The notes below the pieces were generated by a model, which saw nothing but the letters and a program-made list of their open reading frames with translations, had not been told where the DNA came from and did no database searches. From Daphnia pulex (Eukaryota > Arthropoda > Branchiopoda > Diplostraca > Daphniidae): a stretch of 64,000 nucleotides of DNA. Of this stretch, positions 1-64,000 are shown piece after piece (position 1 is the first letter of the stretch; every line of letters begins with the position of its first letter). The stretch spans positions 1,426,001 through 1,490,000 of the forward strand of contig NC_060023.1 of NCBI RefSeq assembly GCF_021134715.1. Direction: 5' to 3'. The translations under genes were made by a program, and so were the position numbers.

Positions 1-3000
1 TTATACTAAAAAGATCAGAGAAATAAAGAAATCCAACTGCTGATGATATGGCTATACGCTCGGTTTATTTATGCAAAGATAAAAGCAAAGTTGACATTCT
101 CGCACTCGTTGAAAAATGTTCCAGGCCGCGGTTTGAGTGATGGGTGTGCCGAAAGAAAACGTCGTCGACAGACGTAATATCAACCAGGAAGTATAAACAT
201 TCTTTCTATTCCCTCCCACTTTTAAAAACAGCCTAATCACAGAGCGCTAGCAACAGCAGATGCGATTTATTGGACAGCTATAGAATATATAAATGAATAA
301 CCCATATAGAATAATCATTTCGATGGCCCAGCAGAATATTATTCAGCTTTTCCCAAATTGTGTTGATTATTATGATGATGTTAACGCTTTGTATGCGGAA
401 TATGAATGACCTTTTCTTTTAGTTATTTGCCAATAGCAGCAGCACTGTTAGATATATTTAATCGCCTATTATATACTGCGCTGATGGCAGCTGCTTTATA
501 TTACAGAATCTCTCGTCGCGTTGAACAATAAAAGAAAAAGAAAAGATTTTGAAGCGCAGCAGCACGCGTTCAGCATATCTTTAACCAGATGATGGATGGA
601 AGCACAGCTCAGACATGCAGAGCTGCTCGTTTTTGTTTTCTATACAAGGCCATCATGCTGCTGCTGTGATGGCCAGAAACGAGTCCAAAGAAAGCAGAGC
701 CGAGACGTGTTGTTTTTAAGGTTTTTTCTTTTATTCTTCTTTGAATGGGCGCGTCATTTTGATGATTCAAAATTGATGACTGGACAGAAAAACCCACCGT
801 GTGCGCGGAGAGTTTGGGTTTGATTTTTATTAGCCCACATGCATAATATTTAGCTCGGTTAGCCCCTGCATTATATATATATTTTCTGGACGCGGCCATC
901 ACTTTTAAACCGAGCCACATTTGGAAATCTTCGTGTGCGAGGCCATAGACGCGGTTGTGTGTGATAATATTATGTTTATTTGTTTCCCCCGTTTAAAAAC
1001 CTTATATTTTCTTCCTACTCCGCCCATTCATTGTAAATAGACCATCAACGCAATTGAAGTTGGCGCCTTAGAGTTTCTGGCTATGGGTGCCGCGCTGTCT
1101 AAGCAGCGGGACGGCAATGGCCTCCAATGGCCCCACATCTTACGTAACTTACACTTAGAAAATAAGGCCAGAAAAGGTACCCAGTGCCCTGTCTCAACTG
1201 AACGTCGAAGAAATTCGATTGCTGATATCTTCCGCCAAATCGACGATTCAAACGGATGATAGATGAAACAAAAACAATCAAATGAGCTGAGAATGTTGTT
1301 TTTATATTGGTCGTTATACCGAGAACTTGTTGAATTACCTTTTAAAGGGTTTATTACGCCGATGGTTTCGAACCCTCTATAACCGCACGGGTAAAAAAAT
1401 TAATTTGAAATGAATTTAATCCAATAAAACGACATTTTCAAATCCGCGTTTGGAAATAACCAACAAAAACCTCGCTGATATGGACAGCAGGAGTTGGCGT
1501 TATAAAAATTTTAGCGAAGAATATATATTTCACGAATTTATATTTTTTTCTTATCTGATTGATTCACTCGCCGCGGCCTTGTTCCATGTTAGCAGTTCCG
1601 AGAAAGAGACGACAATAAAAATCCGCCAAATAGTTATAATCCGAAAACTAAAAAATTTCATGAAATTTAATACGCTCGTATTTATGCATAGAAATTCTGG
1701 ACCCGCACCTGTTTGGGCACACCTGATGCAATTGAGTTTCTAAACAGCCGTTTTCTCTCGGTTGTAGACCTTCTGCTGCCGTCTGAAATATTTCAAAGTT
1801 CTCATTCCTTTTTTTTCCAGGCCGAAAGAGGAGTATAGTATATAAATAAATACATCACGTACCTACTTTACACGGCTAATGCACTAAGATATTCATCAAA
1901 ATTTTTAAAGGGGGTTGTTTTTTTCTTTTTAAATTTTATTGCCGTTATATTCTGAAAACTCAAATACCTTCGTGTGGAATATAGGTACGACGACGACGAC
2001 GCAAAAATGTGCTGCTGCTGCTGACCGTTTGTTGTCGGTTTGAAAAATATATAAAAAAAGGCCGCGCGGTTGTTATATTCCATTGTTGTTGCTCGTTGGT
2101 TTTCAGCAGTCCTCCATATTATATCGTATGAGCCGGAGTAATTCATTTTCTAGAGAGAAGAAGGGCCGTGAAGCTTTTTCTGGGTTATATAAGACCCATC
2201 TGCTGCTGTTGTTGTGCGCGCATCTTTTCAACTGGATTCAGCACATCAGGCGCGCGGCAATTATCAAATGACTTTGCAGTGACTACAAGTCATCCTCTTA
2301 TGGTTTGCTGCTGCTGTCGACAGCAGCAGCAGGACCTGGCAAACAGTAAATAAATGTTGATTGCTTCATCTACATATAGGCTATATACTATACTGACCTA
2401 CATTCACAAATGTTTTTCATTTTGATTAATAACGACAGCACATTTTTTTTAAAACAACAAAAATCAGTTTGGGAAAATCGGGTGCCAGACCCTTTTTTCT
2501 CCCTCAAACAAAAGTGTATTTTCTCTGCTCTGCAGCAAATAAATATATATAAATATGTATAATAAAAATATATATAACAACATTTTATATACTATGTAAT
2601 TAATCGACTGGGTTTGAATAAATACCACAATACATATGTATGTATGTTAAATTAATTAAATAATGACGATTTTTCAAATCTAATACACAATATAAAACGT
2701 TCCTACGATATGAACAATAATAAGCTAGGCCAATTTATGTTTCAACAAATTTCGCGTTTGATTGATGAGGGCCGGGGAGGAGCAATTTGATCACTTGCCC
2801 CCCGAGCGTTTCTTAAATTAAGAAGGTTATTACACTTATTTGATTTGTTCGACATCAATAATAAATAAATAAGATTGTTAATCAATTCAATAAATAACAA
2901 TGATAGAATAATGGGAGAATATAGAAATTAAATAAAACAAATGAGCGCTGTTTCAATTCTAGATAAAAAAGACTATTGAAATTGGTGTGTGTGTCAAAAT

Positions 3001-3045
3001 AAACCGTCCGTCATTATATTTGAAATTGGCGGTTATATTTGATAA
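1..3045. other. intergenic, no gene seen
   Basis: I see no reading frame here with codon-like composition, splice structure or a recognisable protein. The stretch is AT-rich with short CAG/CTG-rich clusters near 430-680 and 2000-2340 and AT-rich low-complexity sequence at 2530-2900. The right end includes the likely 3' flank of the gene whose stop codon is at 3046-3048. Confidence 0.6.
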
Positions 3046-5066
3046 TCATGCCGGATGACCATCCGCCGGATCGTTGCTGTCACCGGACCGCCTGCCGGCG
3101 CAGACACTGAACGGGAAAGGCTTCGGCGTGCAGCCCATGACGAAGAAACTGGTCGTGCTGAACTTGGTCGAAGTCGAAACTTCTATATAATCCATTGAAG
3201 GTCATCAAGATTTATAATTCAATTCAAATTTGCCGCAATTAATCAAAGAGAAAAACAAAGAAACAAAATTAAATATTACGCGTCGTGATGGCTGTGACTG
3301 TTGTCGTGAGAGTCACGGGAGGTCTGAAGACATTGGCGATGGCGTTGGCGATGGCAGCGATCTGGGCGAAATAAATTCGCGATTCCGGTGAACTGTCATC
3401 ACTGCCGCCATTTTGATCGACGTTATTCAGTTTATTACGGCCGGAATATCTGGGTCTCTCCAGCATCGAAGGCTGGACGGCATTGATGGCAGCGCCCGGC
3501 GGCGGATGAATGCCGTAATAGTCATCCGAATGCGTCATGACCGGCAACAGGACCAACGGTGTCACTTCCACTCTGCCAGAAGAAAAATAAAAACATTTCT
3601 TACATCAAAATTCTCGTAGAAAATAACAATTTTTTTGGGGGGGAATTTCTTTACGATTATTGCGCCATGTTGTACAATGTATAAAAAGCGAAAGAAGTCA
3701 ACCCCCCTTGAAAAATAAAATTCCGGCGGGTCACGGTTTTGCTCACCCATCTACTCCCTTATAAACAACGCCGTGCAGCAGCAACAGCAGCAAGGACGTA
3801 ATATATAAATCTAATCACATAGAACCCAGCGGTAATAAAACAAACGCGCTAGCTTTTTCACAGAGGTGCAATCATGAAGAAGAAGAAGGTTCTTCTTTCT
3901 TAGGATGCTACTGCTACTGCTGTTATTATTCCGATGCAGTACTTGGAAGACCGTCTAACGGCACTCTTCTTTTTCTTTCCTTTTCAAACCCTCAGCGTGA
4001 ATTTTTTAAAAAATAAAAGGGGACCCATTGTTTCGCCAGCGTGTACAGATCTAAGTCAGTCAGTCGAAGAATGTTTCAAACCGCGTCAAAAGAGAAATAG
4101 TTGGGCAGTACGGTACGAAACATCTGCCGCTTAGGCTATTTTATAATATATAGGCCAAATGTTTTTTGGTTTGAAATTTTATAGTTTCCGCGCGCATTAT
4201 CGCGTGTGTGTACCTCCTTTGGCCCCTCGTTTGGGTACAAACAGGATAAACCTGATTTTCTTTCAGATTTATTATTGGCGCCGAAAATAGTATAGGTACT
4301 ATAATATATCTCTTTTTTAGGATTAGACTTGTCCTTGATGGTGAAATAATCCTATTAGACCGCGGTAGCCAACAGTCAATTTGGACGAACGGCGCCTTTG
4401 GTTTTGTTTCTGGTTTGAAATGTAAGAACTTATAGATAGCTAGGTAGATAAATGCGCTGCCATTTACAAATTCCTGACAGGACGACCCTGTCATTCAAAC
4501 TGATTTTTGTTTTTCGAATTTATAACGGATTTGATGCTGGGCACCAACAATTTCTTGTTTATTTGTAAATTTTTATACCCGAGTGTTCTGGTCGGGACGA
4601 ATTGTCCCGGATGAAGGGCGTGATAAAAGGCCTGGTCGACGGCCTCTTCTAGCTGCTCGTCAAAGGTCAACACGACGGGCTCGTCGATCGGTAGTCCGCG
4701 ACGTCTCCGGCACACGCCCGTCACGTTCACCAATTTAGCGCAAACAACCTGATTGATTATTCCAATAAAAAAATGACCATATCATTCACCACGAATTAAT
4801 TAGATTTACAAATATATTTTTACAAATATTATTCCAAATTTCTTATTTTTCAGAATTTGTTTTTTTTTTCAAAATAATTATTAACTTTAGTTTTTTTTAA
4901 ATTGAATTAAGCTTACGTTGGAGAGGCTAGTGACGACGTTGGTGATGGTAGAAGTGGTCGTCCTGGTGACCGTCGTAGTCCTTTGAGCGTCGACCGGCGC
5001 CATTAATAAATGGACGACGGCCGTCAAGATGATGACCAGCCAAATTCCGACGTTCTTTTTCAACAT
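3046..5066 (-). CDS. secreted Thr-rich protein with furin-like site (cluster member 1), 4 exons, 249 aa
   Basis: Exons are 5066-4917, 4748-4579, 3572-3280 and 3182-3046; phases 0, 2 and 1 join into 249 codons with no stop. The ATG at 5066 is chosen because it opens a good signal peptide (LVIILTAVVHLLMAPVDAQ); the upstream codons in that frame have no ATG. Then come Thr/Val strands (QRTTTVTRTTTSTITNVVTS), Cys53, a conserved N-glycosylation site NVT (58-60), Cys63, and the basic run RRRR (64-67) that looks like a furin site, followed by an acidic segment (DEPVVLTFDEQLEEAVD). The last exon carries GCTPKPFPFSVCAG. The first donor reads GTAAGC and the second GTATAA. I do not recognise the family. 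It shares exon order, phases and Cys motifs with the genes at 11484-12996, 17001-17984, 27859-31135 and 32028-32749. Secretion and processing are inferred from motifs only. Confidence 0.75.
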
Positions 5067-5392
5067 TTCCGACGTCGTTGGAGGTATAGGCAACTAACTA
5101 ATTGACACACAGTTTAGATATATCCTCTCATTATTTGTTAGCACATCATTTGTGTCGTTATTCACCGATATTTCTCACTTTGATTTGCAAATTTGGTGAT
5201 GAATTATATTTTGAGCAACTTGTGCGGTGGTGGTGGTGGGACCGTCAGGTGATGGTGGAAGTTGGACTCTGACTGTTGGTTCAGCTCCTCGGATGATGGC
5301 TGTTCCCTGCTGGATGTTATATGGCCGGCAGTTGTTGGTGGTGGTACAGCCCCATACGCGACTCACGCCGGCGACTCATCAGCCCACCCTTC

Positions 5393-5400
5393 TTTATATA
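5393..5400 (-). promoter_or_regulatory. TATA box TATATAAA for the 3046-5066 gene
   Basis: The minus strand reads TATATAAA here, 326 b upstream of the ATG at 5066. Transcription would begin near 5365 and give a 5' UTR of about 300 b if it is unspliced. The same octamer lies upstream of the genes at 17001, 27859 and 35849. Confidence 0.5.
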
Positions 5401-8400
5401 CCCATTGATGTTATGCAAGTGCATCATGCTGCATTTTGCAGCAGCTCCACCAGCAGAACAAAAAAGGGACGTGCCCAGCATATACCCAGCAAAGAGAGTC
5501 GCTGCTGCTGGCCTTATCTTTCGTTATTCCTCTTCTTCTTGCATTTAGTTGCTACGTCACCACCGACAGGCTGTTCCAATGTGTCGCCCGGTCATAGTCG
5601 GGGGTGGGACTCCCTCCCACCACCCGTAGTTTACTTGACGTTGCGTAGTACATAGCGAAAAGGGGAGGGACTTGTGTTTTCTATTAGTAGAGGCTCTACT
5701 AACAGATTCTATATATTCCAGCCAAAAGAGGCATTGAAATTTCTTATAAATAATGTCTAATTTCTGGTGTTTGTTGTCGCCATTTCCTATTTGATAGACC
5801 CCGGCCATAAGAGCGCAATGGTCCGGTCATCGATAATGACTGGCCGAATCTTTCAAACATTATTAGCGTAGGCGCCAAATACATAATACTGGCTGTTTGG
5901 TGCTGTGTCCGACACGAGCGATATAGCAGCTGTTGTTGCGCAATTGATAAAAATTGTATAGAAAAGAAACGGACTACTCCAAAGTGACGAAACGATCAAA
6001 ATGTCTTTCTTCTTTTAATATATTCCGAGAGTGTGTGACATTCTTTGATAGTCACTCCACTGTCCCTCAAGGTTTATTAATTTTTTTCAAGCCTTTCGTG
6101 ATTACAAAAATGTATCGGGTGTGATTGGAGGGCTGGAACCCGTTTACCCTGCGACATGTTGAGCGAGGACTAGATTTTCTACTTATTATTATAGACTGTT
6201 TGGCCGCGCGGTTGGTCGGCTATGCAGGGCCGTCGAGCCGTGTGTGTATAGTCCTATACATTTTGATACTTATCATGTATATATTGTTGTTTGGTCAAAC
6301 TTCAATCTCATTTGCATAGCAGGTTAAAACTCTATATAGTTTGTTCACCTTTCATTTTTGTTTAAATCAAATTAATTTCGGGTTCAATTTCTCGGTTTTC
6401 TCGGTTTTTTCTCGGTTCATCAATCAAATGAGAATCGAATCGAATAACTTATTTTATTCGTGACAATTTTTCCGCCTTAACATATAAGTGTAAAAAATCC
6501 CGGAAGTATTGAATTCAAAATTTAAATAGTGTTTCAAATTTCCCGCGCTTTTCATTTGTTTTTCCGACAGACAGCTATTTTTTTGCCAGCCCTTTTTCGG
6601 CGGGACAGCAGCACCTGTGCTTATAAACATCATCCAGCCATCAGATATCAACAAATCTTTTCTTTTGTCCGTCAAGTCCAGCGCAGTGCGTCCATCAACC
6701 AAGCATAGCACAGCCAAAAAAAGACAACGTCGGAGCTTTGTGTTGTAGTATATAACCTTACATATAGTATACCCCTTTCATGATATTAAATATTTTAAAA
6801 TATATGTTCGCCGTTTTCAACCGTTTTGATTCGTGATTTTCGCGCTGGCGACAGCGGGAATATATACAAACAGCGACTGACGTGATAACAATAAATGGCG
6901 CGCTACCGTGTGGGACATTGACTGATGATGCAACGTGTCGTCCTAACAAATCGGACGACGGAAACGCATTCGCGCCGTCAACGAAATTGACAAATCGACT
7001 TTTTCATTTTCTTTTTCTGCTTGAATGAATTTGGAGAATTTCAATTCAATTTTTTGTTTGGCCGATTCAAAAATTTTTGACGACCCTTTTTCTTTAAATA
7101 ATCTTATAAGGAATAAAATATTAAATTATAGGAAGATCTATTTGCGCTAATTGTTTAGGTTGCGGCAAAAATAACCACTGGGGACTATACATCACTCGAC
7201 TTATATATAATAAGTGAGAAGGCATGTCGGTTGGGTATACAAATGGTGCCTCCTGGGCACAGACAGCACACCGATGACCTCTTCAACTGGAACGACAAGG
7301 GCCGAACGTTAGAAACAGCAGCCAAATTTTCGGGGTATAATTTTGGGTGGGAATAAAATTTGGGTGAAAAAAATGACAAAATTCGTATATAGATATACAC
7401 AAAATGATATGGCGTGTCTGTAAATAGTTGCTCTACAACGCTTTTTAATTGCTGGCCATAAATTATAGACCATTGGATTAATAATTAGTGCAACCAAATT
7501 TTTAATTCGAATGCTGGGGCGAGATGGGGGGAAATTTTCGAATTTGAGCTTTTGGCGGTTTAATTTCCAAGGAGTATATAAGGGAAATGATACATTATTA
7601 TATATCACCATATTATCTTTTTTTGGTTATTTGTTCGGGAGGGAACCCGCGCGGTCACGGCCAGCACAATTCCCGCGCGCTGAGGAGGAACTAAATATAA
7701 ATCTAAAAGACACAAGTAAAAGGGAACAAAAAAATAAATAAAAAAACCCCAGCATTTGCATATCTACACTTGCGCGACCTGATTTCCTTGTTACAGACGA
7801 CCAGCATAATAAGCCGCCAAGGGATCTATCTATACACACATACGACGGTCACCCCAGCACCGAATAACCAAAATACCTAATTATTATGCATGAAGATGCA
7901 ACGGTTGAGATCTGCAATTGAAATCTTTGTCGCAAGACCCTCTTCTTCAGCACCAGCTGCTGCTGCTGCTGGTTCCAAACTTATCTAATCGTGAAATTCG
8001 GTTTCCTTTTTGATTTTATTTTTAGTCCAGAAATAGCGCCTAGTATACGATGGACGACCGAGTGTAGAGAGAGAGAAAATTGCGCAACCTGCGACCGATT
8101 TGAATTAAAATTGATGATTACAACATAGTATTATACGTATTTAATAGCGCCAGCAGAATATTTTGTGTTTTGTTATTTTTTCGAGTGGATTTTCGCACAA
8201 CTTGTAATATTATAGAATCAGATGATGGCACTCTAAAACGTCTGGTGGCAACCGCATTAACGACGATGAGGTAATGTATTAATGTATTATTTTAAGCAAC
8301 AACCCGGATATCATGTTGTGTGATGAGCTGGGATGAATATAGAACCTTCTATAATAAGAAAAAACTCGTTTATACCTTTCGAATTCGAATTAATGAGCTC

Positions 8401-8455
8401 GACCTTTAGACGTGCGCTGGCGAGACTGTAAAAAAATAAATTTCACGTTTTGAAA
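5401..8455. other. intergenic, no gene seen
   Basis: No convincing coding exon or RNA gene. AT-rich, with only short open frames on both strands that lack codon structure. Confidence 0.5.
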
Positions 8456-8554
8456 TTAATCGAATAAGCTGAATTCATTGGGGTAGGCCCAATCCGCATA
8501 GGACAAATCGAAAAGGTCATCGTCACTTGCCATATACGGTGTCATGGCACAAGC
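8456..8554 (-). CDS. possible terminal exon or short ORF, unrecognised
   Basis: Read on the minus strand, an acceptor-like TATAATAG is followed by codons giving ACAMTPYMASDDDLFDLSYADWAYPNEFSLFD and then TAA at 8458-8456. This is written here only as a short peptide in two parts: an acidic start (ASDDDLFDL) and an aromatic end (YADWAYPNEFSLFD). The composition looks like the C-terminus of a protein rather than random AT-rich DNA. It could also be a 29-aa ORF from the ATG at 8545. I found no convincing upstream exon. Confidence 0.25.
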   Translation of the reverse strand, partial: ACAMTPYMASDDDLFDLSYADWAYPNEFSLFD

Positions 8555-9080
8555 CTATTATATTATAACAAACGCAACGGAGGTGATGTAATATAGTCCA
8601 TTTATATAGCCTATGATGTAATAATATGTGCGCCTACTTTGTACCTATACATTTTTATACTGATGGTGGTGCTGCGTATAGCCTATTATCATGTGAATAA
8701 AACTCGTTTACATTTCAAAATTCAAATTGACGATGGCTCTCACCCTCTTGTGGATTAAATTTCGAGTTTTTCTTAAACAAAATTTAATAGGCTCAAACAA
8801 TTCCGGTTCTGTCGCCTTTTCTATCAGCTACATTTTTCGAATGGTATAAAAAGCTGTTGTGTGACGTGAAGGTCTAAATCTTATTTCACCATCTAAAAGA
8901 GTGGACAGTGTTATACACAAAAATGAACACGCCATCGAATCGAAAAAAAAAATAATATTAAACATCATCTAGCTATGTATAACGCCTTATAAATAAAAAC
9001 AATAATGAAAAACCAGAATTTAGAAGGATGTCGTGGCTGATGGGTGAACTTTTCCGGCGGCTGAGTTTTTCACGACCAAA

Positions 9081-9115
9081 GTTTTATTTTTTATTTTATT
9101 TTATTTTATTTTTAA
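9081..9115. repeat. (TTTTA)n low-complexity tract
   Basis: Pentanucleotide TTTTA-like repeat of about 35 b, running into an A/T-rich stretch. No role is suggested. Confidence 0.8.
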
Positions 9116-9622
9116 AAAATAAATTTTTATTTTTTGAAATGACATAGAGTGCTGTGTGTGTTACGGGCCGTGCGCAGGTGACATTCCACACACAAAACAA
9201 GTCTTCGATAAAAAAAAAAAACATTGAATAAGAATTGAATACGAAATCTAATATAGCTATGCACAACTTCTAACTTCGGCGTAATAATAAATAGACGTGC
9301 CATAGAAAAATATGATCCCTCTATAGATGGACAAGTGCTGTGTGTGTCATCATTCATTTTTTAATTTTAAGCTAAAAATAAACCAAGAAAATAAACCAAG
9401 AAAAGAAAACGTCCTAAATAACTTTATGGGCGGAAGTAATAAAATTTAGATATTTTTCTTATTATATAACGTTTAACGGCGTATACAGTGCTGGACCCGG
9501 AAAAGTGCGTTCTAGTAATAATTGGCCATTTGATTCCTACCGATTCCTACAGCGTATGAATGGCGAACGAAAAAGGCGGCATTGCATAGTGAAAATCTTA
9601 TCTGTGCGGTTGTCTGTGTTAC

Positions 9623-9781
9623 ATGGCTAATGGCGAATTTGTGTATACGATCATCCCGAGCGGAGATGAGAGAACAATCCTCGTACATTGTGCGATGATG
9701 CCGAACATTTTTAAATGTAATAGCTTAGCGAAAATGTTCGGAAGCCATCACGGTATAATATCAAGTCGGACGCGTCTTTGA
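9623..9781 (+). CDS. short ORF of 52 aa, unrecognised
   Basis: An ATG at 9623 opens 52 codons (starting MANGEFVYTIIPSGDERTIL) before TGA at 9779-9781. The amino-acid mix is balanced and unlike the surrounding AT-rich sequence, but the frame is closed just upstream and no splice partner fits clearly. It may be a chance ORF or a remnant exon. Confidence 0.2.
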   Translation: MANGEFVYTIIPSGDERTILVHCAMMPNIFKCNSLAKMFGSHHGIISSRTRL

Positions 9782-9858
9782 GTTGTTTTAAATTATTATC
9801 CATCGAATATATCAAATCATCGATTATTTCCTTGTACGTAATAGAGCGGGGAAATCAG

Positions 9859-9954
9859 CCAGCCAAACGTTTATTCGCGAATGCCGACCATGCACCTCTT
9901 AGTCCTTGGAGACTGATGGAGGCTCTTTACTCCGAGGATGAATTGTCCAGCTGA
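9859..9954 (+). CDS. possible terminal exon, unrecognised
   Basis: After an acceptor-like AATCAG the frame reads PAKRLFANADHAPLSPWRL and then MEALYSEDELSS before TGA at 9952-9954. It has protein-like composition, but there is no ATG at its start and no matching upstream donor in phase 0 that I can support. Confidence 0.2.
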   Translation, partial: PAKRLFANADHAPLSPWRLMEALYSEDELSS

Positions 9955-11483
9955 CGGGCCGATCTGTCTTCCAGCATATCCGTGAAAACTAAATGGCGAC
10001 TCGGTGAAGTGCGGTCGGGAGCAATTCCCCAAATAACAAAATACCCTTTTTTTTGTTGGGTGAGAAATTATCTTCCATGGATAATAAATGAAATCAAACT
10101 TATTCCCATAAGTTTGCCGGTTAAAAGAATAAAATCTCGTCGGAATTCATTTCGGTTTAGAGGTCTCAGAATATCAAGTGCTCAAGAATAACGGCGACAA
10201 AATTCCTTGGCAGAATAAATAATCGCATTCGGAATCAGATGCAGTATAGAGTAATACTAGACTCGGTGTATACATATGTACGAGCCGAGATGGAATGCAA
10301 ATGAGAATTCTTTCTCTTGTGCGGATGACCAAATAGAATAAACCAAACAGCGCGGAGTCAACCGGGGGGTATATCTAGCGGGAGCAAAAGTGCTCACTGA
10401 TACAAATGTTTTTAGCCGGTATAATGCCAGCATGCACCTTATTAGCGAGTCCGCACGCGTTTGCTACTTCTTAGACAAGCAGCGCATAAATAGGCCAGAA
10501 TAAAAAACCCCGCCACATTTGAATTTTCCAGATAACCAACAAAAGTCTCTAGCTACTTTGATCGTCGGTGCACTGTATACGCTATACCATAAACAAACTA
10601 AGCAAGTTCTGGATGATTCAAACTATTCCAGATTCAAGCTTATTCTTGTGTTTGATCCGGTAGTATGTATTAACCTTATTGAGAAATTGTAACATAATAA
10701 TTTAATTCAATCAGAAACACGGACCCCAGAAATGGGGATAAAATCTGGTCAATATGTGAGTTTCACGTCATCCGCTTGATATTCGTACTCGGCGGAATGT
10801 CGCCGAACATAAATCGCTGCGGAATGCGGATGGAAAAAATTACAAAAAAAATGTTTGGCGGGAATTTCAAAATGAAAAAAATAAAAATAAACATTTGCAA
10901 CGGTATCGACGCCAAGTGACACATGCTCCGGTCATGTCCTACATATGTCTATACCAGCGACGCTGTACAACACACTTGCGCATGGAGAAATAGTTATCTA
11001 CTTAACAGCAGTCACCGTGTCCATTTTATGTCATACAACATTTCTGGGCTTATTTTTAAAAAAATGTTGATACAAGTGAACGAGCAGATATACAGCGCAT
11101 TCCGGCGGCGGAAACTCGTTTAGGCATCGTTGAGAAATGCCGAGGAATGAACAGATGGAAAGATACAAGCTATTATACGTGAGTTCCAATTATATAGGAA
11201 ACACATAATGGCAAATTTGTTTTTCGTGATTAAACGAATTATTTGATTTCAACGTGTAAATATTCCAGGATTTTTTTATTCTTCCGGTGCGTGCATAAAC
11301 TGGTTTTATATTTTTCAAATGCTTGTAAATTTCTGACCCGATTTTGGTCTCTGACTGTCTAAACGTTTATTTAGTGATTATATAGAATTTGAAATGTTTG
11401 AAACAAATAACTTGAGTGATATTTTAGCTGCTGAATAAATAACAACAATGAACATTTCCGGCGGGGACTGAATGAATTAAATT
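9955..11483. other. intergenic, no gene seen
   Basis: No exon supported. A 66-codon frame at 10923-11123 has no splice context or recognisable motif, so it is not called. Confidence 0.5.
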
Positions 11484-12996
11484 TTAATTCCGGCCGGATG
11501 AACGGGGGCAGACGCTGAATGGAAAGGGAGTCGGAGTGCAGATTTGAACGAAAAACGTTTTGGTACTGACCGTGACGTAATAGGTCGACGTTCTGATAAC
11601 CGTCACGACGGCCGCCGTCGTTGTCAGCGTGATGAATTTAATCCGCCTCCGGATGGCCGAATAAAATGCCGCGAGATTCAAATAGCCAAGTCGTCGGCTC
11701 AATTCCTCGTCTTCTTCCAGCTCTTCCGGCCCATCCGCCGAAGACGACCGGATCGTTAAATTCGACAATGAACGACCGGATTTCTCATCTCGGCTCTCGA
11801 TGGATAATTCCGGCATGGCCGTCGGTTCGATACTGATTTATTATCAACGTCAAAAGGGCGGGGTTCTATAGAAATTTGAATTTGGCGGGTCTTACCTTAA
11901 AGTTCTGCTGGGCGAAAGAGCCTCGTCGATCGAGTCCATGTCGTCGTCGAAGCTCAGGACGATGGGGTCATCGACCCAGAGGCCCCGTCTGATCCGACAG
12001 GGCCCGGTGACGTTGACCAATTTGGCGCAGAGTCCCACCGTCGACGAGATGACCGCGGCGGTGATGGTTGTCGTCCGTCTCACCACCGAATAAGTCACGA
12101 ACGGCCGCCATCTGTATCGGTTCCAGAGTTGAAACAGAATTTGTCTTTCTTCGTCGTTATTTGAAATTTTCGCGGGTGCGGTTGTTGATGCTGGGCAGAC
12201 GGAATAAGGCAGTGGACTGGGAGTGCAGCCCATCAGGATGAAACTGGTCGTGTTGGTCGTCGTCGTCGACAATGTGTCTAGAAATTGTATTAAATGATTA
12301 ATTAAATTATCAATGAAAAATCAATTACATTTTGAAGGGTATAGCTATACGTGTGAAGACGTTGGTCACCGTGACGTTGACGGTCGACACGATTGAATTG
12401 AACAAGCCGTTCAAGAACTTGGTGAAATATCCCTGCTGTCGGTTGAAAGGATTTTTATTGCGGCCCGAGATTGAAGGTTCGACTTTGCTGGCCGGTGGTT
12501 GGAAATTGATTGGATAATTATTCACCGACCAATCGGAGATGATCGCCAAAGGTGTGGCTTCCACGCTATATCAAACTCCAAATGAATTATCGAGATGTTG
12601 AAATGTTGTAATTTCATTCATGATTAAACCTGAACGTTTGAGTGGGAATGAATTGCCAATGGGATTGAGGGTTGAACCAGTTGGGCTCGTGGTAGTCCAT
12701 CACCAGGATGACGGGCTCCTCGGCAGGAAATCCTCGACGTTGGCGACATCTCCCAGTTACGTTGACCAATTGAGCGCATGCCAACTTCAATTTGAAATGA
12801 ATTAATTAGACTCAACATTTAATTTGCAATCGTATAATAGGTATCTATAACTCACGTTGGTGCTCAGGTGAACTGTAGATGTGGTGGTTCTGGCTTCGGT
12901 CAAGGTGACCGTCGTTGTCCTTTGAGCTCCGGCCAGCAGACGGACCATCATCGAGGATATCACAAGGACGACGCAATAAATCAGATTGCATTTCAT
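11484..12996 (-). CDS. secreted Thr-rich protein, two-module form (cluster member 2), 5 exons, 413 aa
   Basis: Exons are 12996-12856, 12784-12630, 12565-12351, 12277-11896 and 11832-11484; phases 0, 2, 1 and 2 all join. The ATG at 12996 opens a signal peptide (LIYCVVLVISSMMVRLLAGA). Module 1 has Thr strands, Cys50, NVT (55-57), Cys60 and RQRR (61-64). Exon 4 starts like the last exon of the 3046-5066 gene (GCTPSPLPYSVC) but has no stop there; it runs on into a second Cys/NVTG/basic module (CRIRRG) and an acidic segment. Exon 5 ends with CTPTPFPFSVC. The gene is thus two copies of the single-module gene read as one. The alternative is two adjacent genes, but no stop, promoter or signal peptide separates them. 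The third donor is placed at 12350 (GTATAG) because it gives phase 1 as in the paralog; a GTAATT slightly downstream breaks the frame. Confidence 0.7.
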
Positions 12997-13132
12997 TCTG
13001 GCAGTGGCAGCATAGTGATTAAGCGCCGGAATGGGTAGGTATATTAATGGCAAGATGTTGGGTTGTAAGTTACCTTGTTGCTTGGTGCCCAACTGTCTGT
13101 CTATTAAAAATTCTCGACCTGTCTTGCCTACC

Positions 13133-13139
13133 CTTTATA
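13133..13139 (-). promoter_or_regulatory. TATA box TATAAAG for the 11484-12996 gene
   Basis: The minus strand reads GATGTATAAAGGG, about 137 b upstream of the ATG at 12996. A start near 13105 would leave a short 5' UTR with one small out-of-frame upstream ATG. Confidence 0.5.
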
Positions 13140-14705
13140 CATCAAGATCCTCTACACCTGGACTATTGCGCACAGGAGTTGCTTTTTTATTGTATGCAGT
13201 TGCATTGCAACCGAAATGAATAACAAATTGAACAAATATCCAGTCATTTGTCTCAGTCTCTCACAACATAGAATAAAATATGGCAAGGGTTGGATGGTGT
13301 GGTGCAATTTCCGTGTTGGTTGGGCTCTTTTCCTAGAACTCAACGACCTGCTGCTGTTTGACTCGGTAAAAGATTCACGGGCCAGCGATAATTGATTGCG
13401 TAAGAGAGGCTGCCATATCGTTGACTCAGCTGAGCGGAGTTGTGTGTCTGCTGACTTTTTTGTTGGATGGAGGCCCACTTTACGGCCTATAAATAGTGCA
13501 CGGCTCATTCAAAGGAATAGCAGTATCGGCAATTTTCACCTGGGAACCATAAAACAATTACCACTGCAGTTTCAACCGGACACGATTTTGTGCAAACAAA
13601 AGTGCCAAAAACATTGTGCTGTGTAATGGATGGTGTACAATGTACACGGGCCGTTTTATTTTTATTTGATTTTATGTTTTTAAGAGGGGGTTTATCGGGG
13701 ATGTTGGACCTCCCAGTTGGAATTCCTGACGAAGGGGATTTTTCTTTTGGGCGAGTGCCAACGAGTGCCAATAACTCGGACGGACGAATTAGGAATTACA
13801 TTCTCGGAAATCCCCAAACGACGCTGACAAATGCGAAGGCGGTGGCTTAAAGCAATTGACTATGTAGGGCATCGAATGGCCAATTAATCAAACGATAGAA
13901 ATTGAAGAATATATATCTTGCTACGCAATTGTAAAATTTTAAATTTTCGTGTTATCCTAACTTTTAAAACAATTTTTAATTTGGCGGGAAACGGGGAAAG
14001 CCGAAACTTTTTAACTGGCAACAGTGTTAAATTAATGGCGGCACGAAAATTATGTATGCACGAAAATAAATTACGAAAATGTCTTCGTCGTGTCTCGTGT
14101 GTCTTGGAATAGTTGAACTTCAACGTTTAGTGCTTATAGAAGGTAAATAACTTAAAAACTAAGAATGAAAGCAGTATATTAATGTATGGACTTTGTCCAC
14201 TTTGATCAAGTGGAGTCAGCTGTTCCAAACTTGTAAAATATTAGTTCCTAACTAAATGCATGGCATGCACATGGTATGCATTTGCCACATTTACTTTGTT
14301 TACAATGCAAGTTCATGTTTTTCCTGTTTCTTCTCTGTGCAGAGTTGAGTCCTGAGCCAGCCATCATCACCATGTTTCGCTTGCCATCATTCGACCAGTC
14401 ATCAGCAGCAGTGTCAGCTTCATTCGATTTGATCAGGTATATTCAATTATTCACATTGTGATACTCCTACTCATTTATCCTGTTCCATGATCAATGTGCT
14501 CCATCCATACTTGTCATCCCTTTGTTGATCACAAGTGGATGTCAACCTAGCTTTCTCATTTCTAACTTTTCGTTGCTTGTCATTTCCAACACTTTCAATT
14601 AAACGTTTATTCATTTTCTGATGTAGTTAACCAGCTGATGATCATCTCTTCTCTTCCCCTTCTTTCAATCCCTTCTGTCCTCGTGTACTCTGATGTGTGT
14701 GTCAG
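13140..14705. other. intergenic, no firm gene
   Basis: No firm exon. A frame at about 14342-14436 (ITMFRLPSFDQSSAAVSASF, then a GTATAT donor) looks protein-like and may belong with the candidate exons at 14706-14961, but the phases do not join. Confidence 0.4.
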
Positions 14706-14961
14706 TGTATTCACGAGGACGACGTCCTTCCTCCTACCCCGCCTGGTGGGTTCAACTTTTCGACGGATGGAGCACCTGGAAATGCCTGGCTGAACTTCCC
14801 AGGCTGCAAGGTAGGACACAATTAATCCTCCTATCGTCCCTTTGTTTTTCAAGCTGGTGTCTTTGATTTTCGTTGCCCAACGCGAATATCCGCAGGTGAT
14901 TGAGGTGATTGTAAAAAAACTGACTGTGAATTTTAAATGTTTAGTCAGTCCTGTTAGTTAG
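14706..14961 (+). CDS. possible two-exon 3' end of an unrecognised gene
   Basis: Exon 14706-14810 follows GTGTGTCAG and reads CIHEDDVLPPTPPGGFNF and STDGAPGNAWLNFPGCK, then a GTAGGA donor. Exon 14896-14961 follows ATATCCGCAG and reads VIEVIVKKLTVNFKCL to a TAG at 14959. Both junctions are phase 0. The Pro/Gly-rich composition is unlike the flanks. The acceptor tract is pyrimidine-poor and no start exon was found, so this may be chance. Confidence 0.3.
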
Positions 14962-17000
14962 CCCTTTTTTCTTTTTGAAAAATCTGCGCAATTTGTTTAA
15001 AGTGCGTGACTGAATTCGTGTCGTAAGAGAAGTCAAGGTAAAAGGTGTTCCACTCCACAAATGGACTATGAACTCTTTCACATTGAAATCAGCAATTCTA
15101 TTGTAAATAATCTTAAAATCCACGTATGGATTCACTTGGATTTTGAATGGTTTTAGTTGAATGGCTTCCATTAAACATTTGGGCTGAAAGTTTGGAGGTG
15201 GTCTGTTTCGTTGACTATACGACCGTTTTGTCTACTTGGCATTTGTTCTCGTCTGACAGTTTGGCTCATTTTCAAACGGGATTGAAAAATTGCACTTGCT
15301 TAACTTTAATGGGACTACCCCAACGTTGTCTCTTCGTTTTGTGATTTCATGGAAACATCGCTGACTGATGAAATCACGACCCTCCTCTTTTTTTCCCGTT
15401 GGTTTCCGTGCATCTTCTCAAACTTTTCCAAATTCGACCATTTGAATTCAGGAGAAATTGATCAGGATACGATACAGCCAAGATTTCGATTGGCTAATAA
15501 CAAATTGCCGGGGTCTGCTCAATGGCTTCCATTATTCTCCGGAAAGGCGCGCACTTGTGTGTCTAGTCATTTACCGCTACATTGGCCACCATGCTGTAAC
15601 GCAGCCGCAAACAACAGCAGTGTGTGTGTGTGTGTCGGCTATTAGCCCAGTCAGTTCCATCACACAACCTTGGGAATCCCGTTGTCCTCTTTTTTATTTT
15701 ATTCGACGGCAATAATTTTTGAGTATTATTTCTTTCCCGAAAATCCCGTTCGGTCCATCTGTCGGTCGTGTCTAGAATTATTGGTCTTGTTTTGTTGTTT
15801 TTTTGCCATTTTCTCAAGACGATCATATGGAGGGAAATTCGAAAAATTGTCCTGCAGAGACTCGCCATCTAGCGCTGGTTTAAACTTTGCGTTCAGAATT
15901 TTTTAAAAATCTCGACGAAACCAAAATTCCTAGTCCAGTCCGCTATACCCAAACTCCCGTTAGGTAATAGGGTTTTTTTTCACGCTTGCGGCACGCTAAT
16001 GTAGCCCCGAGCGCAATTTGGCCCATATGGACAAATCTTATACGACTAGAACGGGGGAAAAACAAATTTCTTCTTCTGTTTTTGATGTTGATGATGATGT
16101 TCTTGACGGTTTGAATGTTTCTTTAAAAAGAAAAGAACAGAGAAACGAATATAAAAAAAAAATGTTTTCGGCCCAAGACAGACGTACATGTACGCTGGCC
16201 CGGATTCCCGTAGAAATGTAGTGCCACCCGCTGACCGAGGCGCACCGCGGTCGTCTTTTTTTCCGCCTTCTCTTAATAGATATACATTTTTGTGCTTTTT
16301 TTGTGCAAGGGGAGAAGTAATAATGAAACGATCATTACAAATGTTCATAAGACAAATGGTAAGATCATCAAATTATTATTTGTCTTTTGTTGATTTCTTT
16401 TTTCACTCTGAAATGAATTTCAATAGCTTTGAGGATCAAACTTAATCAATCCAGTTAAAAACAAAAGGGGGGGGCTCTAAATTTTCAATGATGTACAACT
16501 TTGAGCACGTAAGATGGATCGAGTTTATTGTTATTCTGGTTAGTGTTAGTAATTTTTCATCACAGCAGTTCTCTCTCTCTCTCTGAATGTCGATAAACTT
16601 TTTTTCCACTTGATTGTGCGGAAATATATAATTAAATAATGGAAGATATAAATAAAAAGATCAATAAAAATGTGAGCGTAAAATTTAAAAAATTTAAAAA
16701 AATAATAATAATCAGGATATTCAATTCCTATTTGCACAAATTTAAATAGAAGCTCGTCACTGAGGTCTCCTTATTTTGTGTGTGTTTCTTTTTTTTTCAT
16801 TTGGATTCAATCAATTATACAAGTGGGTGGTGGAGAGGAATGGTCGGACCCAGCCCGACTGATCAATCAAACGAATAAATAATAGAGACTATGATATAAC
16901 AAATTACACGAGTTGCGTCGATCCGATCGAAAAATTGCCCCAGCGATTCTTTCCCTTTTTAGATTTTTTTCAAATTCTTAGTTTTTTCCTTTTTGATTTT
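14962..17000. other. intergenic with short simple repeats
   Basis: No exon supported. Holds a (TG)8 tract at about 15620-15635, a (TC) run near 16570-16583 and AT-rich sequence at 16620-16700. Several 60-100 codon frames here lack splice context. Confidence 0.5.
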
Positions 17001-17984
17001 TTACTGGGAATTTTGCTGCTCGATTTCGAGCTGGCGTTTCTTCCGGCCCTGGCAGATGTTGAACGGGAAAGGCGACGGCGTGCACAGTTGAATGTAAAAG
17101 GTCTTGGTGCTGATGGTGACGTAATAGGTCGACGTGCTGGTCGACGTCACCAGCGTCGTCGTGATGACGGTGATGAATTTCATTTTGTTTTTGATTTTCT
17201 TCTTCAAACCGAAAAAGCCGAACCGACTCTCCTGGACGTCGTCATCTCTCGACTCTCCTCCCACCTCCTCCTTGGACGAATGGATCACCGATCCCGACCG
17301 GACCGAAATCCTCCGGTCCCGCGCTCCGTTTTGTATCACCTCGTCACTACTACTCCGCCCTTGGGCCACCATCGCTTCCGGCACGGAAGTCGTTTCGATG
17401 CTGACAAGATTTCGACCCCGTCAATTTTTTAATGAAATGGAATATTTGAATTTGGCGGGGTCTTACCTTAAAGTTTTGCTGGGCGAAAGGGCCTCGTCGA
17501 TCGAGTCCATGTCGTCGTCGAAGCTCAGGACGATGGGGTCATCGACCCACATGCCCCGGCGTAGTCGACAGGCACCCGTGACGTTGACCAGTTTAGCGCA
17601 GAGTCCCACCGTCGACGACGTGATCAGGGCCGTGATGGTCGACGTTTGCGTCACGGTCGAAAAGCTCACGAACGGCCGCTTCTTCTTCATGAAGACGTGG
17701 AGCGGAAATTTGTTAAAGAATCGCTCCTCCTGGTCCGTCCCGTTGATGACGGTCGACTCGATTCCGTCCAGTTCCAGGGATCCGCCATCTTCGTAGTCCT
17801 TTTCGTCGTCGGGTTTACCTACCCGACGTTCCAGGCCCATCCGGCTGCTGTTGCTGCTGGGCGGAAGAGGACTGGTCGTGGTGGTGGTGGTCGTGGTGGA
17901 CTTTGACGCTCTGGGTCTACCCCAGGCGCAGAGAGACGGCCCGATGCACATGGACACGATGATGAAGAAAACAGTCGATTTCAT
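17001..17984 (-). CDS. secreted Thr-rich protein with furin-like site (cluster member 3), 2 exons, 305 aa
   Basis: Exons are 17984-17467 and 17400-17001, joined in phase 2. The ATG at 17984 opens a signal peptide (STVFFIIVSMCIGPSLCA). Then come a Thr run with Ser/Pro, an acidic stretch, a basic KKKRP segment, Thr strands, Cys129, NVT, Cys139, the basic site RLRR (140-143) and an acidic segment. Exon 2 is polar, then ends in Thr/Tyr strands (TSTSTYYVTISTKTFYIQ) and CTPSPFPFNICQG. Compared with the 3046-5066 gene the first introns are missing, so signal peptide and Cys module share one exon. The end of exon 1 is nearly identical in protein sequence to the end of exon 4 of the 11484-12996 gene, which points to recent duplication or gene conversion. 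Function unknown. Confidence 0.75.
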
Positions 17985-18298
17985 TTTATTTTAAAAAATT
18001 CAATTTGAATTCGATCAAATTTCAAATGAAATTTCGGAATTTTCACTTTGGATGAGTTTGCACTGAGTAATTAACTGGGTAATAACTGGGCACTAGTCGT
18101 AAGTGATGTCGTGTGGAACGGTTGGCTGGCAAGTCCGTCAAAGATTCAGGCGGCATTTCATCATAGCGTCGATTTAGCAAATTGCACTCAACTTTGATTC
18201 GAATTTGTCTTCAATAGAAACAGAATCGGCTTTCGACTGACTGCTCAACTTGACGCTGACTTAGCGAATGACCAGGCTGATTCCATCCGAGCCGGGCA

Positions 18299-18306
18299 TT
18301 TATATA
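18299..18306 (-). promoter_or_regulatory. TATA box TATATAAA for the 17001-17984 gene
   Basis: The minus strand reads CAGTATATAAATGCCC, about 315 b upstream of the ATG at 17984; transcription would begin near 18270. Confidence 0.5.
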
Positions 18307-21300
18307 CTGTACTAATAGACAAAACAACAAGGTATACATGTATTTGTGCAGTGTCTATGCCAGTAGAGAGGGCAAAAAAAGACACGGAGAAAGGACGTGG
18401 TATACCCAGCGAAACGGGGCGTCTCTTTTTCGTTTCCATCCGCAACCGCTGCTGCTGGCATCCAAACCTTTTGTCCGATCCGTTTTCTTCTTCTTCTTTT
18501 CAACAGCTCCGGCTGGTGCTGGTGGTGGCTTATTCTTCGGGGAGGAGAGGATAGAAAGAGGCGGAGACTAGACGTAGAACATAGGAAAATTGTAATTTTT
18601 ATTTTTCTTACGGATTGCGTTTGGGTCTCGACGAGTGTTGCAAAACGTTTCCTAGAGTCCGTATTATACAAGATGAAACACGCACCACCCCATCCCACTC
18701 GTTTTAATATTTTTGATTCAGCCGGAATGACTGTCAAATGAGGAATGTTACACACGACAATTTCTTTGACCTGTTTAAGCTGAAAAACAAAAATGAAGCG
18801 CGTAGATCGGCGGCAGCTGTCACCCGCGCCAGTATATTTGAAATCTAGCGGAAAGTTTTGAGTCATTTTCAATATTGCGTCTTGTGTCCACTGTAGAAAT
18901 TTTTACGTTTCGTACCCGACGGAATTTTGTCCGTGAAATTCAACAGAAAGGAAAAATGACAAATGACGGAGTTAAAAAACAAAACAAATTTGTAATTAAT
19001 TAATTGGTTATGAATTTTGATTGTGAATTTTGTTTTTCCCAACCGGTCTTGTAACTGGGAGGGACGGGGCTATATTTAGCCGTTCTATTTCGATATTCCT
19101 TATTCAACTTTTTCTGGGCGTGGAGGCGGCAAAAATAATAATTTGAATTTTTAAATATTCAGCTGTCAAACATTAAATCAAATCCGTTGACTCAATACCC
19201 CCCTCTCCAAACTAATCAATTTTGGCGAACCCATTTGGGTTCTTCGATCGATTAAACCGTTCTCAGTGGCTCTTCATCATTTTTCTCCTGGATCCCCATC
19301 CATCCCATAGCCGATGGGTCTACTTCCAAATGAATGGCTTTTTATTTTGTGTGTCAAACGCCCTATAATGTTATCCCGCTGTCGTAGAGTATTTTTAAAA
19401 AAAGATAAAAAATGACGTCATTTTTAATCGCCCCTTTTTGGTTGGGTAGGGAAGGTTTTTTCTTTCGGGAATGAACCGTTAATGGCGTCACTGTCGTCGT
19501 CGTCTTCTTCCTGTCCCGCTAATAATCGGGTATTCAAATTGTTGGCTTCGCCTATAATATACATCCATCGGCGGCGTGTGGGCTGCCGCCGCCGCCATTT
19601 ACGACTCAAACGGACGATGACAACGTGCTATATACCGAGTCTATGAAATGATGATTCACGCGACACGGGTTCAATCATTATTTCACATAGCGCCAACAGC
19701 TAGTACTTACAATCTCAGGGGCCCATCGTTTTGTTCAATTTTCAAATTTTATTTGATTTTTGTCGTGTCGACTTCTTCACTTGTTTTTGGTTTTTTAAGT
19801 GGAGGAGTGTAGGGAAATGGCCATCAAAAAATTTCCTGGTCCTTAATAAACTCATGAGACTGACTCAATCAATTCTGGTTGAAATTTGGGTGAAATTTGA
19901 AAATTTCCAAAAGTTAATTATTATTCCAATTTTTATGCGAAATCAGGAAGACAGTCGAAAGCTTTTACCGCAATTTGTTCATTGAATGTAATCGCTCGTG
20001 TTTTGTTTTCTCTGCCGGATGGAAACATTTCTGAGATGCTGAGGTACGGCGACGAGTTTGACGTTTTTTTGTTGATTTCCATTATTCAAATGATGGAAAA
20101 GAGTTTTGTGTGTTCAAACAATTGCCGTCAGTCATGTTATTTTTTGGTTATTTCTGATTTTTATTCCTCCGGCTACCGACATCCATTCGTGCATCGATCC
20201 ATTATCCTTTGACGTCATCCAACCCGCTGACGTTCAGATTCACCCGGACAAAATCGAAACAAAAGGCCGTAATTCATCACAAGTTGGAAAAGAGCTGCTG
20301 CTCTTTCCAACAATTTGTTATGGTTGCGATACATACGATTATGCAAATTCATCAATAGCTGATGAATGTTACGTGTCGCATCTTTTTCCGAAATGCCAAT
20401 AACAATTAAGGGATTACATATAAGTTTAACGGGATAAACTACTTACAAATCGTTCAGTTTTTTTAGACGTAAGAAATGAAATGGGCGAGTTCTTTTTGAT
20501 TCATTTTGGGTCGAGGGGGCCCTACAAGGACTGATCTTCTTTTGTTTTATGCGCAAGAGATTTGCATCTATGCAAATTTCCGTCCAAGGGACTCCACCCC
20601 GCCTCAAAATTATTTGCCGAATGTAATCGACTGAATTTTCATTTTTGTGATGAATTGGAGTCTCGAACTGAATTAGATTTGATGCCATTTCTTTTGAAAT
20701 TTTGCTCCAACAAATAACTGGCCGGCCAATCACACGACAGGTGGTTGGAATTTCGCCACGGAAGATAAAACATCTACCATTAAAGAGTGCGGCTATAGGT
20801 ATACGATGATTGGTTTGCGGTGGACGTTTATTATATTGCAAATTTCTGAAATGTTCTCGAACTAGATGGAGACGTCGATTGGTTGCGTCACCGTTGCTGG
20901 TGTAACAATCATCACGTTGTTGTTGGGTAATCTGGCCCGGAGTTGATCGCGTCGTGTGAGTTTCGTTTTGTCGGCGCGGTCGAAACAATCCGCACCAGCA
21001 TTTCCGCTATTTCTTTTTCACGAAAGAAAAATAATAAAAGACAATGGCATAACTTTGGAATCATTTTCATATTTTTTTTTCGGTTTGAAACAGATGACGG
21101 ACGTTGGCTACTAGGGCCGGGGCCAACATTTTTTTTCTCGGCTAAAAATGTGGGGCCCGTTCGTCGTTAATAGACAGAACCAACTACTCAACGTCGTAAT
21201 CGTGAGAATAAGAAAAATGGGTAAAAAATTGTGCATGTTATTAGACAAGTTGTTCTTTTTTTGAATTTTCTTTTTATTTTTACCGCCGGACAATCAATTC

Positions 21301-24300
21301 ACTTGCAAGAAGTCGGTCGCGCAACTGTCACACATCCGACTAGGACTCCCGTCCCGTTTTATTTTTTATTTTTCAATGCAAATATAAACTCGGAAATGTG
21401 CGTCAATTGGTCGACGCGGGAAATTTGAAAATTCAATTGTGTTTGGATTAGTGAACAATTTCCGTGGTGTTTTGGACAGTCGACGGTCCATTTGATGTGT
21501 CGGCGTGTTGTTCAAACCTCTGGGGTTCGTGAGTGGACCGTTTTTTTGTTACAACATGCCGGCCCAGCTTCTATACATACGTGGCCGATTATTTTACAGC
21601 TGGAAAAGAAAGAAAAAGGAAAAACCCCGGAGCTATGAATATTACATTTATCGACACCAACCAAAGCAACAAATTTATTTTTATTCTTGTTGTTGGTGTA
21701 TGCATAATTGAAATCTATTTAGTCAGACCGAACCTGTTGAAATTATTTTCGTTTTTCTCTTTTTTTTCTGTACCTGCGAGCTTCAATTTGGATTGAAATT
21801 CGGTAACATGTAATTATGACTCATTTTTCTGTGAATTTTACAAGAAAATAATTTGAGGTTTTTCTGTCGAAGCTAATTTGCCTATCGATTGTATGGCGGT
21901 GGTGTGGGTTATTTATTAAGATTTTTTCTCGATCGCTTTACTGCCGGTAAATAGGTACTTGTTACGTAGTCACTGAAAATTCTTATTCACGTGTAATCAC
22001 CGGCTGTTAAAATTTTATTTTATTTTTTCGCGAGTGAAATTCCCAATGATGCCCAACTACAAAAAAAAAATAAGTTGGCACAGACACCATTTAAACGAAC
22101 TGAGAAAATAAATAGGAGGATCTTGAATTGCTGTCGGGTGGGCGCGGTGCGAAAGAAAAAAGGGATTTTTTTTTTAGATTGCCCAGTCACGCTAATGAAC
22201 GCATTTATACGCGGGTACACGTCTAACATGTACATTCACGACGAGACAGATGCGTTCGGCGTTGGGGCTGGTGGTGTCGGGCAACGTGTGAAGCTGTGCC
22301 CGCCATGAATTACTGCCGGAATCGCCAAAAATAAAAATTCCGACATTCCACAGAGGGACTGTGCGACGACACTGTTCCACTGGGTATAGACTGTAGAATA
22401 TTTGTCTGTTAAGAACCTACACCGGAGCTAGCCGAGCTCTTAATCGGAGTAGAGACCACAGTGCTGCTGTGAGCGGTGGCTCCCGAAAGATTAATTGCCG
22501 CCCATCTCTCAACGAAATTATCAAAAGAATCGCTGGGACAAGATCTAAAAATCGTCTACCGAATCTCCCCTCGGAGAACATTCCTACGAAATGAAACTGG
22601 CCACATTTCTTGTTTGTTTTTTGTTTTTTTTTTTTTGGCGGGGAATTTCAAAAGTTTGAATTAAAAAAAAAATAACTTTTGACTGGATCTTATATAAAAC
22701 GTTAGGCTCTGTTGGTTATTGTGTTCTTTTGGTTATTGAGGAAAGAAATTGTTGATTTTTAATGACGTCTCGTTATCTTATGACGAGGCGGGGAGAGTGA
22801 AAATTAACATTTCTATTTTATTTTGGCCTGAAGATGTTTCTTGGTAAATTAATTTTTGAAACCTGTGCAAAAATGATGGGTGAAATTTTTTAAAAACAAA
22901 AAGATAAAAGAGCTCGACTAATGTGTAGTACGTTTTGATGGATTGGAAAAACCCTTTTTGTGTGTCCGATATGATAGTATACCAGAAATAGAATTCAGTA
23001 GTCGAGATGACTAATCGATTTGAGAGGTTGCGGGAGCGTGACCGGGACACTCTGTATGTTTTAAATAGGTATGCCGGCCCCCTTTTTTCTTCTTCTTTTA
23101 GCTACACATGTCCTGGTTGTCTTTTAGGTTTGTCTGAATTTAACCCACATCTTTGTGTGCACCTTTTTCTTTATTTTTCTTTTTCACCGGCTTCTTGTGA
23201 ACGGTAATGGGCCCCCGAGGCGTTTCCATAGAGACGACCCGCTAGAATGCAGGGCTCTTGTCTGTGTGTTGAAAGCTGAATGGTTTCCATCTCAATGCAC
23301 GTCATCAACTGGAAGATACACACACACGAGGATTAGAAGCCAATTTGTTTCTTTCTTTAGAAATTTTTTACCCGCCACTTTTGCAAATTTTTTTTTTTCC
23401 TGAAATGACAGTCAAATGACTACTCGTTCAATGCGGTTAAGGCTTGGAATAGTTGATGTATTTACAGTCGCAATAGCTATTACGAGAAATCACACCGTCT
23501 TTCAACTCTTGGGTTTATCCGTTGACTATACAGAAATAGATTTCCGGCATTTCTTATTTGATCATTCCGGTAGATGTTGGACAACATTACCCAGACGGTT
23601 GTTTGAGTGCTCGGCAATATCTATTTCAAGCGCTGCCAATCAGCGATCGAACCGGTTTCCCACTCAAAATTTCAAAAAAGCTTATGACTAGCACTCGCAC
23701 CTGTTTATTGCATTTCACCACGTTCATAGAATTCTAGCAACCCAAAGGTTCGCCATTATCCGATGTTCCAATGTTCCGAAATAGCTTTTCGACCCGAGTC
23801 ACCTGTTTGAAATCAAAAGAAATGCGGCTTTGAGATAACAATCGGGATCACCGAGTCCGAATTATACATTGGCGGGAATTACGCAACGCCGCCGCCGCAA
23901 AGGGGCAAACAGTTGGCACTTCAGTACCACTTTGGTCGCTCGCCGTCGTTACTCGTTAGCTTATATAACGGCCAACTACCGACTCCTCCATCCACTTGTG
24001 TCTAAAAAGGTTGTAGCCCTTTGGTGTGTTACCATACAATTTGATCACGAAGACTTTGACGCTTGTCGGACGTCATAATTAATCGCTCGCTCCATATACA
24101 TACGTCCGTACGCTGCCAGAGTGAAGAAATTGGTTGGCGTTGCCGCAATGATGACATATCCACAGAGAAACAGGAATGTCTACCCAAATAGGTTTGCCTA
24201 AATATATACTAGGCTACTACGAGTTTATTCATTTGTAGATATAATTGAGCTCGTTAAAAATCATGACCGTAGTAGAGTCTAACGAATCGTGGACGGATCT

Positions 24301-27300
24301 TTACGGGCTGGCAACAATTCATCTCTAACCTATAAACTTTTTTTTACCAAGCAAACCCAAAAAATGTTCTTTATTAGACAGTTGCCTAGTTACATTGTTA
24401 AGATGAGCTCTCCCGCAGTGCGTGAAGAATAATATAACCAGGGCATCTAGTAGACCAAAGTCATTGTGTCGTAGATTACACACACTCGGGTGAAATTCAA
24501 TCTAACGGGGTCTATTTAATATCTTTTGAGATTATTTAAATTTTTCACTGCTGCCGTTGCTGTCAGGTATTGCACGTTAACGATCGTATCTGTTCTAATT
24601 TTCATTTTTGTGTGGAAAACTTGGAATGTTTGAATGCGGAATTTTATATCATGTAGGCTGGTCTGTCGGATGATTTATTGTTATAGAGTTGGGACACATT
24701 TGCCGGAATAACAAGGGGGGAAGAAGATACAAATTTGCAACGGTGTTGGGTTTGATGTTGTCTGGTGGGGGGAAATGATAAGAACGTGACTCTCGTTTCA
24801 CGATTCGTTTCATCCGCCATAATGACGTGGGTTCTATAGCAGACGAATTGTGTTGTGTGTATTCTCCGGCTGTTGTTTCATCCGCTCAGCCCATCAAATC
24901 CGTTCTCTGGATCGTGAAAGAGCAAAAGAAACAAGACTAGTTATTTTATTATTGATCGCCATTGGAACTATAAGTGGAATGAACTTTAATCTTTCGACAG
25001 TCGGAATAACTTTGAACTTCAACTGATTTACATTGGCCAACAGTCCGTCGATTTCTATTGAAACTCTTTCAGTGTTGTTGTGATATTTGATGTGTTTAGA
25101 TGGCTCTTGGGCTTGTTCTTGTTTGCACCTGTGCTGACGTAACAACCGTTTGAGAATTTAAATGAATGGACTGTAAAGATGGCTCAACTCGATAATGCCG
25201 CAGTGTGATGATTTCCATAGGAGAAAACCCCTAAATTTTTCCATTTTAAAATGCATCAAATAACTCACAACACGCCGCTAATCGACATGTTGAGCTAGAA
25301 ACGTGTTTTTTCATTATTGTTCTACTTCAAAATGAATAGTTTGAAGCTAAATCCGGTTGGAAACAGCAGAAGTGAACTCTTTTTTCTTCTTGGAAGTCAT
25401 AAAAACACGCCAGAATATATATCAGGTGATGATTAGCTTCCATCTAAGACTTGAACGAATTGCCCCGTAATCACACGACGTGATAAGGCGTCAAGTTGGC
25501 AACGAGCCCTTGTTTGATTGCGCAACCGCATACAGTATACTCACGACTGACTGACACGCACCGATCTTAATCATCGTCATCATCCCCCCAGTGGCCATCA
25601 CAGCACGTACCGGCGTACCCCCATCATTTGATTGAATTTTCTTTCTCACGATCAAAATAGAGAGAAAATGGCGACACGTGTGTGACATATTTAAAAATGT
25701 TGGAATTTCAGTCGCAATTGTTTTTGGGTTGGAAAAAGAATTTGCTGACGAATGCAATGGCTGCCAGATGGTTTTGCACGAACCCAGCTTTAAGACAAAT
25801 ACAAGAGAATATATAGACGCCGGGTCTCCTAGGTTACACACAACGCTGAGAGCTAGTCTGCCCGTCGAACGGGCGGTTCCGCCCATATAATGAGCCCATC
25901 GAGTCCCCCCGTCGGAGGTGGTCCAATACAGTCTGACACGACGTTTTCAAACCACAGCAGATGGGCTGGTTGGTTTTTTTTGGGTTTTCAGTTGTTCTTA
26001 GCTTCGTTTTCTTCCTCCGCTTACTTAACCGTTTTTCTTAGTAGAACAAGTTCAACGATTCATAAAACGTCGAATTCCATTCTCGCCAAAAATAGAAGTT
26101 CGTGAAAAATGATTTTATCTGGTCAATCATTTTTGACGAAAGATTTTTTGAATCGATACATTTTGTTCAGAGTTTTGTATTTTAGTATTCAGAGAATGTC
26201 CAAATTGATTCGTTCCGCCTTTTTGTATTTTGGGGAGATGATATCCTCGTGCTATTCGGGGCTAGACGGATAAGAGAAGTTGGCGGTAAATTTGAATTTC
26301 GATCCGGCTGATGAGTGCCGGACGGAGCGGAAAATTGTCCATAGCGGAATTTTTCTCTTTTTTAGATTTCATCCGCTTTTTGCCAAATCAGCCATCAAAA
26401 CAGATGACGTAAAATTGGGGTGTACTACTACACATTTGAAATCAGTTAAAACAGAATCGGACGCGATGAAATGTGTTGGGACATTTCCGCCAGTTCCGGC
26501 CGTTGCCCCGATGAAGGCGGTGAAATAATGTTTAACTCCCGACAACGACTCCATATAATAACCGCACGCCATAATCTACTATACGTCTCTTAATACTATA
26601 CGCATTCTTTTTTGTGGGGGGGTTGTATAATCATCAAATGATGTAGCAGTCGACCGTTATTTTTATTTGATAGACAGGTGACGTCACCCATCCGCACAAA
26701 GTTGGAAATGCCAAAATAAAGAATGTCGGAACTATTTCACTAAAAAAATGTGGACTAGTAGTCCAGTGGCAACTTTCTTTTTTAAGCCTAAATAACCAAA
26801 ATTTGTTTCGGGAGTCGACGCCCGTTTGGGTATAAATATTTTTGCGGTCAACAAATAGTTTCGGCTGTTCGGCTTGTCAGTCTGGAGTTGAGAAGAAGAA
26901 GAACATAAAAAAAAAATACCAAGAAATTACACGATTTTCCACGTAACAAAAAGAGCTTGGCAATGTGGAAACATCTGGATGACGTTGTTATATCCCGCCG
27001 ACGCATATTAGTTTGATCGTTATTCCTCTGCTGCTCAGCTCTTTTGTCTTTTCCAGCAGTTTGAACGAAGAGCGATGGATGTTTTGCCCAACAGACTTTG
27101 CAACAGTCACAGCAACAGCTGCCGTGAACCTCTATAATAATCATCAAACTGTAAAAAACAAAAATGCCCATACAAAACGGGCCCGAGAAAAATAAGCCAG
27201 CTGAAATTTTTTGGGGTTTTTTTGGGCGGATGGAACTTTTTTGACATCATCTGTTTTTTAAAATTTTTAAAATTTTTTAAAAATCCCGCGGGAAATAACG

Positions 27301-27858
27301 ATCTTGGTTTTTTTGGGATTTTTATTTTGTTGGTCGGATCAAATCGCCAATGAAAATATGTTGACAGAAGTTTTTTTGGCTACCGGGTTTGCGCCAATTT
27401 GGCCTGGGGGCTTATTTGATTTATTCACGCGCAACTTGTTTGCTTGTTTGTTTGTGTGAATTTGATCTGATATGATTCAATCAAACGTGTTCCGCCCTAT
27501 TTTGGGCCGTGCCGAGAGTGAACCGGACCCGTTCATCATCATTAGCGCACGAAACAAAAAAAAAAAACTTGTTTTGGTTAGTCTCAAAAGGTGCCGTGAT
27601 AATAACAAGACGGGATGATTAGATTCCATCCCGAGGCGGGGCAACTTACCTACCTGAACGTTCACTCATTCACTGTCGCCCTCAGGGTATTTGAATGAAT
27701 TTTATTTCTTTTTTTTTTTTAATTTTTGATCTCTATTATTATCTTTAGAAAAAACAAACAAAGAAATGAATTGAATAATAATAGTTTGTGGGCTGGAACG
27801 ATTTTGGCGCGTTATTCAAATTTGATTTGTGCGCGTTTGAGGGCGATGGAAATTATTT
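18307..27858. other. long intergenic stretch, no gene supported
   Basis: Almost 10 kb without an exon I can defend. The longest open stretch is on the minus strand at 20443-20988 (181 codons, beginning at a TTG, Arg/Lys-rich); it has no signal, domain or splice structure that I recognise. Composition is AT-rich with poly-T runs. Distal regulatory sequence or lineage-specific non-coding transcripts could lie here but nothing in the bases shows it. Confidence 0.5.
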
Positions 27859-30800
27859 TTATTGGGCGCAGACGGGCAGGTTCTGCAGGCAACGAGGGAC
27901 ACACTGCCCGCTTGCGAAGGTAATCGCCGTCGTCGATGTGATGGCGATTTCTGTCACGAACGTTAGCGCCGTTACAGTCACGGTGGTGGTCGGCCTTCCG
28001 GCGATGAAATTGGTCGCCAAATTGAGGAAACGCCCTCTGACCTTTAGTTTCTCACCTCCATTTGCTGGAACATCTTCCGCCATTAACAAGGTGCTGTCGA
28101 TTGCTTCATTTCTATCCAGGGCGGATGGCACGGCTGTCATCAAGATTCTATTTGTACCAATTCAAAATTTGAAAAATGGCGCCAAATTTAAAACAAATTA
28201 ATTTTACTTTTCGACTTGGGACGGTTGGAATAGTTCGCCATCGATCGACAGAATAGCCGACTCTTCTTCTTCTTCTTCCTGTGGAAGTGTGGATCTCTTC
28301 CGGCGGAAGGAGCACCACGGAGCGGGAGCTAAATTCCCGCCACCCGGATTGGCCGATGTGTAGCAGTAGGCGTTTTGGACGGTTGTCGTGACCGTGAAGA
28401 CGGTCGACGTGTACACGGTGGACGTTCCCGTTTGCAACAAATTCTGTTTGGTGTAGACCAACGTGCTACTGCCAACGACTTGGGTTTTCTCCAGTAGGTT
28501 GTTGTTGTTGTTGTTTGCCCAGTTGCCCCGAAACGGGACCCGGGCTTCGGCTTGACCAGCCCCCGCAATCTGGTCGATATGCAGAGCCAACCATCAATGT
28601 TTTAATAGGTTCATTTACATTCACCCTCCCCCCTGTGTTTAGCGACTAACTCAAATTTGAGTTTATTAACAACTCACCGACGACTCGACGTCAGGCACCG
28701 TGGGTAACAACAACATCGGCCCGGGTCTCTTTTGTTTGATCGGGTGACGGTGGTCGACCGCCAGGGCAATCACTAGTGGCTTAACCAGCACCTGCTGCTG
28801 CTCCTGCTGCTGCTCAGCTCCTCCATTCTCAGCCGACTTTTTTAAAAGTTAGGAAAAGAACATAAAACTTTTTTGAGGCAGAAAAACAGGACTGTCATAA
28901 TTAGAATGGGCTTATGTTGTCAGAAAACAAAACGGTTAAAGTGTATACTCTACTCCTCTGATGGGACCAACGACAGGCTGCCGACTTATTACGACTGGAA
29001 CGGAATATATCGTCGGCAGTTTTCCATATCGCCCGTGTTTTTGTTATTTGGTTTTAATCGCTCAAATGGCGGGAATTTTAAATAAGTATCAGTCTAGTGT
29101 CTAATAATGGACAAAATGTCTAGCGTCGAGCTCGACAAATTCAACTAATCGGTTCAAGTATGTTGGCTGGCGTTAATTGGTTTAACTGGCCGGCCGTCAA
29201 CCCCAAAATTCTATCGGAACTATTTCATTCATACGTACTTTAATTGGTAGTAGCTGATCAACTTTGAATGGCTCTAACAGTCTCGGATCCTCAGCATCAA
29301 CGGCTAACAAGAAATTGGCAATTAGCGGCCGGGACTGAAGCCAAACGCCAGACGGTGGCTGCTGGAAAGTAACAGAAAAGGCCAGGCCGTCTTAATATTA
29401 AAAAATCCCAGTGAATATCAAAAGAAATTCAACCAATTTTGTTTATTTCCAGAAATTCTTTTATTCAGAAGCAGATCATTGACAGAGGGATTCCGTTACT
29501 GTACAAATCTCAGAATAGGGTGAAACTCACGGCGATGGGTCGACGTTGGATCAAAGGGCGGACGCTATGAGGTCCCATCACGGCGGGCGATGCGCGGTAG
29601 GCCAGCCAGGAGACTGGACGTTGGTTATAGCCGGCTGAATCGTCGTCTACTTGAGCGGCGATTTCCTGTGGCTATATTTATTTATACATTCGTCCAATTA
29701 TCAGATTCAAGCTATTTTTATATTTCCCGCCCAATGAATTTATGACGTAATAATTTAATGTTACCCTCCAAGGCTTGGTGGCGCGGACAGGGGTGGCGTA
29801 CGAATCATCGACAAACCAAGGTCTCAGATAACTGGCCGGTTTAGTAGCTTTTACCGGTGGCTGGACCAACGGAATGGCCATCACCGCTTGGCTCTGCTGA
29901 TATTTTTAATTGTTCCAACAGCGGTTTCAACTGACTGGGCAAAATGAACAAATTTTTGGTTGTTTTGTGTTTTTTACCGGTGGTGATGGTTGAACCGCTC
30001 CGCTAATTGGCGATGTGAAATCTTGTTGGGCTGGTGCGTAGTAGTAGTCGTCGTCTCCTTCCGGTGTTCCAGCCGCTCCATCGGCATCTGCTGCTACTAT
30101 GACTGGACGGAGATAAGACAATGGCTTCGACCTGACGGGAATCTTTTGCTCAGACGGGCCGCCATTGCCGCTGGTCGACGCCGGACGTAAATTGAAAGGC
30201 AAAGTGACCGCAACATTCCTCGTCTTTTGACAGGTGATGGATGTCGTTCAAATGAAATAAAAGAAGATCGTAAAAACATTTTTGAAACATTTACCGGGAA
30301 ATAGTAAGGTCTAGTCTGGATAGCAGGTTGGACGTCTTCTACGGCCGGTTGGTCATCGTTGCTTTCGTCTACCACAAAAACCGGCCTTAAATAAGACGCT
30401 GGTTTAGTCCGGAACGGAAGTGTGACGGCCACACCCTTTTTTATTTATTTTTGGCGGCAAATTCAAATAATTAAATTGGCAATTTTAGAATTGACGGTCG
30501 TTAAAATTGTTAATTTACCGGTGCCGATGAAAGATCTTCTTCCTGCGGAAGGTTAGCGTACCAAGGCTTAGTCTGGCGGACAGGCTGGACGGGCTGGACC
30601 GGCTCGTCTTGGCTAATGGGGTCGACCATGACGCCGACGGGCCTCAGGTAAGACGTGGGTTTGCCGTTTGCCGTTTGCGGGCGTTGCATAACGAAAGGCA
30701 AAGTCACCGGGACTTGAAACATGGGCTTCTGCTGCTTCACCGGTGCTGCCGAGCTCTGCCCAGGAATGCCAGCCGGCCCATGACGTCACACACAAAGAAA

Positions 30801-31135
30801 AAATAAAACGGGCAACTTTATTAGTAGGGTCGTAAATTAGACGTCAAAAAATGTACCTCAGCTTTTCTCTCGCAAGGGTTTAGGCAATTGTTTAGTTGCA
30901 TATGTACTACCTGGGCAGGTTCGGTGGATGTCGGAATCTCTTCCGCTGGCTGTTGTGGTGCCGCTTCTGCTGTCGGACGGTTCACCGGGAAAGTCTCTGT
31001 GGCGATCGGGTGAACGAACCCGGCGTTATTCGACTGCTGCTGCTGCTGCTGGCCCGTGGTGATTCCCGACTGGATCATGACGACCGAGAGTGAGACGAGC
31101 ATGAAGCGCCCAATTCCCAACATCATCCAGCACAT
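27859..31135 (-). CDS. secreted repeat protein with S-Y-L-R-P exons and C-terminal furin/Thr module, 10 exons, 682 aa
   Basis: Exons are 31135-30911, 30755-30519, 30435-30295, 30223-29978, 29896-29765, 29665-29531, 29361-29239, 28836-28678, 28569-28208 and 28147-27859. The first eight junctions are all phase 0, the last is phase 2. The ATG at 31135 opens a signal peptide (GRFMLVSLSVVMIQSGITTG) followed by six Gln. Exons 2-5 each repeat a unit: a VTLPF-like strand, then K-P-x-S-Y-L-R-P-x-x-V, an acidic patch and a T-[KR]-P-[WY] motif; exons 6-8 carry weaker versions. Exon 9 has an Asn run, Thr/Val strands, a Cys pair and RRKR (555-558) before an acidic segment ending FQPSQVEK. Exon 10 has Thr strands and CVPRCLQNLPVC. 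The last two exons match the gene at 32028-32749 in order and phase. Secreted or matrix role is inferred. The 28569 acceptor is pyrimidine-poor, so that junction is the least sure. Confidence 0.7.
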
Positions 31136-31324
31136 CTGTGAAGGTTAAAGTAGTCGACAAAATATTACAAGACATGGATACATATAACTGGGCAATAATT
31201 TGCGAGCTGGGAATGTGTATACTTTTAGCGGGATTTTTTTTATTGTTATTAATCTACAAACGAGAGAGTCAAGTCTGTTGCTGGCTGTCGGCGCACTGTT
31301 GAAATTGGGGATGGTTGACGGTGA

Positions 31325-31332
31325 TTTATATA
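31325..31332 (-). promoter_or_regulatory. TATA box TATATAAA for the 27859-31135 gene
   Basis: The minus strand reads CAGTATATAAATCACC, 190 b upstream of the ATG at 31135. A TTCACAG directly before the ATG suggests that a 5' UTR intron may end there. Confidence 0.5.
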
Positions 31333-32027
31333 CTGGGCCGGCTGATTTGATTTCAAGGTCTGGTGCTGGTCAAACATTTTTTAAAATATTCAAAAGACTT
31401 TCGCTCGTATTTGAACTTGGCGCGCAAATATTGATCGCCATGAACCGACATTTTTTCGGCCTTCTTGGGCAATGGGAATTATCCCGCGAAACGATTTTGT
31501 TTGAATTGATGTCATCCTCGTGGTACCTCTTTGGTAGTTAAAAAAGACCTTGACAAATTTTCTTAATTTACATTTTTTTTTAAATATTTGAATAAGAGAA
31601 AACGAGAAATGGGCTAAATGATGTGCGACTCGGGTTCTGGATGGTCGAAACGGATGTTGACCCACTGTGTGAATCATTGCCGCCCAGCTCGGCCCAGTCT
31701 ATTGCATTCTCATATTCTCACAGTTAAAATGTTATGACTTTTTGTGATGATGTAACTAGTTTCATTTCTTTTTTTCTGTCATTATCTTTGGCTCGTTCCC
31801 AATACGTTTGACAGCCGATTATTAGCAGATGCTTTATGTCTAATGCGCAAACATAAGGGCGTGGGATTTCTCATCCTAAATTCACGTAGGCGGACTCGGT
31901 CGGACATCCGGTCAGAGTCTCGGCCATCCAACGAGGTTTATGTCTTCTACAGCCTCATTCAAGTCAGGTCTCTGATTGGCCGGTGTTTGTATTGTTCAAT
32001 GCCATCCGTAAATTATGATATGAACAA

Positions 32028-32749
32028 TTAACAATGGGGTAATGTGGTCAAACAATTTGGGATGCAGCCGACGATGGAAATGCGGATCGATTCCGGGCTG
32101 GTCGCGTTGACGACAGTCGCAGCTGTCAGGGTAACTGTTGTTGTCGTGGCGAAAAACCATTGGCCATTTCTCGCCCGGCTCTGCCGTTTTGGAAAGAATT
32201 GCTCGTCTGGTGACCTCATCGAAGCTGTCACTACTGCGGCACCTGGGCGGCTGCTGGGCGGAGGCAACACACTCGACTCGGCCGGCATTTCCGTTGGCAA
32301 CAATCTGCAACAATTTCAGAGATTTACATGTGACTATTCCGTTTTTTGAACGATCTATTTGTACCTGGCGACTTGCGAGGGCTGGAAAGGTTGGCCGTCG
32401 ATGTAGACCATCTGCTCCTGGTCCGTCCGTTTGCGACGGGCCGCGCAAGTGGTTGCATCGCCGTCCAGACAGTAGATGTCGATGGTCCGGGTGTAAGTTG
32501 TCGGAACGAGTTGAGTCGCCGTAATGGTCGATGTCGCAATCAACGGCGACAGGTAGAACGGCCCGAAAGGCCTGAACGGAATCCACAATCTCCCCAACGA
32601 TTTGCTGGACTGGGAATCAAACAAATCAATTGAAATTCATTCTAATAATTACAGAAAGAAATTTTTAATACTTGGAAATTGAGCTGAAAGGCAGGTGAAG
32701 AAACGATTAAAAGTGTTATTAAACTTAATACAATTACGGGTCGAATCAT
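32028..32749 (-). CDS. secreted Thr-rich protein with RRKR site (cluster member 5), 3 exons, 199 aa
   Basis: Exons are 32749-32672, 32609-32365 and 32304-32028, joined in phases 0 and 2. The ATG at 32749 opens a signal peptide (MIRPVIVLSLITLLIVSSPA). Exon 2 has Thr strands (TSTITATQLVPTTYTRTIDI), a Cys pair and RRKR (84-87), then an acidic segment and a Q-P-F-Q-P-S-Q-V end. Exon 3 has a second Thr/Val stretch (ATTTTVTLTAATVVNATS) and ends VGCIPNCLTTLPHC. It is a minimal version of the C-terminal part of the neighbouring 27859-31135 gene, from which it differs by lacking the repeat exons; a local tandem duplication is likely. Function unknown. Confidence 0.75.
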
Positions 32750-34314
32750 TCTCCTATCAACCAAATCACTTCCAAACTATGACACGGTCGGCTGTTGAAT
32801 GATCCAATATCCACCGACCAACTCTGATTTTTAAAAATGAAATCAAAGAGTCCACTTTTGAATATTATTAGTTGATGTTTGTTCAATAATGGTCAAATAT
32901 TGGAACAACTGAACAAGACATTTTAAATTCAGTCCGTTCCCAATATGGAGAGCCGACAGGTGATGAACATAAAATTACGGCGTGGGATTTGGGTAGTCAA
33001 ACACAACACATATTTTCCCAAGGAAAGATATGGCAATGTTGATGATTCAATTAACCTCGTTGACTAACAACAACAACAACAGTAAAGAAAAAACCTGTGC
33101 CAATTTCCCCTTGTCACCGTTGTTATACTTGTGTTGGCCGTCTGTCCGTCCCGATCCTAAGAAATGTATAATTACCCGACTAGCTGGGCCCGTTTTTCCC
33201 AGCTAGAGACCCAGTCGTGAAAATAATTCATTTCCCGGTACAGACTACTATTACGTCACGACCGTTTTTCAACCGAACCTCGGCACTCGACGTCTGAAAT
33301 ACATGTGTTTATATATGAATATACAGCACCTGTAAGTTAATGTTGGCTAGTACTACTATATACTTGTGCCCAGTCTGTTTTCACGCACTTCATATTGTTA
33401 CTGGGTGACCTCTGGCAGCACCTGGCAATCACCGAGTGAGAAAAAAGAAACGAATTTAGTTTTAAGATTCTAATCTTATTTTTTATTTTGGTGGTGGCTC
33501 AACCTCATCTACATTTACCTTCTTCGGACACATTAAATTACACTCCGCCCTTGTTGCTATAGAGAGCGTGAATGCGAGAAAAGAAATCATCAGCAACTGC
33601 TGGTCATGGCCTGAACTCAACATTAGTTATTAGTTTGAATGGCAAATTTATGGACATGCCTGCTTACTCAGCGTTTAATTTTCTACCTCGCTCCGGAAAT
33701 GAATAAAGATGATAGATATACGACTGTTTGTCTTTTCCTCTAGTCCCATCATAAAAGTCTAAAAGCCCAGTCAGATATCTTGATTGCGTAAAAACGTGCT
33801 GAGCGAGAAGAACGATTTTTCTTTAGTTGGCAATTTAATTTATGAACTATTTTTCTTTTGTGTATAGTTATATGCACCTGTTTCTTTTCTTCTTTTTATC
33901 TGTAGAATCTCTGCCTAATGCCTACTATCCACTGATTCCACTCCTATCAATTATACGGTGCGTGAGTTAAGTGGATATCACGACAACCAGATGGCTCTGG
34001 TGACACCATGACAATGGACAATTGTCCAACAACATTGCTGGTTAGTGGCTGTGTGGTAAAACATATGATTCAACTGATTTACTGTTGATGAAAAAGTAAG
34101 TGGCTTTAGTTGTTGAAGATTTCGTGATCTCTGTCGTAGACTAGAAAAGATTTTGTGTCGTTAAACAAGAAAAAAGTTTATTAACTGTTGTTGTACACGA
34201 GGCCGCAGGTTTCTTTCTATTTCTGGTTGTTTTTATAGTCGTGTTTTGGGTTGTTGTTTTTCGTGTTGCTCTGAAAGTTTTATCACTGAAAGTTGATTTG
34301 TTTTCCAGAACTTA
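32750..34314. other. intergenic between divergent genes
   Basis: Separates the minus-strand secreted gene from the plus-strand MITD1. No exon supported. A TATATAAA on the minus strand at 33308-33315 is a possible distal promoter. A TTTTCCAG just before 34309 looks like the acceptor of a 5' UTR intron of MITD1. Confidence 0.4.
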
Positions 34315-35305
34315 ATGATGGCTGGAGACCCGGTGGCAGAGAAAGCTGCTGCATCTGTTCTCAAGCGGGCTGTGGAGCTAGATAAAGCAAAGAGATTCAC
34401 TGAATCTCTCGTGTGCTACCAAGAAGGATTGCAACTACTGATGGAAGCCCTCAAAGCCAAAGGTATCATTCCAGCATCCACAATCGTAAAAATGTAACTG
34501 TGCATTTCATCTGTTATTTATCGTCGTAGGGCAAGAGGATGGCAGGAGAGCTGAATTGAGGAAGAGAGTAGTAGACTATATGGACAGAGTATATAATAAA
34601 GACTTGCTCAAAACATAAATAGGTTTAAACTGTTTAATGTTCTTCTAGGCAGAATTTCTGAAGAAGCATGTCGAAAATGAGAAAGAGGCTGGCAAATACC
34701 ACGAGAAAATTGAAATCACTGCCAACTCTGTTGGCTACAGCTATCAAAAAGTCCTTGGGAGGTTCCTCGATGAACATGTAACCAGAGTGGAGATTGAAGA
34801 CCCCTACATTCGTAGCATTCACCAGGTGAAATTCTTTTTTACATACTGTTGGGTTCTAAACTAATCTGCTTGAATATTTTGCAGGTGTATAACTTATTGA
34901 GGCTAAGCGAGCTCTTGGTGAGTAACTGCCGCAATCTGAAAAGCATCTTTCTACTGACGGGGAGAGAGCCCGGCAATCAACAAGAAATGTTGGACGAGCT
35001 GAAGCAAAGTCTAGCCAAACACAAAGTAGTGCTCACGGTTGAATATTCAACCACTCTACACGATCGAGAAATTCGGTAGTAAAAAATTACTTTTACATTC
35101 AGTCCTTAAAACATCCTTCATTCTCGTTTTATTCTCCCTCAGCTTAGACAATGGCTGGGTTATCAAGATCGGTCGAGGGTTGGACTATTTCCGACCTCCC
35201 GAAGGCAAATTCTCTCTGGGCTACTGTGACTTTGATTTGAGACAATGTCACGCCACGACCATTGACATTTTTCACAGTAGCACCGTCCGATCGATTCCCA
35301 AATAA
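34315..35305 (+). CDS. MITD1: MIT domain-containing protein 1 (MITD1), 5 exons, 245 aa
   Basis: Exons are 34315-34462, 34530-34588, 34649-34825, 34885-35075 and 35143-35305; phases 1, 0, 0 and 2 join into 245 residues, close to the vertebrate protein length. Residues 1 to about 85 form a three-helix MIT domain ([20 protein letters not shown], then [13 protein letters not shown]). The C-terminal half fits the phospholipase-D-like domain of MITD1 ([15 protein letters not shown] and [16 protein letters not shown]). From the family: it binds ESCRT-III CHMP tails through MIT and membranes through the C-terminal domain, and takes part in abscission at cytokinesis. Two ATG codons stand in tandem at the start; either could serve. 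The upstream TTTTCCAG suggests a 5' UTR exon further left. Confidence 0.93.
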
Positions 35306-35848
35306 TAAGTGATACATTTTCAAATACCTCCTAATCAAGATTAAGGGTTCATTGAACCTCCAACATTCTTTTGTGATCGTAAAAAGATTATTATGATGCT
35401 GAAAGTGATACCCTAAAGTCAGATGCAAAAAGACTTTGACCTTTCGTCCGTCTTTTATAATGCCCTTTAGCTCCAGGAATATTTCCTTTGTTTTAATCGA
35501 AAGTACAATGACTTGTCAATCGTCGTTCGCGCAGCAGGAGAACTAAACATACGGTATCCTTTATCAATAATTCATACATTTTTTGTTGTTGTACTTCAAT
35601 TTTGTGTATTTGGCGTCTCTCAAGACTGAAGCACAAGAAATCAAAATCATTTTACCAAATTCAGTGCCAATATGTTTGTTCTCATTTGAGAGAAATTGAT
35701 TCGGAATGTTTGATTTAAATAAAGTATTTTTTATTATTGCTGATTTTTAGTTCCCCAAATGCTGTGTGTGTGTCCACCCCTCCCCCTTTATACCACAAGT
35801 AACTCGGAAATATTTTTAAAGACAACATTTAATGTTAATGCACTAATT

Positions 35849-36307
35849 TTAGATTTGCTCTTCAGTCTCTTCTGTAGACTGAAGGTCTGCCGAGTCATCT
35901 TGGCATTCGTCATCCTCGGCGCCAGCTGGACGTACCTGTGGAGCTGTTGGTAAACCGATCGGTCGGAAAAACCTTTGCGCCGCCAGGATGGAAGATTCAT
36001 GTTGCTGTCCGTAAAGTGCTGAAGCTGGGATGATGAAATAACCACCTGGCGGAAGTCTGAATTGACGCAGACTGGGCAGAGCAGGTAACCGAACGATAGT
36101 TGGGTAGGAAGGACTGGGTAATCTATTGGTCGTTACGATAGGGACCCGGTTGACTGGATGATGAAAGGGTTGCTGCATCACGCGAACGTAGTTGTACGGT
36201 CCAACACTCCCATGTTGGTTGAATGGAATCGGAAGGTAAAAATTTGGACGTTGGGGCTCAGCAAAAGAAACGGCAACGCAAACGAGTAAAATCGCTATTT
36301 TGATCAT
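35849..36307 (-). CDS. small secreted Pro-rich protein, 152 aa
   Basis: The coding part is a single exon from ATG 36307 to TAA at 35849-35851. Residues 1-17 are a clear signal peptide (MIKIAILLVCVAVSFAE). The mature part is rich in Pro, Arg and aromatic residues (PNFYLPIPFNQHG, LPPGGYFIIPASALYG) and ends in an acidic tail with a single Cys. A donor at 36378 (TG|GTGAGT) and an acceptor at 36312 put a small intron in the 5' UTR just before the ATG. I do not recognise it; composition suggests a cuticle, matrix or haemolymph protein. It does not share the Thr/Cys modules of the cluster to the left. Confidence 0.75.
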   Translation of the reverse strand: MIKIAILLVCVAVSFAEPQRPNFYLPIPFNQHGSVGPYNYVRVMQQPFHHPVNRVPIVTTNRLPSPSYPTIVRLPALPSLRQFRLPPGGYFIIPASALYGQQHESSILAAQRFFRPIGLPTAPQVRPAGAEDDECQDDSADLQSTEETEEQI

Positions 36308-36445
36308 TTTCCTGGAACAATTTAAACGACATGAAATTAAATTAGGAAACATGGAAACTGTTAAGTGCAACAACTCACCAGTCGACGAGGGGTTTGGTTA
36401 CCGACAAGAAACGATCTGACGAACCCCAAATGGAAGCAAATGTCT

Positions 36446-36453
36446 TTTATATA
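36446..36453 (-). promoter_or_regulatory. TATA box TATATAAA for the 35849-36307 gene
   Basis: The minus strand reads ACTATATAAAAGAC, which sets a start near 36420 and a short first exon ending at 36379. Confidence 0.55.
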
Positions 36454-36812
36454 GTATTGAATGTGACCGTCAACATTTATGACACCGTGATGGAGTCGTA
36501 AAACATCAGTCAATGACCAAGCATAGGGTAAGAGACTTGCGTGTCGGCTTACATTTACGACTTTCTTAATAGTTCAATAAAACGATTCAAATTTCAGGGT
36601 CAAAATTCTCACTCATCCCTTCCCAATAAAAATAAAACCAAAGATAAGTATTTTCTAAACATTTGTATTGGTCGTCACTATACGAGTCTAGAAAATAAAG
36701 GATTACAAAAATGGAGAAAAACAAATGTATTGAAAAAGGTCGTATGGAGAATGGATGCTTTTTATCTTTTACTGTTCAATTATTTGGTTTCATGCTGTAA
36801 AGTTGATGATCT

Positions 36813-38224
36813 TTAGGAAAGGTGATTGTGACGTGATGATTTGAGAGGCAAGTCCTTTTCGTCGTCGTGTGCGCCATTGTGATCGCCATTGGCGGGTCTC
36901 TTTGGCACGGCGGTGGCACCCAACGCTCCGCCGATAGCTGCGATCAGACTGTGCATGGCTTCCATTCTCTCCTGATGATGCTGATTGAGCAAATGAACTA
37001 AATCGCGACGAAAGTCGAGCGTCTCCCTTTGCATCTTCAAACGCTCGCGACGATCTTCGCGAAAATGAGCACGTTCCTGAGCCCTCATCTCCAACAGGAG
37101 GCGAAGAACGGGATCGCGTACTCCGGCAGTGTGAGGATCGGAAGATACGTCGATTTCCTGATCCGACGTGGTGAAGACTAGATTTTTGTTGTCGGAGAAG
37201 GTAGGTGATTGCGGAATTTCATCTTCGACGTAAGTATCGTAACACAATTCAGCCTCCATGAGAATCGGTCCTTGTTCACTGCTACTTGGTGATTCTTCTT
37301 CTTCTTCTTCCTGCTGTTCCTCGTCATTTGTGTAGTATTCTAGTAGTTCTACGTTGGTCATCTCCGTTGATGCTCGAGTCTCATCGTCTTCATTTTGGCC
37401 GTTATTACTCAGGTCGAAACTGGATGAGCTATCCATTGAAAGCATGGATTCAGTGTGGTATTTTCCTGCGAGCAGCTCGTGTAGATCGTCGAAGAATTCC
37501 ATGGTGGTCGACCCCAAGGGCAGTCCTTTGCTGCGTAAGTTTTGGACATGCATTCGATAAGTTCTCTCCATATTTCGCCACTTTTGACTGACTTTCTCCC
37601 AAGCGTGATCTTTGTTTCGGAAATTGAATCCTTCAGACATGAGCTGGGAAGCTATTTCAACCCACACCTCCTTCCTTCTCATCTTTTTGTTGGTGAACAG
37701 TTCACCATCGTGTTGGTAGTTTTTGAGGATCTCAATCAGTCTGGCAGTGGCTAGACGGTCTGTTGTTTTGTCTGAAGAACGGTGTCCACTCCAAACATCT
37801 GGAACAACACAAAGTAAGGTTTAACTTGATATGATTATTTTGTATATAAATTCATGAAGAGATTGTATACTCTGTAGAATAATTTTCACTGGTAACTATT
37901 TTAATGGAAGAACTATGTTTAATTGCAGATGTTGACATTTCACTAATTACCTTCCCCAGAATGCTTGTTTGAATGGTGTCTTTTCCTGGAACGAACAGGC
38001 ATTCCCAGACGATTGACTGTTTGAACATCCAGCATTATCATTTTCTGATCTTAGAATTTAGAAAAAGTCAAATTAACTTGAGTTTAACTTGATGCAAGTA
38101 AAGAAATCATAATATTAAAAGAAATTCACATACTAGGTGCCTTGTAGACTAGTTGATCACCACGACGACCAACAAATTCAAGTTTCTGGAAGCCTTCACG
38201 ACTTAAATTCGGTTGATCCACCAT
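36813..38224 (-). CDS. Myb/SANT-like DNA-binding domain protein, 3 exons, 391 aa
   Basis: Exons are 38224-38134, 38049-37951 and 37798-36813, joined in phases 1 and 1. For exon 2 the acceptor TTCTAAG is used, since the one 5 b further on breaks the frame. Residues about 75-165 form a Myb/SANT-like trihelix domain (ATARLIEILKNYQ, then EVWVEIASQLMSEGFNF, then VSQKWRNMERTYRMHV) with the spaced Trp/aromatic pattern of MSANTD or trihelix proteins. The middle is acidic (Glu run near residue 240) and the C-terminus has a basic, charged helix (REDRRERLKMQRETLDFRRD) and ends in a polar tail. From the family: sequence-specific DNA binding, some members derived from Harbinger transposon MYB proteins. 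There is no transposase partner here. Likely nuclear; targets unknown. Confidence 0.8.
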
Positions 38225-38572
38225 CCTGCAAATTCTGAAATCAATTGTTCGTAATTGTGAAGGTGACTTTACTTCTCAATGACGTGTTATCAACAATGGA
38301 CCAAAACCAGTTTAACGAGAATTCAACCCCGGACCGGAGTCAGACTTTCGGTTCCTGACGTGTGGTGTGTGGTCAACTGCCAACCGTCTGCTAGACCAGA
38401 CTAAACAGCAGCGTCGTGGCATAACCTTTCGTCGATCAATAAACTACCAACGGACAACAAACTTTGGTAATAATTTTTTATTATTATTTTATCAAGTGTG
38501 ATCACAGTGTCAATAAGCAAAAAAAAATTTGGCCAAAACAAAAGAGTTATTTAATTTCCTAGGAAATTGGTA

Positions 38573-40914
38573 TCATTTTTTAGAAGGTGAAGTACCGCCA
38601 CGCATTGCTGCTTTCTGCTGCTCCAACAATCGTTCGAGAGGACTAGGACCGGGACCACTCCACAGAGAAGTCGTGCCTAATGGCTGCTGCATGGGGCGCT
38701 GCTCGTTGGGGTTTACCAAGTTAGTGACTGGGAAACTAGGCAGTTGACCAGGATGCCACGGTGCGGTCGAATTGAATAGACTGTAGGGTGGCACAATAGA
38801 GGACGGTGGCGGAGGTAGATTGCCAGCCATAGCCCAGGCTGCTGGAGGCGGAGGGAAACCCAAACCAGGGGGTGGAACTGTTGGCGGAGGAATAGACAAA
38901 TCCGGTAAGGCACTGGCTGCTCCAAAACTCGAATACATCCCTCCATAATTGTTATTTAATTGCTCTCGTTCTTTTTGCTCAGCTTTGAGTCGCTCCAAAC
39001 GAGGAGGCAACGATGGTCTGGGGTAATTGATGCTACTGCTGTTGCTGATTGACTGTTTAACAGGAGGGAGAGGAGGAGCCAGCACGTGCTGGAATGTCAC
39101 TTGCTTGTTGTGAGACTCGTCTTGTGACTGTGACGGGATTGGATCATCATCGACTTTTTGCTTCAGAATGGCCGTTAGTGCCACGTTGCGCTGCGGTGGT
39201 CGAGCCAAGATTTTGATTTCCTTTACAGGTTCGATCGATAAATTTTCAATCAGTTTGTCAACAGGCGATTCATCCGGTCTCAGGCTGGAGAAAAGCCATT
39301 CGGGTTTGTCTTCGCCACTCTGCACCGTCAACGCCAAACACCCAAATTGTTGTTCAGTCAACCATTTTCCTCGTTGGATGATTCTCGACGCTCTTATTCG
39401 ATGCTCATCTACTTGAGTCACTTGCGTTGAAGGCCATCTAGAAGAGGGGCGGAGTGGAGCGAATTCGAGCAATTCTAAATCTTCCGGAAGAGGTCTTCCA
39501 TCGTCGTCTACGGTGAAGGAACCGTTGGATGCAAAACAAATTTGGAGCTGATTAAGTAATTTCGCTGTCGACGACCAGAGCTGGCCGCGTTTGATTTTCG
39601 TGAGCACTTGTGGCTGAGAGTGGAACCAATCGAGGACAAGTTTGATCACGCACAAGTACCTGGAGTTGGGAAGCTGTTGGTCGGGCAGTGAACAACAGGC
39701 TGTTAAGCAAGCATTGAAAACAGATGAAGCGACATCGATAGCCAACTGAAGTGATCTCTTTTGGGCGTCGGTGGCCGAGGCTGCACTACACTCGCCCACC
39801 GAATAGAGAGTGATGGTCAGCATGCGGATCAATTGTGCTGGAGTCAGGGCTTCCGTGGCCACTAGCGATGGCCAAGTCAATGTCAAAAGATTTACCGTTT
39901 GCTCCGCTTGATCCAGATCGACACCTAGTCCAATTTGTCCCTGCAGCTTGAGAAAAGCGAGAAGAAACTCTTCGGCGCTCAGTCGACCTCCGCGAGTTTT
40001 CTGGTAATTTGATACTTGCACAGATTGTTTCTTCAGGAGTTTATCGAGATTGATTCTAGCAGGTGGAAACGGATGTTTGAGGGCCAAGCTGCGGACGTAG
40101 TAAAACAGCGTGGACAGCATATCCCCCCGTGCTGATACAAGCAGTGCCAATTGGTTGTAAGGATGTCCACTTGAAGGTTCAACATTGATGGCCTGATTGT
40201 AGTATCCTTCGGCTTCAGTCAAAAGATTTCTGTATCTAGCCAAATCTCCCAAATGGATCAAGCAGTGCTGGCAGATGTAAAGGACTGACTCATTCTTGGG
40301 CTGGAGAGCATAGGAGGGGCCATTGAAGATTCCTAATTGGGCATTTCTCTTGCAGATGGATGAGCTTGTGTCGCACTGGGCACAAATTTCTTGCAGCAGA
40401 AACATGTAGAATCCAGCTGCTCCTTCCAAAAACAGTTTGAGGATGGGATTGCTACTTTTCTTCCCTTGTTTTGGTTGCAGCCCCGAGATGGGAACTTTAA
40501 AACACACATTCCACAAATCTTGCTCAACTTTCTTGTCAAGTGCATAGTCCAAATTTGACAAAATAATGTCTTTGTACAGGTTGCGTAAAACATAGAGGAA
40601 GCTGCAGTGAGAGTCATTTGTCACATCAATGACATCTGGCATAGTTGATCTGGTGTCTCCCGCTTCCCTGAGAAAAAGTAAACAACACAAACATGGTAAG
40701 TAAAACCAAAAAACATTTAATGTGACATGATAAAGTTTATCATTCAAAAACAATGTCAAGTATAGTATAGGAACATTTTTAGTTAGTTATTTGCTTTTCC
40801 AATGTAACAAGGACGAGTACTCCCACCCACTGTAACAGTTTCCAAAACCTTGCTTAAATACTCCCACGTGTTTATACGGCAATCTTACCTCCATAATTCT
40901 TCAGCCGTTCTCAT
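38573..40914 (-). CDS. SMG7: SMG7-like nonsense-mediated decay factor, 2 exons, 706 aa
   Basis: A short first exon (40914-40889, MRTAEELW) joins in phase 2 to one large exon 40667-38573. The N-terminal part is the EST1/14-3-3-like TPR domain, with the hallmark around residue 175 (EPSSGHPYNQLALL followed by a Tyr-Tyr-Val-Arg-Ser-Leu helix). The C-terminal third is low complexity and Pro-rich (SIPPPTVPPPGLGFPPPPAA). No PIN domain is present, which separates it from SMG5 and SMG6. From the family: SMG7 binds phospho-UPF1 and recruits decay enzymes in the cytoplasm. It is shorter than the vertebrate protein. The gene is nearly intronless, unlike its neighbours. It starts 481 b from the divergent CACYBP start. 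Confidence 0.88.
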
Positions 40915-41395
40915 TTTTAAGAAGTGGTATTGTAGGGATTGTATAATTCCCGAAATTACAATCGGGAGCAGTACTCTCTTTCACTTGCACACTCATTAAA
41001 AAAAATCTGTAATTCATTCATTCATTCAACAAATTCGTCTGCTTCTGTCTAGCCATCTAGTAGCCAAAACACGAAGCTTTTGTATTTAAAAAGCATGAAT
41101 TTGAAAGAAGATTGTTCGAGAACATGCTTGGAGAGATTACGAATTTAAAAAAAGCTGCGGTTGATATTTCACACCGATCCCACCGTTGAATTATATTTTG
41201 TAACACAACACCTTGGAAATAGAACCGCAGTTCGCCATAGGCAGCACTTGGTTCAATTCATAATTGCCGTTTTTTTACAGTCAAGCAGAAGACGTCGAAT
41301 TGACAAAAATTTAATCATTCCCTTGTGGTTGCAACTTGCACATTTCGTTTTGTCAAATCACTCTTACGTTGGTTTTCTTTGAGTACAGTTGCAAA
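40915..41395. promoter_or_regulatory. shared divergent promoter region of SMG7 and CACYBP
   Basis: A 481-b interval separates two start codons that point away from each other. No TATA box is evident, in contrast to the secreted genes to the left; this fits housekeeping expression. Confidence 0.45.
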
Positions 41396-42386
41396 ATGCC
41401 TAGACCTATTGATGAAGTACGTAACATTTATTTTTTCCTAATTTTTTTGTGTTTAAAAACTTGTGTTTCATAAGATTTTCTTGATGATTGACGTGTACAT
41501 GATACTAGTGTCTCGTTTGTTGAAACTTTCAGCTTCGTGCAGATGTTGATGAGCTGAAGAAATTGACAGACTTGGCCACGCGCCAATCTGTGAGAGATGT
41601 TTTGGGCATCGAAACACGCCGTTTAGAAACTGAAATCAGTCTTCAACTCAAAGACAACATGTTCAATCTTGAGGCAAAACCAGCTGCCGCAGCTGGAGCT
41701 TCTGCTGTCAGATGTTACGATGTCAAACTTACAAACTATGGTAATCTTTTATAAAATTTTATGCTGAAGAAAAGTTGATGATTTAATGTTGTGTAATTTA
41801 TCTCTTTAGCTTGGGATCAGTCTGACAAATTCTTCAAGCTATTCATCACTCTGGCAGATGTCCAAACTCTTCCTGCTGAAAATGTAGTTTGCACCTTTGG
41901 TTCCAGGTACAATGATAGTTAAAAACATTTGCATTAATTCAATGACTAAACTGTATGATTTTATAGATCCCTTGACCTCTCAGTTAAGGAACTAAAGGGT
42001 AAAAATTATTCTCTGGTCATCAAAAATTTAGCTGAAGTTATTGATGCATCAAAGAGCCACTGGAAAGTAAAAACAGGTAAAAAAAATACTACACTAAAGT
42101 ATAGTGACATGTGTATTAATCCTGTCCCCCTTGTTTTCCAGATTCTGTGGTAGTCTTTCTATCAAAAGTTAAACCAATCACTTGGCCCACTGTTACTATG
42201 GAAGAAAAGAAAATCAAAGAATCTAAAGCCCCCAAATTTGACGCATCAGCCAGCGACGATCCACAGGCGAGCATGATGAACATGATGAAGCAACTCTACC
42301 AGGACGGCGATGATGACATGAAGCGACAAATTGCAAAATCTTTTGCAGAAGGTCGAGGAGGTAAAACCCCTGATTTAGGGCTTTGA
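41396..42386 (+). CDS. CACYBP: calcyclin-binding protein / Siah-interacting protein, 5 exons, 226 aa
   Basis: Exons are 41396-41416, 41533-41740, 41810-41906, 41967-42076 and 42142-42386; phases 0, 1, 2 and 1 join to 226 residues, matching the family length. The N-terminus is the helical Siah-interacting dimer domain (ELRADVDELKKLTDLATRQS). The centre is a CS domain starting near residue 73 (YDVKLTNYAWDQSDKFFKLF). The C-terminus is an SGS-type region (QLYQDGDDDMKRQIAKSF). From the family: an adaptor linking Siah1, Skp1 and S100A6, in ubiquitin-mediated degradation. It faces spindle-E tail to tail with 261 b between stop codons. Confidence 0.95.
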
Positions 42387-42647
42387 AAACTTAATTAAAT
42401 ACTTAAAGTATTTGTCAATTCTTTAACGAACAATATACAAGAAACGTTATCGAATTCTTTGTATTTTTCAAAACAATTAGCATTCATCGACTGTTTCACA
42501 AACAGGACACGATGTAGGAACAACAAATCAAAGCAATAATACCGACATATCTTAATTTTGGTTCTGGATTGAAACAATTGGTTTTACCAATACTCCAAAC
42601 AAGTTTTTCAATAAGAATGCTTCATTTCAGATTAGACTGCAATCCCT

Positions 42648-45600
42648 TCAGGGGTTAAGCTTGATACAGTCGTGGAGTGGAATCAGAGTATCCAGTTGAC
42701 TTTCAGCGACATCCGACTGTAGAAGGTTTTCGGGTTTGATGAGATTCCATTTATAGCTGGTCGAGGGTTCGAACTTGACGTCACCACGCGGTTTGGTGAT
42801 GAGCTCAAACAAAAATCCAAGCGTTTTCTGACTGACTTCTCTCATGCGCTCCTGGGATGGCGCTGCGTGGTGCTGACTGAATGACGGTGCGCCCATAACG
42901 GAATTCAACCAAAATCTAATTTTGTTGATGAGAAGCACATCCTAAAGGGAGATACAATAAAAAACTGTGTAAATATTTCGTGAAATAGAAAACAACAGTA
43001 TAAACACTAACCGTAAGACCAATCTCCGAGTCAAATGTAAGTTCCATATCATGTTCAGGATAGAAGGATTGCTGCTTCACTTGATCGTAACCCAACCCAC
43101 AAATGGCACCCGTAAGGCGTTTAATCTCCTTGTCCGCCCGGAATTCAGCTCTCGGGGCAAAAAGAAGCGTCAGAATGGCCGGTAAACCGGGGATATTTGG
43201 AAGCAGAGTGGTGCTGCGAGCCTGGACATGGCGACCGTTTTGTTGAGATCCGACCTGTAAAGAAGAAGAATTTAAAAATAAAATGTAAAACATAGTGATT
43301 CAAGGTATCCTTACGTGAGCAGCAACGAGAACGCGCTCGTGATGATCTCCAGGTTGATCTTCCAGTATAACTGAGTTGACGGAATCATCTTCTATCTTGA
43401 CCAGGCTACCCAAAAGGGATTGCACTTTGCCGAACATCTTCATCTCCAACGGATTAACAGGGCCAACGAGTTTGACAACAGAAGTTTCATTGCGACTGTA
43501 ATGTCTTGGCTCGTCAACTTCAAGTTCCATTGCCAAATACTCGGCAGCCACAGATCTCTGTTCCTCCAACCTAGTGAGCGTAAAATTGTCAATTTCATTA
43601 ACCGATTTTTTAAAATTTAAAATTATAAATTACTCTCGTTGTCGGTGTCTAGCCATGTGAGAATTCGGCTTGGCTTCTTGTGCGGATTGACGCTGTTCAT
43701 TATCTTGTTTGTTCATAAAAGATTCATCCACTTTGACGGCGTAGTTGAGTTTCAACATCTGATCAGCGAATGAATTCTCCCAACTGCCACCTTCTCCAAT
43801 CAGATCCATAGATGTGATTCCATTGACGACCGAAAACACCTACGTAAAATTATTCGAATTTAGTTAGAAAAGTTCGGTGCATGCACAAGGGTCTCACCTT
43901 GGCTATCAGATGAATTCGATTATTTAAAATAATAATTGGCACTCTACTCACCCTAGCTGTAAGTATTTGATCCACCGTCTGCAACTCAAACCATTCTTTG
44001 CCGGACTTTGTCCACTTTCCTTTGGGATCGTTGATAAATGACGGACCCACTCCTGTCAGATAGCATTCAATGGCCAAAGGCGGAAATTTGAGCAGTCCAT
44101 CAGACACCACTTTCAAATCCTTGACGTGGGCCTCGGCTGCGTTGCCGAAATCGATGAAATAAAGGCGGACGCGTTGCTCATGAATCGGCACGCCCTGCTG
44201 CGTGCTGAGCACCTTGGCTCGATAGTACTCCACGTAATTGTTGGCGGCTTTGAACGGACCCATCACCAAATTGCCCTTGACGACGGGAACTTTAATATCC
44301 CACCTCTCCAAGCGACTACCCTGTGGCCCCACCAGGCCGGTAAGATGCTTGTAATCTCTTTTGGAGCGACTATCCAAGCGGTGGCACCAGAAATGATTGG
44401 GCTCCTCCACGTGACACACGCTTACGGGTAACTCGTTTTCATGGAGTTCGGGCAGACGTGGTCCCGGAATCTGAAGGACGTACGGTACTTCACTCCGATT
44501 GCTCAGACCTGACACCACCGATTCCACGTCACTGATGTTTAACAAACGTCTAGCCGACTCTTCCACCTTTAAGAAAAAAGAAAATATATATATTTTTATA
44601 AATCTGTTCCAACCATCGGTTTCTGCAACACATACTCGAGAACGGTATAGTTCGGCATCCCTCTTGTCAAACAACCGCACGTGATAGGGAATACCGAGTA
44701 GTCTCTGTTTGATGGCCAAGTAAACGGGCAAGCAGATCCTTCCGGGAACTCTCCTATTTTGGGAAGGATTTCCCTCTTGATGAAATTGAATGAACACCCT
44801 CTGCGAATCAAACGAGATCTTGGCATTCCATGTATCCTCCTTCAGCATAGCTTTTGGACAGGAAAACAAAACAAAAAAATAAATAAATAAGAGAAATTCT
44901 AGAGAGAAAATTGTAAGTAAAGAAACTCACTAAAGATTTCCGACATGCTGTTCTTAATTTGTCGGACATAGGCTTTGCCGGGTTGATTCGCTGGAAAATT
45001 GGTAAGTTTAACCGTTTTGAATGGATCCAATCCGCAAAGAGATTTGACGGCCTCGCGTTCATCGATCTGCCCGCTGATGGCGTCACGTGTGAAATAATTC
45101 GGATAAAAGGCGCCGTAGAGCACGACACGAAGCAGGAGCGCCTTTTGGCTTCCCGTAAGCGGTCTGACGTTCGGTCCGATGGCTTCTTCAATACCGATGG
45201 AATGTAGACGGAATTTGATTTCTTTCACCAAGATATCCATCTCCTATTGCGAGTGTAGAAGGATACAAAGGATAAGAACAATTTCGACCCTTTTTTCTTT
45301 TTGCAATTATTACCTTGAGCGCTTTGAGTTGGATGAAATTGGCATGCGCCCAATTCTTCTCCCGCATTCTTTCCGACTCTCCGCTCCTCTTAAAGTGCTC
45401 TTGCCGCTCCGAGTTCTTGTACACTTGGTATGCATTAAGGATTGTGATGGGGTCGCTGAAGGAGCCTTCTGCCCATTGCATTTTAACTTGGTAGGCCAGC
45501 AGCTTCTTTTGATAAGGAGAAGTAAAAATGTTCTTTGAACTGAGCCCGGCTGCCATAATGATGCACTCTTCCAGGATGTTGAACACGTATCCTATTTAAA

Positions 45601-48051
45601 CGAACCAATTGGTATATACACACACAGACACATCAAGTCAACATTTCCCAGAAGACCAAGAGAACGAGGTCAGAAAAGAATAGAGAGTATGATATGAAAA
45701 ATATATACGTACCGAGCATAACTAGCTTGCCCAAGTGGACGTCTATGGGGAGGCGAGAGACGACTCGACCGAGGTAACTTAAGTCACCATCGAATGAGCT
45801 GACAACTCCGTTGACTGTTGTGAATAGAGCTCCCATTTCTTTGAGTGTCAGGATTGTCCTGGCGATGTTACCATATTTGGGAGGGTCGATGACGAGTGCC
45901 AACATTTTCTCGGGTGGATCCAAATCCAACAACTTGGTACGCAAGACGGTCTGCTCCAGGGGACAGCGAAGGATCTCGGGAGTCACGTCATCAGGCAATT
46001 TCCTAGGGACGAGAAATTCAGTTAGTTACGACGTAATCGCATGACAAGTGATTCAATTGTTTGTACTCGTCGTAGAAGCGATTGAAAACCATTCGGTAAA
46101 CAACACCCTCGGTGACACGACCAACACGTCCTCTGCGCTGCATACAGTTGCTCTTGGCAGCCCACTCCAACTAATAATAAAAGCAAAAAAATGTGAAAGA
46201 GATTTGTTGAGGTAAAAATAATACGAATTACCTTGAGGGAGCAAAAGTTCGTTTCCGTATCGGTGGTGAGCTGCTTTGTCAGGCAGAAATCAATGATGTA
46301 CGTAATGTCCGGAACAGTGATTGAGCTCTCGGCGATATTGGTGGAGAGAATGATTTTGCGAAAGTGCCTAAAGTTTGGAGGCAAACTTGAAATGGGCTGG
46401 AAAACTCGACTTTGCTCTTCGCTAGTGATGCGTGAATGCAGCGGCAGGATGTGCCAATAGTTCTTGTGGACCGCATTGGTCTCGAAGTCTATCAGAGCTT
46501 TGTGCATGGCCTCGATTTCGCCAATGCCGGGCAAGAATATCAGGACTGCACTCCGAACGCTCGAAATATTTTCATACTCGGAATGACGCCCGTAGCGATT
46601 GATTTCCCGTTTGCTGTCGAAAGCAGCGATCAGCCGACTTACAAGTTCGTACTGGAGTTTATCAATTCGAGGAGTCTCATCGTTTGGATCTACCGTTGCC
46701 GTAAGAAACTGCAAATAAACCGAATTATTCATACTGTGCCTAAATGTTAAAGTTTCTGTGATGCGAACTTACCCCTAATTGTTTAAGGGAATCCATGTAG
46801 TAAACGTTGATGTTAAAAGGCTCGGCGGGGTCCACATTAATTATAGGAGCGTTGCGCCAAGGTCTTTCCCCTTTCGGAAAGTCGCCCAATTCAGGGGTTT
46901 TGAAATACTGAGAAAACTTTCCAGCATCGGCTGTGGCTGACATCAAAATAATTTTGGTTGGCGTCTTTGTTTTGCGGAGGAATCTGTTTATAACCAACAG
47001 CAAGAAATCGGTGTCTTCATCTCTCTCGTGAACTTCATCGACAATAACTAAAAAACAAGAAATAATTTGAGGTTAACATAGTTTCACACTGTTGAAAACA
47101 AATAAACTTACTGTGAGTGTAGCCTTCAAGAGTTTTGGTGGCAACTAGTGTCTCCAAAAGACATCCAGTGGTTACATAAGTGAGCAGGGTAGACTCACTC
47201 ACTTGCCGTTCCATTCCAACCTAACAAAATCAATTGGATGAATTAGGATGGGCAATTTAAAATTGAAATGATATGCTAGTTACTCTGTATCCAACAACGG
47301 TTCCAAGAGTCCAGTTCCTTTCAAAGCAGACTCTTTTAGCAATACTGATGGCTGCAATACGCCTTGGCTGGGTGACAACAATGTTGCAAGGTGTTTTGTT
47401 TGCATAGCATTCATCCAGTATGAATTGAGGCACTTGGGTTGTTTTACCACAGCCTGTGAAACCCTTAATGATGATTGCATTTTCTTTCTTCAGCATATCA
47501 AGAATGGCTGTTCTCTCTTTATCAATCGCTAGAGGGGGACGGTTAGGTGGATCGAAACAATATTGAGTGAATGCAGCCGCTTTCGCTTGCACACCATGAA
47601 GATCCAGAGCAAGGAGCATGTCTCCACAAAGGGTTGACTCATCCTCAAGCATGCTCATACCACCACCTTTCAATCTGCATTCATTGTAGCTTTGTGCTAA
47701 ATTTGCAGCCTAACAAGATATTATGAATTTTAAGAAGCAATTCAAAAGAACACAACCACAATATTCACCTCCATAGCTTGCTGCCTTTCTTCTTCCCGAT
47801 ACTTCTCAATATACTCTGTATTGTTTTCAGTGAAATAAGGTTGTCGTACTGCTTCTGGGGACCTTTACCATTCAAACAAACCAAGGGTACAATTTAAACA
47901 GATTCAATCATTCCCAAGAATGCTTTATTTCAACTTACGATCTCCTTCTTCTTCTTGAAGACGTGCCAGGGGCGAATGTCCCCATTTCAGCCATTGTTTT
48001 ACCAAACATCAGCACATCAAACATATCTTCTACGGACGTCGAATCGGCCAT
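42648..48051 (-). CDS. spn-E: spindle-E / TDRD9, DEVH-box Tudor helicase of the piRNA pathway, 16 exons, 1435 aa
   Basis: Exons: 48051-47939, 47862-47769, 47709-47284, 47220-47112, 47047-46773, 46708-46232, 46170-46067, 46002-45713, 45591-45314, 45243-44931, 44850-44636, 44566-43952, 43839-43634, 43570-43315, 43254-43012, 42941-42648. All phases join; the total is almost the length of the fly protein. Walker A is GFTGCGKT (152-159), the DEVH box lies at 251-254, SAT follows (ILMSATADAG), and motif VI is QRRGRVGR (509-516). A helicase-associated region follows, then a Tudor domain from about residue 945 (CHVEEPNHFWCHRL to YFIDFGNAAE). From the family: an RNA helicase needed for piRNA amplification and transposon silencing in germ-cell nuage. 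The donor of exon 7 is weak (GA|GTACAA); a donor 18 b further on also keeps the frame. Confidence 0.93.
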
Positions 48052-48270
48052 TTTCAATAATTTCCTAAAAACATACCCACCTGCTGCAAACCAGGCTTAC
48101 AGTTGGAATGATTCAGCTACAAGTTTTAACAAAGCGACCCACGTGAAGATAATGTCTTGTATTATTGTGGAAGTCATGCGACGTTGCCGGCTAAAAGAAT
48201 TAAGAAAACGATTTTTTTTTTCAAAACAAAGGCAGAGCCATAGATACCTGGTCAGTTCATGGCTGTGTTG

Positions 48271-48277
48271 GCTTCCC
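48271..48277. repeat. target-site duplication GCTTCCC, left copy
   Basis: Seven bases of the outer element's terminal repeat are repeated on both sides of the inner element; the partner copy is 51394-51400. Reading GGCTTCCC on both sides gives 8 b but makes the two inner ends differ by one base. Confidence 0.75.
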
Positions 48278-48507
48278 CAGAGCTATAGATACCTGGTCAG
48301 TTCATGGCTGTGTTGGCTTCCCTATCCCGGTTTCAGGGTAAACGTAAGCCGATTTTCAGGGGGTTTTAGGGCGGAGCCTGTCAGAAGTTGTGAAGTGGAA
48401 ACTTTAAAAAGAGCCATCTAGTGATAAGACGTTGAGTTTCAAATAATACTTTCGGCGGCCATTTTTGTGTATTACGTGAAAGAAGCCTAACCATAATTTA
48501 TGTAAAA

Positions 48508-48795
48508 ATGGTTGGCAGGTGTGCTGTTCCTGGTTGTAAATCAACATATTACAAAGGAAATCAAAAAGAAAATGAGGTTACCCTGTTTGCAATTCCTAAA
48601 ACTTCATTATCAAAATGGCAAGAAGTAATTCCATGTAGTAATTTGACGAGCACCTCACATATTTGCTCCCGTCATTTTAACGAAAGTGACTTTCAAACAG
48701 GGATTGAAATTTTGAACGTGTTCCATCCTTACAAACGGTGGACTCTTAATGCTGGAGCAATGCCCTGGAAACCAACATTTTCTGTTAAATGTTAA
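48508..48795 (+). pseudogene. THAP-domain ORF of the inner element, truncated to 95 aa
   Basis: The ATG at 48508 opens a THAP zinc finger: C-x4-C at the start (GRCAVPGCKSTYYK), the invariant Trp, C-x2-H (ICSRHF) and a terminal AMP motif. It matches exon 1 of the THAP gene of the outer element (51814-52912) almost throughout. Where that copy has a splice donor (ATG|GTATG), this one has ATGTTAAAA, so the frame runs into TAA at 48793. The other three exons are absent and captured host DNA follows. It is therefore a truncated gene, yet the DNA-binding domain is intact. By analogy with truncated P-element proteins it could act as a repressor; that is speculation. Confidence 0.8.
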
Positions 48796-50100
48796 AACCA
48801 CCAAAGCTGTCCAATATCATTGCATTATTTCTTGCCAAAGCTGCAGCCATCGTTCAAGATCCTTCTCACCCAATGTACCGTGCAATCAATAACTTTCTAC
48901 TGGTATGTTCCTGTTAATTGATTGCAATTTCCTTCTCGTTTAAAACTTAAACGCCATTCCTTTCATTGTTTCTAGGTAAAATCGGCTATGGATGTTACCC
49001 AAGTTCCAGAATTTTTCGTCATGCTTCATAACACTGAACTACCTGAACAGAGGTCGCTTCAAAGGAGTTTTTTACTCAGCCTTCTTCAAGATGGCATCAA
49101 AAGTCGTCAGGACTATTTAGTGTGTGCTCGAAGAAGAGTCTTTCCAATCCTTCTCTCCTTGCAGCCATCCAATCTATTGTCCGACAAAACTGATAAGGTT
49201 ATTTTTTTAGTAATTGAATTTTAGTTTGAGATTTCATCGAGACATTTTTCTTTGTTTGATTTACAGCGGCTCATACTTGAAGTCGTACAATCTTCACTTC
49301 AGAATTCAATCATTACCTATGACTTGATTCAACATCGTGGCCTTATCATGTGGCTTGACAGCCTCTTGCTGACCGACACCGTTGCAGATGAAGCTAGTCA
49401 GATGGTGTCGGTGGTGACGACAATGTGGGACACGCTCTACACTCACATGCTGAAGAAGGGAGAGTCGAAAGAAAAGGACGACGAAGAAGCTATTGCAAAA
49501 CTTGAACAGGAGGTCGAAATGATGGAAGCCGAAGACGAAGATACCGCCGACAAAACCACTAACAAACCCAAGATGCAGAATGCTAAAATCAGTAGCAGAA
49601 AACCTATTTGGAATTTACTTCCTATGCAGCAACAAGTTATTGCTCCCTGGATCATGTGTGAGCTAATGCAGTTGATGGTCAATTTGTGGCATGTACTCTA
49701 TGAAGCTGAGCCAAACTATGCTACGTTTAACAAATACGCCCGAGTATTATGCTCCGTCGCTTCACACATTCACGAATCCAAAAGCATCATTTAAGCAGCT
49801 CAGGAGAAGGATTTGAAGACCGTCCGGTTTGTTACCCCTCCCTGCATGCTGAATGTTAAATTGATGCGACAGCTCGTTGAAGTCTCATCCCGCTTTGTGA
49901 GTAATCTTCCCAATCTAAAGGATCATTTGGCAGTAGTTGAAAGTTCCAAAAAGAAATCCTCGGCTTGCCCAACAGAACTTAGTCGAAACTGGGAACGAAG
50001 ACACAGGTATATGCGAGAACTTATGGACCAAGAAGAGACAAATGTTTCAACCAGATATAATGTGCACAAATTATTGTCTTTAGCTGAATGTGGTGTTTGA
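48792..50100 (+). pseudogene. URB1: captured 3' fragment of an URB1-like (nucleolar pre-ribosomal associated) gene
   Basis: Three exon pieces with introns kept: 48792-48902, 48976-49197 and 49267-50100, all phase 0. The protein reads as the C-terminal region of URB1/NPA1 (ALFLAKAAAIVQDPSHPMYR, LLQDGIKSRQDYLVCARRRV, HRGLIMWLDSLLL). From the family: URB1 is a large nucleolar scaffold for 60S ribosome assembly. Only the last part of the normal gene is here, with no promoter or start, and TAA at 49792-49794 interrupts the frame about 100 codons before the natural-looking stop TGA at 50098-50100. The start lies right at the junction with the THAP sequence. The URB1 identity is by recall of family sequence and could be checked easily. 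Confidence 0.72.
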
Positions 50101-50239
50101 AATAACAATGACAATTTTGTTTGCATACAAGGAGAACCTCGTGATACGATTTCTTTTATTTTTCATATCCACTACAGCATATCTTTGCCATTTGATGTAC
50201 ATATTTCTTTCCCACTATAACGCAGCCAACTTAAAATTT

Positions 50240-51028
50240 CTAGACGGGTTGTTTAAGGAGAGTGGTGTAACGTTCAATCTTTGATGCCAAACTCATGTCG
50301 ATGTAGCGATCTCCAAGGACAACTACAAGTCCTCAACAATGGAGGGATCCACCTTGGTTGAAATCTTGAGAGACTGTCCTTTCTGCAAGAATCCAGAAAG
50401 AGCGGCAGTAACCTCTTTCAATGTAGCAGCATCCAAGGCCTTGATATAAGAATAGATTTTTTTAAACATTTAATTGTTTAATGTTTTTTAGATTTATATT
50501 TTACCTCGGCTGAGGTGACCTCACATACAACTTCACCTCTGAATGCAGCTATCATGTTAAAGAAATGGCCAGTGACAACATCCAATTTGTTAAGTCTTCC
50601 ATTCTCAGCAAGGAGTTCTGTAATCATAAACATATGAATAACAATTAGAATAAAGTGAAAACCAATAGAAAAGAAAAACTTACCAAGGAAGTTGCCTGTA
50701 ACAGCACTCATTTTCAATTTCTTGGCAACTGAAATAAGAGCATCTTTCTTAAGTGATCTCTTCAAAGTGGGGTTGGCAATGAATTCTGCCAAACGAGAAT
50801 CTTTGGCGATAGTTGCATGAAAGTCCTTCAACTCGCTCTCAACTTTGTCCAAAGATTTCTGTTTGGAAGCAGCAGAGTAGAGTGCTGAGGCATAGCGACC
50901 TTACAACCCAAAAACTTGGACTGGAGCCTATAACAATTACACAATTAGGTTAAATGTACCTGTACCACACTCACATGATTTACCTTCACCAACTGCTGGG
51001 ATGATGAACTGGTGCTGAAGTTACGAGC
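50240..51028 (-). pseudogene. ATPsynO: captured ATP synthase OSCP (subunit O) gene lacking its first exon
   Basis: Four exons with introns kept: 51028-50984 (ARNFSTSSSSQQLVK, end of the mitochondrial presequence), 50927-50684, 50617-50505 and 50439-50240. The protein is clearly OSCP of the mitochondrial F1Fo stalk (LDKVESELKDFHATIAKDSR, LAENGRLNKLDVVTGHFFNM, SLKISTKVDPSIV). Two lesions break it: a stop TAA at 50903-50901 where the family has Glu (FGL-stop-GRYAS), and a one-base deletion near 50332 that shifts the last 35 or so codons; the lost frame still ends at a TAG at 50242-50240. Exon 1 with the start codon is absent, cut off at the captured-DNA boundary near 51150. The gene lies tail to tail with the URB1 piece, 139 b apart, as expected if one genomic segment was captured. 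Confidence 0.9.
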
Positions 51029-51150
51029 CTAATAGTTGGAAAGTAAAAACATTCATTGAAAATAGTACAACATTTTATAAATTACGGCAAATTAATTTAG
51101 GATTGTGCGAAAACAACCGGCTATTCAAAATCGAATATAAATTCGGCTTG

Positions 51151-51597
51151 AAACTTAGAGGTTTGACAGTTGGATATTTCTACCTTTTTATTATTGTTCA
51201 CTTCTTGTAGAAAAGTAAGCTGTGATTGGCCAATGAGTTTTTCATAGACCCTTCCTGATTGGCTGGCTTCACGTAGTAGCTGACACACTCACTAGAGGCG
51301 CTTTTTAAAGTTTCCAAATCGGCTTACGTTTACCCTGAAACCGGGATAGGGAAGCCAACACAGCCATGAACTGACCAGGTGTCTATAGCTCTGGCTTCCC
51401 TATCCCGGTTTCAGGGTAAACGTGGTCCGATTTGGAAGAATGAATGAGCGCCTCTAGTGAGTGTGTCAGCTACTACGTGAAGCCAGCCAATCAGGAAGGG
51501 TCTATGAAAAACTCATTGGCCAATCACAGCTTACTTTTCTACAAGAAGTGAACAATAATAAAAAGGAGAAGTATCCAACTGTCAAACCTCTAAGTTT
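51151..51597. repeat. long inverted repeat at the inner/outer junction
   Basis: Arms of about 200 b (51151-51355 and 51395-51597) are reverse complements with few differences, around a spacer of about 40 b. They are the subterminal regions of the inner element's right end and the outer element's left end, brought together by the nested insertion. Similarity stops at AAACTTAG on the left (51151), which marks the edge of the captured DNA. Confidence 0.85.
51394..51400. repeat. target-site duplication GCTTCCC, right copy
   Basis: Partner of 48271-48277. The outer terminal repeat continues directly after it with TATCCCGG. Confidence 0.75.
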
Positions 51598-51813
51598 TAT
51601 CTAACTTCTAAGTGTCCTATCTTTTTAAGTGTCCTCACATTTTTACATTTTATTGTTTGGTTGTGTAAAAAAAATATGTGGTGTAAATACATGGTACGTT
51701 TTATTCTCAGTTACTTTGAAATGTATTCTCTTTCTGCAATATTTCGATCTTAACACGCCAGCTGAGTCCAATATACCAGAAAGACGAGATTAAAAGTTAA
51801 TATTTATGAACCT

Positions 51814-52912
51814 TTAATGAGGAATGCATGAACAAATTTTTCGATCGTTGAAATCCTTTATCAATTGCGTTATATTTTCAACTGTTCTGAAATGGTTTGA
51901 CAAAGCAGTAGTGCTTGATGGAATGTTCTTTCCGTTGACATAATACATTACTTCTTGTTTGTTTTGAAAATGTACACTTTTCACATTATAATTTCCATTT
52001 GGTAGTTGATCCATCGAAATGCAATAAATCATTTGTTTGATTTGATCAAAAGACCATATCCAATTCTTTGGTATCATTGATAAAGTTACTAGTGACTGAA
52101 ATGTCACAAAATTAGACTTGAAATTAGTAGAGCTTGCTTCCATAGAAGGTGATGTAACTGTCGAATCTTCAATGACAACAGCAACGTTTTCGTTTACACC
52201 AGGAAGTGGATCAAAAATAGCTTCTTCAGCAGCCTGGTGAATGTCGATTGTTTCTTGAATAGTAGAGGTAACTTCCATGGAGGGTGCTATAAGATTAAAT
52301 TTAAAGCAATTGCTCTTCAAAATATAATATAAAGAGAACTATTATCAATACCTGTACTGTCCAATTTTTTTCTCTTTGTCGTAGTAGGTATTTTGTCTAC
52401 TTTTGGTCGTTTCCTTACTGATGCATTGCTAGCATTTGCTTCCACTACAAAATATATTTAAGAATTGCGTTATTTAATATTAAACAAAATAAACATATGT
52501 AAAAATACCATTAAGGTTATTTCTCCATTTAAAACAATCAACATTTTGCATTGCTTGTCGGCTAGATGTATCTAAAATGAAAATGGTTTAGTTTCTGTGT
52601 GACATTAAAGATTTTACATGAAAGGAAATACATACCATTTATGAGAAAATGTTTGGGAATTGCTCCAGCATTAAGATGCCTACGTTGGAAAGGATGGAAC
52701 ACGTTAAAAATTTCAATCCCTGATTTAAAGTCACTTTCGTCAAAATGACGGTAGCAAATAAGTGAGGTGCTCGTCAAATTGCTACATGGAATTAGTTCTT
52801 GCCATTTTGATAATGAAGTTTTAGGAATTGTAAACAGGGTAACCTCGTTTTCTTTTTGATTTCCTTTGTAATATGTTGTTTTACAACCAGGAACAGCACA
52901 CCTGCCAACCAT
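51814..52912 (-). CDS. THAP-domain protein of the outer transposon, 4 exons, 301 aa
   Basis: Exons are 52912-52636, 52571-52509, 52444-52352 and 52286-51814; every junction is phase 1, and the frame is open to TGA/TAA at 51814. Residues 1-90 are a THAP zinc finger (C-x4-C in GRCAVPGCKTTYYK, Trp, C-x2-H in ICYRHF, terminal AIP). A basic linker follows (KRPKVDKIPTTTKRKK, a likely nuclear signal), then a region I do not recognise (IPKNWIWSFDQIKQMIY and the end HFRTVENITQLIKDFNDRKI). P-like transposases have THAP followed by about 600 more residues with catalytic acidic residues; none of that is here. It may be a non-autonomous element's DNA-binding protein or a repressor. Transcription would start near the right terminal repeat. 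Confidence 0.8.
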
Positions 52913-53162
52913 TTTTACAGAAATTATGGTTAGGCTTCATTCACGTAATACACGATGATGGCCGCCGTATTCACATATTACACAAAAATGGCCGCCGAAA
53001 GTATTCAACGTCTTATCACTAGATGGCGCTGATTCATTCTTCCACTTCACAACTTCTGACAAGCTCCGCCCTAAAATGTCTGAAAATCGGGGATACGTTT
53101 ACCCTGAAACCGGGATAGGGAAGCCAACACAGCCATGAACTGACCAGGTATCTATGGCTCTG

Positions 53163-56100
53163 GTTTTCACGACCGAATTGAATAGATTCTTTCAACTGGA
53201 AAAATATAAAAGCGTGTTATTGCAACTCCGTTTGCCGATTTGATGGCATGTGTAAAGTAGTAGTGCTCTAAAAGTGTATAAAAATGGTTGCGCACCCCAT
53301 TTCTCCCTGTGAAGAACATGTCACATTATGTTATCGATTCGCATCTATATTCCGCCGGGATCCGTTTCCGAGTCATTGATGCTTACTATATGTTAGTCTT
53401 TAAATAAATAACCCTGTTTATATGCTGACACATCCATCAGTTTGATGGCCAGCGATCGTAATAATAAACGCGCATCTCCTCCCCACTTTGTCCATTTTCT
53501 CGATCATAACTTTGTACATCCTCGCTGAAAAATCTTTCACGGACCTATATATACAGCCCGTGGATCACTATATTCCATCCATCGTCGTTGTTTGGATCGA
53601 ATATCAGCAGGCGCCGGGATTCCGCTCATTCTTCCACCCACGGGGCATTTGATAGCAAGGAGTACTAGTCTGGAGATATAAATAACCTTAAACCAACTTG
53701 ATTAATGAAAACGTAAAAGAAGAAGCGTAGGCACATACAGAGAACGTCCGTCCGTCCGTCCGGGAAGGGCCGCGGCTCTTTTTCCCGAAACTAATCAATC
53801 CCGAACAACTTGCATTCCTCTGCACACACACATATCCTTTCTTTTGTCTGTGTGTTAGACTGTGCCTAGCTCTCTCTAGAGTCTCTCTATCTTCTCCGCT
53901 TGTGCTCGCTAAGAATAATAATTCACGCTCACGACGACGTCGACGACGACGGACGAACGCTTCTAATCCGCCTCGACTCGCTATTCTTTTATACTCGATT
54001 ATTACTCGTCGAGTTGCTCGTCATGAAAAGGAAGAGTTTATAGTATCTCTCTCTGATGCTACATATATGGGAAATACTGTGGCTCACATTATTTGGTCTT
54101 TTATGCATTCAAGTGCTGCTCTTGTCGTTCCCCTACATTCGTCGCTCTGATCCTCTTTATCTGAATAATCGACTTTTTCCAAACAGAAGAAAAATACTAA
54201 ATCCCCTACTACACCAAAGAACCACACACGAAAAAAGATTTCCAATCCCGCTTTTATCTTACAAAGAAATGTCAGCTAGAGAAACTATACTGGGGGGTAT
54301 TATTCATATCGCAGCCGAAAAACAATCCCAGCTCGCCCCCCATGTCATTTGATTTATCGATTCATAGATATCAAACTGCTACTGCACAGTGTATATATAT
54401 ACTACATTAGCTTTTGCACTCACTGCGTGACGTAGTTTGGAATCGAAATGGAATTCAGTTAAAGGGGCTTATATAGATCGAAATAAGAGCTAGTGCAACA
54501 TGGCGGATAACATCAAGAAGCACTCTCTGGGACTCTGTAATTCTATTGCTATTGGGAGACGAATACAACACAGCTGACCATCAAGATGTTGAAACATAGT
54601 TTCTAGACACATAAAATTCGATTTTCTTTTATCAACAGAAAAGAAATGTATTGCCTAAACTTGTTCATCAACAAGTCAGCTTGGATAACACTGGAGAACT
54701 CTCGATCGATATTTAATCCAAAACTGGAACGTGTGTATAGATGTGTACAAAGGACAAATGATCACCAGCAACTGCCAAAAAGGACAGGTGCCGAACTTCC
54801 CGTACTACACACACTTTGTTTAGCGAAAGTTTCGCTGTATAAAACACAACTGCTGATGATATTTTATTATCACGTTGTACGTGTGTGTATAGTTTCTCTA
54901 GCTGTCCACAAAATCTACTGTAACAATATGAGACAGCCAGGGGGACCCTTTGACATTTCATTTCGGGACTGATGTATCAAGTGGGCGATGGCGTGTTGTA
55001 TTTACTGTACACTACTACACGTAGAGATTATTATTATTCTACACCATGCACGTTACTACGACTGTTCCCGCTCACGACCGAATAACAGAGAAATCGTACA
55101 GGAACGTACAACATTTGGAAATATTGATGAATGTGTGTTTAAATTTACTACGTCATATCACATTGGACGCCATTTTGAAACAATACGGTCGATCCCAGAT
55201 TGATAATTGTTTAGCTTTCCACAGATAGATCTTGATTGTATGGCAAGTCATATCCCCTAACGCAATTTGATCGATGACCGCAGCACCTCGTGGCGGTGGT
55301 GGTACGTAGCGATTTTGTGCCAAAAAATAAATACATCATCAGTTTTTGTGACGTCAATTGATATCTGTTGTCGACAGCCTATCAATTTTTTGTCTTCTTC
55401 CTCGACATGTAATCAATTTACTTTAATCTCGTAAAATTATAATCAAAAAAGATTTTTCCTCCACAAAAATAAAAAGCTGACAGGGCTTCCCCATCCCTAC
55501 GGCTTATTACCGTAGTCGTTACATTTCCCTAGAACTTTAATTCACTTTATCAAATACACACACACACTCACGTTATTATCAAGTCTGAATATATTCCACA
55601 TTGCGTGCTTTTTAGCTTTTACACCATTACAGAATCGATTTGTTTTCACTGAGCTACTGTTTACTTGTTTAGTGAGAATTGGGTGTGTGTGTGTGTGTGT
55701 TTGGATTGTTAATTAAGATGAGTGCTGGTTTGCCGAGTCACGTGGTCGGCTGACTGCTGCTGTTACACTGATATTGTGACTACAATAAAACACACGCTCA
55801 CTGCAGTGCAGGGTAAGTATTTTCCAAACTCATTAGAAAGACACATCTAATTAAGAGATATGTGTTACATGGCTGCGGAAGAAACTGCCGAGTTTCGGTT
55901 TAGTCTGCCCCCCGTTTTATATTACATTATGTTTCGAAAAATGATTAGAATCGGGGATATGTTTATGAATGTCATTCAGAGAGATTGAATAACATAGAGG
56001 CACGGTTAGTTTTAATATATCGATTCACTTTGATTGATGTTGGCAATAATCAAAGTTTCAACGTCGTCATATTCTCTACTTAACAAGAGCGAAAACTTTG

Positions 56101-57820
56101 TTGAACGTCTTGCACAACTACTAATTCCACTATACAGCAGTATAGAGACTTTCATATGTAGCTGATGTATTAATCTTTTTCCTAATTTAGATCGAAAGCC
56201 CAGTAATAAGTTCTTGTTTCAAACTTTTGTCAGAGAACACTGGAGATATATTGGCATGCCATTTTGAGTGGGCGTAGGAATCTAATAATCACACAAAAGA
56301 AACTATTTTAAAAAGATAAAAACACTGTGTGTGTGTGTCACTCGCCTATGACGAATAAGGAATGTTGTTTTATTTTTCTTATTGTTGTATTATTCGGTTG
56401 GGCGAGTTAGGACCGTCTGCAAGGATCGATCGACCTTTTATCCTGGCAGCGGTGACGGCGGCCCAACAACAAATAAAAAAGAAGTTACTTTTCCAGGACG
56501 ACAGGAGAGAGAAAATCATATTGTGTAAGTATATTTCTCTCTTTGCCGACATTTCCCTGTGGGTGTGTGTACCGACTAGGTTTGGGTGATGACGTCACTC
56601 AACACGAGAGATGAATCCACCGGAAAACACACGGTTTTCGATTGCTGATTGATGTTGGGCTGGGAGAAAAGTAACAAAATAGACGAGGTGGGTTGAGCGA
56701 GTACAATAATCGAATCATCCGGCCGCCTATCCGTCAAAATCTCTTTCTGATGTTCCCCTCGTTTTATCCTGGGCAATGGATCAGAATAAATAAAAGTTTG
56801 TAACTTTTTATTTCAAATTTTGCTGCCAAAAATTCAAATTTCCCGCTTGAATTTTATTCGGCGCCAAATTCAAACGTGTCAAATTCAAATCAGCATTTTT
56901 GTATATCTGAAAAAGTGAATATTTTCAGGCTTGACAAAGGAAACATTTTTCGGTCGGGAGGTGCGTGTTGTTTGATTTGGTTTTTTTCGATTAAACAAAA
57001 TCCCGCGCGCGTCAACTCACGCGACTCGGGAGAGAGAGGGAGGAGACTATAACGGCGACGGCGCAAGTAGTCGAGTGCCGGGCTGTGTGTGTGTTATATG
57101 CAGGGCTACTTTCAACTTGACGGACTTGGGGCGAGATAGGGAATGGGTGCACAAAAATAAAATAGTACAAAATAGAAAAGGAAAAAGAGCTGACACAGTC
57201 CCGAACGATCCCGCACTCTGTCCGGTCGGTGCATTCCCATTCTCTCGCTATCGTTTAAGCATTGTGCAAGGTGTCTCTTTTTCTTCTCCTGGCTGCTTAA
57301 CGGCACCATTCAGGGAAAAATCTACTTTTATTCTCCCCCATTAAGATCAAAAGATAAATAGAATGAAGACGTTGTGATTTCAGTTTTGTTTTCATGTTAG
57401 TTACAACACGGGGGCGGTTCCGTGTGCTCTCTTAGTTGTGTCCGTGTGCTCCGGGAATTAGGTCGGACAACCATGAGGTAGGGCCAGTTTTGTTAAATGT
57501 CTAAAATGTCTAAAATTTCAAATATTTCATTTTGTTTGAATAGGTTGACATTTGGCGGGAAATTGTGCGGTTCTACCTGAGAAATCGACCAGAGAAAATT
57601 CGTAAAACGTCGAAATTCGGACAGTGAAATCGACGAATTTCTAGTGCGGATTAACAAAGAAATCGGAGACTAAATCCTTCCAGGTGTGTGTGTGTGTGTT
57701 TTTGTGGTGTGTGCAGTGATTGTTAATTCCTTCATTTAAACAAAAAAATATTCCCATTCAGGATTACATTTGGTGATCCAGCGCATCCAGTAAAAAACAA
57801 AATAATAAATTCCATTCAAC
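53163..57820. other. intergenic and 5' leader of Frequenin
   Basis: No coding exon supported from 53163 to 57000. Holds a (CGTC)n run at 53747-53762, a (CGA)n-like run at 53934-53952 and (GT)9 at 55683-55700. From about 57000 the sequence is GC-rich (CCCGCGCGCGTC) and likely contains the Frequenin start. A donor-like CATGAG|GTAGGG at 57477, and a stretch ending TCCTTCCAG|GTGTGTG at 57683, look like non-coding exons; the exon with the start codon begins after TTCAG at about 57763. Confidence 0.4.
57684..57699. repeat. (GT)n microsatellite at a 5' intron start
   Basis: A GT repeat of 16 b that begins at a possible donor site (CCAG|GTGTGTGT) of a 5' UTR intron of Frequenin. Confidence 0.6.
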
Positions 57821-60800
57821 ATGGGTAAGAAGAATTCCAAGCTCAAACAGGAGACCATCGATTCTCTCACTCACGACACTTACTGTAAGTTTGGTCTCAA
57901 TTTTCCTTTTGTTGTTTGGGTCGGGGGGGCTTTTTCCAACTGGGCCGAATCTCTACCGTCCAATAAAGGAGAGTGCGATTAAACCAAGCCAAAGTTCAAT
58001 AAATTGTGCAGTCCCACAGGGGGGAGTAGGGAGGGAGGCGGAGTAGACGGGATTTTAATTGACTGTAATTCCAAACGCGGGAGCGCTCGGAAATTTGTTT
58101 CCCCTTTGCGGGTTCGGACCCCTGCACCACCACACACGTCCTGCGGTTGTTGGCGTTTGACGGACACGGGCCATTAAAATCCCAATTCCGCACAAAAGAA
58201 AAATAAGTGGGGAGGGAGGTTGTTGTTCCACGCCCTTTTGGTTTGTTGTGTTCCATTCCAGCGGAAAAATGCCAAAGCTTCCGGTACGCGCTCCGGAATA
58301 AATAATGACCGCCTCCCCGTAACGTCCATTTCTTTTTACTATCTTTTTGGCGGAGCATCCGGTAAAAGAATAACACAACAATTTTATAATATAACAAGAA
58401 ATTATTATTTTTTAAAAAATTCCTTTTTAAGCGGAAGAAGCGGAAGAATATTGATATTGATCGGTCTTCCGGACGAGAAATATTTTGAAATTCCTAAACT
58501 TTTCTTGGGGAGGGAAAGAAATTCCAAGAGAGGGTGGGGGAAAAGTGTGCAAGTCAAAACCGATCGATGTGTGATTCGTTCGGACGTAGAATTGCCATTC
58601 CGTCGCGTGAGTCCTGACGTGGTGGTTGGTGGTGGCGTAGAAAAAAAGAAAGAGAATCGTGCCGGAACGATTGCGAATAGGAGGGGGGTCCTCTCTCCCC
58701 TAGTGGGTGGCCTACGTAGAAAGGTTACGACCGCATCCTAATATAAACGCATCCGCAGAGACAGAAAACACGGACTTGGTGGAAGGGGCGGGGGGGTTCG
58801 GCCAACACACAGAGAAATATATACAAGCGTCGGTTACCATGACGACCATCCACCACACAAACAATGCACACACACACTAGACATCACCACCACCCTGGGT
58901 TTTTGAAACTGGGGAGTTTTACTCGTGACGTTTTGTGTGTTCCCAACTGTAAATAGAACCACCCCCCATTTTTGATGATATCGAATTATTGACAACCTCG
59001 GGCAGCCAGTCGGGATAAAATTTTATTGATTGATTTATTGTCATTTTTCTCTTATATTTGCAGTTACCGAGAAGGAAATCAGGCAATGGTAAGTTTTTCT
59101 GATTTATTATATTATCCTGAGCTCTTGTTTTTTGAACCAAAATTTTTATGGCCACATTTCTTTAGGGAGAATTTGTTGTGTGTGTGTGTATCGTGAAATA
59201 GTAGCTCGGTGGATGTTAGATATGTTTTTACGACCACTGCGTCATTCCGGCAAAGCCCAGAGACACAAGTATCTACAAATGGACTGACGTCGCCCTCAAT
59301 TTGCATAGAGTAATGGACGAAAGCTTCCCCCCAAAAAAGGGAAAAATGATATTTAAGGGCGGAGGTACTAGCGATGGCACGCGACGAGCTGCTCGTGGGC
59401 CGGAATCGGGACCAAACATATAAATAACAGACAGTCCAGTCTCTTTTTCTTCTTTCGCTCTAGCTTTTTTATGATTGTATCGACATGTTGTCCAACGTTA
59501 TTTGCACGTAGTTCGCAGTAACTTGCGTCTTCTTCTTGGGCATAACTTTTCTCCTTGGAGTCGACGCGAGAAAATTTCGTCGCAAACTTTTTCCATCCGG
59601 TGTAAAAGTTAACTTTTTATTATTTTGAAAGAAAAGAAAAAATGACCAACTTTTGCAAATGCAACTTCAATGCGGCAAGGAATGAAAAACTGGCGACAGC
59701 TGAAAATGTAGTTTTGTGCGTCTCTGACAGCGTTGACTATTAAATCAAATAGAAAATAGGGGGGACACCATTATTTTTTGGGGAAATATAAAATATGACC
59801 ACCGCACACGCTCAAGTTTTTTCCAGCGGTTGAAATTTACTTCTCATGGATGAAACCGTCGGAAATGTAGCGTGACAGACTTAAGACTCTGCTCGTGTAG
59901 TATTATAAGGTGACTGGTTAAGGATTCCGGGCATGTTTCACTAGGAGTGGGTGTAGTGGGTAAGAAAAAAGTAAAATCCGTCAAGTAGAAACGACGATGG
60001 AGAAACTTGCGATCAAGTAGCAAAGTGGTAAGGAGGGGGTTCGCTTGAGATTTATTCCTGGAAATGTGTTTAAACTTTCCCTCCTCCATCCATCAAATAA
60101 GTTGGTTTACAAAATGTATGTCTTCATTAATTTGGATTTTTTCTCATTTTAGGCATAAAGGATTTCTGAAGGATTGCCCCAACGGCCTCTTGACTGAAAA
60201 GGTTGACTATTTTTAATAATTATTATTATTTATTTCTTGTGAATTTTGAAATGACTTGGATGTTTTTGATCTTTAGGGATTCATCAGGATCTACAAGCAG
60301 TTCTTTCCACAAGGCGATCCTTCGAAATTCGCCACTTTGGTGTTTCGAGTCTTTGACGAGAATAACGTAATGGCCCAAAAACATTTTTATTTTTGAATGC
60401 AACCTAATGGCTTTAATAGGAGGACTAACTTTTTAACCCCCAATTTTTTCCCGCCCAAAAATCAAAGTTTTTTTCAAATATCTAACGCGGCATTCGTGTC
60501 ATTACAGCAGCACTTTAAAGTCCCCATGTGTGTGTCTTGTTTTGTGTGTACCCGAAAGTTGTGCGCTACAAGGGGGTTCGATCGATATGATATATCTTAT
60601 ACAACAACAGGAACAGCCAGCAGCAGCACAGGGCAGAATTGGCGGACCACTACAGTGCAGCGCCTTTTCCTCTCTCTCGAGTTTGTAATTAGCAACTCGG
60701 GAGTAGTTTTGAGTTGCCCGGTGACCGCCGTGTATAGTTGCCCACCCCCTCCAGCATCTTTGAAGATAATGGAAAGTTTTGTCGTGAGAGACGGTGCCGC

Positions 60801-61745
60801 CGCCATTTAATAGCCCCCCTGTGAAATGAGTGATTTGTCCTCCGCCCCCACACTCTCCCGTTTTTATTAACTTTTTTTTATCCCCCCCCTTCGATTAGTA
60901 TTCAGATAATGAGAAAATTTTCTTTTGTTCTTTTTTTATTAGAAAAGTTTCTCGGAATAATTAATTTTTGTTTTTTTTTTAATTAGGATGGATCTATTGA
61001 ATTTGAAGAGTTTATTCGGGCGTTGTCTGTGACGTCCAGAGGAAATTTGGACGAGAAACTTCAATGTAAATATTTTTAAATCAAATTTTTTTCGACATGA
61101 ATTTGAAATTTTTGAAATTTTAAACGTAATTCAATTTCGGCAGGGGCGTTCAAACTCTACGATGTGGACAACGACGGTTTCATCACGCGGACTGAAATGT
61201 ACAACATCGTCGACGCCATTTACCAGATGGTGGTAAGGCCAATTTTCTTTTTAATTAAAAACAAAAAAACTGGGTTGGTTTTTGTTGTTGTTGTTGTTGT
61301 TCCAGCGGCCAACAAAAAGGTTTTCAGTGTGTGTTGCACCGGCTGTTGTTGTTGTTGTCTTTCGATGGGGTAGACAAAAACAAGTTTTCTTCTTTTTTGG
61401 ATGGTAGATCAAAGGAAGTCGTTTTTTATTTCAAGTTGATTGAATTGATCTCCTACAACACACACAATGGAACATGGACGACCCGCTGTTTGTTTGTTGT
61501 TGTTGTTGGGGCCGGATATACCGGAGTCTGACGTGTTGTAGTGTACTTTATGGGGTTTAATTGTCTTTGACATTTAGGGTCAGACTCCCAACTCTGAAGA
61601 TGAAAACACTCCACAGCGACGGGTGGACAAGATCTTCAGCCAGATGGATAAAAACAACGACGACAAGCTGACGCTCGACGAGTTCCGCGAAGGAAGCAAG
61701 GCGGATCCCAGGATCGTCCAGGCCCTCTCGTTGGGTGACACTTAG
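57821..61745 (+). CDS. Frq: Frequenin / neuronal calcium sensor 1, 7 coding exons, 187 aa
   Basis: Exons are 57821-57884, 59064-59088, 60153-60201, 60277-60366, 60987-61065, 61144-61232 and 61578-61745; all phases join to 187 residues, the fly length. MGKKNSKLK at the start is a myristoylation signal. EF-hand 1 is degenerate (DCPNGLL, as in the family). Loops 2, 3 and 4 are intact: [12 protein letters not shown] (73-84), [12 protein letters not shown] (109-120) and [12 protein letters not shown] (156-167). The end reads [13 protein letters not shown]. From the family: a calcium-myristoyl switch protein at neuronal membranes that tunes neurotransmitter release, Ric8a and PI4-kinase activity. 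Intron 1 (1.2 kb) and intron 2 (1.1 kb) are long for this window, which may hold regulatory sequence. A very short 25-b second exon is notable. Confidence 0.97.
61282..61301. repeat. (GTT)n repeat in Frequenin intron 6
   Basis: A GTT repeat of about 20 b; a second GTT run lies at 61338-61355 in the same intron. Confidence 0.6.
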
Positions 61746-63851
61746 ACAAAAGAATCTTGGGAAAGCCCCGGAAGCCAGCCAAGCAGGAAAAGAACAAAAA
61801 CAAAAATAAATGCTATCCCTCCAGGAGAAGAACAACATTCAACAGCAGCAGCAGCAACAACAACATAAAAAAAAAACATCGTCTCAAACTTTCTTCTTTC
61901 CTATTTTTCTCTCCTTTCAACGCTATATCGCGTAAACTACAATTTCTTTTGAATTATTCTTATGATATATATTCAACAAGGTTTACATGATCAAATATTC
62001 TCTTTTCTCTTGTTACACATCCATATTTTCTCTTTTTTCTCATCATGTTTTCTTATTTTCACACAAATTATGCCATTCTTCTTGCAGCTATCCCCCCAAC
62101 CTGTCTTATATTATTAAAACCATCTCTCCTCCCATATAACTTCTATTTCGCTTTGGCATTTACACTTTTTTATTATACTTCATTTTTCTTTCTTCCCTTG
62201 TTTATCTCTCGTGGTGTGTTTTCTTCTTCTTCTTTCTTCGGTCGCCTAAATTTCGGAATAATAATCCACTCATTTCTTTTCTCTCTCTCTTGTCTGTGTC
62301 GTCTGCTGTGTGTGTGCGTGTTATACCGGAAAAAACAAACAGCCATTCTAAATTATTATTATTATTCTATTCATTAGCAGCTTTGGGTGAAATTTACTTC
62401 ATATTATATCTTTATTATATACCATGTTGTTTCCTTAATACCATTTTCTCATTCCTAACAGTCGATTGAGAATGTCGAAAAAACGAAAATGCCGAACTAA
62501 AAAGAAGAATTAAACCAAAAACTTATTCAAAAACAGTTCTCCAAATACACCGTTGTCGATTTTGGGAATTGTCTATTATTCAATCAATTAGTAAAATCAT
62601 TATTTTTGTTTTATTTTTTTGTTACAGGTCCATTTGGTAGCAGTCGGTTGGTTTTGGTCTTTATTTTTAACCTGTCTAGTTAGACGTTTTCGACGAGTGG
62701 TGACTGGATATAGATAAAAGTTTGGGGGGATAAATGTATCCTATAGTATACACCCTCCTGCTTTTGATATTGATGTAACGATGACACTCTTTTGGTCGCT
62801 CGGGGAGATATGAAGAGTGGCGCCGCTCTTAGTTCACGCTTGCACGATTCCCGTTCATGTTGTGGGTATCGTTACCAGCAGCAGAACTGGATACGTCATC
62901 CCACTCTCTTCCGAGCCCATCTCTTTTGATGTTCGTTTGATCTACTATAGCAACTCTATTACATTGCCAAAATAAAATAAAACAAAATAAAATAAAAAAA
63001 ACAGGATATCGACCCGCAGACACTGTCGCGCTCTTGTTACTATCGACTGGGGAATTTAATAGATTATATATACATTCGACAAGAGAGACTTGGATGTCAT
63101 GACTATATTTTAGACTTTTCACGGGCAGAAAAGAACACACAACTTTCGCCGTTGTTCAATAAAATATAGTCGACAGGGTATAGAGGATACGAAACTACAA
63201 AGACATCTTTATTATTATACGTGTAATCGGATATTGATCTGACTGAATTGCCATCCATAGTCTATCATCTTTTCTTTTCTTTTGTTTCCATCGTTCGGGA
63301 CTTTCGACTAATAACGTTGAGTTGGGATTCACTTGGGAATTCTCCCGAGTTTGCTCTGACCTGTCACATTTCATAATTCAGTCTCATTTATTTATTCCTA
63401 CATATTTACACGAATCATAAATTTGGGTAACCAACCAGAAAGGCAGAAATGATTTGTCTGAAATAAATTCAATTCCGTTCTTTTTCTGTCAATTTCCAAT
63501 CAAAACTAGTCTGTCAAAATCTCTTATGTGGTGTGGTCCGATTGAATTTAAATTTTCAATTCTTTAAAAATTAAAATTGCAATGATTTAATAAATTTTAA
63601 TTTCTTTCTCACTTTGTGTCTTTTTTTCTTGATTAGAAACTGAATTTAATTTGAACCACTTTGTCGAATTTGGAATTTCCCGGGTTAAGCAAAATATCAC
63701 ACCTAGCAGACGAAAAAATAAACAAAACACAAATGGATTTGGTCGAGGGAAAGTTGTGGATCGGTAATTGAGTTTCCGCCTCATCTCAATCGAATTTTTT
63801 CAGTCATCCGTGATTCGTTTTAAAATCTCGTTATACTTAATTGTCATCTAG
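61746..63851. other. Frequenin 3' UTR and intergenic
   Basis: Directly after the stop codon lies an A-rich, CAG/CAA-rich stretch with AATAAA at 61804-61809, then T/C-rich sequence to about 62300, probably 3' UTR. An AATAA-rich repeat lies at about 62967-63000. No coding exon seen. Confidence 0.5.
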
Positions 63852-63971
63852 GGGGTTTGTCTGCAGCTCTGGATGGCAAGCTACTACACGATCAAGAAAT
63901 CGTTGCTATCGTAACTGTTGATATTAAACCTCTGCCCCCTAACGGGAATCTCGATTACCTATTTATCCCGG
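63852..63971 (+). CDS. probable exon of an unrecognised plus-strand gene, cut by the window end
   Basis: After the acceptor TCATCTAG a frame reads GLSAALDGKLLHDQEIVAI and VTVDIKPLPPNGNLDYLFIP, then a GTAAAT donor at 63972. There are no stops, the codon mix is protein-like, and it contrasts with the AT-rich flank. It enters with two bases of a split codon and leaves in phase 1. I do not recognise the protein. Confidence 0.5.
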
Positions 63972-64000
63972 GTAAATATTTGATATGTTTGATTGATTTT

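Follow-up and report, generated by a model that had tools for sequence, protein, structure and literature searches.

The window, a 64,000-nucleotide stretch of Daphnia pulex DNA, exhibits a complete transposon with terminal inverted repeats (TIRs), 3,116 bp long (position 48278 to 51393) and flanked by a 7-bp target-site duplication (TSD, GCTTCCC). This copy (A_win) carries pieces of two host genes, URB1 and OSCP, and is itself surrounded by the two parts of an outer element. The host exon positions listed below are the donor exon ends mapped across, with indels of the copy being allowed for.

48233..48277, minus strand: outer element, 45-bp part of its TIR, cut off by the Pack element
48271..48277, no strand: left TSD GCTTCCC, within the TIR of the outer element
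48278..51393, plus strand: A_win (G000:C7:1474278-1477393), a Pack-type TIR element assigned by sequence to the P superfamily, with complete TIRs at both ends and a TSD of 7 bp
48278..48355, plus strand: left TIR, starting CAGAGCTATAGATACC...; inverted-repeat arms 79 nt, 99% complementary
48508..48795, plus strand: THAP-domain ORF, 95 aa, derived from exon 1 of the parental transposon's gene and now stopping at the filler (PF05485 THAP, 1.1e-13, 52.2 bits)
48792..48796, plus strand: left-junction filler of A_win, 5 bp (group A deletion junction)
48797..51125, plus strand: captured host segment, donor C11:2688039-2690371 (97.4% identity to the donor, 2,336 aligned columns)
48797..48902, plus strand: URB1 third exon from the end, part
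48976..49197, plus strand: URB1 penultimate exon
49267..50100, plus strand: URB1 last exon including the stop codon; one in-frame stop interrupts it (PF16201 matched at A_win)
50240..50439, minus strand: OSCP exon 5 (last) including the stop codon, with a one-base deletion inside
50505..50617, minus strand: OSCP exon 4
50684..50927, minus strand: OSCP exon 3, with a stop
50984..51028, minus strand: OSCP exon 2
51126..51150, plus strand: right-junction filler, 25 bp, found in all eight copies (shortened by 6 bases in the C4 copy)
51316..51393, minus strand: right TIR, pairing with the left arm (79 nt, 99% complementary)
51394..51400, no strand: right TSD GCTTCCC
51394..53162, minus strand: outer element, remainder; one of the non-autonomous members of THAP type, its THAP end lying at 53162

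The two gene pieces lie tail to tail, with 139 bases between the URB1 stop codon (50098-50100) and the OSCP stop codon (50240-50242). OSCP exon 1 is absent from the cargo, the right breakpoint falling in intron 1. The proteins of the donor locus support both identities: URB1 matches PF16201 (1e-32), and OSCP matches PF00213 (4.9e-48) as well as mitochondrial OSCP structures (best 2.7e-67). A sequence-only reading of the window had proposed a convergent URB1 end and four OSCP exons, captured by a transposon at the DNA level; this is borne out by these matches, by the 2,329 bp of cargo (with OSCP exons 2 to 5) between complete TIRs with 97.4% identity to one donor locus, and by the introns, present in the cargo as at the donor. 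The breaks it noted are also real, namely one stop in each of URB1 and OSCP and the one-base OSCP deletion, and the coding alignment against the donor reveals no further stops or frame-breaking indels in the coding pieces of A_win. The segment 48792-51150, which it took for the insert, is indeed free of transposon sequence but not all of it is host-derived: the donor part spans 48797-51125, and the rest is the 5-bp and 25-bp filler. Beyond the right filler, positions 51151-51393 are transposon sequence again.

The ends of A_win had been described as matching a neighbouring element. They do match another element, but A_win is inserted inside the TIR of that element, with GCTTCCC on both sides, and a side-by-side pair is rejected in favour of a nested insertion. 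When the insertion is closed, the outer element aligns end to end with the family members at C10:2936479 and C3:6007971 (95-98%), except for a gap of roughly 140 bases midway along it.

The donor lies in the same genome as one uninterrupted locus (C11:2,688,039-2,690,371), where URB1 and OSCP are intact, adjacent and convergent and share their introns and intergenic sequence with the cargo, as had been predicted. It spans 2,333 bp, against 2,329 bp for the A_win cargo. A screen of 5.5 kb around the donor for the TIRs of this transposon family found none. These TIRs, expected to occur elsewhere, are widespread in the genome, with some 150 candidate ends, and a search for further copies of the captured piece with its terminal repeats revealed at least eight TIR-flanked copies on seven contigs. 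A chance match is excluded by the 2.3-kb match at 97.4% to one locus and by the eight copies with a common junction.

Six of the eight copies exhibit perfect TSDs of 7-8 bp, all different; the C6 and C10 copies have none and may be rearranged. The copies fall into three groups, which differ in their transposon ends and left breakpoints (A, C11:2688039; B, 2687996; C, 2688887). A_win has 99.8% identity across its length to another group A copy (A_C1, C1:3185917-3189030).

Between groups, the transposon ends are about four to six times more diverged than the cargo. Groups A and B differ at 14 of 1355 cargo positions and 30 of 751 end positions (Fisher test, 1.8e-5), A and C at 14/1355 and 49/746 (4.7e-12), and B and C at 12/1357 and 41/746 (4.0e-10). 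Because of this excess, we consider that the ends were exchanged after the capture. The same excess could arise with no exchange, if the terminal repeats mutated faster or if the cargo were conserved; no outgroup copy gives the ends an independent date, and a comparison with four members free of URB1/OSCP cargo revealed no source for the exchanged left ends, the whole left end in all four being at least 4.6% from any group. However, the cargo evolves neutrally among the copies (7:20, see below) and hence has not been slowed. Within groups, moreover, the ends are as alike as the cargo in both pairs tested (A_win/A_C1, ends 1/751 and cargo 2/1358; B_C11/B_C7, ends 1/772 and cargo 3/1358). The left-end divergence is also patchy in C_C9, where the outer 120 columns show 3/120 differences to the S-type members versus 16/120 to group A, and the inner columns 420-540 show 1/120 differences to A versus 14/113 to the S-type. 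Divergence of the ends with no exchange thus appears improbable. For the right ends, the nearest of the five URB1/OSCP-free members compared are the NUDT9 element for group A (0.84%) and two S-type members for group C (2.5-3.8%).

The coding differences among the copies comprise 7 silent and 20 amino-acid-changing or stop differences, the expected silent share being 28%. Three stops are included in this count (two in A, one in B); several frame-breaking indels have arisen in different groups, and no coding break is common to all eight copies. This pattern weighs against a domesticated cargo with a coding or regulatory role, such as a fusion of THAP with URB1, or small or antisense RNAs directed at URB1/OSCP. 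Such a role might be suggested by the length of the pieces, from which sense and antisense transcripts are possible, by the transposon's first intron, which group B retains upstream of URB1, and by the regulation of parents by captured pieces that has been proposed for Pack-TIRs (PMC8277862). Given differences consistent with neutrality and breaks of separate origin, we reject a coding role and consider domestication as a whole very unlikely.

In contrast to the differences among copies, the 37 differences from the donor that the copies have in common are mostly silent (17 silent, 17 non-coding and 3 amino-acid differences). This points to the capture of a functional allele that differed from the assembled one. 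A capture dating from the donor-copy split is rejected, since equal clocks would predict about 16 amino-acid changes on the copy side and only 3 are seen on both sides together (P 1.1e-4). This deficit places the capture closer to the radiation of the copies.

All eight copies share the right junction with its 25-bp filler, and 19 of the 44 variable sites in the common cargo region set all eight apart from the donor; we thus conclude that there was one capture. The group-specific cargo sites follow A, B and C (bootstrap 100, 100 and 98). The ancestral left junction is found in none of the eight copies, group B retaining more donor and group C more transposon sequence, so that no fewer than two subsequent deletions have to be postulated. 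One variable cargo site unites B_C4 with B_C7. A 2-base OSCP deletion is common to the four B copies and C_C9 but absent from C_C10, a distribution that needs recombination or recurrence. The differing left breakpoints, and transposon ends that are 4-7% apart between groups, would also be expected had the same donor locus been taken two or three times independently. But the copies have a common right breakpoint, filler and set of 19 derived sites, and all eight possess one THAP subtype, otherwise present, within the sequence examined, in only two elements, both without URB1/OSCP cargo. Three independent captures are ruled out by the common right junction and filler, and repeated capture in general is very unlikely. 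A retrocopy or processed gene insertion, to which one might ascribe gene fragments within a repeat, is refuted by the retained introns and intergenic spacer and by the joining of two genes from opposite strands, and can be practically dismissed.

On sequence evidence the transposon family belongs to the P-element superfamily. Besides the THAP domain in the A_win ORF, a family member with the same ends, C7:3952755-3957776 (read in part), encodes a P-type RNase H core (PF21787 TNP-like RNase H domain, 1e-20) and matches the Drosophila P transposase structure 6p5a (8.6e-10); it is the transposase-domain member of the family. Two downstream pieces of this gene, as far as read, showed no Pfam transposase match that would indicate a GTP-binding insertion domain or full-length transposase, and the 256-aa piece had no PDB match. 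Among 25 complete family members examined, the TSD is 7 bp in 20, 8 bp in three and absent in two; that of the Drosophila P element is 8 bp. In Pack-MULEs the transposase is of the MULE type and the TSDs measure about 9 bp; MULE membership is rejected for the present family, of which the transposase domain is P-type and the TSDs 7-8 bp. A 7.2-kb member, C3:11859307-11866555, was considered as an autonomous element and discarded, its open frames showing it to be of the THAP type and to contain a LINE-like insertion.

We regard it as highly probable that the element is a Pack-TIR of the P-element superfamily that acquired one URB1/OSCP stretch of about 2.4 kb and was amplified to at least eight places. 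Judging from the junctions, a double-strand break or stalled fork within a THAP-coding P-like element may have been repaired via template switching to the URB1/OSCP locus, leaving the 25-bp filler at the right. The chimera would then have been mobilised in trans by a P-type transposase, for which C7:3952755-3957776 is a candidate. Later abortive repair in separate lineages could have trimmed the left junction and also brought in outer ends from other subfamilies by exchange. Since capture, the URB1 and OSCP pieces would have been passengers in neutral decay.

Pack-TIRs are a known kind of element, rarely multicopy in animals. According to the main text of a survey of 100 animal genomes (PMC8277862, Nat Commun 2021), they are recognised by TIRs of one element on both sides of an insert of 100-5,000 bp, a parent with at least 90% identity and a length ratio of 80-120%, 100-bp parental flanks free of transposons, and no intronless copy of a multi-exon gene. 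A_win has both ends from one TIR element, a parent of 2,333 bp against 2,329 bp at 97.4%, donor flanks free of this family's TIRs over the 5.5 kb, and introns; as for multicopy elements, TSDs are distinct in six copies of eight and lacking in two, and left junctions vary by group. Of the 370 cases counted in the survey's main text, which makes no mention of Daphnia or crustaceans, 323 are hAT or TcMariner; multicopy cases in the reference genomes number four (three frog, one alligator), with Ssk-FB4 in flies in addition, and one frog example consists of 291 bp, present on three chromosomes. A limited literature search, by title and abstract start, returned no report of TIR gene capture in Daphnia.

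Compared with the cases described there (PMC8277862), the present element resembles animal Pack-TIRs in having host sequence between the TIRs of one element, a parent elsewhere, breakpoints within the element, short filler or microhomology at the junctions, and later transposition of multicopy cases with different TSDs. It differs in its P superfamily assignment, in the size of its cargo (up to 2.4 kb of two genes), and in its eight copies with exchanged ends. Ssk-FB4 of Drosophila melanogaster is likewise a multicopy Pack element with its own TSD at each locus and a de novo insertion at one breakpoint (45 bp, versus 25 bp here), but it is attributed in the survey to a MULE-like element and comprises nearly one whole gene with signs of positive selection, in contrast to two gene tails in neutral decay. 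Drosophila P elements, of the same superfamily, also pick up sequence, by gap repair copying in foreign sequence, when their transposase is artificially activated (cited in PMC8277862); here the process was natural, was followed by amplification, and took place in another animal. Plant Pack-MULEs resemble the element in that their TIRs carry gene fragments, and differ in the transposase type and TSD length given above.

TIR-mediated duplication in animals has been called almost unexplored (PMC8277862). The URB1/OSCP family is a well-preserved animal example of a cut-and-paste transposon duplicating and shuffling genes, and one chromosome-scale genome offers the donor, eight copies, filler junctions, cargo-free relatives and a transposase-domain element. 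Three questions are each directly testable in it: whether capture follows the repair model, what becomes of captured exons, and how transposon ends are exchanged.

Host cargo is present in at least nine of the 33 long family members found, and a related member carries part of a NUDT9-like gene. We tentatively suggest, short of favouring it, that the family is a recurrent gene packager with at least two captures (URB1/OSCP and NUDT9), that its cargo passed between TIR subfamilies by end exchange, and that the cargo came from a divergent haplotype, maybe of another lineage, e.g. by introgression. If so, cargo and transposition signals would evolve as separable modules.

A further family member, at C8:8697339, contains 786 bp of extra sequence; a search with 744 of these bases matched scattered repeats.

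The Pack element, a TIR transposon carrying captured URB1 and OSCP sequence at window positions 48278-51393, is complete (3,116 bp), and its inverted ends start with CAGAGCTATAGATACCTGGTC. The features of the region are as follows (window positions, the window being C7:1426001-1490000):

48233-48277, left part (45 bp) of an outer element
48271-48277 and 51394-51400, target-site duplication (TSD) GCTTCCC, 7 bases, on both flanks of the Pack element
48797-48902 (part of an exon), 48976-49197 and 49267-50100, end of URB1, mapped from the donor
50240-50439, 50505-50617, 50684-50927 and 50984-51028, OSCP exons 5 to 2, opposite strand to URB1, mapped from the donor
51394-53162, right part (1.77 kb) of the outer element

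Both GCTTCCC sites lie within the terminal repeat of the outer element. Once the insertion was closed by script, the outer element, about 1.81 kb long, could be aligned over its full length to other family members (95-98%), save for a gap of about 140 bases in the middle of the outer element itself. Thus, the Pack element is a nested insertion. The neighbouring element proposed in the sequence-only reading does exist, but as the host of the Pack element rather than beside it. No TSD was seen in the flanks of the outer element as read. Its end lies about 180 bp upstream of the apparent start codon (48049-48051) of a gene on the reverse strand (43853-48051) resembling that of the piRNA-pathway helicase Spindle-E/TDRD9 (Spindle-E structure 9nhs being the best PDB match, 7.6e-29; downstream Tudor domain PF00567, 1.1e-13).

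The donor-derived part of the Pack element (48797-51125) matches a single genomic donor, C11:2,688,039-2,690,371, at 97.4% (C followed by a number denotes a contig of the assembly). At this one locus the two genes are adjacent and convergent with the same introns and spacer, as the sequence-only reading had predicted; the cargo keeps the introns and the 139-base URB1/OSCP spacer. The donor proteins identify URB1 (PF16201 NopRA1, 1e-32) and OSCP (PF00213, 4.9e-48; mitochondrial OSCP structures up to 2.7e-67). Donor OSCP is intact, with 209 residues in five exons, and donor URB1 is open up to its stop across the captured part, to which the examination was confined. No TIR of the Pack family was found in the 5.5 kb examined around the donor. 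The right breakpoint is inside OSCP intron 1, so that exon 1 was left behind. The breaks claimed for the window copy, one stop in URB1 and one stop plus a one-base deletion in OSCP, were all recovered.

A search of the genome (133,188,837 bases, 13 contigs) with 48792-51150 gave 10 matches in 9 places, all nine scored: the donor and eight copies. Terminal repeats, whose recurrence elsewhere had been anticipated, flank all eight (contigs C1, C4, C6, C7 twice, C9, C10 and C11). Six of them have a TSD, each different; none was found for the C6 and C10 copies (C6:6595980-6599223; C10:2796204-2800071, the latter with a 397-bp insertion in its URB1 part). Among 25 complete family members with both ends examined, 20 show a perfect 7-bp TSD, three a perfect 8-bp TSD and two none.

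Judged from its sequence, the URB1/OSCP cargo was captured once. At the right junction the donor match ends at one and the same base in all eight copies; then follows a common 25-bp filler (6 bases of which are missing in the C4 copy), leading into the same transposon position. The copies form three groups, A (window, C1), B (C11, 77 kb from the donor, C4, C6 and C7:939611) and C (C9, C10), with bootstrap values of 100, 100 and 98; the order of the groups is poorly supported (68). The cargo portion present in every copy (1.36 kb) has 44 variable ungapped sites: 19 split all copies from the donor, 7 are specific to A, 5 to B and 4 to C, 8 set apart a single copy each, and 1 joins the C4 and C7 copies of B. 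Against a simple tree, a 2-base OSCP deletion occurs in all four B copies and in the C9 copy of group C, and is absent from its C10 copy. All eight share a THAP-exon subtype, also present in two cargo-free elements (C6:6922036 and C5:4072357; motif search in the sequence examined).

The left breakpoints differ. In B, the start of the second transposon exon is joined to C11:2687996; A has a deletion across this B-type junction to C11:2688039, with 5 extra bases; C keeps more of the transposon, with donor sequence from C11:2688887. Since neither B nor C is derivable from the other by deletion alone, the ancestral chimera probably had more sequence on either side and lost it separately in the lineages.

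Differences from the donor shared by all copies comprise 17 silent, 3 amino-acid-changing and 17 non-coding changes, whereas those among copies (one site with two alternative bases being entered twice) comprise 7 silent, 17 amino-acid-changing, 3 stops and 15 non-coding. Left of C11:2689033 the counts come from the six copies of A and B, as C lacks most of that part. Under a neutral model (transition weight 4; 28% silent expected), the donor-copy set departs from expectation (P = 1.8e-7), the among-copy set does not (P = 1.0), and the two sets differ (Fisher 8.8e-5). This pattern indicates that the copies decay neutrally and that most donor-copy divergence built up under purifying selection. 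At non-coding sites, the copies differ from the donor by 3.6-4.0%, and the groups, each represented by one copy, differ from one another by 1.2-1.9%. Capture at the donor-copy split was rejected: assuming equal clocks, it predicts about 16 amino-acid changes for the copy side by itself, whereas the observed total is 3 (P = 1.1e-4). With half of the donor-copy time spent as a copy P is 0.046, and with a quarter 0.44, again for equal clocks. Because of this deficit, the captured allele was probably a functional haplotype already unlike the assembled one, in agreement with which no coding break is common to all eight copies.

The family belongs to the P superfamily on sequence grounds, because of the THAP domain encoded by the window copy, the TSDs of 7-8 bp, and element C7:3952755-3957776. 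This element has the family left end (99% to a member of the S-type subfamily) and right end (99%), and encodes a TNP-like RNase H (PF21787, 1e-20) matching P transposase structure 6p5a (8.6e-10); two downstream pieces of it, which was read in parts, gave no Pfam transposase match. Another member, C5:2206984-2208832 (TSD GTCTACAA), holds 1.15 kb of non-family sequence with ADP-ribose pyrophosphatase exons (PDB 1q33, which we take to be human NUDT9, 2e-26; NUDIX 4.8e-7). This cargo matches C10:9417385-9418554 at 90%, where more NUDT9-like exon sequence was read upstream; the flanks (435 and 296 bases) show no further element match and no 7-base TIR string. At a third place, C10:6365592-6366182, the last 326 bases of the NUDT9-like cargo occur with the right end; no left end turned up in the sequence examined.

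Had ends and cargo moved together since capture, equal divergence would be expected. The observed values are unequal (one copy per group): 14/1355 in the cargo versus 30/751 in the two ends for A-B (Fisher 1.8e-5), 14/1355 versus 49/746 for A-C (4.7e-12) and 12/1357 versus 41/746 for B-C (4.0e-10). If the ends simply had a faster clock, their divergence would be raised within groups too, but ends and cargo agree (P = 1) in both within-group pairs tested (window and C1 copies of A; C11 and C7 copies of B). Left-end divergence is patchy: the C9 copy differs at 3/120 of its outer columns from S-type and at 16/120 from A, and over columns 420-540 at 1/120 from A and 14/113 from S-type. In a comparison with five members without URB1/OSCP cargo, the right end of group A is closest to the NUDT9 element (0.84%), and that of group C to two S-type members (2.5-3.8%). 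When left ends are taken whole, four such members are all at least 4.6% away from every group. We infer that ends were exchanged between family members after capture, by recombination or gene conversion.

By the criteria of a survey of 100 animals (PMC8277862), the Pack element is a Pack-TIR, and multicopy, thus of a known kind. That survey reports four multicopy cases; its cases are mostly hAT or TcMariner (323/370), and its main text makes no mention of Daphnia or a crustacean. Its unusual features are membership of the P superfamily, a cargo of two convergent genes in a single piece, eight copies and exchanged ends. Multicopy Pack-TIRs are thought to result from template switching followed by transposition, and Drosophila P elements have been shown to undergo gap repair with foreign filler (both per PMC8277862). 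The junctions as read (group B blunt on the left, with the 25-bp filler on the right; group C with a possible 2-bp overlap on the left) are compatible with template switching. Capture may have proceeded in this way, and a P-type transposase is the putative mover of the chimera.

A left-end search, with 40 of 153 candidates scored, gave at least 33 full-end matches (267-268 bases) and at least 7 over about 145 bases only. The latter are short relatives. Short relatives of about 285 bp, e.g. C12:4789193-4789477 and C9:8000538-8000822, have little beyond two ends and are MITE-like. The 33 full-end members comprise 8 with URB1/OSCP, 1 with NUDT9 and 24 others. Among 18 of these 24 examined over their whole length, one, C8:8697339-8699552, with a perfect TSD, contains 786 bp of non-family sequence, possibly a third cargo, pieces of which recur elsewhere in the genome. 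The ends at C10:11207897-11211435 suggest an S-type member nested in another (11208561-11210297), a second self-insertion in the family. As read from its open frames, the member at C3:11859307-11866555 contains a long inserted LINE-like sequence, which includes endonuclease, reverse transcriptase and RNase H regions.
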